DNA of 21,058 nucleotides, taken from positions 1-21,058 of the IMG/VR virus record IMGVR_UViG_3300040751_002495; one strand, given 5' to 3'. Positions 1 to 21,058 of this stretch are shown here, piece by piece (the first letter of the stretch is position 1; the number at the start of each line of letters is the position of its first letter). The position numbers were made by a program, and so were the translations under genes. This DNA is from a virus. The notes beneath the pieces were generated by a model. That model saw only the letters and a program-made list of their open reading frames with translations. It was not told the origin of the DNA and did no database searches.

Positions 1-69
1 AGTTTCTTGCAGAAGTTTGTCGAGTGATGAGTTGCGTGACTTTTTGAGGGATGCAAAAGAGTTTGCCAT
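1..69 (-). CDS. 32: gp32 single-stranded DNA-binding protein, N-terminus only (runs off left edge)
   Basis: Only the first 23 residues are in the window: MANSFASLKKSRNSSLDKLL and three more. This matches the start of gp32 proteins of marine T4-like phages (a short LAST-like basic segment with S-F-x-x-L-K-K and a following S/K-rich stretch), the part that mediates cooperative binding between gp32 monomers. gp32 coats ssDNA during replication, recombination and repair and recruits gp59. The start ATG at 67-69 has an AAGGA ribosome site ten bases upstream; an in-frame ATG at 124-126 would add 19 residues but lacks a comparable site. Context supports the call: gp33 and gp59 precede it in T4 order. 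The rest of the gene lies outside the window. Confidence 0.75.
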   Translation of the reverse strand, partial: MANSFASLKKSRNSSLDKLLQET

Positions 70-139
70 ATCTGTATATTCCTTATATCGTTGTATAGAT
101 TGTATGTAACTTGTCCACGTATTCATAATGTATTTGTAT

Positions 140-168
140 ATATTACACCAATTTGGGGATGGTGTCAA
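140..168 (-). promoter_or_regulatory. sigma70-like promoter for gp32
   Basis: On the minus strand TTGACA (163-168) and TAATAT (140-145) are separated by exactly 17 bases, directly upstream of gp32 and just after the stop of the 57-aa gene. It would let gp32 be made in larger amounts than gp33 and gp59. Confidence 0.7.
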
Positions 169-178
169 CCCTTTTTAT

Positions 179-352
179 TTAGTGAATTGATTTTTTTTGT
201 TGAGGACTTTCCTGACTTTGTGCTTTTTGTAAATTTTGGGAGACGTATGAAAAATTGACTTCTAGTTCCTTAACTCTAGTTCTTAGTTCTTGATTTTCTT
301 TTTCCAATTCGGAAATTTCTATTTGAAGTTCTGTTAAATCATTTTGAGTCAT
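179..352 (-). CDS. 57-aa coiled-coil protein between gp59 and gp32
   Basis: ATG at 350-352 overlaps the gp59 stop codon (ATGA), so translation is probably coupled. The 57-residue product starts MTQNDLTELQIEISELEKEN and keeps a heptad pattern of L/I/V and E/K over roughly residues 6-31, predicting a coiled coil, followed by a polar S/Q/K-rich tail. There is no membrane segment or signal peptide. I do not recognise the family. Its position inside the 33-59-32 block suggests a helper of replication or of late transcription, but that is inference from neighbours only. Confidence 0.7.
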   Translation of the reverse strand: MTQNDLTELQIEISELEKENQELRTRVKELEVNFSYVSQNLQKAQSQESPQQKKSIH

Positions 353-963
353 GAGTATATCTCCAATATAATTTGCTTTAACTTACTGTTGTCAGCATTG
401 GTAAAGTGGTATAAGAACGGACGATATTTTTTAATGAGTGAAACAGTATCATTCAGTATTATATCATCTTGCTTAGACCAATGTTTGGTGAAGTGTACCA
501 GATCATCAAGTAAAACAAGTGTTTCTAGTGACACAATACCTCTTTGGAAGAGACGAAATGCATACGGATGCTTTCCATCTTCTATCACAAAAAGATTATT
601 AAAGTTCTCCTCTTTACTATGAATTTTTGTTAGTTCTTCTTTAAAGTTGTATGTCAGTGATTCAGTTCGTTTCCGCCATTTTTTGTAAACGATATCATGA
701 TAAGGACAAAGTAAATCACCAATCCAACCTTGCCGATTTCCATCTACTGTAGAAGCTACTAAAAATTTTATCCATTCATCTTTACGACTATATTTTTTAA
801 GTGCTTTCTCAAACAAGTATTTATCTTTTCTTGCCATGAAAGAACTATGACTAGCAGAAATTTTTCCGTTGTATTTAAAATAGTCGTAAGCACCCTCCTT
901 GAAATGTCTTGTTATCGCAAGAAAGGATTGATATGCATCAAAAGAACTCATTTCATCACTCAT
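349..963 (-). CDS. 59: gp59 loader of gp41 helicase
   Basis: 204 residues, close to the 217 of T4 gp59. Matching landmarks in order: a Y-x-x-F-x-x-x-x-x-H-F N-terminal helix, the YDYFKYNGK segment (T4 YDVIKYNW), RKDKYLFEK (T4 RRDKYFFQK), WIGDL around residue 80 (T4 WIGDI), Y-x-F-x-E-E-L, and the C-terminal F-R-L-F-Q-x-x-I-V-S-x-E-T-L-V-L-L-D motif (T4 FKLLQSNIISFETFILLD). gp59 binds forked DNA and gp32 and loads the gp41 replicative helicase at the fork. The start overlaps the gp33 stop (ATGA) and its stop overlaps the next start, giving a coupled 33-59-X set as in T4. The family call comes from motif comparison from memory, strongly backed by gene order. Confidence 0.88.
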   Translation of the reverse strand: MSDEMSSFDAYQSFLAITRHFKEGAYDYFKYNGKISASHSSFMARKDKYLFEKALKKYSRKDEWIKFLVASTVDGNRQGWIGDLLCPYHDIVYKKWRKRTESLTYNFKEELTKIHSKEENFNNLFVIEDGKHPYAFRLFQRGIVSLETLVLLDDLVHFTKHWSKQDDIILNDTVSLIKKYRPFLYHFTNADNSKLKQIILEIYS

Positions 964-1181
964 AAAGGTAGTCTAGATGGTCTTTCTAAAAAATTTAATT
1001 CTTGAGCTTCAAATTTTATTTTTTCTTTAATGTTAATATTTAATAGTTTTGCGGCAGTTTCTATGTCGAATTCATTTTCTTCACACCACCAAGTAATAGC
1101 ATCCATATAAGTCAATTTTTTATCTTTAACAACGTTCTCTATTACTAAAGAAAATTTTTGAGTAGTCATTAAATCCAACAT
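960..1181 (-). CDS. 33: gp33-like late-transcription coactivator
   Basis: 73 residues. The central part (IENVVKDKKLTYMDAITWWC, then EEN, then a D-I-E-T-A-A-K-L-L segment and EKIKFEA) parallels T4 gp33 (IIEKMVEEFGMSYLEATTAFLEEN... IIEKIQSEA). gp33 binds the beta flap of host RNA polymerase and bridges it to the gp45 sliding clamp at late promoters, acting with the late sigma gp55. It is shorter than T4 gp33 (112 residues), lacking the acidic N-terminal extension and the LDFLL clamp-binding end; it stops at SRLPL instead. The chosen ATG at 1181 has AGGAG six bases upstream. It is first in the block with gp59 and gp32. Both an early-type and a late-type promoter lie upstream. Confidence 0.8.
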   Translation of the reverse strand: MLDLMTTQKFSLVIENVVKDKKLTYMDAITWWCEENEFDIETAAKLLNINIKEKIKFEAQELNFLERPSRLPL

Positions 1182-1212
1182 TTATTACTCCTATATTAAG
1201 TAACTTGGTATT

Positions 1213-1241
1213 ATAATACCATAAATGTCATAGTTAATCAA
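1213..1241 (-). promoter_or_regulatory. sigma70-like promoter for gp33-gp59
   Basis: Minus strand TTGATT (1236-1241) and TATTAT (1213-1218) with a 17-base spacer, 32 bases before the gp33 start. TATAAT also occurs two bases further on, so the exact -10 is uncertain. Confidence 0.6.
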
Positions 1242-1247
1242 GTTCCA

Positions 1248-1259
1248 TATTTATAAATA
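1248..1259. promoter_or_regulatory. back-to-back T4-type late promoters sharing one palindrome
   Basis: The 12 bases TATTTATAAATA contain the T4 late promoter box TATAAATA on both strands: 1252-1259 on plus, facing the five-gene rightward operon, and 1248-1255 on minus, facing gp33. T4 late promoters consist of this -10 box alone and are read by gp55 polymerase with gp33 and the clamp. The plus-strand reading is the more convincing because no sigma70-like promoter serves that operon. Confidence 0.65.
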
Positions 1260-1328
1260 GTATCTCTAATCATTTGATTGAAATTCCCTTCATTATTTTT
1301 ATATCATGAGTCACAGAAGGAAGAACTC

Positions 1329-1772
1329 ATGATTTTCGAAGCTATCGCCGCAATTCAAATCGCAAACGAGGCAATCGGTGCCATTAAAGAGTTTGCGGGT
1401 CACGTCGAGTCCGTCGGTCAGATGGGCAAAGATCTAACTAAACTTGCAGACGCAAAAGCCGAACTTGAGAAAGATGCGGCATCCGGTGATATGGAAGCGT
1501 TTTGGGCTCTAGAAGACATCAAGCGGCATGAAGCTGAAGTTAAGCAAATGTTTATCTACAACGGTCGGGCAGGACTTTGGGATGATTACTGCAAGTTCAT
1601 TGAAAACAGAAAGATGATGCGTGAAAACGAACGCAAACGTCAAGAAGAAAAAGAAAAAGCAAAGAAGAAACTCATTAAAGATACTTTAATATACGGAAGT
1701 GTGGGACTTGCTTGTCTTGCTGTTGTCGGTGGTGCAATTTGGTTACTGCTATGGTTAATCTCACTTAAATGA
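1329..1772 (+). CDS. coiled-coil protein with C-terminal membrane anchor
   Basis: First gene of the rightward operon. The start at 1329 is preferred over an upstream in-frame ATG at 1278 because AAGGAAG lies just before it. The 147 residues begin MIFEAIAAIQIANEAIGAIK (small-residue amphipathic helix), continue as a charged helical stretch with an A-K-A-E-L-E-K-D-A segment, then an extremely basic/acidic E-K-R run (about residues 100-125), and end in one membrane span (YGSVGLACLAVVGGAIWLLL) with a lysine at the tail. This is a tail-anchored topology. I do not recognise a family. Placement behind a late promoter suggests a virion, assembly or lysis-related role, but no lysis enzyme adjoins it. 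The stop overlaps the next ATG (ATGA). Confidence 0.8.
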   Translation: MIFEAIAAIQIANEAIGAIKEFAGHVESVGQMGKDLTKLADAKAELEKDAASGDMEAFWALEDIKRHEAEVKQMFIYNGRAGLWDDYCKFIENRKMMRENERKRQEEKEKAKKKLIKDTLIYGSVGLACLAVVGGAIWLLLWLISLK

Positions 1773-1903
1773 TAAGACCAAGAAGAATTGCACAACCGAA
1801 ATACGATTATCGGCATCAACTGTTATTTGAGAGAATACAGAAGGTGCGTGATGACTTTGAAGAAAAGAAAAAAATAATAAAACAAAAATGGAGAAATCTA
1901 TGA
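1769..1903 (+). CDS. 44-aa basic helical protein
   Basis: Small gene squeezed between two ATGA overlaps: its ATG shares bases with the previous stop and its TGA shares bases with the start of the SNase gene. The product starts MIRPRRIAQPKYDYRHQLLF and continues with a K/E-rich helix ending in KQKWRNL; it is strongly basic, without membrane segment or cysteine. Both overlaps and intact reading frame argue that it is real. Function unknown; a nucleic-acid or polymerase contact would fit the charge but nothing in the sequence proves it. Confidence 0.7.
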   Translation: MIRPRRIAQPKYDYRHQLLFERIQKVRDDFEEKKKIIKQKWRNL

Positions 1904-2337
1904 AAGTAAATGAGTATGACGTAGAGGTAATCAAAGTGGTTGACGGTGATACTGTTGATGTGAACATTGATCTTGGATTTGGTATCTGGTTGAAAGATGA
2001 ACGTGTTCGTATTATGGGTATTGATACACCCGAGTCACGGACATCAGATAAAGTCGAAAAAGTATTTGGTCTTGCATCGAAAGCAAGGTTAAAAGAACTA
2101 CTTGATGAAGAAGCAATTCTTATCACATACGATGATAAGAAAGGTGAAGATATGAAGGGTAAGTTCGGAAGAGTACTTGGTGATTTTAGATGTGGTGGAC
2201 GAACAGTAACTGAAATATTGATTGAGGAAGGTCATGCTGTTCCTTACGATGGGCAGTCGAAAGATGACATAAAAGAGCAACACATGATCAATCGTCAACG
2301 ATTGATTGGTGAAGGTAAAGTAACATTGGAGGCATAA
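1900..2337 (+). CDS. staphylococcal-nuclease-like (SNase/thermonuclease) protein
   Basis: 145 residues from ATG 1900, preferred to an in-frame ATG at 1888 because GGAG lies six bases before 1900 and the start then overlaps the previous stop (ATGA). Fold signatures: EVIKVVDGDTVDVNIDLGFG (first strand with the calcium-site Asp), RVRIMGIDTPESR (Arg, Asp and Glu equivalent to R35, D40 and E43 of Staphylococcus nuclease), and GKFGRVLGDF (the R87 equivalent), ending with an E-E-G-H-A-V-P-Y motif. All expected catalytic residues are present. Members cleave DNA or RNA with calcium; phage versions may degrade host nucleic acid or process DNA. No signal peptide, so it acts in the cytoplasm. Confidence 0.9.
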   Translation: MKVNEYDVEVIKVVDGDTVDVNIDLGFGIWLKDERVRIMGIDTPESRTSDKVEKVFGLASKARLKELLDEEAILITYDDKKGEDMKGKFGRVLGDFRCGGRTVTEILIEEGHAVPYDGQSKDDIKEQHMINRQRLIGEGKVTLEA

Positions 2338-2338
2338 C

Positions 2339-2917
2339 ATGGAATTTGTAGTAGATCAACTAGTAACTTGGTGGCAGTTCACTGTCGTTGGTGTTGTCAT
2401 TCTTATCGGATGGGTTGCTAATCTGTTTGGTGTAGACAACAAAAAAGAACTCATTGGATTCTCTTATAAAGAGATGCCACATATGCAACCGATTAAGATT
2501 GACACTGCAGGTAAAGGATTCTGGGGTGCAATATGGTTATGGTTTATGGGTGTACGTCAGTGGAGAATTGCAAAGGATTTTGAATATACTATTCATGGAG
2601 ACAAGTATGTTATCCCTGCAGGTTTTGAATTTGACGGTGCGTCGGTACCCAAGTTTCTTGCCGCATGGTTGTCACCAACGGGTGTTTTGTTGATGGGCGG
2701 TTTGATTCATGACTACGCATACAAATATGAAACATTAAAGCGTAAGGGTAAAGGTACCATGGGTACACTTACTCAAAAACAAGCAGATATCATTTTCCGT
2801 GATATCAACATCGAACAGAACGGATTCCATCTATTAAACTATCTTGCATATTGGGCATTGCGTATTGGTGGTTTTGTCGCATGGAATGGTCACAGAAAAC
2901 GGAATGCAAGAATATGA
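2339..2917 (+). CDS. DUF1353-family protein with N-terminal membrane span
   Basis: 192 residues. An N-terminal hydrophobic helix (about residues 9-29, WWQFTVVGVVILIGWVANLF) is followed by a DUF1353-like core: a strand with the V-I-P-A-G-F-E-F-D-G-A-S-V-P-K motif near residue 90, a G-G-L-I-H-D-Y-A-Y-K-Y motif near 120, A-D-I-I-F-R-D and a C-terminal Y-W-A-L-R-I-G-G helix. DUF1353 proteins are widespread in tailed phages and often sit near lysis or tail genes; their activity is not established to my knowledge. The conserved D-G-A-S and H-D are candidate functional residues. TTGGAGG precedes the ATG, which follows the SNase stop by one base; the stop overlaps the next start. Confidence 0.8.
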   Translation: MEFVVDQLVTWWQFTVVGVVILIGWVANLFGVDNKKELIGFSYKEMPHMQPIKIDTAGKGFWGAIWLWFMGVRQWRIAKDFEYTIHGDKYVIPAGFEFDGASVPKFLAAWLSPTGVLLMGGLIHDYAYKYETLKRKGKGTMGTLTQKQADIIFRDINIEQNGFHLLNYLAYWALRIGGFVAWNGHRKRNARI

Positions 2918-3147
2918 TTGAAGTTTTATTAGTTTTTTCGATTAACGGTGGACTTGAAGATATATCGGATCGAGTGTTTACATCTTATGAAGAATGTTCT
3001 GCATTTGTAAACACTGTTGCGAATATGGATGTCGTAAACTCAGATTATGGATTTAAATTCGTCGCATCTGACGGTATGCTTTTTGAAGGACAGTGCGTCG
3101 AGATGCGAGAATGGTTTCTTAAGAAAGGTGACTTTAAGTTAAGTTAA
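2914..3147 (+). CDS. 77-aa protein, last gene of the rightward operon
   Basis: The start at 2914 makes an ATGA overlap with the DUF1353 stop; a longer reading from 2851 would lie inside that gene and is rejected. The product begins MIEVLLVFSINGGLEDISDR and carries Y-E-E-C and Q-C-V-E-M-R-E-W motifs. It is a compact alpha/beta-like protein without signal peptide (the first hydrophobic run is a short strand). Family not recognised, although the pattern (F-x-S-Y-E-E-C-x-x-F-V-N, F-x-C-V-E) resembles small phage proteins of about 70 residues that often follow lysis-type genes. The TAA at 3145-3147 shares TTAA with the stop of the converging minus-strand gene. Confidence 0.7.
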   Translation: MIEVLLVFSINGGLEDISDRVFTSYEECSAFVNTVANMDVVNSDYGFKFVASDGMLFEGQCVEMREWFLKKGDFKLS

Positions 3148-3467
3148 ATCCCCGGTGGAAACATCATTCTCATATTATCACCACTTGCAAGAATGCAGGT
3201 GACACCAACTTGCTTATTTACTACAATGAATGACCAAGTGGTTGATCCTGCATTAATCCACAAAGAGTGGAACAGATCATGTCCTTGACCATTTTGACTT
3301 GGTGCCATCATAACAATTTCTTCCGAATACTTAGTTTTGATGCCTTCAAGAATGTGATCAGTGTCACCACAAAACATGGGTAATTGTTTTTCATCAAACG
3401 GAATGCCATTGTGTTCAGCAAATGATGCTGTCGTCCATAACAACATGAGTAATGCGAGTGTTCTCAT
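3144..3467 (-). CDS. small secreted two-cysteine protein
   Basis: 107 residues from ATG 3467, which has AGAGGCAAC upstream; a longer frame to 3539 would run into the tmRNA terminator and is rejected. The N-terminus MRTLALLMLLWTTASFA is a clear signal peptide with an A-x-A-like cut after SFA. The mature part holds two cysteines (M-F-C-G-D and V-T-C-I-L-A-S-G-D), which could form one disulfide in the periplasm, and an M-M-A-P-S-x-N-G motif. I know of similar secreted phage/bacterial hypothetical proteins but no function. It stands alone downstream of the tmRNA and converges with the late operon. Confidence 0.75.
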   Translation of the reverse strand: MRTLALLMLLWTTASFAEHNGIPFDEKQLPMFCGDTDHILEGIKTKYSEEIVMMAPSQNGQGHDLFHSLWINAGSTTWSFIVVNKQVGVTCILASGDNMRMMFPPGI

Positions 3468-3490
3468 GTGAGTTGCCTCTAGAAATGAAA

Positions 3491-3518
3491 GGGGTGTTTC
3501 TGTTGCCAAGTACACCCC
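3491..3518 (-). other. leader hairpin upstream of the secreted-protein gene
   Basis: Minus strand GGGGTGT (3512-3518) pairs with ACACCCC (3491-3497) across a 14-base loop, followed by TTTC, 23 bases before the ATG at 3467. It could be a weak second terminator behind the tmRNA or a 5' leader structure that shapes expression of the secreted protein. Confidence 0.4.
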
Positions 3519-3519
3519 C

Positions 3520-3548
3520 AAAAAACTCCGCAACCTCAATCAGGCTGC
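3520..3548 (-). terminator. hairpin plus T6 ending the tmRNA (also tmRNA P5-like helix)
   Basis: GCAGCC (3543-3548) pairs with GGTTGC (3530-3535) around a seven-base loop that contains the tag stop codon TGA, followed after GGAG by six T residues (3520-3525). This is a factor-independent terminator shape, and in tmRNA terms the helix right after the reading frame corresponds to P5. Confidence 0.6.
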
Positions 3549-3768
3549 AAGTGCAAATGTATTATCGTTTGCGTTTACTTTAAGTTGCTTCTTCGACCGG
3601 GAACCCCCAATCCTATCGTCTTCTGCCTTGACGGATTCTCCACTTTCCTACTTGCATCGATGTCGAATCTATATCTGCCCCATCATAAACACACCTTGAT
3701 GCACTTATGGTGGAGCAGGAGGGATTCGCACCCTCGTCCATCAACCTTTCGGTCTGCTTCACTGAATC
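3520..3768 (-). ncRNA. ssrA: circularly permuted (two-piece) tmRNA
   Basis: The tRNA-like half comes first. Acceptor piece 3768-3708: a GAGGG-TGCGAAT-CCCTC T-arm, then CTGCTCC-A-CCA ending at 3708, very close to the E. coli tmRNA end (GGACGCGGGTTCAACTCCCG... CCACCA). A 26-base intervening segment (3707-3682) follows. The coding piece starts at 3681 with GGGGCAG, which pairs fully (one G-U) with CTGCTCC, then the tmRNA hallmark TAGATTCGAC. CATCGA (3657-3662) pairs with TTGATG (3739-3744), the expected P2 joining the pieces. After AGTAAAC, the resume codon GCA at 3570-3572 opens the frame A-N-D-N-T-F-A-L-A-A-stop (3540-3572). Such RNAs rescue stalled ribosomes with SmpB and mark the products for ClpXP. 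The T-loop has TG where TT is usual. The 5' end is set by the late promoter and is approximate. The order acceptor-then-coding is that of alphaproteobacterial split tmRNAs. Confidence 0.93.
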
Positions 3769-3773
3769 AATAT

Positions 3774-3781
3774 TATTTATA
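3774..3781 (-). promoter_or_regulatory. T4-type late promoter for the tmRNA
   Basis: TATAAATA on the minus strand, with five bases before a G at 3768 that would be the start point. This is the spacing of T4 late promoters, and it places the RNA start just before the acceptor piece. It lies between the stop of the 59-aa gene (3789) and the tmRNA. Confidence 0.65.
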
Positions 3782-3788
3782 ACACATG

Positions 3789-3968
3789 TTAGACGTATTT
3801 GCAAGACATGTATTCTATCCACATTACAGCATCATACTCACTTTCAAACCATTGAATATGAGATTCCATTGTAATTATATGCCACATAAATGCTTGAACT
3901 TGACTGTCATACTTTGATACTTTGCATGCCCATTCACCAATTAAGACGGGATCGTATGACTCAAACAT
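3789..3968 (-). CDS. 59-aa acidic, aromatic-rich protein
   Basis: ATG at 3966-3968 with AGGAGAG directly upstream; it overlaps the 3' end of the exonuclease gene by 28 bases in another frame. The product starts MFESYDPVLIGEWACKVSKY and is rich in aromatic, M and acidic residues, with two cysteines (positions 15 and 56) and no membrane segment. It repeats an M-W/Q-W-F/W-I-E spacing of tryptophans. Family unknown. The stop lies eight bases upstream of the tmRNA late promoter, so it is the last protein gene of the leftward train before the RNA. Confidence 0.7.
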   Translation of the reverse strand: MFESYDPVLIGEWACKVSKYDSQVQAFMWHIITMESHIQWFESEYDAVMWIEYMSCKYV

Positions 3969-4621
3969 TTTTCTCTCCTATACTGAGCAATAGTTTCTAC
4001 GCATTCGTGAATGTAATTATCCCTTCTTTCCTCAAAGATTTGAGGTGGTTCTCCATCCACTGCGATTACCACTACTATTTTATTTATAGGAATTCCAGTT
4101 CTTTCTTCCCACATAACTGCATATGCGGAACACTGTTGAAAATAATTTGATATGTATTCTTTCTTTTTGAGTTTGCGACTTGTCTTGAAGTCGATGACTG
4201 CTATCTTCCCATCCCACTCAGCAATACAATCAACACGACCTGCAACACCAAGATACTCAGACCATAAAGGTACTTCTTGTGCGTAAACATTGTCAAGATG
4301 TTCGTCCAGAATGGGTTTGAGTGTGTTAAAGGTTTCTCTGTCGTTTGGAAGATACTTCTTTGCATCGAGATCATTGTTGATATAATGCTCACACATTGCG
4401 TGGACATTTGTTCCACGTCGTGATGCTTTGGTTGAGATTTTGTTTGCTTCTTCTTCACCAACTCGTTTCCTCCACTTCTTGATAGCATCTCGTGACAAAA
4501 TTGACAAGACTGTCGTAATAGAGGGCAACTTACCTGCGGGAGTGACATAAAACCTTTTCCCATTCTCAGATTCTGTTTGTAGTTCCTCTAACGCAAAGTT
4601 TTTGTGCGTAAAGGTTTTCAT
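3941..4621 (-). CDS. PD-(D/E)XK exonuclease, RecB/MGME1-like
   Basis: 226 residues. The nuclease core is visible: an N-terminal Y-V-T-P-A-G-K-L-P-S-I-T-T-V-L-S segment, K-A-S-R-R-G-T-N-V-H-A-M-C-E (the R-G-T-x-x-H helix, near residue 70), G-V-A-G-R-V-D-C-I-A-E (acidic Asp, near 127) and I-A-V-I-D-F-K-T-S (the D-x-K pair, near 143), then Q-x-x-A-Y-A motif of the following helix. This order is that of RecB-type ssDNA exonucleases and mitochondrial MGME1, which trim or degrade DNA ends with magnesium. In marine T4-like phages such proteins are common near replication genes. All catalytic residues are present. The start is coupled by ATGA overlap to the FmdB-like gene upstream. Confidence 0.85.
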   Translation of the reverse strand: MKTFTHKNFALEELQTESENGKRFYVTPAGKLPSITTVLSILSRDAIKKWRKRVGEEEANKISTKASRRGTNVHAMCEHYINNDLDAKKYLPNDRETFNTLKPILDEHLDNVYAQEVPLWSEYLGVAGRVDCIAEWDGKIAVIDFKTSRKLKKKEYISNYFQQCSAYAVMWEERTGIPINKIVVVIAVDGEPPQIFEERRDNYIHECVETIAQYRREKCLSHTIPS

Positions 4622-4914
4622 TGTTTTTTTGCTCTATGTTTTTCTAAGACTTGTTTTGTTTTGATCTCTTTTGTAGTTCTGTTTCCGATTTTCTCTGAGA
4701 GAGCACTTTGCGGATGTGCTTCCGCGATGCGCGCAAGATTTTCTTTCCAACCGTTGTCATTTTTAAATCCTCCAGATCCACGAACCATTGATGGTGCACC
4801 AATAATTTGTTTGATGTGTTGATTGTCTTTTAGATATTCTTCTTTCTTAGATATCGTTAACTGTAAACTAAATCTTGTGCCAGTTTCACTATCTTCAAAA
4901 TCATACATTGGCAT
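4618..4914 (-). CDS. FmdB-like small protein lacking the zinc-ribbon cysteines
   Basis: 98 residues from ATG 4914 (MPMYDFEDSETGTRFSLQLT). FmdB-family proteins start M-P-x-Y-x-x-x-C-x-x-C-G-x-x-F-E and end the first domain with I-K-x-x-I-G-A-P-S; here Y-D-F-E-D-S-E-T-G-T-R-F and H-I-K-Q-I-I-G-A-P-S-M-V keep that frame, but both cysteine positions are replaced, so no zinc would be bound. A basic C-terminal helix (about 60-98, R-T-T-K-E-I-K-T-K-Q) follows. The start inside the end of the upstream gene (14-base overlap) is chosen because MPMY is the canonical beginning. It is probably a small regulatory or nucleic-acid-associated protein; function unproven. Confidence 0.65.
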   Translation of the reverse strand: MPMYDFEDSETGTRFSLQLTISKKEEYLKDNQHIKQIIGAPSMVRGSGGFKNDNGWKENLARIAEAHPQSALSEKIGNRTTKEIKTKQVLEKHRAKKQ

Positions 4915-5449
4915 AACTAAACCACTCCGGTATATTTCTATTTGTCCACTTGGCAAACTTTGCCTTCTCTTTTATATAGTAGTTTTGATATGCATTGATT
5001 GCGTCAGACATCTTACAGTCGTCTGGCATTGCTTGTGGAGGGTCTGTGAAAGAACCGTCAGGAATATTCATTGGGGTATGGGATAGTGCAGATGCAAGTT
5101 TGGTATACGTTGCATGACTTTTTCCGTAACGATGTGTATACTCAAGACACAGTTGAAACCACATAGAATATAACCAACGATAGTTGCCACTGGACTGACG
5201 TGCCCAAATAGCAGAAGGGTGATTGATATGGGATGCCTTGTAGTACAAGTCTTCGTAATGCTTGTGTGGCATCAACCATCGTTTGATACGACGATTGTTT
5301 GCAGTACGATCTTCATATACTGTACCATCGAGCACCCGGTGAGCAGTCGACATTAACTGTGCATACTCGATAATCATTTTGACTACGTGCTTATCACAAT
5401 GATCTTGTGCGCACCTAAGAGGATTCTTGTCTAGATAAAATACGTTCAT
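4901..5449 (-). CDS. conserved T4-like phage protein, 182 aa
   Basis: The N-terminus MNVFYLDKNPLRCAQDHCDK is followed by H-V-V-K-M-I-I-E-Y-A-Q-L-M-S-T-A-H-R; mid-protein motifs are H-P-S-A-I-W-A-R-Q-S-S-G-N-Y-R-W-L near residue 80 and E-Y-T-H-R-Y-G-K-x-H. This pattern is one I know as a conserved hypothetical protein of marine T4-like phages. The layout (C-x-x-x-H-C-D-K-H near the N-terminus, then H-P, then N-Y-x-W-L) distantly recalls pyrimidine-dimer glycosylases such as DenV (start, H-x-x-x-E-x-R-E-L, G-H-V), but the key residues do not line up well and I do not assign it. No membrane segment; cytoplasmic. The start overlaps the upstream stop (ATGA). Confidence 0.75.
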   Translation of the reverse strand: MNVFYLDKNPLRCAQDHCDKHVVKMIIEYAQLMSTAHRVLDGTVYEDRTANNRRIKRWLMPHKHYEDLYYKASHINHPSAIWARQSSGNYRWLYSMWFQLCLEYTHRYGKSHATYTKLASALSHTPMNIPDGSFTDPPQAMPDDCKMSDAINAYQNYYIKEKAKFAKWTNRNIPEWFSYANV

Positions 5450-5655
5450 ATCAGTAAATCAATTGCCTGTGATGTATTAACTACAGTCTTCATATTACCA
5501 TTGCGGTCATATGTTGTCAACTCTATTTTATCAATTATTTGTTTATCGTGATACACTCGATACGATGTTTCTGAATGAACCTCTGCTTTTGCAACAGGAT
5601 CATGTCTAACATCAGTCGAGTGTATCGGATAGATTGGGGGGAATAGTCCCGACAT
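5446..5655 (-). CDS. 69-aa beta-rich protein
   Basis: ATG 5655 with GGAGACC eight bases upstream. The product (MSGLFPPIYPIHSTDVRHDP start) contains a run of likely beta strands (S-Y-R-V-Y-H-D-K-Q-I-I-D-K-I-E-L-T-T-Y-D-R-N-G) and no cysteine or membrane segment. It begins inside the last 44 bases of the upstream gene in another frame and ends in an ATGA overlap with the following gene. Family not recognised. Confidence 0.6.
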   Translation of the reverse strand: MSGLFPPIYPIHSTDVRHDPVAKAEVHSETSYRVYHDKQIIDKIELTTYDRNGNMKTVVNTSQAIDLLI

Positions 5656-5845
5656 ATACTGGTCTCCATTTCTTACTTAATGTCTCGTGCTCTAGACGAT
5701 ACATTCTGCGTAACCACCACTTATGCTTCGCAAAATATTCAGGCCATTCCAGACAATCGTAATTGTAACCACGACCTCTCATATGCGCACATGTTTCTTC
5801 TTGATATTGATACCACTTTTCGTAGCAATAGTTTCGAAAAATCAC
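5612..5845 (-). CDS. 77-aa aromatic- and basic-rich protein, GTG start
   Basis: Begins with GTG at 5843-5845, which overlaps the methyltransferase stop (GTGA); an ATG 21 codons in (MRGRGYNYDCLEWPEYFAKH) is the alternative start. The sequence is dense in Y, W, R and C (Y-C-Y-E-K-W-Y-Q-Y-Q-E-E-T-C-A-H-M-R-G-R-G-Y-N-Y-D-C-L-E-W), a composition seen in a family of short conserved cyanophage/myophage proteins. Four cysteine/histidine positions (C7, C19, H21, C30) could bind metal but the spacing is not a known finger. Function unknown. Confidence 0.6.
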   Translation of the reverse strand: MIFRNYCYEKWYQYQEETCAHMRGRGYNYDCLEWPEYFAKHKWWLRRMYRLEHETLSKKWRPVYVGTIPPNLSDTLD

Positions 5846-6435
5846 AATTTTTTAATCCCTACTTGTCTGTAATCTGGCAATTTAATAACTTCTATGTTTT
5901 CCCAATATAAGTGTATGAAATAGTCAACAGAAATTCTAGGTGAAGATAAAATGTTTTGATCAACTTCACCTGTCAGAGGATGACTGCATTTCCACACTGT
6001 AGAATCATCAATTAGCATGATTCCATTTTTCTCTAATAAATTATAAGACAATACTAGATCCTCAATCACATTAGTTGCTTTATGTGAACCGTCTACGTAA
6101 ATAAAATCGTACTTCTTGTTTTGTGATATGAGATCGCATAAAACATTGATCGATCTTCCTTTGATACACTCTATTGGAAAAACGCAATTGGATATGTTTC
6201 TTTTTGCAGTATACTCGACTTGATCCATCATCTCTTGAGTAATATCGTCATAATTATATTCCTTCATACTATATGGGTCTATAGTAGTTAAATTGCAACG
6301 ATAATTTTCAACTAACCATATTGAAAATTTTCCCTCAAAGGTTCCAATCTCCAAACAGTTTTGTGGGGATTCTAAAAATGATTTTGCGTTTTCAATTGTC
6401 GCATCTGCCCAATGAAAATTAAAAATATATTTCAT
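5842..6435 (-). CDS. class I SAM-dependent methyltransferase (Methyltransf_24 type)
   Basis: 197 residues with a complete Rossmann methyltransferase pattern: motif I N-C-L-E-I-G-T-F-E-G-K-F-S (residues 26-38), the ribose-binding acidic turn T-T-I-D-P-Y, then Y-D-F-I-Y-V-D-G-S-H-K-A (motif with D-G-S-H typical of Methyltransf_24) and G-I-M-L-I-D-D-S. Proteins of this family transfer methyl groups to sugars, lipids or small acceptors; phage homologues are often next to surface-glycan enzymes. The acceptor cannot be read from the sequence. The FNFHWADATIENAKSFLESP leader is typical. Its stop overlaps the next gene; the start at 6435 follows the stop of the upstream gene by two bases. Confidence 0.85.
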   Translation of the reverse strand: MKYIFNFHWADATIENAKSFLESPQNCLEIGTFEGKFSIWLVENYRCNLTTIDPYSMKEYNYDDITQEMMDQVEYTAKRNISNCVFPIECIKGRSINVLCDLISQNKKYDFIYVDGSHKATNVIEDLVLSYNLLEKNGIMLIDDSTVWKCSHPLTGEVDQNILSSPRISVDYFIHLYWENIEVIKLPDYRQVGIKKL

Positions 6436-6437
6436 TA

Positions 6438-6641
6438 TTATTCCTGTGGATCACTCCCCGGATAGTAGTAATCTTGCTCGTCCATAAAGTCTCCTGCAGT
6501 CATGAACTTGATGTCACCCATCACCCTTCGTTTTCTAGATTCCATACGCATTTGTTCTTCATCCTTGGAAACTTGTTCGTCCGTCCTTGGAGCATTTTTT
6601 TGATCTTCATTAAAATCTTCTTCATATACTCCACCACACAT
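6438..6641 (-). CDS. 67-aa highly acidic, probably disordered protein
   Basis: The start MCGGVYEEDFNEDQKNAPRT is followed by E/D/K/Q-rich sequence with a short basic patch (E-S-R-K-R-R-V-M-G-D) and an aromatic acidic tail (Q-D-Y-Y-Y-P-G-S-D-P-Q-E). Low hydrophobicity suggests an unfolded or partner-dependent protein. The ribosome site (AGAGG) is far from the ATG at 6641, so the start is not certain. No family recognised. Confidence 0.55.
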   Translation of the reverse strand: MCGGVYEEDFNEDQKNAPRTDEQVSKDEEQMRMESRKRRVMGDIKFMTAGDFMDEQDYYYPGSDPQE

Positions 6642-6646
6642 GATTA

Positions 6647-6859
6647 CTATTCTACCTCTAGAGGAAAATACCTCACCATTCCAAAACTTTCTTCAGGGTA
6701 TCCAAAACTGCATACCCACTCTGCTAAATCAAAATTGGGTTTAACCCAAAGGTCATAACCTGTTCCACCTACTGCTTCCTCTGGCAATGCACGAGGAAAC
6801 CCATATGCCCAACCTGCAGGAGTTGGGTCTACCATTAACTGATACTTCTTTTCACTCAT
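6647..6859 (-). CDS. 70-aa protein with G-W-A-Y-G-F-P-R motif
   Basis: Starts MSEKKYQLMVDPTPAGWAYG, continues with F-P-R-A-L-P and a W-x-C-x-F-G-Y-P-E-E-S-F-G-M segment. The ATG overlaps the upstream stop (ATGA). Similar short proteins with a W-x-Y-G-F-P-K pattern occur in T4-like phages as hypotheticals. No domain or membrane segment is seen and I assign no function. Confidence 0.65.
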   Translation of the reverse strand: MSEKKYQLMVDPTPAGWAYGFPRALPEEAVGGTGYDLWVKPNFDLAEWVCSFGYPEESFGMVRYFPLEVE

Positions 6860-7173
6860 AGTTCAATAATCTCTAACATGTCACCATACTTCTCTTTAAG
6901 TTGGTTGTAGATGCCAGAGTTGCTCATACGCAACCCTTGACGATCTTTATATAAAGTATAACACGAACTTGAGTTAGTTTCAACCGTAAAGAAGTCTTCC
7001 TCAATATTGATATTGAGTTCCTTTACTGGACTACTCATTCTCCAACAATCACCATAGAGATAAGAACCACTCCAACCAGAGAGAATCTTTTGAAACTGCC
7101 CCGCAGGTGTCTTGACTTCAATAATCACCCAAGAGTCTGGTATGATATTTTCTTCTGGTGCTACTCTCATCAT
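6856..7173 (-). CDS. conserved small phage protein, about 105 aa
   Basis: Three in-frame ATGs crowd the start (7182, 7173, 7170); 7173 is chosen because it makes an ATGA overlap with the zinc-ribbon stop. The product (MMRVAPEENIIPDSWVIIEV start) has a K-T-P-A-G-Q-F-Q-K-I-L-S-G-W-S-G-S-Y-L-Y-G-D-x-W-R-M-S-S core that reads like a small beta-barrel, followed by a helical tail with Y-x-x-L-K-E-K-Y-G-D. No cysteine pairs of note. It is part of the run 6438-8765 of short genes with coupled starts. Family function unknown. Confidence 0.65.
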   Translation of the reverse strand: MMRVAPEENIIPDSWVIIEVKTPAGQFQKILSGWSGSYLYGDCWRMSSPVKELNINIEEDFFTVETNSSSCYTLYKDRQGLRMSNSGIYNQLKEKYGDMLEIIEL

Positions 7174-7403
7174 CTCTTCCACTCATGTTCACAATCTGGA
7201 CACTTCCAATGAGTTGTACGGTCTTCATCCATACTGTAAATGCCAATCTTCAACCCCCACCTACCATGTTCTCGTGTTGCACCATATAATGCCGCTGCTT
7301 CATCTGCTTTGTCAACATCACCATACCGATCAAAGAAACTATCCCAGATGAGTGTGTCATCAAAGTCCTTACCGCAGTTCGGACAGTATCCATGTTCATT
7401 CAT
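7170..7403 (-). CDS. zinc-ribbon protein, 77 aa
   Basis: Begins MNEHGYCPNCGKDFDDTLIW and ends with H-W-K-C-P-D-C-E-H-E-W-K-R. The C-P-N-C-G and C-P-D-C pairs form a four-cysteine zinc ribbon, split by about 60 residues that include E-A-A-A-L-Y-G-A-T and H-G-R-W-G. The C-x-x-C-G-x-x-F and C-P-x-C-x-H-E-W shape is common in phage and bacterial small proteins that bind RNA polymerase or nucleic acid. The start at 7403 has GAGAAAG upstream and overlaps the previous stop by eight bases; a TTG four codons earlier is less likely. Confidence 0.75.
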   Translation of the reverse strand: MNEHGYCPNCGKDFDDTLIWDSFFDRYGDVDKADEAAALYGATREHGRWGLKIGIYSMDEDRTTHWKCPDCEHEWKR

Positions 7404-7755
7404 CGTCTTTCTCAATAAAAATTTTCAGTGTGCGATCATCATCTTGAATATCGTGGTCCATGTACTCATTGTCTTTGAAGTATCGAACATACTCACGTTT
7501 CTCTGGTCCAATCACTTCGACACGAGAAATCTTTGAGAACTTTCGTTCACGTTCCAACACACCCACTCTTCTGTACAACCACCATGCGTACTCTTCAAGT
7601 TGCTCGTGTGACATGTTCTTGATAGTTCCGGGCACTTTATTATAGTCAATACCTTCCAGTTTAGAACTTGCCTTGAACATTTCCATCTTCACCTTATCAT
7701 ATAGTTCATCGTGAATTAGTTTCTTCTTCGAGCGTAGACGTTCTTCTTCACTCAT
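7396..7755 (-). CDS. 119-aa charged protein
   Basis: The N-terminal third (MSEEERLRSKKKLIHDELYD) is a highly charged helix, followed by S-H-E-Q-L-E-E-Y-A-W-W-L-Y-R-R-V-G-V-L-E-R-E-R-K-F-S, a likely helix pair with W/R content, and a C-terminal beta-like acidic part (D-D-D-R-T-L-K-I-F-I-E-K). No recognised domain, no membrane segment. It sits between the 102-aa conserved protein and the zinc-ribbon gene and overlaps both by eight bases. Function unknown. Confidence 0.65.
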   Translation of the reverse strand: MSEEERLRSKKKLIHDELYDKVKMEMFKASSKLEGIDYNKVPGTIKNMSHEQLEEYAWWLYRRVGVLERERKFSKISRVEVIGPEKREYVRYFKDNEYMDHDIQDDDRTLKIFIEKDDE

Positions 7756-8056
7756 CTACCCACCACCTAATCTTTTTTCCACTTACATCTTCATACTGTG
7801 CAATGATGTCATCAAACTCCCATAGATCATGCGTTTGAAAACTTTCTAACCAATCACTGAAGTCATTCCAATCCTCACCATGCATTATAGGCAGACTGTA
7901 TTCTAAACCCCAAGGTTCGTCTGGCACACCACGGATGTCAATACGACCACCACTGTAGTATGTTGTTGGTTCAGCACTGCCTTCTTCTAACAGTCCTCGC
8001 TTGCGAAACCAATCTAAACTGATTGGTCCCATCCAGTTGGTGCTGTAACTAATCAT
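7748..8056 (-). CDS. conserved T4-like phage protein with G-G-R-I-D-I-R-G motif, 102 aa
   Basis: ATG 8056 overlaps the upstream stop (ATGA). The product starts MISYSTNWMGPISLDWFRKR and contains Y-Y-S-G-G-R-I-D-I-R-G, E-Y-S-L-P-I-M-H-G-E-D-W-N-D-F-S-D-W-L-E-S-F-x-T and a final helix with I-R-W-W-V. I know this arrangement (N-W-M-G-P-I-x-x-x-W-F, then S-G-G-R-I-D, then D-W-x-x-F-x-x-W-L) as a recurrent hypothetical protein of marine myophages; no activity has been assigned to it as far as I know. Soluble, no cysteines. Confidence 0.75.
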   Translation of the reverse strand: MISYSTNWMGPISLDWFRKRGLLEEGSAEPTTYYSGGRIDIRGVPDEPWGLEYSLPIMHGEDWNDFSDWLESFQTHDLWEFDDIIAQYEDVSGKKIRWWVDE

Positions 8057-8433
8057 AACGGCACATTCTTCCACTGCTTCTCTTCATTTTCGATTCGTTC
8101 ATTCTCGTCCCATCCAATAGGAGTGATTGCATTCTTGATGATAATCTCATCTTCCCATGCTTCACCAATTGTAGGTTCGTCTTTACGGAACTGTGCAATT
8201 GCTTCTTCAAGAGTCACTTCACGAGTCGATACAATATTCTCACCAATGTGTTCTTGTGTAAACTCTTTTGCTTCTTCGCAGACTACTGTATCAGACGCAT
8301 ACTCTTCTGGTGTGGTTGGGAACGAACGAGTCCCATCATGAAAGATCATCTCTTCACCAATACCATCAGGCACTTCTACCACATACCGCATACGGAACAT
8401 CGAGACCGTATCAACCATTACATACTTACTCAT
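8053..8433 (-). CDS. conserved phage protein, 126 aa
   Basis: The start ATG 8433 has GGAG seven bases upstream. MSKYVMVDTVSMFRMRYVVE opens a likely ferredoxin-like or beta strand domain, followed by long acidic helices (E-E-Y-A-S-D-T-V-V-C-E-E-A-K-E-F-T-Q-E-H, then T-L-E-E-A-I-A-Q-F-R-K-D) and a conserved-looking end K-N-A-I-T-P-I-G-W-D-E-N-E-R. Similar proteins with the M-V-D-x-x-x-x-F-R-x-R-Y-V-V-E start occur in T4-like phages as hypotheticals. No membrane segment. Translation is coupled to the downstream conserved protein gene. Confidence 0.7.
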   Translation of the reverse strand: MSKYVMVDTVSMFRMRYVVEVPDGIGEEMIFHDGTRSFPTTPEEYASDTVVCEEAKEFTQEHIGENIVSTREVTLEEAIAQFRKDEPTIGEAWEDEIIIKNAITPIGWDENERIENEEKQWKNVPL

Positions 8434-8590
8434 ATGACCACTCCACACATGTTGCTCTATATTGATTGCCTAGTTCCTCAAGCATTGCTTCTTTGACTGA
8501 TTGGCAATCTGACCATTTATAATATATACCTTGTTCATAAGGTATGAACTCACCTGTCGTCGTTACGACTATCAGTAGTAGAATCCACAT
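8426..8590 (-). CDS. 54-aa protein with hydrophobic N-terminus (possible export signal)
   Basis: ATG at 8588-8590 with GAGGA upstream; the first 41 bases overlap the previous gene in another frame. The product starts MWILLLIVVTTTGEFIPYEQ, a short hydrophobic stretch without a basic start, then a soluble part holding two cysteines (S-D-C-Q-S and A-T-C-V-E-W). It may be exported or a short membrane-anchored protein with one disulfide. Family unknown. Intact frame, good ribosome site and coupled neighbour argue that it is expressed. Confidence 0.65.
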   Translation of the reverse strand: MWILLLIVVTTTGEFIPYEQGIYYKWSDCQSVKEAMLEELGNQYRATCVEWSYE

Positions 8591-8765
8591 CTTTATAATC
8601 CTCTAACGTGAGACGCAGAGTCTGATAAAGATTCTGCTTTTCAAGTCGATCAATACTATCTAGGTATGGATCGAATTTTCTTTCAGGGGCATACAGATTA
8701 TCGTCCGTGCGATCATATAGTTCATATATCAACTGTCTTGTCGGAACTTTACTCAGATCGGACAT
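8550..8765 (-). CDS. 71-aa charged helical protein
   Basis: Starts MSDLSKVPTRQLIYELYDRT and ends with a strongly polar, aspartate-rich tail (D-V-D-S-T-T-D-S-R-N-D-D-R). The middle (E-R-K-F-D-P-Y-L-D-S-I-D-R-L-E-K-Q-N-L-Y-Q-T-L-R-L-T-L-E-D-Y-K) reads as one long amphipathic helix. The tail overlaps the start of the 54-aa gene in a different frame. No family recognised; no membrane segment. Confidence 0.6.
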   Translation of the reverse strand: MSDLSKVPTRQLIYELYDRTDDNLYAPERKFDPYLDSIDRLEKQNLYQTLRLTLEDYKDVDSTTDSRNDDR

Positions 8766-9087
8766 ACTCTAACACCTCTTTAAGGTTCTTGCTCAACTGC
8801 AACCTTTTAAGAAATTCTTTACGCACCATAGGTTTTTCGAATTGACGTGCTAAGTTGCGAATATCAATACAATCTTTTGGTGTAATACCACTGATCCTCA
8901 CCTCGTCATCAGTCTCTACCCAATCACGTGGGGAAGGATTTCCTTGACTGTCCAATATCTTTCCCAACTGATCCCAAATACAATTAGGAAACTCTGGGTC
9001 ATACTCTTTGAGGTCATGCACGGGTGCACGATACGAGATGTCTACAGTAGGGTCACCCATTGCAGTTTTGATATTTGTATAACTCAT
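8749..9087 (-). CDS. 112-aa uncharacterised phage protein
   Basis: ATG 9087 overlaps the upstream 45-aa gene stop (ATGA) and has GGAG eight bases before it. The N-terminal half (MSYTNIKTAMGDPTVDISYR, then P-E-F-P-N-C-I-W-D-Q-L-G) is followed by a helical C-terminal half with K-R-L-Q-L-S-K-N-L-K-E-V-L-E-Y-V-R. The segment P-K-D-C-I-D-I-R-N-L-A-R-Q-F-E looks like a small DNA- or protein-binding helix but matches no domain I can name. Soluble. Confidence 0.65.
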   Translation of the reverse strand: MSYTNIKTAMGDPTVDISYRAPVHDLKEYDPEFPNCIWDQLGKILDSQGNPSPRDWVETDDEVRISGITPKDCIDIRNLARQFEKPMVRKEFLKRLQLSKNLKEVLEYVRSE

Positions 9088-9221
9088 ATTAAATACTCCA
9101 CTGATATCACTTTAAATCCTTTCTCTTCACACACTTTCATAATGTGATCTAGTCTGTCTTCTGTGCAAACCCATTCGTTATTTGCACCCTCTGCATTTGT
9201 ATATGATACAATAATTCTCAT
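9084..9221 (-). CDS. 45-aa protein
   Basis: Linked by ATGA overlaps on both sides. The product starts MRIIVSYTNAEGANNEWVCT and continues with a short helix and a strand (C-E-E-K-G-F-K-V-I-S-V-E-Y-L-I), a compact beta-alpha-beta of 45 residues with two cysteines. Similar short V-S-Y-x-N-x-x-G-x-x-N-x-W-x-C-x-x-D patterns are not known to me. The strict coupling on both sides is the evidence that it is a gene. Confidence 0.6.
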   Translation of the reverse strand: MRIIVSYTNAEGANNEWVCTEDRLDHIMKVCEEKGFKVISVEYLI

Positions 9222-9448
9222 TCTATTTCAACCCGTGAATGTTTAACTACTTTGCTAATAATAGTTTCACCAATCGGTGAGACACATTGCTCTGTTTCTA
9301 TAGTTTCTATACTGAAATAATTTTCTGGCAACTTCGGACATGTTTGTTCTATAGGACAAATTTGTTGTTCTGGTCTTGGTCCCCAGTTATACATAGTGCC
9401 TATCAGAAAACCAAAACCCATCATAAAGATGCCATATATAAAATTCAT
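9218..9448 (-). CDS. 76-aa membrane-anchored protein with three cysteines
   Basis: An N-terminal membrane span (MNFIYGIFMMGFGFLIGTMY) is followed by an outside part with C-P-I-E-Q-T-C-P-K-L-P and a further cysteine near residue 55 (E-Q-C-V-S-P-I-G-E). N-in, C-out topology is predicted because there is no basic residue before the span and the cysteines favour an oxidising compartment. It directly follows the lipoprotein gene (ATGA overlap) and probably works with it in the cell envelope. Family unknown. Confidence 0.65.
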   Translation of the reverse strand: MNFIYGIFMMGFGFLIGTMYNWGPRPEQQICPIEQTCPKLPENYFSIETIETEQCVSPIGETIISKVVKHSRVEIE

Positions 9449-10026
9449 AAGTTATCCAGTGCCTGTTGTGCATCGTTACGTACAGAATTTAACTCAACTG
9501 GTGTTACTGTGTCAATAGTAATTGGACGATCACTTGGGTCAATTTCTAAAAGAATGTAAGCACGAAACCGTGACCTTTCACGGAACACTGCTTTTTCGAC
9601 TACTTTATATGCAGACACATCGACATTCTTAAACCCTGACTTAGATACCTTTTTGGTATCTTCAATAGTACGACCACCAGTCGTAGAATTATCAGCAATA
9701 TAACTCTGCACTTGCATAGACACTTTATTGCTCATTTTATCACCAAGAATAATTTTTGCTTGATGCATCGCCTTATCCATAGAAAACTGCAAGTCACCCG
9801 ACAGACCTGATCCAGAACCATACAATGATGTTTCAGTATCTTCTGGCAATTTAATATACCATTCGGGAATCTGATCTTCTTTTTTAATTTTCACCATTTC
9901 TGATGGAGGAGCATCGACAGGTTCGACAACGGTTTCTTCCATCAGTTCAACAGGTTGACTATCACCACCTGTTGACGAACACCCTGCAACTACTAAAAGT
10001 GCAGGTAAAACAAATAACTTTCTCAT
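9445..10026 (-). CDS. LPP20-like outer-envelope lipoprotein
   Basis: 193 residues with AAGGAG nine bases before ATG 10026. The N-terminus MRKLFVLPALLVVAGCSSTG is a textbook lipoprotein signal with lipobox V-A-G-C; the cysteine at 16 would be lipidated. After a proline/acid linker comes I-P-E-W-Y-I-K-L-P-E-D and L-Y-G-S-G-S-G-L-S-x-D-L-Q-F-S-M-D-K-A, a repetitive alpha/beta domain (residues 50-180) of the LPP20 type, ending in a C-terminal L-E-I-D strand. Such lipoproteins are known from bacteria and some marine phages; superinfection exclusion or envelope modification is possible but not shown. First gene of a three-gene envelope set with the 76-aa membrane protein. Confidence 0.75.
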   Translation of the reverse strand: MRKLFVLPALLVVAGCSSTGGDSQPVELMEETVVEPVDAPPSEMVKIKKEDQIPEWYIKLPEDTETSLYGSGSGLSGDLQFSMDKAMHQAKIILGDKMSNKVSMQVQSYIADNSTTGGRTIEDTKKVSKSGFKNVDVSAYKVVEKAVFRERSRFRAYILLEIDPSDRPITIDTVTPVELNSVRNDAQQALDNL

Positions 10027-10029
10027 ACT

Positions 10030-10209
10030 CTAAATCTCCTTGTTGCTATTACGCAACTCAATCGCATCTACTGGCAGTGAGATGCGTTCCCAGTTCTTCA
10101 CCTTTGAAAACTGTTCAGTCAACAACATAAAACTATGTGGTTCATAGTAAAGAGTCTCACCGCAGTCAAACTCTACATACATCACTGGGGTGTAATTTTT
10201 AGGTAACAT
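10030..10209 (-). CDS. 59-aa protein
   Basis: ATG 10209 shares its A with the previous stop (TAATG). The product MLPKNYTPVMYVEFDCGETL continues with Y-Y-E-P-H-S-F-M-L-L-T-E-Q-F-S-K-V-K-N-W-E-R and ends in a polar tail, a small beta-alpha domain. Its end contains the ribosome site (AAGGAG) of the lipoprotein gene. Reading frame and coupling support it; family unknown. Confidence 0.65.
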   Translation of the reverse strand: MLPKNYTPVMYVEFDCGETLYYEPHSFMLLTEQFSKVKNWERISLPVDAIELRNSNKEI

Positions 10210-10523
10210 TACGCAACCTCCTGCATCATCTGAACTGCCAAGTTATACTCAGCATCGTTATCACAAGTGTCGATCAACTCGACACGACCATCGTAGTCCA
10301 TGCTAGTCTCAAACGGGATGTATGCTTCTTCACCCTCACGACCAAACTCAGCACCATCTGTCTCAACGATGATGGTGTAACCTAAAAAGATGTAACGACC
10401 TTTGGCATCACAAACTTCACCTTTGGCAATCACTTTACCTTCAATGTATGCCCCTTTAGAACCAAAGAAGTCATAACCACGGATAACCATACCCACTTCT
10501 GCAAGATTTTCATATTTCAACAT
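10209..10523 (-). CDS. 104-aa beta-rich protein
   Basis: Start ATG 10523 is preferred over a TTG 6 codons earlier; AGAGAGAA lies just upstream, within the repeated leader. The product MLKYENLAEVGMVIRGYDFF is followed by a series of strands (Y-I-E-G-K-V-I-A-K-G-E-V-C-D-A-K-G-R-Y-I-F-L-G-Y-T-I-I-V-E-T-D-G) typical of a small SH3-like or OB-like barrel, and a helical acidic end. Similar small beta-barrel proteins are frequent early genes in T4-like phages. Expressed from the promoter at 10553-10561. Function unknown. Confidence 0.7.
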   Translation of the reverse strand: MLKYENLAEVGMVIRGYDFFGSKGAYIEGKVIAKGEVCDAKGRYIFLGYTIIVETDGAEFGREGEEAYIPFETSMDYDGRVELIDTCDNDAEYNLAVQMMQEVA

Positions 10524-10529
10524 AATATT

Positions 10530-10547
10530 CTCTCTTCTCAATCAACA
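10530..10547. repeat. 18-bp leader repeat, copy 1
   Basis: The 18 bases ctctcttctcaatcaaca occur identically at 18471-18488. On the transcribed minus strand the copy reads TGTTGATTGAGAAGAGAG and sits between promoter and start codon of a short early-type gene in both places; it contains the ribosome site (GAGAAGAGAG). Confidence 0.7.
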
Positions 10548-10552
10548 CACTC

Positions 10553-10577
10553 AGTATAGCAAACTGGACACGAATGT
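10553..10577 (-). promoter_or_regulatory. extended -10 promoter before the 104-aa gene
   Basis: TGC-TATACT (TATACT at 10553-10558, TGC at 10559-10561) fits the extended -10 consensus; a weak -35 (TATACA) lies 16 bases further up. The downstream leader contains the 18-base repeat CTCTCTTCTCAATCAACA (plus-strand reading) also found at 18471-18488. Confidence 0.5.
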
Positions 10578-10602
10578 ATAATGGTATTTTTCAATCAATA
10601 TC

Positions 10603-10809
10603 TTAAAGACCATTGGTTACAGCAATCGTTTCAAACTTACGACGAGTCTTGCTAAACGTCAAAGGTTTCTCATAGATTACGAAAGCATCTGGGTTGCCTT
10701 CTGGATAGTACGCAACGAGTTTGCCTGTCTTCTTGTTTACATAGTAGTGGTTTTCAGGATAACGAAAACCATCAACCGTTCCAGTAACTTCTTTCAATTG
10801 CTCAATCAT
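10603..10809 (-). CDS. 68-aa small protein
   Basis: ATG 10809 overlaps the stop of the 30-aa membrane gene (ATGA). The product MIEQLKEVTGTVDGFRYPEN continues with H-Y-Y-V-N-K-K-T-G-K-L-V-A-Y-Y-P-E-G-N-P-D-A-F-V-I-Y, an all-beta-looking core with G-K-L-V and a basic C-terminal helix (S-K-T-R-R-K-F). No cysteine or membrane segment. The family is not known to me. Confidence 0.65.
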   Translation of the reverse strand: MIEQLKEVTGTVDGFRYPENHYYVNKKTGKLVAYYPEGNPDAFVIYEKPLTFSKTRRKFETIAVTNGL

Positions 10810-10898
10810 AAATCACCTTTAAGTGCAAGATAAACAAACGCGGTAATAGTTACTACCGCAACCAAGATCACATCGTAGTAGTTCTGTGTGTATTCCAT
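10806..10898 (-). CDS. 30-aa single-span membrane microprotein
   Basis: ATG 10898 after GAGAGGGG and a T-rich spacer. The 30 residues MEYTQNYYDVILVAVVTITA plus a hydrophobic end (F-V-Y-L-A-L-K-G-D-L) form one membrane helix (about residues 10-26) with a polar start and one lysine after the span. It is the first gene behind a strong promoter and its stop overlaps the start of the 68-aa gene. Its size and topology are those of small phage membrane regulators or inhibitors; there is no further clue. Confidence 0.65.
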   Translation of the reverse strand: MEYTQNYYDVILVAVVTITAFVYLALKGDL

Positions 10899-10910
10899 AA
10901 AAAAACCCCT

Positions 10911-10919
10911 CTCAATCAA
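10911..10919. repeat. partial leader repeat, copy 2
   Basis: ctcaatcaa matches the distal part of the 18-base repeat, and the flanking 10920-10942 (plus strand) matches the promoter region at 18489-18509 with a few changes, so the promoter and leader are related to that at 18494-18521. Confidence 0.5.
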
Positions 10920-10926
10920 TATGTAC

Positions 10927-10954
10927 ATAATACCATACTGGTTGGAGGGGTCAA
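10927..10954 (-). promoter_or_regulatory. sigma70-like promoter for the 30-aa and following genes
   Basis: Minus strand TTGACC (10949-10954) and TATTAT (10927-10932) with a 16-base spacer, the same architecture as 18494-18521 (TTGACT, 16 bases, TATTAT). Confidence 0.7.
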
Positions 10955-10975
10955 GAACTTTTTTGAATTATTTTA

Positions 10976-10991
10976 TTAGACATTAGTCTAA
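10976..10991 (-). terminator. weak hairpin at the end of the 95-aa gene
   Basis: TTAGAC (10986-10991) and GTCTAA (10976-10981) can pair with a four-base loop, followed by TAAAATAATT on the minus strand. The hairpin includes the TAG stop codon. A/T-rich and short, so its activity is uncertain. Confidence 0.35.
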
Positions 10992-11275
10992 TATAGTTGA
11001 CGTGCAGCCTCTTGTAGTTCGAGACTCATTTGATCTAACTCTTCTGCTGTTTCGGGTTCTTTATTGTGGAACTCCCAGTCTGTGACTGAAACTTCTTCAC
11101 CACCTTCTTTTACAAAGATCAAGTCTTTGACATAACTGAATGAACATCCTTGAAGGAAATACAAGAAACTCATCATAACCTCGTCGAGGGTTTCACCTTC
11201 AACTGTGTGTTCTACGGTAGAGGTCTGACCATACAGATCTGTGCACTCTCTGCGGAATGTGTACTTATCCTTCAT
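10988..11275 (-). CDS. 95-aa protein
   Basis: ATG 11275 with AGAGGAA seven bases upstream; it overlaps the end of the 48-aa gene. The product starts MKDKYTFRRECTDLYGQTST and reads as strand-rich N-terminal half (V-E-H-T-V-E-G-E-T-L-D-E-V-M-M-S-F-L-Y-F-L-Q-G-C-S-F-S-Y-V-K-D-L), with a helical end E-E-L-D-Q-M-S-L-E-L-Q-E-A-A-R-Q-L-Y. Two cysteines. Similar short F-L-x-G-x-G-F-x-Y-V patterns occur in hypothetical T4-like phage proteins. Soluble; no known function. Confidence 0.65.
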   Translation of the reverse strand: MKDKYTFRRECTDLYGQTSTVEHTVEGETLDEVMMSFLYFLQGCSFSYVKDLIFVKEGGEEVSVTDWEFHNKEPETAEELDQMSLELQEAARQLY

Positions 11276-11411
11276 CAATCACTTCCTCTACCAACTCAAC
11301 ATATAAAAAACCGTGAGTCTCTTCGATAATTTCTTTCATCTCCTCAACGGTCTTACCACTGTTCATCAACTCAATGATATCTTCTCGGACATCAAATACT
11401 TTATTCCCCAT
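11265..11411 (-). CDS. 48-aa acidic helical protein
   Basis: ATG 11411, overlapping the previous stop by 11 bases. The product MGNKVFDVREDIIELMNSGK continues T-V-E-E-M-K-E-I-I-E-E-T-H-G-F-L-Y-V-E-L-V-E-E-V-I-D-E-G: two acidic amphipathic helices joined by an S-G-K-T turn, similar in pattern to a helix-turn-helix half (I-I-E-L-M-N-S-G-K-T-V-E-E-M-K-E-I-I). It may bind a protein or DNA partner; the HTH resemblance is only visual. Both overlaps support that the gene is real. Confidence 0.6.
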   Translation of the reverse strand: MGNKVFDVREDIIELMNSGKTVEEMKEIIEETHGFLYVELVEEVIDEG

Positions 11412-11622
11412 CGCACTCATCGATCATATCCCCAATCATTTTTCGACCTTTGCCAGACTTTATTGTACCATTACTATCAAAATGAATCAACCCCTGTCCT
11501 TCAAGTTGTTGTAGAGTGAGGACAGTTGCAACTTCTACTCCTTCTTTCATACCGGCATGATATGAAAAGTAAACACATGCGATGATAAATCCTAAAAATA
11601 TGATCGACCATTCAATTGCCAT
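11401..11622 (-). CDS. 73-aa membrane-anchored protein
   Basis: Starts MAIEWSIIFLGFIIACVYFS, a single N-terminal membrane span, followed by a soluble part with E-V-A-T-V-L-T-L-Q-Q-L-E-G-Q-G-L-I-H-F and S-N-G-T-I-K-S-G. The soluble part looks like a short helix-turn-strand unit common to many tailed phages with an anchored small protein (L-x-x-L-x-x-x-G-L-I-x-F-D). AAGGA lies eight bases before ATG 11622. It would face the cytoplasm if the N-terminus is outside. No known function. Confidence 0.65.
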   Translation of the reverse strand: MAIEWSIIFLGFIIACVYFSYHAGMKEGVEVATVLTLQQLEGQGLIHFDSNGTIKSGKGRKMIGDMIDECDGE

Positions 11623-11631
11623 ACAGTATCC

Positions 11632-12219
11632 TTATTCGTTGATTTTCTTTACAAACACTGATTCGTCCATAAAGAAAAGATTTTCTGCGTTAATAGGATT
11701 TGTTTCTGAATTGTCAGGGTACACAAAAACAAAATTTACATTGCAATATTTATTTAAAAACCACTCTAGATATTTAATTCTATAGTAATTATCTGATTGA
11801 GATGCATGAGTCTCTGGTCCATAATTTTCTGTATTTCTATAGATATTATCAGTAGAAATTTGCCCCTTTAAGACAAAATCAAATCCCAAGCAATACAGCA
11901 CATCATGTTCCTTACGAATTGCCTCAATCATTGCATTCATACCTGCATTCGATCTTCTGCGATTAGGACTGTATTCTGCAGGTTCAAACTGCTCATCATA
12001 TGGTGGGATAATCACAGTCCCATTCCCATAGATGCCTTCTGAATTCCTAATCTCTCTTGTCATTCCTTGATCAATAGTAATTAAGTAGTCCCACTTATCA
12101 AAATCCCTATACAGAGCATTACAACCAAAAATAGTTGCCTGTCCAACAAGGTCATTTAGATTAATGTTTTTTCTACTGACACCGTTACCGACGATTACTG
12201 CGGGTTTCAACAATTTCAT
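11632..12219 (-). CDS. Rossmann-like G-N-G-x-S protein, possibly glycosyltransferase-related
   Basis: 195 residues. The start MKLLKPAVIVGNGVSRKNIN has a nucleotide-binding V-I-V-G-N-G-x-S loop, followed by G-Q-A-T-I-F-G-C-N-A-L-Y-R-D, W-D-Y-L-I-T-I-D-Q-G-M, S-N-A-G-M-N-A-M-I-E-A, V-L-Y-C-L-G-F-D-F-V, and H-A-S-Q-S-D-N-Y-Y-R. G-N-G-P-S then F-x-C-N-x-x-Y is the pattern of DUF115/MptE-like proteins and of CST-I-type sialyltransferases, which bind CMP-sugars or related nucleotides. I cannot decide between those. Next to glycosyltransferase genes, a role in building a cell-surface or phage-coat sugar is plausible. Its start lies inside the preceding 59-aa gene by 35 bases. Confidence 0.6.
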   Translation of the reverse strand: MKLLKPAVIVGNGVSRKNINLNDLVGQATIFGCNALYRDFDKWDYLITIDQGMTREIRNSEGIYGNGTVIIPPYDEQFEPAEYSPNRRRSNAGMNAMIEAIRKEHDVLYCLGFDFVLKGQISTDNIYRNTENYGPETHASQSDNYYRIKYLEWFLNKYCNVNFVFVYPDNSETNPINAENLFFMDESVFVKKINE

Positions 12220-12364
12220 TTTCTAATTCGTCCCAAGACTCGGATTCTATAACATCCATCAAGTGTGTTTTGTAATTGTGCCGTGATTCTTTTTTAAGAG
12301 GTCTTTTGCGAATATCTTCGTTCTCTTCGGAATACTCACGGAAAGACTTTTTAATTTTACCCAT
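12185..12364 (-). CDS. 59-aa charged protein
   Basis: ATG 12364 has only a weak ribosome site (ACAAGAG). The product MGKIKKSFREYSEENEDIRK is followed by R-P-L-K-K-E-S-R-H-N-Y-K-T-H-L-M-D-V-I-E-S-E-S-W-D-E-L-E-N-E-I, a basic first half with an acidic helical end. Several small T4-like phage proteins start with such a K-x-S-F-R-E-Y run. Its last 35 bases overlap the following gene in another frame. Family unknown. Confidence 0.6.
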   Translation of the reverse strand: MGKIKKSFREYSEENEDIRKRPLKKESRHNYKTHLMDVIESESWDELENEIVETRSNRR

Positions 12365-12382
12365 ATTAGACTCTTGTCGTGT

Positions 12383-12820
12383 TTAAAACCAATCCTTCGC
12401 TAAGTTTGGGAACGCTTCCGCGACCAACTTGCGAGTCAACCCCCGATATGGTAGTTTACGTTCTTTCATACCTATTAGAATTTTACAGTCATCAGGACTT
12501 AATGCCTCTAAGGACTGAATGAAAAGTGATTCTCTTTTAGCAGAAGTAAGATTTCTTTGCGTGTTTGTCGGTCCTTCTACAAAAAGATAAAACCTTTTCA
12601 TCTCAGAATTGAGAGAGACTGAAGCATCTTCGTCACCAGTTAATGCTTTGTATGGAGGAGTTCCTTCTGGTAGTAACCAGTTGATACGTGGGTTATAAGT
12701 ATACCCCAGAACTGCTTTAATCAGTGGTCCACTGTTTTCCTGCAGGATCGCAATCTTTTCTTTTTTAGTTTTTGCCCTACCGACTCTTTCGAATACGGAA
12801 TGCAGACTTTCTCTAGTCAT
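12383..12820 (-). CDS. conserved T4-like phage protein (DUF6433-type), 145 aa
   Basis: ATG shares bases with the RNase H stop (TAATG). The N-terminal helix (MTRESLHSVFERVGRAKTKK) runs into E-K-I-A-I-L-Q-E-N-S-G-P-L-I-K-A-V-L, then N-P-R-I-N-W-L-L-P-E-G-T-P-P-Y and F-Y-L-F-V-E-G-P, and ends with L-I-G-M-K-E-R-K-L-P-Y-R-G-L-T-R-K-L-V-A-E-A-F-P-N-L. The W-L-L-P-E-G-T-P-P-Y motif is one I associate with a conserved hypothetical family of marine myophages placed near replication genes (I recall the name DUF6433, unverified). Coupled to RNase H, so a replication or recombination role is likely. Confidence 0.7.
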   Translation of the reverse strand: MTRESLHSVFERVGRAKTKKEKIAILQENSGPLIKAVLGYTYNPRINWLLPEGTPPYKALTGDEDASVSLNSEMKRFYLFVEGPTNTQRNLTSAKRESLFIQSLEALSPDDCKILIGMKERKLPYRGLTRKLVAEAFPNLAKDWF

Positions 12821-13680
12821 TAAAATTCACCTATACACTCAGTTAATAATTTCAATTTCTTCTTTATAAAGTAATTCAGAAGACCTTTCCTGTCGGGTAA
12901 TACATACTCATCGAACTGCTTGTTAACTTCTCGTTTGATATTCTCAGGAACAAAATCAAGATCAACTAATTGCTCGTTGCGTCTATAATTACGTAACATT
13001 TCTTCAGTACAGAATTTTTCTGGTTCTAGATCTACCCAACCATCTAGTTTTTTTGACGCAAGTGGTTTCTGTCGTTCTTTAGCAACGATACAAGAGTCTT
13101 GAGACAGAAAGTTTGGAATCCCATCACCCCTATCACCCTTCATAATGTGCTCACGTAAAAACCTTCTCGGATCTGCAACTTTAACCCATCGTTTGGTTAT
13201 TGGACTGAACTGACACACATTAGTGTACTTCTGTAACTGCCCAAAATCTTTATCCCCAGAGAGAATCAAAATCTCTTCAGTACTTTGATTATTTAGGTAT
13301 ACACCGAATCGATTAACTATCGTTCCTATAACATCGTCTGCTTCTGCACGTTCGACTTGTATGACCCGATACGGAAATGTTTCTTTGATCTCTGCCTTTA
13401 CTTTGTTTAAGATTTCAAAAATCTTTTTCCAGTCAAGGTCAGACTTTTCACGATCTTCTTTTCTGTGTGCTTTATAATATGGGAAAACATCTTTACGCCA
13501 ATAATTTTTATCGTCCGCACAGATCACAAGTTCACCATAGTCTTTGAACTTCTGTCGATACAAACGAATACTGTTAAGCACCATATGCCTAACTAAATCT
13601 TCTTGTAAAGTTGCTTTCCCCCCTTGAATTTGCATCATCAAATTCGCAATCATTACCTGATTAAGGTCTAAAAGTATCAT
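12820..13680 (-). CDS. rnh: T4-type RNase H (5'-3' exonuclease, flap/RAD2 family)
   Basis: 286 residues from ATG 13680 (MILLDLNQVMIANLMMQIQG), preferred to a TTG four codons earlier because GGAA is just before the ATG. All landmarks of the RAD2/FEN family are visible: I-L-L-D-L-N-Q (first metal Asp), A-D-D-K-N-Y-W-R-K with F-P-Y-Y-K-A-H-R (the arch Arg/Lys), V-E-R-A-E-A-D-D-V-I-G, L-S-G-D-K-D-F-G-Q-L-Q and G-D-R-G-D-G-I-P-N-F. T4 Rnh removes RNA primers and short DNA from lagging-strand fragments with gp32 help. Length is close to the 305 of T4. Expressed from the TTGACA promoter at 13711-13739 and followed by a coupled conserved gene. Confidence 0.93.
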   Translation of the reverse strand: MILLDLNQVMIANLMMQIQGGKATLQEDLVRHMVLNSIRLYRQKFKDYGELVICADDKNYWRKDVFPYYKAHRKEDREKSDLDWKKIFEILNKVKAEIKETFPYRVIQVERAEADDVIGTIVNRFGVYLNNQSTEEILILSGDKDFGQLQKYTNVCQFSPITKRWVKVADPRRFLREHIMKGDRGDGIPNFLSQDSCIVAKERQKPLASKKLDGWVDLEPEKFCTEEMLRNYRRNEQLVDLDFVPENIKREVNKQFDEYVLPDRKGLLNYFIKKKLKLLTECIGEF

Positions 13681-13710
13681 GGTTTTTTCCAATAATTTAT
13701 CTACTCTTTT

Positions 13711-13739
13711 AGTGTAAAATAAATTATGATAAATGTCAA
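13711..13739 (-). promoter_or_regulatory. sigma70-like promoter for RNase H
   Basis: Minus strand TTGACA (13734-13739) and TACACT (13711-13716) with a 17-base spacer; the -35 box overlaps the last codons of the glycosyltransferase gene. Confidence 0.65.
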
Positions 13740-14725
13740 CTATTATTTCTCACACGTAAAAGACTCTGCAACATTGTTGTCCATTCGACAGACCGTAGAT
13801 CCCAATTATAAAAATTGTCAATGTAATTTTTTGCAAAAATAAGTTTTTGCTGATTACTTTCTTCAAAATGTCTTTCAATGCTTTGGTGAAGGATGTTTGC
13901 AAAAACGTTTGCATGAAAATTGATATCTTCATTCCATTGGTATGATGTCGCAAACCCACCTGTTGTTTCTGGTAATGCCGCATAGTTAGGGCACACTACT
14001 TCACATCCTGCGGACATTGCTTCGATTGACGCAATGCAAGATGTCTCTTGCCAAATACTTGGGTAAGCAAAGATGTGTGCTTCTTGCAATGCTTTCCTAA
14101 TGACATCGTTAGGTTTAAACCCATGATATGTCATGTTAGGATGATTCTTCACCCTTTCGAATAAGTCAAGGTATGGTTCATCTCGTTGAGGCCATCCATA
14201 TGCTTCAAAAGAAGAGTACACATCCAAATGCACTTTATCCCCATGATGTTTTGCTAACTCTTCCATAACGGGAACTAGGAGTGCTAATCCTCTGTGGGGT
14301 GTAGTATGATAGATTAAACGAATCTGATCTTTTTGTTTTTCTTTATATTCAATGGGATCGATTGCATTTTTTAGAATGAATGACTGACTAAAGGGAACAC
14401 CTAGTGCTAGGTTATAAGTTTGAAATTGCCAATTAGAAACGAAAACTAATTTTTCAAACTTACTACGAGAACTCGCATCCTTTAAATGCTGTGCTTCGGG
14501 ATCTGACCACAAGTCGTGCAACCAGAGTATATTAGGTTTCGTTTCCACAACCTCTCTGACTCTAGACTTAATAATATTGAACTGATCTAATAAAGCATTA
14601 TCAACTCTTTCATATAGTGCTTTGTTCATTAACTCTGTTCCACCCTGTGCAGTGGAATACGTACCATCTTTCTGCATCACTGATGATCTTTTTACTTCGC
14701 TATTATCAATAATATTTAATGCCAT
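13736..14725 (-). CDS. GT4-type glycosyltransferase
   Basis: 329 residues. N-terminal half: Q-G-G-T-E-L-M-N-K-A-L-Y (donor-site G-G-x-E helix), I-L-W-L-H-D-L-W-S-D, F-V-S-N-W-Q-F. C-terminal half has the retaining glycosyltransferase signature: R-L-I-Y-H-T-T-P-H-R-G-L, H-I-F-A-Y-P-S-I-W-Q-E-T-S-C-I-A-S-I-E-A-M-S-A-G (E-x7-E motif, near residue 235) and P-E-T-T-G-G-F-A. Two Rossmann domains are evident. It is a cytoplasmic enzyme that transfers a sugar from a nucleotide donor to lipid, protein, DNA or glycan; the acceptor cannot be told. Phage examples modify DNA bases or cell-surface glycans. Preceded by an AbrB-like gene with TAATG overlap; the length is short for the family but both domains are present. 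Confidence 0.85.
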   Translation of the reverse strand: MALNIIDNSEVKRSSVMQKDGTYSTAQGGTELMNKALYERVDNALLDQFNIIKSRVREVVETKPNILWLHDLWSDPEAQHLKDASSRSKFEKLVFVSNWQFQTYNLALGVPFSQSFILKNAIDPIEYKEKQKDQIRLIYHTTPHRGLALLVPVMEELAKHHGDKVHLDVYSSFEAYGWPQRDEPYLDLFERVKNHPNMTYHGFKPNDVIRKALQEAHIFAYPSIWQETSCIASIEAMSAGCEVVCPNYAALPETTGGFATSYQWNEDINFHANVFANILHQSIERHFEESNQQKLIFAKNYIDNFYNWDLRSVEWTTMLQSLLRVRNNS

Positions 14726-14919
14726 TAGAAACTCTCTGTTAATCCACTATCACTGTTATATTGTTTTTTTGTCAAAGACCATGTGCCATTGCCGTTATCT
14801 ATCCAGTTTAACACATCACCTTCCTTTGCATCAAGATGGTCAAGAACTGCTTGTGGTAGAGGAAGAATCAAATTTTCTCCATCCTCTATTATTTCAACAG
14901 TAAACTTATTTTGCTCCAC
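14725..14919 (-). CDS. AbrB/MazE-like small protein, GTG start
   Basis: GTG at 14917-14919 with GGAG seven bases upstream. The product (MEQNKFTVEIIEDGENLILP start) has the swapped-hairpin barrel pattern of AbrB/SpoVT-type proteins: I-L-P-L-P-Q-A-V-L-D-H-L-D-A-K-E-G-D-V-L-N-W, followed by N-G-T-W-S-L-T. Relatives are antitoxins or DNA-binding regulators; no toxin partner is seen next to it, and phage forms are common as single genes. It overlaps the peroxiredoxin gene end and the glycosyltransferase start. Confidence 0.65.
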   Translation of the reverse strand: MEQNKFTVEIIEDGENLILPLPQAVLDHLDAKEGDVLNWIDNGNGTWSLTKKQYNSDSGLTESF

Positions 14920-15433
14920 GCAAATACTCCATCACAGTCTGGGGTGAAGACACTCCATATGGATCTGGATCTTCTTCTGTTGCATCTGGTTCAATGAACA
15001 TTTTTTCAATTGTACCATCATTCACAACCATCGCATACCGACGAGACCGTGTTCCAAAACCAACCGCAGACATGTCAATGTCCATGCCCATTGTTTTTGT
15101 AAATTCTGCATTACCATCCGGAATGAACTTTAAATTTTTGACTTGCTGATCAATCATCCATTTGCGCATTACGAATGTGTCGTTTACGGAAATAACATAT
15201 ACTTCGTCGATTCCTAGATCGGTTCGGATAGTCCAATAATTGTCTTCGTATTCTGGAACTTGATAAGTAGAGCATGTGGGAGTAAACGCACCGGGTAGGG
15301 AAAACACCACCACTCTCCGTTTTGAAAAAATTTCTTCTGTTGTTACGTCTATCCATTTAAATGGATTATCCCCTCCGATAGATTCGTCACGAACTCTCAC
15401 CTTGAAAGTTACGTCTGGTACTCTTTTCATCAT
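14906..15433 (-). CDS. Prx5-type peroxiredoxin
   Basis: 175 residues. The start MMKRVPDVTFKVRVRDESIG is followed by the thioredoxin-fold peroxiredoxin core: R-R-V-V-V-F-S-L-P-G-A-F-T-P-T-C-S-T-Y-Q-V-P-E-Y-E (P-x-x-x-T-x-x-C with the peroxidatic Cys, residue 54), E-V-Y-V-I-S-V-N-D-T-F-V-M-R-K-W and F-G-T-R-S-R-R-Y-A-M-V-V-N-D-G (conserved Arg). Only this one cysteine is seen, so it is a one-cysteine or glutaredoxin-dependent type. It reduces hydroperoxides, protecting the infected cell from oxidative stress. Coupled by ATGA to the upstream 46-aa gene; M1 versus M2 as start is open. Confidence 0.88.
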   Translation of the reverse strand: MMKRVPDVTFKVRVRDESIGGDNPFKWIDVTTEEIFSKRRVVVFSLPGAFTPTCSTYQVPEYEDNYWTIRTDLGIDEVYVISVNDTFVMRKWMIDQQVKNLKFIPDGNAEFTKTMGMDIDMSAVGFGTRSRRYAMVVNDGTIEKMFIEPDATEEDPDPYGVSSPQTVMEYLRGAK

Positions 15434-15570
15434 TTTCCTCGTAGTTCAAATTCCAGTTCAATAATTTTACTTTCCAGTTTTTGGATTTTCTTGTTCTTGT
15501 GATTGACTTCCGCCTTCAGGAGTTTCAACCACTTCTCCTTTATTTTTATATTTAGGTCTTTTAACGTCAT
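15430..15570 (-). CDS. 46-aa coiled-coil protein nested across the 64-aa gene
   Basis: ATG 15570 with AGGA seven bases upstream. MTLKDLNIKIKEKWLKLLKA leads into V-N-H-K-N-K-K-I-Q-K-L-E-S-K-I-I-E-L-E-F-E-L-R-G-K, a clear leucine-heptad, basic coiled coil. The first 104 bases lie inside the 64-aa gene in a different frame, and the stop overlaps the peroxiredoxin start (ATGA). Extending the frame to 15642 gives a less likely start. It is probably made by re-initiation. Confidence 0.55.
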   Translation of the reverse strand: MTLKDLNIKIKEKWLKLLKAEVNHKNKKIQKLESKIIELEFELRGK

Positions 15571-15661
15571 TAAATATCCTTTCCCAATTTTTTGCATATG
15601 CGTCAGAGTCGGTATTTCGATAAGTGCTTCCTTTGCCACCATGCCATTTACCCTTGCCCAC
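15467..15661 (-). CDS. 64-aa basic phage protein with G-G-K-G-S motif, GTG start
   Basis: GTG 15659-15661 has AAGG six bases upstream. MGKGKWHGGKGSTYRNTDSD followed by A-Y-A-K-N-W-E-R-I-F-N-D matches a recurrent short protein of T4-like phages (M-x-K-G-x-x-x-G-G-K-G-S, then R-x-x-D-x-x-x-Y-x-x-N-W-x-x-I-F). The C-terminal part (E-T-P-E-G-G-S-Q-S-Q-E-Q-E-N) is polar and likely unfolded. Function unknown. Confidence 0.7.
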   Translation of the reverse strand: MGKGKWHGGKGSTYRNTDSDAYAKNWERIFNDVKRPKYKNKGEVVETPEGGSQSQEQENPKTGK

Positions 15662-15788
15662 GATACACCTTAAATGATCTCTTTTTAGATTTATTCATTG
15701 ACGATGTTTTAACATTTTTTCTGCCAATCGACGTGCCTTTCATGTTGCGTTCTGGTTGCCACGATGTAGCACTTGGTTTAGATGCCAT
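15648..15788 (-). CDS. 46-aa basic protein
   Basis: ATG 15788 with AGGAG upstream (AGGAGAATAGATA). MASKPSATSWQPERNMKGTS continues I-G-R-K-N-V-K-T-S-S-M-N-K-S-K-K-R-S-F-K-V-Y-R-G-Q-G: very rich in K, R, S and T, likely unfolded alone and nucleic-acid or protein binding. I recall short phage proteins with S-S-M-N-K-x-K-R-x-x-x-K x-Y-R-G-Q-G endings. It overlaps the GTG of the next gene by 14 bases. Confidence 0.65.
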   Translation of the reverse strand: MASKPSATSWQPERNMKGTSIGRKNVKTSSMNKSKKRSFKVYRGQG

Positions 15789-15802
15789 TATCTATTCTCC
15801 TA

Positions 15803-16297
15803 TTAGTCCCATAAACTTCTGTAGTATTTTCCGAACAGTCTCAAACCATTCTCGATTCTTTTGTTATGCTCGTCCAACCCTTGTTGATCAACCTTCAATT
15901 TCTTCACTGACACTTCCATCGAATCTTCTGGATCAATATCTGAATGATCATAGAACTGTCTCTCATCGTCATCATCAACAATTTGTTCGAATGCCCAGAT
16001 CATTTCGTCCATGACATAATCCCAACGTTTAAAGAAGTTTTTGTCTGTTGTGCCTTCTTCTTTATAACGAACTACTTCTAATTGAGTTGGTTTAAGGAAT
16101 AAAGGAACATCTGATGTATCAACACTTGGTGCACCATGTTTGGTGTCTCTAAGTTGCTTAAGCATTGGTACGATAAGTAATGCAAGAGTGTGGTCCATAT
16201 TCCAAGTGTCATAGTTATGAATATGAATATCTACATCTCGTTCAAACGTTTCACAGTCGTCATCTTCATTTGCAAATCTACCTAGTCTAACGTGCAT
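15803..16297 (-). CDS. conserved T4-like phage protein, 164 aa
   Basis: ATG 16297 with AGGAAA upstream. MHVRLGRFANEDDDCETFER continues with D-T-W-N-M-D-H-T-L-A-L-L-I-V-P-M-L-K-Q-L-R-D-T-K-H-G-A-P and F-F-K-R-W-D-Y-V-M-D-E-M-I-W-A-F-E-Q-I-V-D-D-D-D. These segments belong to a protein family that I recognise from T4-like phages of marine bacteria, where it is a hypothetical. W-N-M-D and W-D-Y-V-M-D-E-M-I are the most distinctive stretches. Predicted cytoplasmic and mostly helical; no catalytic motif recognised. It follows the desaturase by one base. Confidence 0.75.
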   Translation of the reverse strand: MHVRLGRFANEDDDCETFERDVDIHIHNYDTWNMDHTLALLIVPMLKQLRDTKHGAPSVDTSDVPLFLKPTQLEVVRYKEEGTTDKNFFKRWDYVMDEMIWAFEQIVDDDDERQFYDHSDIDPEDSMEVSVKKLKVDQQGLDEHNKRIENGLRLFGKYYRSLWD

Positions 16298-16298
16298 T

Positions 16299-17045
16299 TT
16301 ATTTCCTAATTAATTTAATCATATAACCAGTCAGATCCGGAAACCCATGACAAACTGTCCATGGTTTTTCGTGATGCTCTTTATGATAACCACCATCACC
16401 ACACAAAATCCAACTGAGGATCGGACTATTAATTGTATCACCCTTTTCGTTGTGTGTAAAGGTGTTCACTGATGATGATATGTTCAGAGATATGAAAACA
16501 GGAAACGAGTATAATGCCCAAATTAACATGGGTTCTACAATCAAAATTAAACAGATCCAACTCACAATTATATGCACGTAATATGTATCCGAAAACACAA
16601 GACCTTTTTGTTCTTTTAATTTTTCGTATCTTTCGGTGGGCACCAATTTCCAATCCCAATCAAACCACGATCTAAAATATGCACGAATCTTCCCTAAGTG
16701 TTTCGGGGAATGTGGGTCTACCTTAGAATCTGAATATTCATGATGAATATCGTGTATATTTGACCATTTCAAAATACTTGAATTAGTAATAATCGTAGAT
16801 ACAAAAACAAGAACATAGTGATTAAAAGAATTGACTTTATAACTTTGATGAGAAAAATATCTATGCAGTCCTACTAGTAATCCAAACACTGCTATAAGAT
16901 ATCCAATAGCAAAACTTAAAAAGATTTGCTCGGTAGATAAAAAATAAAATGAAAACGGAATACTAATAAGAACCAAAATTTGCAAAAGTCCACTTTGACT
17001 CTTTCCTGATTCCTGTGTGAACGATCCTTTAAAAGGAATATGCAT
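16299..17045 (-). CDS. fatty-acid desaturase
   Basis: 248 residues from ATG 17045, preferred to an in-frame ATG at 17099 because AGGAGAT lies just before it. Membrane enzyme with the three histidine boxes of delta-9/acyl-type desaturases: H-R-Y-F-S-H (box 1), H-D-I-H-H-E-Y-S-D (box 2) and Y-H-K-E-H-H-E-K-P (box 3, with G-G-x-x-H). Hydrophobic segments occur before box 1 and between boxes 2 and 3. The boxes bind a di-iron centre that inserts a double bond into acyl chains with oxygen. Phage copies could adjust membrane fluidity or lipids of the infected cell. It is last in the tRNA-RNA-desaturase transcript order. Confidence 0.88.
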   Translation of the reverse strand: MHIPFKGSFTQESGKSQSGLLQILVLISIPFSFYFLSTEQIFLSFAIGYLIAVFGLLVGLHRYFSHQSYKVNSFNHYVLVFVSTIITNSSILKWSNIHDIHHEYSDSKVDPHSPKHLGKIRAYFRSWFDWDWKLVPTERYEKLKEQKGLVFSDTYYVHIIVSWICLILIVEPMLIWALYSFPVFISLNISSSVNTFTHNEKGDTINSPILSWILCGDGGYHKEHHEKPWTVCHGFPDLTGYMIKLIRK

Positions 17046-17071
17046 ATAGAGATCTCCTAAAAATAAAATGC

Positions 17072-17225
17072 GGAACGGGTGGATTAGGGTAACCACCAAG
17101 GGGGTACGATCAGATGTACCTTTCTACATAGACCCCCAACAACTCGCAACCCCGCTTAGGGTATGGACGCTATCCCTTTGAGTTTACCTTACCCCCCATC
17201 TGCGAGAGGCATTCAGTCACGTTCC
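17072..17225 (-). ncRNA. unrecognised multi-branched structured RNA candidate
   Basis: About 154 bases between tRNA-Cys and the desaturase with many complementary segments. On the minus strand: GGAACG (17220-17225) pairs with CGTTCC (17072-17077) and closes the whole region; CTCGCA (17201-17206) pairs with TGCGAG (17143-17148); inside that, GGGTA (17190-17194) pairs with TACCC (17159-17163); GGGGGT (17132-17137) pairs with ACCCCC (17100-17105) and encloses ATGTA-GAAAGG-TACAT; GGTGG and CCACC (17078-17097) form a hairpin. No reading frame fits. It may be a processed phage RNA or a leader of the desaturase gene. Not tRNA, tmRNA, RNase P or a riboswitch that I recognise. Confidence 0.5.
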
Positions 17226-17228
17226 TAT

Positions 17229-17245
17229 CGGTGTTGCAATCACCG
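17229..17245 (-). other. perfect hairpin after tRNA-Cys
   Basis: CGGTG (minus strand) and CACCG pair around a seven-base loop ATTGCAA, six bases after the CCA end of tRNA-Cys. It may protect or direct processing of the tRNA 3' end. It has the look of an anticodon arm with UGC, but no other tRNA parts surround it. Confidence 0.5.
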
Positions 17246-17250
17246 AACTC

Positions 17251-17325
17251 TGGAGTGGATGATAGGAATCGAACCTACTTCAAACTGATTTGCAGTCAGT
17301 CACCTAACCATTCAGTCACATCCAC
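17251..17325 (-). tRNA. tRNA-Cys(GCA)
   Basis: 75 bases including encoded CCA. Acceptor GTGGATG pairs with CATCCAC; anticodon arm ACTGA-CTGCAAA-TCAGT gives anticodon GCA; T arm GTAGG-TTCGATT-CCTAT; the discriminator base is T (U73), the known cysteine identity base. The third of three tRNA genes in order of transcription. Confidence 0.92.
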
Positions 17326-17333
17326 GAATTTGG

Positions 17334-17363
17334 GACTGTCTTTTTCGCATGCGAGGCACAGTC
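17334..17363 (-). other. hairpin between tRNA-Asn and tRNA-Cys
   Basis: Minus strand GACTGT and ACAGTC (17358-17363 and 17334-17339) pair and enclose TCGCATGCGA, itself self-complementary. It lies in the 50-base spacer and could be a processing or pause element. Confidence 0.45.
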
Positions 17364-17375
17364 ATTCCATTTAAA

Positions 17376-17451
17376 TGGCTGGGGTAGTTGGGATCGAACC
17401 AACGACATATGGATTAACAGTCCACCGTTCTACCTACTGAACTATACCCCA
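17376..17451 (-). tRNA. tRNA-Asn(GTT)
   Basis: 76 bases with encoded CCA. Acceptor TGGGGTA pairs with TACCCCA, discriminator G; anticodon arm GTGGA-CTGTTAA-TCCAT gives GTT; T arm GTTGG-TTCGATC-CCAAC. All conserved bases present; the D-arm TAGTTCAGTAGGTAGAA is standard. Confidence 0.93.
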
Positions 17452-17458
17452 AAAATTT

Positions 17459-17535
17459 TGGTGTCCCCTGCAGGAGTCGAACCTGCGACCTACTGCTTAG
17501 AAGGCAGTTGTTCTATCCAACTGAACTAAGGAGAC
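17459..17535 (-). tRNA. tRNA-Arg(TCT)
   Basis: 77 bases with encoded CCA. Acceptor GTCTCCT pairs with AGGGGAC (one G-T pair), discriminator A; anticodon loop in CTGCCTTCTAAGCAG gives TCT, reading AGA and AGG; T arm GCAGG-TTCGACT-CCTGC. First tRNA in the transcript. Its codons are often rare in hosts but frequent in AT-rich phages. Confidence 0.93.
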
Positions 17536-17598
17536 GTTCTACTGCGGTGATGATGTCATCTCTAAAAAGAACACCTATCACCAAACCTACTATAAAAT

Positions 17599-17817
17599 TT
17601 AACACACTATCACTTCATTGTCAAGCTTTTCTGCCATCAAATCAATCCATCGATCTTCTTCATCAATCTCTGCCTCAATCGCATTGATCAGTCGTTGGAT
17701 GCGCAATGCTTTACCATAAGCACTGATACCAACATTGGTCTGTGCGATCTCAGAAGAATCCAAAAACTGAACCGCATCTTTCAGCGTGTTCAGAATCTCT
17801 TGATTATCAACTCTCAT
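17599..17817 (-). CDS. 72-aa helical protein
   Basis: ATG 17817 overlaps the preceding stop (TAATG). MRVDNQEILNTLKDAVQFLD is followed by a helical amphipathic stretch (A-L-R-I-Q-R-L-I-N-A-I-E-A-E-I-D-E-E-D-R-W-I-D-L-M-A-E-K-L) and ends in the cysteine of E-V-I-V-C. No known domain. It is the last protein gene before the tRNA cluster in transcription order. Soluble, acidic. Confidence 0.65.
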   Translation of the reverse strand: MRVDNQEILNTLKDAVQFLDSSEIAQTNVGISAYGKALRIQRLINAIEAEIDEEDRWIDLMAEKLDNEVIVC

Positions 17818-18209
17818 TATACAGTCTCCAAATAAGCATACTCTTCATAAGGGAGTGGTTCGCAATCATCAGGCAACCCCTTCTTCCACTCTGCAGCCAG
17901 TGCCTCTGCCTCTTGCTCCATCTCGTATTGAATACGGAGTTGAGCACAGATGTTCTCGTAAGTCTGCTCTAGATCCTCAATATCCATTTCGTCCCAAGCA
18001 AGACGCATACGGCAACCATAAAGGTCTTTAGATGCATCACTGATGCCATTGATCAGTTCGTTGCGTTTGAAGTCCTCGACAGTGTAGACACCCATGTCTG
18101 CCCAATAACTCATGTCATCAGTATACTTAGACATCCACAGACCGGGTTCTTGCTCCATCATCACGTCTGCTTTTGCATTAAGTGTTTCGATGTGCTGTAA
18201 CAAAGTCAT
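17817..18209 (-). CDS. 130-aa acidic protein
   Basis: ATG 18209 overlaps the previous stop (TAATG). It starts MTLLQHIETLNAKADVMMEQ and has W-A-D-M-G-V-Y-T-V-E-D-F-K-R, G-C-R-M-R-L-A-W-D-E-M and long acidic helices (E-D-L-E-Q-T-Y-E-N-I, then Y-E-M-E-Q-E-A-E-A-L-A-A-E-W-K). Ends in the aromatic L-P-Y-E-E-Y-A-Y-L-E-T-V. No recognised fold or active site. Strongly negative, so a binding partner with basic surface, perhaps a host enzyme, can be imagined but is not supported. Confidence 0.65.
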   Translation of the reverse strand: MTLLQHIETLNAKADVMMEQEPGLWMSKYTDDMSYWADMGVYTVEDFKRNELINGISDASKDLYGCRMRLAWDEMDIEDLEQTYENICAQLRIQYEMEQEAEALAAEWKKGLPDDCEPLPYEEYAYLETV

Positions 18210-18463
18210 TATGCTTCACCTCGCATTGTCAAAATAATATCACGAACTGCTTCACGGTCAACGGTGTCGACACCGTATGCCATAACACCTTTCAATGCTT
18301 TTTCGTTCTTGAAGTATTCGTTGATACCGTCAACAATCTCTTCGTGTTCGAACTGGAATTCTTCAGCATAAATGCCGTCGTGCTCTAAACTGTAGAAGTC
18401 ATTCATATAAGCAATGAATTCGTGACCTCGTTCTGCAATCTTCATCATATCGTTCAAATTCAT
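18209..18463 (-). CDS. 84-aa protein, first gene of the 18463-17599 set
   Basis: ATG 18463 preceded by AGAGAGATT inside the repeated leader, so the start is well placed; TTG two codons earlier is less likely. MNLNDMMKIAERGHEFIAYM, then Y-S-L-E-H-D-G-I-Y-A-E-E-F-Q-F-E-H-E-E-I-V-D-G-I-N-E-Y-F-K and a final V-D-T-V-D-R-E-A-V-R-D-I-I-L-T-M-R-G-E-A. Helical and acidic, no cysteine or membrane segment. Expressed from the promoter at 18494-18521 together with two further genes by TAATG overlaps. Function unknown. Confidence 0.7.
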   Translation of the reverse strand: MNLNDMMKIAERGHEFIAYMNDFYSLEHDGIYAEEFQFEHEEIVDGINEYFKNEKALKGVMAYGVDTVDREAVRDIILTMRGEA

Positions 18464-18470
18464 AATCAAT

Positions 18471-18488
18471 CTCTCTTCTCAATCAACA
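18471..18488. repeat. 18-bp leader repeat, copy 3
   Basis: Identical to 10530-10547 (ctctcttctcaatcaaca on plus). On the transcribed strand it lies between the -10 box and the ATG and includes the ribosome site. Confidence 0.7.
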
Positions 18489-18493
18489 TGTAT

Positions 18494-18521
18494 ATAATAA
18501 CATAATGGGGAATAGAGTCAA
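18494..18521 (-). promoter_or_regulatory. sigma70-like promoter for the 18463-17599 set
   Basis: TTGACT (18516-18521) and TATTAT (18494-18499) with 16 bases between, nearly the same as the promoter at 10927-10954. Confidence 0.75.
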
Positions 18522-18581
18522 CACTTTTATGCGCATTTTTTTGTTTTTTTTCACATTTTTTTGCGGATAAAAATCAAGCAC

Positions 18582-18971
18582 TTAGACGAAATACTTCATA
18601 AGGTTCATAGCAGTTGCAGTTGCAGTGATCGCACCCCCCAACAGAATTGCTCTATCGTTCCACACAGAACCAACATAAACCCATCCAATCGAGGATAGTA
18701 GATAGCAAACCTTACCTACGAATTCTATATCTGCTTGAATTAGAAAGATGCCAATAATAGCAAGAAACGTTGCTCCCCATTTCGCATAGTAGTCTGGTGT
18801 GCCAGTAGGTGTAGTCGGACGTAAGTCCTCTGCTTCTGCTTGAAGTTCTGCGAGTTCTTGTGCGAGACGTTTCTTTTCTTGAGCAAGTTCCATTGCAAGA
18901 CGACCTGCCTTGGACATAGTAGAACCTTCGAACTTCTCGTGTATTTCGTTGCTCACGTCGATCTCACTCAT
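18582..18971 (-). CDS. 129-aa coiled-coil and membrane protein
   Basis: The first half (MSEIDVSNEIHEKFEGSTMS, then a K-R-L-A-Q-E-L-A-E-L-Q-A-E-A-E-D-L coiled coil, residues about 20-50) precedes a proline/threonine linker (R-P-T-T-P-T-G-T-P-D) and two to three hydrophobic helices (A-T-F-L-A-I-I-G-I-F-L-I-Q, V-C-Y-L-L-S-S-I-G-W-V-Y-V-G, L-L-G-G-A-I-T-A-T-A-T-A-M-N-L). This is the layout of an inner-membrane protein with a cytoplasmic helical domain. It follows another small membrane protein directly (start five bases downstream of its stop codon). Family not recognised. Confidence 0.7.
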   Translation of the reverse strand: MSEIDVSNEIHEKFEGSTMSKAGRLAMELAQEKKRLAQELAELQAEAEDLRPTTPTGTPDYYAKWGATFLAIIGIFLIQADIEFVGKVCYLLSSIGWVYVGSVWNDRAILLGGAITATATAMNLMKYFV

Positions 18972-19199
18972 TTAGACTAACCACCAGTTGTAAATACCAT
19001 ATACATCAACAGTAATGAATACTGCGTTTTGGAAAATCATTGGATTGTCTTTGTACTTACAAAAGACAAAAGTCAGCATGATATGCCCAATCAAGAACAG
19101 AATCATTCCGTACTTGCTTATTTCATTGTTAGACGATAGCAATATTGCGGCAGTTAAAAACAATACAGATGCTATCCACTTCGCAGTATTAGAATTCAT
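18972..19199 (-). CDS. 75-aa membrane protein, three spans
   Basis: MNSNTAKWIASVLFLTAAIL starts the first span; a second (Y-G-M-I-L-F-L-I-G-H-I-M-L-T-F-V-F) and a third (M-I-F-Q-N-A-V-F-I-T-V-D-V-Y-G-I-Y-N-W-W) follow, joined by C-K-Y-K-D-N-P. The R/K-D-x-P-x-x-x-x-N-x-x-F-x-x-x-D-x-x-G-I-x-N-W pattern resembles a family of small phage/bacterial membrane proteins known to me only as hypotheticals. It may form a unit with the following 129-aa membrane protein. Confidence 0.7.
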   Translation of the reverse strand: MNSNTAKWIASVLFLTAAILLSSNNEISKYGMILFLIGHIMLTFVFCKYKDNPMIFQNAVFITVDVYGIYNWWLV

Positions 19200-19411
19200 A
19201 ATGTAATATCACCTAAATCTTCTAAGAATTCTTTTTCGAGATTGTTCCACGTGCGCACGTGTACACGTTGCCTAGAACGATGATTTGGATCAGGGTGATT
19301 ATCAGTGACCCTCACCCACTTACGACCGACTCTGGCCCGGACAATACGTGCACCACTTCCGATACGTGGCATCTGGTCTTGTAGTGTCACGGAATACATT
19401 TCAGTTTTCAT
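19196..19411 (-). CDS. 71-aa basic protein
   Basis: ATG 19411 overlaps the preceding stop (TAATG). MKTEMYSVTLQDQMPRIGSG is followed by A-R-I-V-R-A-R-V-G-R-K-W-V-R-V-T, H-P-D-P-N-H-R-S-R-Q-R-V-H-V-R-T-W-N-N-L-E. The R-rich strands look like an RNA- or DNA-binding beta unit. No cysteine or membrane segment. Family unknown. Confidence 0.65.
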   Translation of the reverse strand: MKTEMYSVTLQDQMPRIGSGARIVRARVGRKWVRVTDNHPDPNHRSRQRVHVRTWNNLEKEFLEDLGDITL

Positions 19412-19632
19412 TAGAACTCACCTACTGTAGAATTTTTTGCATAGTACTTTCTAGCACTCTCTTCATATATAGAAGATGCTCGTAGTTGACGCATTTTTTC
19501 CTCAACAGCATCTTTTCTCAATGTGTCCCAAATAATCTGACGAGCAGTCTCACGACCACTGTTAATAGTGAACGTATCTAGATATTCGAACAACTTTTCA
19601 GTTACTTCAACCATTCCCTTAAACTCGGACAT
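19411..19632 (-). CDS. 73-aa helical protein
   Basis: MSEFKGMVEVTEKLFEYLDT begins a protein of helices with S-G-R-E-T-A-R-Q-I-I-W-D-T-L-R-K and K-M-R-Q-L-R-A-S-S-I-Y-E-E-S-A-R-K-Y-Y-A-K. Its first 14 bases overlap the 70-aa gene. Both termini are coupled. No domain recognised, no membrane segment, slightly basic. Confidence 0.6.
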   Translation of the reverse strand: MSEFKGMVEVTEKLFEYLDTFTINSGRETARQIIWDTLRKDAVEEKMRQLRASSIYEESARKYYAKNSTVGEF

Positions 19633-19831
19633 CTTCGAACTCCTTAAAACCGTTTGGTTCTAGGTTACACACCCAATAGTCACAGTGACCGATGCGATGG
19701 TTATCATTCACACGACATGCCCAATCGAATGCTTCTGCTTCTCCTGTGAATGTCATTTCTTGTTTCATGACCATACCCTTCATCATACCTTTGGTGAAGT
19801 GTGCTTCGAACTTATAAACTGGAATAATCAT
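19619..19831 (-). CDS. 70-aa protein with W-A-C and H-C-D-Y-W-V-C segments
   Basis: ATG 19831 lies 30 bases after the TATAAT of its promoter. MIIPVYKFEAHFTKGMMKGM, a strand pair, then V-M-K-Q-E-M-T-F-T-G-E-A-E-A-F-D-W-A-C-R-V-N, and H-R-I-G-H-C-D-Y-W-V-C-N-L-E. T-G-E-A-E-A-x-x-W-A resembles a small alpha/beta protein of about 70 residues found in many tailed phages; no activity is known to me. Three cysteines and two histidines could bind a metal. Confidence 0.65.
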   Translation of the reverse strand: MIIPVYKFEAHFTKGMMKGMVMKQEMTFTGEAEAFDWACRVNDNHRIGHCDYWVCNLEPNGFKEFEDVRV

Positions 19832-19860
19832 ATCTAATACCTCAAAGGACTACAATACTT

Positions 19861-19888
19861 ATTATACAGAGTCTGAGGATTAGGTCAA
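19861..19888 (-). promoter_or_regulatory. sigma70-like promoter with perfect TATAAT
   Basis: TTGACC (19883-19888) and TATAAT (19861-19866) with 16 bases between, directly before the 70-aa gene. It serves the leftward run 19831-18582. Confidence 0.8.
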
Positions 19889-19901
19889 GGGTTTTTTTAG
19901 A

Positions 19902-20108
19902 TTATTTTGTTATATGCTTATAATTTACGATCATAACCATGGTGTATATAACTAAGGAGGGTAGGAAAACAGGGAGGGTGCTATTCCCTCCCAAAATTTC
20001 TTTGAGTTCACGGACATCATAGAAAGTGCCCATGAATGCAACTATGAGCAGGTGAATGCCCCAAGATGCGAATAATAATATAAAGGTGTTTCTAATCAGT
20101 GCTTGCAT
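19902..20108 (-). CDS. 68-aa two-span membrane protein
   Basis: MQALIRNTFILLFASWGIHL opens a first span, then a short loop with Y-D-V-R-E-L-K-E-I-L-G-G-N-S and a second span (V-F-L-P-S-L-V-I-Y-T-M-V-M-I-V). K-H-I-T-K ends the protein. The ribosome site before ATG 20108 is weak (AAGTGC), so translation may depend on the upstream genes. Size and topology would suit a holin-like or inhibitor protein, but no lysis genes flank it. Confidence 0.6.
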   Translation of the reverse strand: MQALIRNTFILLFASWGIHLLIVAFMGTFYDVRELKEILGGNSTLPVFLPSLVIYTMVMIVNYKHITK

Positions 20109-20120
20109 GCACTTATTTAG

Positions 20121-20174
20121 TTACTTCTGTGGTCCGAAAAACCACTCATACTCTTCGTCTGTATACGGAAACAT
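20121..20174 (-). CDS. 17-aa microprotein candidate
   Basis: MFPYTDEEYEWFFGPQK from ATG 20174, with an excellent site GGAGAAC just before it. It starts inside the 46-aa gene in another frame and ends 13 bases before the two-span membrane gene. Aromatic and acidic. It may be a true product or only a translational relay that brings ribosomes to the next start. Confidence 0.4.
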   Translation of the reverse strand: MFPYTDEEYEWFFGPQK

Positions 20175-20286
20175 GTTCTCCGAATCTCCTATGTGTCTCT
20201 GCGTCAAGTACTGATCTGTACTTTGCTTGTGCGTCCATGAAAGTGGTCTCAATCGTCATCAATAAAACGATGAACAATGAGATCAT
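20146..20286 (-). CDS. 46-aa protein with hydrophobic N-terminus
   Basis: ATG 20286 overlaps the previous stop (ATGA). MISLFIVLLMTIETTFMDAQ is hydrophobic for nine residues, then A-K-Y-R-S-V-L-D-A-E-T-H-R-R-F-G-E-H-V-S-V-Y-R-R-R-V forms a basic helix. It resembles a short membrane-anchored basic peptide. An internal ATG (20259) gives a cytoplasmic version. Family unknown. Confidence 0.55.
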   Translation of the reverse strand: MISLFIVLLMTIETTFMDAQAKYRSVLDAETHRRFGEHVSVYRRRV

Positions 20287-20489
20287 TTCTGCTCCATTAT
20301 TTGATTCACAATATCACCAAGTGACATGTGACGGTAATCTCTGTTGTGCGTCTTCAGATGCTGTGCGGTTTCCATTGCCGCTTGCAGTCTTCGTGCTTCG
20401 ATGAATGCATCATAAATGCGAACAAAAAAATCTCTGATTGCTACACATACTGTGCAGGTAGTTTGATATACACTTGTGGTGCTGATCAT
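20283..20489 (-). CDS. 68-aa protein, DUF1127-like helical pattern
   Basis: ATG 20489 with GGAG seven bases upstream is preferred over a start six codons earlier. MISTTSVYQTTCTVCVAIRD leads to F-F-V-R-I-Y-D-A-F-I-E-A-R-R-L-Q-A-A-M-E-T-A-Q-H-L and H-M-S-L-G-D-I-V-N-Q-I. The long A-R-x-x-Q-A-A-M-E-T helix followed by L-x-D-I recalls the DUF1127 pattern of small basic helical proteins (helix, then L-x-D-I/L-G). It sits behind an early plus late promoter pair. Confidence 0.6.
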   Translation of the reverse strand: MISTTSVYQTTCTVCVAIRDFFVRIYDAFIEARRLQAAMETAQHLKTHNRDYRHMSLGDIVNQIMEQK

Positions 20490-20537
20490 TTGTATTCTCC
20501 AAGTCAAGGTTAATGTTAGTTACTTGTGGTAACGTTT

Positions 20538-20578
20538 TATTTATACAAAAGTATACCTTAACTTGTGCATTGCGTCAA
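20538..20578 (-). promoter_or_regulatory. sigma70-like promoter plus T4-type late box before the 68-aa gene
   Basis: TTGACG (20573-20578), 17 bases, TATACT (20550-20555) makes a good early-type promoter; TATAAATA at 20538-20545, five bases further on, makes a T4-type late promoter. The gene could thus be read in both phases of infection. Confidence 0.65.
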
Positions 20579-21058
20579 GTTTTATTCGTGTCAATTACGA
20601 CTTTATGTACATACCAATCGTACCAACGTTTATACATTTCGATTCGTTCAACATGATCATCATACATCACCATTTCAAATGCTTGATCAGGATCATCGAT
20701 ATCACCTTGAATTACTGCAGGTGCGTAATCACATCGACCAAAACATACAACTGGAATTCCATGCAACATTGCCTCTTGTCCACTACCACCATTTAAAACA
20801 AACATTGATTGTGCGTTCTTTACCAACTCATTAAAGTTTGCATCGGCAACATACAAAACGTTTTTAAATCCACCTTCGATAATATCTTTGAGAGGTGCCA
20901 TTGATGTGAAATTTACTGGGTGTCCCTTGAAGACAATTTGAGGAATATCATCTCTTGTGTTTGCCATGTGACATAACTGAGTCACAAAGTGTTCTACACT
21001 AAAATCAGAGTGGTACTTGATTGTTTCGTCGTGCGGTAACTGCAAAGGAACAACAATG
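20575..21058 (-). CDS. KpsC/KpsS-like capsule-sugar glycosyltransferase, C-terminal part
   Basis: Runs off the right edge; 160 codons are present and the frame continues through the edge (I-V-V-P-L-Q-L-P-H-D-E-T-I just inside it), so the start lies outside. The segment has the capsule-synthesis transferase pattern: I-V-F-K-G-H-P-V-N (H-P), N-V-L-Y-V-A-D-A-N-F-N-E-L-V-K-N-A-Q-S-M-F-V-L-N-G-G-S-G-Q-E-A-M-L-H-G-I-P-V-V-C-F-G, where N-G-G-S-G-Q-E-A is the nucleotide-sugar site with S/G-x-x-x-E-A. Such enzymes attach Kdo or related sugars. With the GT4 and G-N-G-motif proteins it suggests glycan building or surface change during infection. It is truncated only by the window. Confidence 0.75.
   Translation of the reverse strand, partial: IVVPLQLPHDETIKYHSDFSVEHFVTQLCHMANTRDDIPQIVFKGHPVNFTSMAPLKDIIEGGFKNVLYVADANFNELVKNAQSMFVLNGGSGQEAMLHGIPVVCFGRCDYAPAVIQGDIDDPDQAFEMVMYDDHVERIEMYKRWYDWYVHKVVIDTNKT

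Follow-up and report, generated by a model that had tools for sequence, protein, structure and literature searches.

Two-piece tmRNA genes in phages form a published class. The closest described case is the T4-like Methylophilales phage Melnitz, whose two-piece tmRNA is accompanied by a glutamine riboswitch (PMC9004378). The same paper lists 402 phages and 133 unique tmRNA structures, 53 of them two-piece and 50 of those aquatic, and finds a permuted tmRNA in 17 of 47 contigs related to Melnitz. PMC11915505, the source of the RF04321 model, counts 79 tmRNA sequences from bacteriophages, all forms taken together, and a tmRNA gene has been described in a Maribacter phage (PMC11590407). PMC5587285 describes a phage SspB without a tmRNA, and PMC10504331 gives no tmRNA for Skadi. 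We analysed the IMG/VR virus record IMGVR_UViG_3300040751_002495 (21,058 bases, probably a fragment; hereafter the window). The initial annotation had placed a permuted tmRNA in a T4-like phage without knowing of a precedent; this assignment is supported, and an earlier description exists in Melnitz and its relatives (PMC9004378).

The proposed permuted tmRNA at 3520-3768 was borne out on the minus strand. ARAGORN returned a permuted tmRNA at 3449-3800 with the tag ANDNTFALAA, and RF04321 (tmRNA_permuted) matched 3540-3768 over all 213 model positions with 105.7 bits (E 4.5e-20), against a curated cut-off of 47 bits. Among the clade models, RF01849 (alpha_tmRNA) scored 57.6 bits, above its cut-off of 50, and RF01850 (beta_tmRNA) 76.9 bits over its full length, below its cut-off of 84. 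The tag pattern occurred once in the window and not at all in 100 shuffles of it. The parts of the gene are as follows.

3708-3768, minus strand: acceptor piece, with ACCA encoded at its end (RF04321, sequence)
3739-3744, minus strand: P2 helix strand TTGATG (pairing read from the sequence)
3719-3735, minus strand: T arm GAGGG-TGCGAAT-CCCTC (RF04321, sequence)
3712-3718, minus strand: 3' strand of the acceptor stem, CTGCTCC (acceptor-stem parse, sequence)
3682-3707, minus strand: spacer of 26 bases, expected to be cut out (sequence)
3486-3681, minus strand: coding piece, 3' end approximate (Rfam models)
3675-3681, minus strand: 5' strand of the acceptor stem, GGGGCAG, with G3-U70 (acceptor-stem parse, sequence)
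3657-3662, minus strand: P2 helix strand CATCGA (sequence)
3540-3572, minus strand: tag frame ANDNTFALAA and stop TGA (ARAGORN, pattern search, sequence)
3491-3518, minus strand: 3' hairpin GGGGTGT...ACACCCC (Rfam, folding, sequence)

The layout is that of RF04321, with the acceptor piece 5' of the coding piece, a spacer between them and halves that pair, and the general marks of a tmRNA are present as well: a G3-U70 acceptor pair, CCA, and a tag frame with a hydrophobic end and a stop. The anticipated ends of the pieces hold when the letters are checked, the encoded CCA finishing at 3708 and the coding piece starting at 3681, and ARAGORN and the sequence both confirm the reading frame A-N-D-N-T-F-A-L-A-A-stop. 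Other details needed amending. The acceptor halves, described as fully complementary, do form seven pairs, six of them Watson-Crick and one a G-U at pair 3. The P2 helix CATCGA/TTGATG joins the pieces as proposed and includes one G-U. The span was right for the core, but the coding piece continues beyond 3520 to the hairpin at 3491-3518, which closes it and has a loop like that of the alpha model; at full length, the alpha and beta models extend to 3488 and 3486, respectively. The coding piece alone folds with a z-score of -1.53 against shuffles, 15 of 200 being equally good, a modest value that says little because the RNA is rich in pseudoknots. The element is thus a real and complete phage-borne circularly permuted tmRNA gene, and its identity is well supported.

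The acceptor stem was compared among 39 distinct phage permuted tmRNAs, 28 of which were parsed by a simple pattern that missed the other 11. All seven pairs form in 28 of 28 parsed genes, with a bias towards pairing in that the 5' strand was the best-fitting of six offsets. G3-U70, the alanine identity element, is constant throughout these 28, and two other positions vary: pair 5 is C-G in 11, A-U in 5 and G-C in 12, and pair 6 is A-U in 3, U-A in 18 and C-G in 7. The phage acceptor stem varies by compensating changes, although many of the 28 rows are closely related and do not amount to 28 independent events.

Several genes surround the RNA and describe its phage setting.

3941-4621, minus strand: PD-(D/E)XK exonuclease, directly upstream of the tmRNA (Pfam/PHROG scans)
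3144-3467, minus strand: small ORF with a signal-like start, directly downstream of the tmRNA, kept in L198 (89%) and L199 (72%)
960-1181, minus strand: gp33-like late-transcription coactivator (PF16805, phrog_254; profile matches)
349-963, minus strand: gp59 helicase loader (Pfam/PHROG scans)

Judged by its gene content, the window phage is T4-like, since gp59, gp33, a T4-type RNase H and the PD-(D/E)XK exonuclease are all encoded; no capsid or tail gene was found among the scanned ORFs of this fragment. The ORF at 4618-4956 was considered as gp33 and rejected: it is a phrog_385 regulator whose Melnitz counterpart is another gene, and the gp33 match belongs to the ORF at 960-1181. A search of the phage collection gave its best matches to Melnitz, at 71% DNA identity over one gene, or 7% of the 8-kb query, and the RNase H proteins of the two phages are 54.6% identical. 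Elsewhere, on the minus strand, the window carries three clustered tRNA genes (Cys, Asn, Arg; 17251-17535), a peroxiredoxin-like (Redoxin) phage gene (14906-15433) and a 266-residue membrane-like protein with histidine clusters (16299-17099). This last protein had no Pfam match and a sole, weak PHROG match of unknown function; its histidine clusters resemble those of a fatty acid desaturase.

Relatives of the exonuclease show how the locus is kept. We examined the best 80 of 344 loci encoding one, 60 of them with at least 1500 bases downstream, and ARAGORN placed a permuted tmRNA downstream in 3 of these 60 (3 of 80 overall): L198, L199 and L203, whose exonucleases are 88%, 89% and 62% identical to that of the window. 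In all three, gp59 follows the tmRNA; in Melnitz two small genes separate the exonuclease from the tmRNA, which gp33 and gp59 follow. The gene therefore occupies the same place in four other phage records, with the exonuclease on one side and gp33/gp59 or gp59 on the other. Presence at 3 of 60 loci implies that the tmRNA is dispensable to most relatives, and some of their tmRNAs may have been overlooked, as ARAGORN missed 4 of 28 tag loci that pass RF04321.

Comparison of the two nearest loci separates the RNA from its surroundings. The IMG/VR contig L199/L193 (102 kb) resembles the window in its exonuclease, the place of its tmRNA and its tag, and is the nearest relative in the RNA itself (acceptor part 96%, coding part 95% identical), yet its spacer has 97 bases instead of 26. 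Several of its neighbouring genes are much less alike than its tmRNA, with gp59 69%, the ORF at 3144 72% and that at 1278 32% identical. The IMG/VR contig L198/L061 (25 kb) presents the reverse. It shares with the window the exonuclease, the place of the tmRNA and a 26-base spacer, and identity reaches 88-98% in its exonuclease, downstream ORF, nuclease and ORF at 1278, against 70% in gp59 and in part of a regulator. Despite these neighbours, its RNA core (998-1270, against 3486-3768 in the window) is largely different and its tag is its own, ANDETFALAA. Acceptor pairs 5 and 6 are changed on both sides between the two, and so is the 3' hairpin stem, which reads GGGGAC...GTCCCC in L198. Neither L198 nor L199 gave a match to DUF1353, and L199 gave none to the nuclease either. 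Because L198 combines like neighbours with an unlike RNA, and L199 less-alike neighbours with a like RNA, the tmRNA core looks as though phages swap it while its place in the genome stays the same.

The exact tag pattern was found in 29 virus contigs. Of these, 28 (26 of 27, and two more) pass the RF04321 cut-off, and ARAGORN returns a permuted tmRNA for 24. It matched no record of an 84,980-species prokaryote collection (contigs under 3,000 bases removed). When any residue was allowed at tag position 5, the same collection gave 22 genome loci; ARAGORN found an ANDNxFALAA tag in 14 of these, all in one-piece tmRNAs. A search of virus contigs for the permuted arrangement gave at least 120 loci, and 24 of those 120 are permuted tmRNAs by ARAGORN, two of them with the window tag; these 24 and Melnitz all pass RF04321 (25 of 25). 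Two virus permuted tmRNAs, at L038 8057-8380 and L041 1159-1482, bear the odd tag AYTYNTALAA, in which the usual AND start is missing. ANDNTFALAA needs six changes on a tree of 81 tmRNAs that was inferred with the tag codons removed and whose deep branches are unresolved. Its carriers may nevertheless share it by common descent, and a host using it may be unsampled. The string 'ANDN' is absent from the main text of PMC9004378, and among the articles listed for phage tmRNA none was seen to deal with this tag or with the promoter described below.

Upstream of the RNA lie two promoter-like elements.

3799-3804, minus strand: TTGCAA, a weak -35-like box (4 of 6 to TTGACA) separated from the -10 element by 17 bases (sequence)
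3774-3781, minus strand: TATAAATA, both a -10-like element and the T4-type late promoter octamer, with 5 bases between it and the start of the RNA model (sequence)

The octamer stands 4-9 bases ahead of the RNA start in 18 of 48 rows, a set that includes near-duplicates and leaves out five tag loci lacking locus coordinates. Counted by distinct phage genes it is upstream in 16 of 39, in 14 of these at 41-45 bases before the T arm, so that most phage tmRNAs in the set do without it; by chance, 0.02 octamers would be expected per 180 bases of the phage loci. Among bacterial loci, whose base composition was not matched to that of the phages, it is upstream of one of the 28 alpha tmRNAs and of none of the 15 beta ones. 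In Melnitz it lies at 46000-46007, inside the annotated tmRNA. At window 1248-1259, between gp33/gp59 (minus) and the ORF at 1278 (plus), two overlapping divergent octamers resemble a back-to-back late promoter, to judge from their arrangement.

How such a promoter is used bears on when the RNA would act. A late-only promoter, confining the tmRNA to the end of infection, would suit the exact octamer, the five octamer sites in the window (1.6 expected), the late coactivator encoded there and the weak -35 box, but we consider it unlikely. The -35 position was examined in 17 of the 18 rows with the octamer, representing 14 distinct contexts, several of them closely related. In 11 of the 14 a TTGACA-like box, matching in 5 or all 6 letters, stands at a distance of exactly 17 bases; the window and L198 tmRNAs reach 4 of 6, one context has none, and L199 has TTGACA itself where the window has its weak box. 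Moreover, PMC9004378 labels the Melnitz tmRNA promoter early; its late-promoter query was TATAAAT, with sites neither intergenic nor near ORF ends excluded. A late-only assignment drawn from the octamer alone, which contradicts that label, was dropped in view of the box at 17 bases, and the early label stands. Because the box keeps exactly this distance in most distinct contexts, the tmRNA site reads as composite, a putative sigma-70 promoter in which the -10 element would also serve as a T4-type late element. Across the window and L003-L122, 4 of 80 octamer sites have a TTGACA-like box, and two of the four, in L098 and L122, should be tmRNA sites themselves. A general promoter scan of the window found 4 sites against 5.0 expected; the tmRNA site is not among them because the scan demands T at position 6. 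Literature containing both TATAAATA and tmRNA, as far as its searchable text extends, yielded no work on a phage tmRNA promoter.

Two further explanations concern why the gene is present at all. The phage tmRNA might chiefly change the address of tagged proteins, competing with host tmRNA and adding a tag to which host adaptors or proteases respond differently. The exact tag's presence in 29 virus contigs but in no genome of the prokaryote collection and its six changes on the tree would fit such a role, as does the reported inhibition of the endogenous E. coli tmRNA by a tagless tmRNA form from phage DS6A (PMC11915505). The tag, however, shares its ANDN start with alpha tags, ends in the LAA that is frequent among ordinary tags and should feed the same proteases, and a host with the same tag may simply be unsampled; we regard this explanation as unlikely. 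If the phage tag were handled unlike that of the host, such phages would re-address protein degradation during infection. Less probable still, and in our view very improbable, is a captured host gene or attachment-site remnant lying idle in the phage. tmRNA genes are frequent integration sites and exchange with a prophage has been raised (PMC9004378), but the gene is complete, sits at one place in five phage records and shows compensating acceptor-stem changes. No integrase match was obtained among the approximately 20 window ORFs scanned with Pfam or PHROGs, and BLAST against 398 genomes of one phylum gave no close chromosomal copy: matches in 83 genomes at E up to 0.01 were short only, the best spanning 46 bases (E 9e-6), and most among the matches listed fall on the T arm.

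A functional, phage-maintained permuted tmRNA gene is therefore the reading we hold to be highly likely. It rests on the ARAGORN and RF04321 matches with a complete two-piece anatomy, on an acceptor stem that pairs fully around a constant G3-U70 while pairs 5 and 6 vary, on mature parts nearly identical to those of L199 despite a different spacer, and on the shared locus in Melnitz, L198, L199 and L203 together with the late coactivator gp33. Counting against it are the negative searches for SmpB and SspB, the 3 of 60 loci, the weak -35 box and the unremarkable folding z-score. No SmpB was found among 10 records that took in the window, Melnitz and two IMG/VR contigs longer than 100 kb, and no SspB among 11, most of the records being fragments; both searches were positive in control genomes. 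Host proteins would thus have to serve. The window tmRNA is probably a working one. Its likely role, and still the best reading, is ribosome rescue supplied by the phage, possibly with a phage-specific tag. During infection it would be transcribed from an element readable by both the host sigma-70 polymerase and the phage late system; host tRNA-processing enzymes would remove the 26-base spacer, and host alanyl-tRNA synthetase would charge the RNA. Host SmpB and EF-Tu would then bring it to ribosomes that have stalled on broken mRNAs, and the rescued products, tagged AANDNTFALAA, would be degraded by host proteases. As a broader and tentative proposal, somewhat more doubtful than not, aquatic T4-like phages may keep their own permuted tmRNA lineages at a fixed exonuclease-gp33/gp59 locus, swap RNA cores there, use ANDNTFALAA, seen in no sampled prokaryote, and rely on a composite promoter that would start transcription where the acceptor piece begins, early in infection as well as late.

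Among bacterial systems, those of two clades come closest to the window tmRNA. The permuted tmRNAs of Betaproteobacteria (RF01850) provide the better clade model, full-length though below its cut-off, yet 14 of 14 ordinary bacterial tags sampled start with ANDE, unlike the ANDN of the window. Those of Alphaproteobacteria (RF01849) share the ANDN start and the 3' hairpin loop, and their model, though above its cut-off, scores lower than the beta model. On the tree, the alpha sequences, 28 rows in all, form a separate group (100/100 support); being the best-scoring ones, they may lack streamlined alphas such as SAR11. For an alpha or beta origin, the Rfam scores conflict and the tree backbone is long-branched, its bootstrap not settled. 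The closest described counterpart is the ssrA of Melnitz (MZ577097, 45984-46436), a phage of an OM43 methylotroph: it is likewise permuted, passes RF04321 at 113.4 bits, lies in a T4-like phage between the exonuclease and gp33/gp59, and has the same TATAAATA 5 bases before the RNA. It differs in its tag, ANDNYVPVDYALAA, in being alpha-type by Rfam (106.7 bits) and in the glutamine riboswitch beside it (RF01739, 52.8 bits), which had no match at E up to 1 in window 2900-4200. Since the phage two-piece class is already published, the window tmRNA is a further, largely expected case; its unexpected aspects are a tag seen in viruses only within the collections searched, a composite promoter in a subset of phages and the apparent exchange of RNA cores. 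Set beside Melnitz, the window adds a well-delimited case with close relatives, through which the purpose of phage permuted tmRNAs becomes testable.

Follow-up and report, generated by a model that had tools for sequence, protein, structure and literature searches.

A divergent manA RNA in a phage tRNA cluster: possibly a self-standing, partly tRNA-like RNA rather than a desaturase leader

The segment between a tRNA-Cys gene and a desaturase-like gene in the viral record IMGVR_UViG_3300040751_002495 encodes what sequence evidence identifies as a real structured RNA, a divergent member of the manA class of marine phages and hence of a known class. The RNA has the family fold and lies in a tRNA cluster, and many of its relatives are autonomous or embedded among tRNA genes. 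To judge by these relatives, the RNA may stand on its own and be partly tRNA-like, and a switch for the desaturase is the less likely reading. The stretch of DNA analyzed (the window) comprises positions 1 to 21,058 of the record (21,058 nt).

A cmscan search of the 21-kb window against 4,227 Rfam families aligned the RNA (~179 nt) end to end with manA RNA (RF01745; model positions 1 to 192 of 192; E = 4.1e-10). The score of 49.4 bits is ~6 bits short of the gathering score (55.2 bits), which is a curation threshold and not a biological feature, and which clear relatives also fail to reach. RF01745 was the sole match across the element among all families, and none of 14 control genomes matched this model. 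The RNA carries the conserved manA core (UGACUGAAU...UAAGGU) and the closing helix (Table 1). An earlier note on the window, made from the letters alone, had proposed a branched structured RNA that might be a new phage RNA class, and had suggested an Rfam scan. The scan returned the full-length match below the gathering score described here; novelty is thus contradicted, and the branched structure is borne out by the family match and by covariation (see below). The note had listed its helices as read on the strand shown; it is the opposite, minus strand that carries the tRNA genes, the desaturase gene, and the RF01745 match. The site that it gave (17072-17225) is right as far as it goes, but the true element is larger and includes an additional 5' hairpin.

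Table 1. Features of the manA-family RNA and its surroundings in the window
Feature	Position	Strand	Evidence or remark
Fatty-acid/acyl-CoA desaturase-like gene	16299..17045	-	phmmer matches to acyl-CoA desaturases 4ymk/4zyo, ~1e-8
manA-family RNA, whole element	17068..17246	-	cmscan, RF01745
Closing helix, 3' strand CGUUCC	17072..17077	-	Pairs with 17220-17225
T-arm-like hairpin GGUGG-UUACCCUAAU-CCACC	17078..17097	-	Adjoins closing helix; covariation in 16 relatives
P6 hairpin GGGGGU/ACCCCC	17100..17137	-	Sequence and fold
P3 domain, AACUC/GAGUU closing two small hairpins (17165-17176, 17150-17161)	17141..17184	-	Compensations in L023
Conserved core UAAGGU	17186..17191	-	UAAGG invariant in alignments A1 and A2
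P2 hairpin CCUCUC/GGGGGG	17192..17209	-	Family P2; L023 differs in loop only
Conserved core UGACUGAAU	17211..17219	-	Kept in aligned relatives
Closing (acceptor-like) helix, 5' strand GGAACG	17220..17225	-	Partner 17072-17077; covariation in 16 relatives
5' hairpin UCGGUG/CACCGA	17228..17246	-	Two of six pairs altered on both sides in L023 (UCGCUC/GAGCGA), pairing intact
tRNA-Cys(GCA)	17251..17325	-	ARAGORN and Rfam; 4 nt upstream of RNA
tRNA-Asn(GUU)	17376..17451	-	ARAGORN and Rfam
tRNA-Arg(UCU)	17459..17535	-	ARAGORN and Rfam
Promoter-like TTGACA-17-TAAATT ahead of tRNA cluster	17596..17624	-	10/12 matches plus TG; weak evidence (5.3 promoter-like sites expected by chance from shuffling the region)

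Two of the helices in the earlier note, GGAACG/CGTTCC and GGGGGT/ACCCCC (17100-17105/17132-17137), are present and belong to the family fold. The letters of a third, CTCGCA/TGCGAG (17143-17148/17201-17206), are also present, but this helix clashes with the family P3 helix, and only five of its six pairs survive in L023, the nearest relative. With RF01745, which likewise comes from marine T4-like phages, the window RNA shares the core (UGACUGAAU...UAAGG), the 5' hairpin, the closing helix, P2, P3, P6, and the 3' arm, whereas its P3 hairpins are shorter and its 6-bp closing helix has another sequence. No claim is made that the P6 and T-like loops form a kissing interaction: 447 of 2,000 shuffles were as good over a wide span (not significant), and a narrower span picked afterwards gave suggestive values (5/3,000 and 17/3,000 shuffles). 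Nor is conservation claimed for the U after the closing helix ("U8"), since the search patterns contained that U.

A fold energy better than that of shuffled sequence, which the earlier note had named as a check, was found on neither strand (plus strand, z = -0.95, 35 of 200 shuffles as good; minus strand, z = -1.06, 31 of 200). The claim of a structured RNA would thus fail on fold energy alone, and it is homology and covariation that carry it. A pattern of two core blocks matched 22 viral contigs, 17 of which have an independent RF01745 match, and 21 further RF01745 matches above the cut-off were found in isolated cyanophages and marine single-cell viruses. Pelagibacter phage HTVC008M gave a weak full-length match (25.9 bits) and has the same closing helix and arm in its sequence. 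A strict cyanophage core pattern had no matches, and comparison of the site DNA with isolated phages returned only the tRNA-Cys gene or chance similarity. Several pattern matches in bacterial genomes are probably due to chance, but those in L152 and L159 look real; a candidate in phage Melnitz (12.3 bits) was dropped, as its sequence has no manA core.

The covariation that the earlier note had asked about is found in 16 diverse RNAs, including that of the window. When 3' strands were swapped between sequences, none of 5,000 permutations equaled the observed pairing, either in the closing helix (87 of 96 cells paired; permuted mean, 49; maximum, 69) or in the adjoining T-arm-like hairpin (80 of 80; permuted mean, 59.5; maximum, 73), although complementarity was used to find the arms of divergent copies, which makes these counts partly a matter of construction. 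When the 3' region of each sequence was shuffled, a test that allows for this arm search, the result was as good in 2 to 11 of 300 trials for most divergent copies (window, 10 of 300) and in 29 to 61 of 300 for other copies; L033 and L040 had no support. Compensatory changes are also seen in L023 (IMGVR_UViG_3300017909_000379), where a close copy is represented by its first 119 nt, of which 102 match the window. Within these 119 nt there are four two-sided compensations, two in the 5' hairpin and one in each P3 hairpin (the register of the second P3 hairpin was shifted by one base by eye); the other differences include one A-U to G-U change in the P3 closing helix and loop changes. Compensatory changes have preserved the 5' hairpin, so a leader that is simply thrown away is improbable, which tells against the processed stable RNA proposed below. 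The RNA in L023 begins 5 nt past the stop codon of a 591-amino-acid open frame ending in ECISCQG, with no tRNA nearby.

The earlier note had placed the RNA in a tRNA transcript, and this location is upheld: the RNA follows tRNA-Cys on the tRNA strand, and position and strand point to co-transcription. Its place after tRNA-Cys and ahead of a desaturase is unlike that of catalogued manA RNAs. The match of the desaturase gene to the NCBIfam DesA family is far under the cut-off, no homologues of this gene were found among the viral contigs, and 26 nt separate the RNA 3' end from its likely ATG (17045). A redoxin/peroxiredoxin-like gene lies nearby (14906-15433, minus strand; PF08534, E = 5e-24). 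The source phage is, judged by its sequence, T4-like; its RNase H shows 54.6% identity with the RNase H of Methylophilales phage Melnitz and roughly 50 to 52% with cyanophage proteins. The window also contains a permuted (two-piece) tmRNA gene (3449-3800, minus strand; RF04321, 105.7 bits; ARAGORN tag ANDNTFALAA), separate and distinct from the manA RNA. Permuted tmRNAs are known from Melnitz-like phages (PMC9004378).

Several relatives of the window RNA are flanked by tRNA genes. The gene order is tRNA-Thr-manA-tRNA-Asn in L093 and L096, tmRNA-tRNA-Ala-manA-tRNA-Asn in L095, and tRNA-Arg-manA-tRNA-Gly in L292 (spacers of 0 to 1 nt by Rfam coordinates); spacers are 0 to 7 nt across L093, L095, and L292. 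L249 has a copy within a large tRNA cluster, tRNA-Gly directly follows manA in S-SSM7, and tRNA-Ala is downstream in L152. Other copies have their own sigma70-type promoter (at least 10 of 12 matches), which was found in 18 of 35 copies versus 2% of random segments and never where a tRNA lies just upstream of the copy. A terminator hairpin follows the RNA in 5 of 35 copies (background, 2.3%), and two more terminator-ended copies (L037 and L040) were judged by eye. The 5' boundary is constant: the tRNA 3' end is 26 to 31 nt ahead of the core in the window, L093, L095, L249, and L292, and the predicted transcription start of solitary promoter-bearing copies is at the 5' hairpin. Since the tRNA end, the promoter start, and the L023 stop codon all adjoin this hairpin, the same 5' boundary appears in three settings. 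An open reading frame is downstream in 81 of the 116 copies listed; these 81 frames represent 41 unrelated protein families, without the consistent pathway that a metabolite riboswitch would need.

Other features were observed around these copies. The unannotated manA-like RNA of HTVC008M (L163; 5037-5223) precedes the gp32/ssb gene, has a perfect TTGACA-17-TATAAT promoter, and overlaps the annotated frame I899_gp008, which is probably spurious. Small hypothetical proteins annotated over cyanophage manA RNAs (SSSM7_180, PHM1_121, PHM2_011/012, SSSM5_127, and PSSM4_169.1) are probably spurious as well. In L051, L052, L054, L074, and L083, the -35 box TTGACA is within an upstream terminator-like hairpin (e.g., GAGGGTGCTTGACACCCTCTTTTTTT), such that terminator and promoter are packed together. 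Contig L094, which also has a manA-like RNA, carries a type II hammerhead ribozyme match (5296-5358, minus strand; RF02276, 40 bits, above the cut-off).

HTVC008M represents a branch with a variant core. Its core is UGGCUGAAC...UAAGGC, in which the first P2 pair is G-C in place of A-U, and IMG/VR contigs L171-L336 follow the pattern UGGCUGAA(C/U)AAC...UAAGGC. Variant-core patterns matched at least 120 viral contigs plus 46 more, and at least 86 distinct copies have the same architecture. Some of these copies score above the Rfam cut-off (L292, 91.2 bits; L327, 70.7; L299, 66.0; L213, 64.9; L303, 55.4), and many others apparently under it (e.g., L177, L188, L190, and L207). The T-like arm was tallied in 109 listed copies with an unambiguous arm, which were chosen without a loop criterion and of which a few are probably chance matches. 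Among them, 98 have a G-C pair closing the loop, 99 a U as the first loop base, 101 an A at the third loop base from the end, 101 a pyrimidine as the last loop base, and 102 a loop of 11 to 13 nt (10 nt in the window). The hallmarks of a tRNA T-arm are G53-C61, U54, A58, and Y60. The manA arm features resemble these, though in a longer loop.

With the tRNA and the tRNA-like domain of tmRNA, manA RNAs thus share the order of elements, a 5-bp T-like arm directly adjoining the acceptor-like closing helix, the G-C loop-closing pair, a loop with U first and A-N-Y last, and a tRNA-operon position. Against tRNA-likeness, the tRNA covariance model (RF00005) did not match the element, the loop has 10 to 13 nt instead of 7, the anticodon arm is absent, and an encoded CCA is usually absent. 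In 2013, the manA and tRNA models were reported to be weakly linked, a signal judged presumably false yet worth following (PMC3692125). RNA C (species 1 RNA) of T4 is also a small stable RNA from the tRNA region of a T4-like phage, in which a 5' domain is followed by an acceptor-like helix (CGGAACG/CGTTTCG) with an adjoining T-arm, but it has no manA core and has a canonical 7-nt T-loop (UUCGAAU). An RF01745 search of the T4 genome gave no match, and no sequence homology was found; the likeness is one of plan only. The T4 rnaC gene (L160 909-1047, minus strand) ends in a canonical T-arm and weakly matches the tRNA-Sec model (17.5 bits). No role has been assigned to RNA C (PMC3014915; PMC9697503).

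These data bear on how the window RNA should be read. The original description of the RNA class, from 2010, gave it an almost exclusively marine distribution and a place in potential 5' UTRs, and named it a riboswitch candidate of the cis-regulatory type (Weinberg 2010, PMC2864571). Rfam release 14.3 brought a corrected structure (PMC7779021), and the copy in cyanophage S-CREM1 was annotated as cis-regulatory with a putative role (PMC9964418); in the literature searched, no functional study of manA RNA since the 2010 description was found. As in that description and in Rfam, the window RNA could be a cis-regulatory leader or riboswitch for the downstream gene, here the desaturase, as the earlier note had also proposed. 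Many cyanophages do show a promoter, the RNA, and a ribosome-binding site in succession, and in about half of the 81 frame-bearing copies listed the RNA ends 16 to 26 nt before the ATG (median, 21 nt), a leader-like arrangement that argues against an autonomous RNA; terminators, too, can belong to riboswitches. However, the listed copies precede 41 unrelated protein families, tRNA genes are directly 3' of manA in S-SSM7, L093, L095, L152, and L292, the next gene in P-TIM68 is on the opposite strand, the L023 copy follows the 591-amino-acid frame, and the window copy itself would be transcribed behind tRNAs. Control of the desaturase in cis is weakened and not supported by these settings, and we consider it unlikely, although the 26-nt spacing taken by itself would permit some effect in cis.

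A more improbable reading is that of a tRNA-like processing or stability element with no role in trans, one that marks where polycistronic phage transcripts are cut between tRNAs and mRNA. The smallest shape that RNase P takes as a substrate is a T-arm-like hairpin with a closing helix stacked on it; manA RNAs have this shape and sit between RNAs and mRNAs. Yet a cut site would not require the other ~150 nt of conserved structure, among them the UGACUGAAU/UAAGG core, and the cyanophage copies that own a promoter have nothing upstream to be separated from. That the helices arose by chance, without a functional RNA, would agree with the fold energies, but this reading is refuted by the full-length RF01745 match, the strong covariation in the pairing test of 16 relatives, and the L023 compensations, and its probability is close to nil. 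The common boundary in three settings, the membership in tRNA clusters, and the diverse downstream genes together argue that the RNA is made for its own sake. We therefore lean, with modest confidence, toward an autonomous, tRNA-cluster-borne, partly tRNA-like stable RNA that acts in trans and does not control the desaturase in cis.

As such an autonomous RNA, the window RNA would be the last RNA of a tRNA-Arg/Asn/Cys transcript, as position and strand indicate. It would adopt a multi-branched fold in which the 6-bp acceptor-like closing helix is stacked on the 5-bp T-arm-like hairpin. Host tRNA-processing enzymes may cut out and trim a stable RNA of about 175 nt, and this RNA may then work in trans, with its tRNA-like end engaging tRNA-binding proteins or the ribosome of the infected cell.

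For the class as a whole, we tentatively propose, with somewhat less than even confidence, that manA RNAs form a large class found across phages, whose members are stable, autonomous, and tRNA-like. They would be carried in tRNA clusters and act in trans on the translation or tRNA machinery of the host, as functional counterparts of T4 RNA C and not as riboswitches. The size of the variant branch suggests that the manA class is larger than the Rfam model captures, and the settings and T-arm-like end of the copies hint at a plan related to that of T4 RNA C and D. The copies flanked by tRNAs, the copies with their own promoter or terminator, and the T-arm-like end make up an alternative that is testable in culturable cyanophages and pelagiphages. 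What merits pursuit is this class-level case for an autonomous RNA borne in tRNA clusters.
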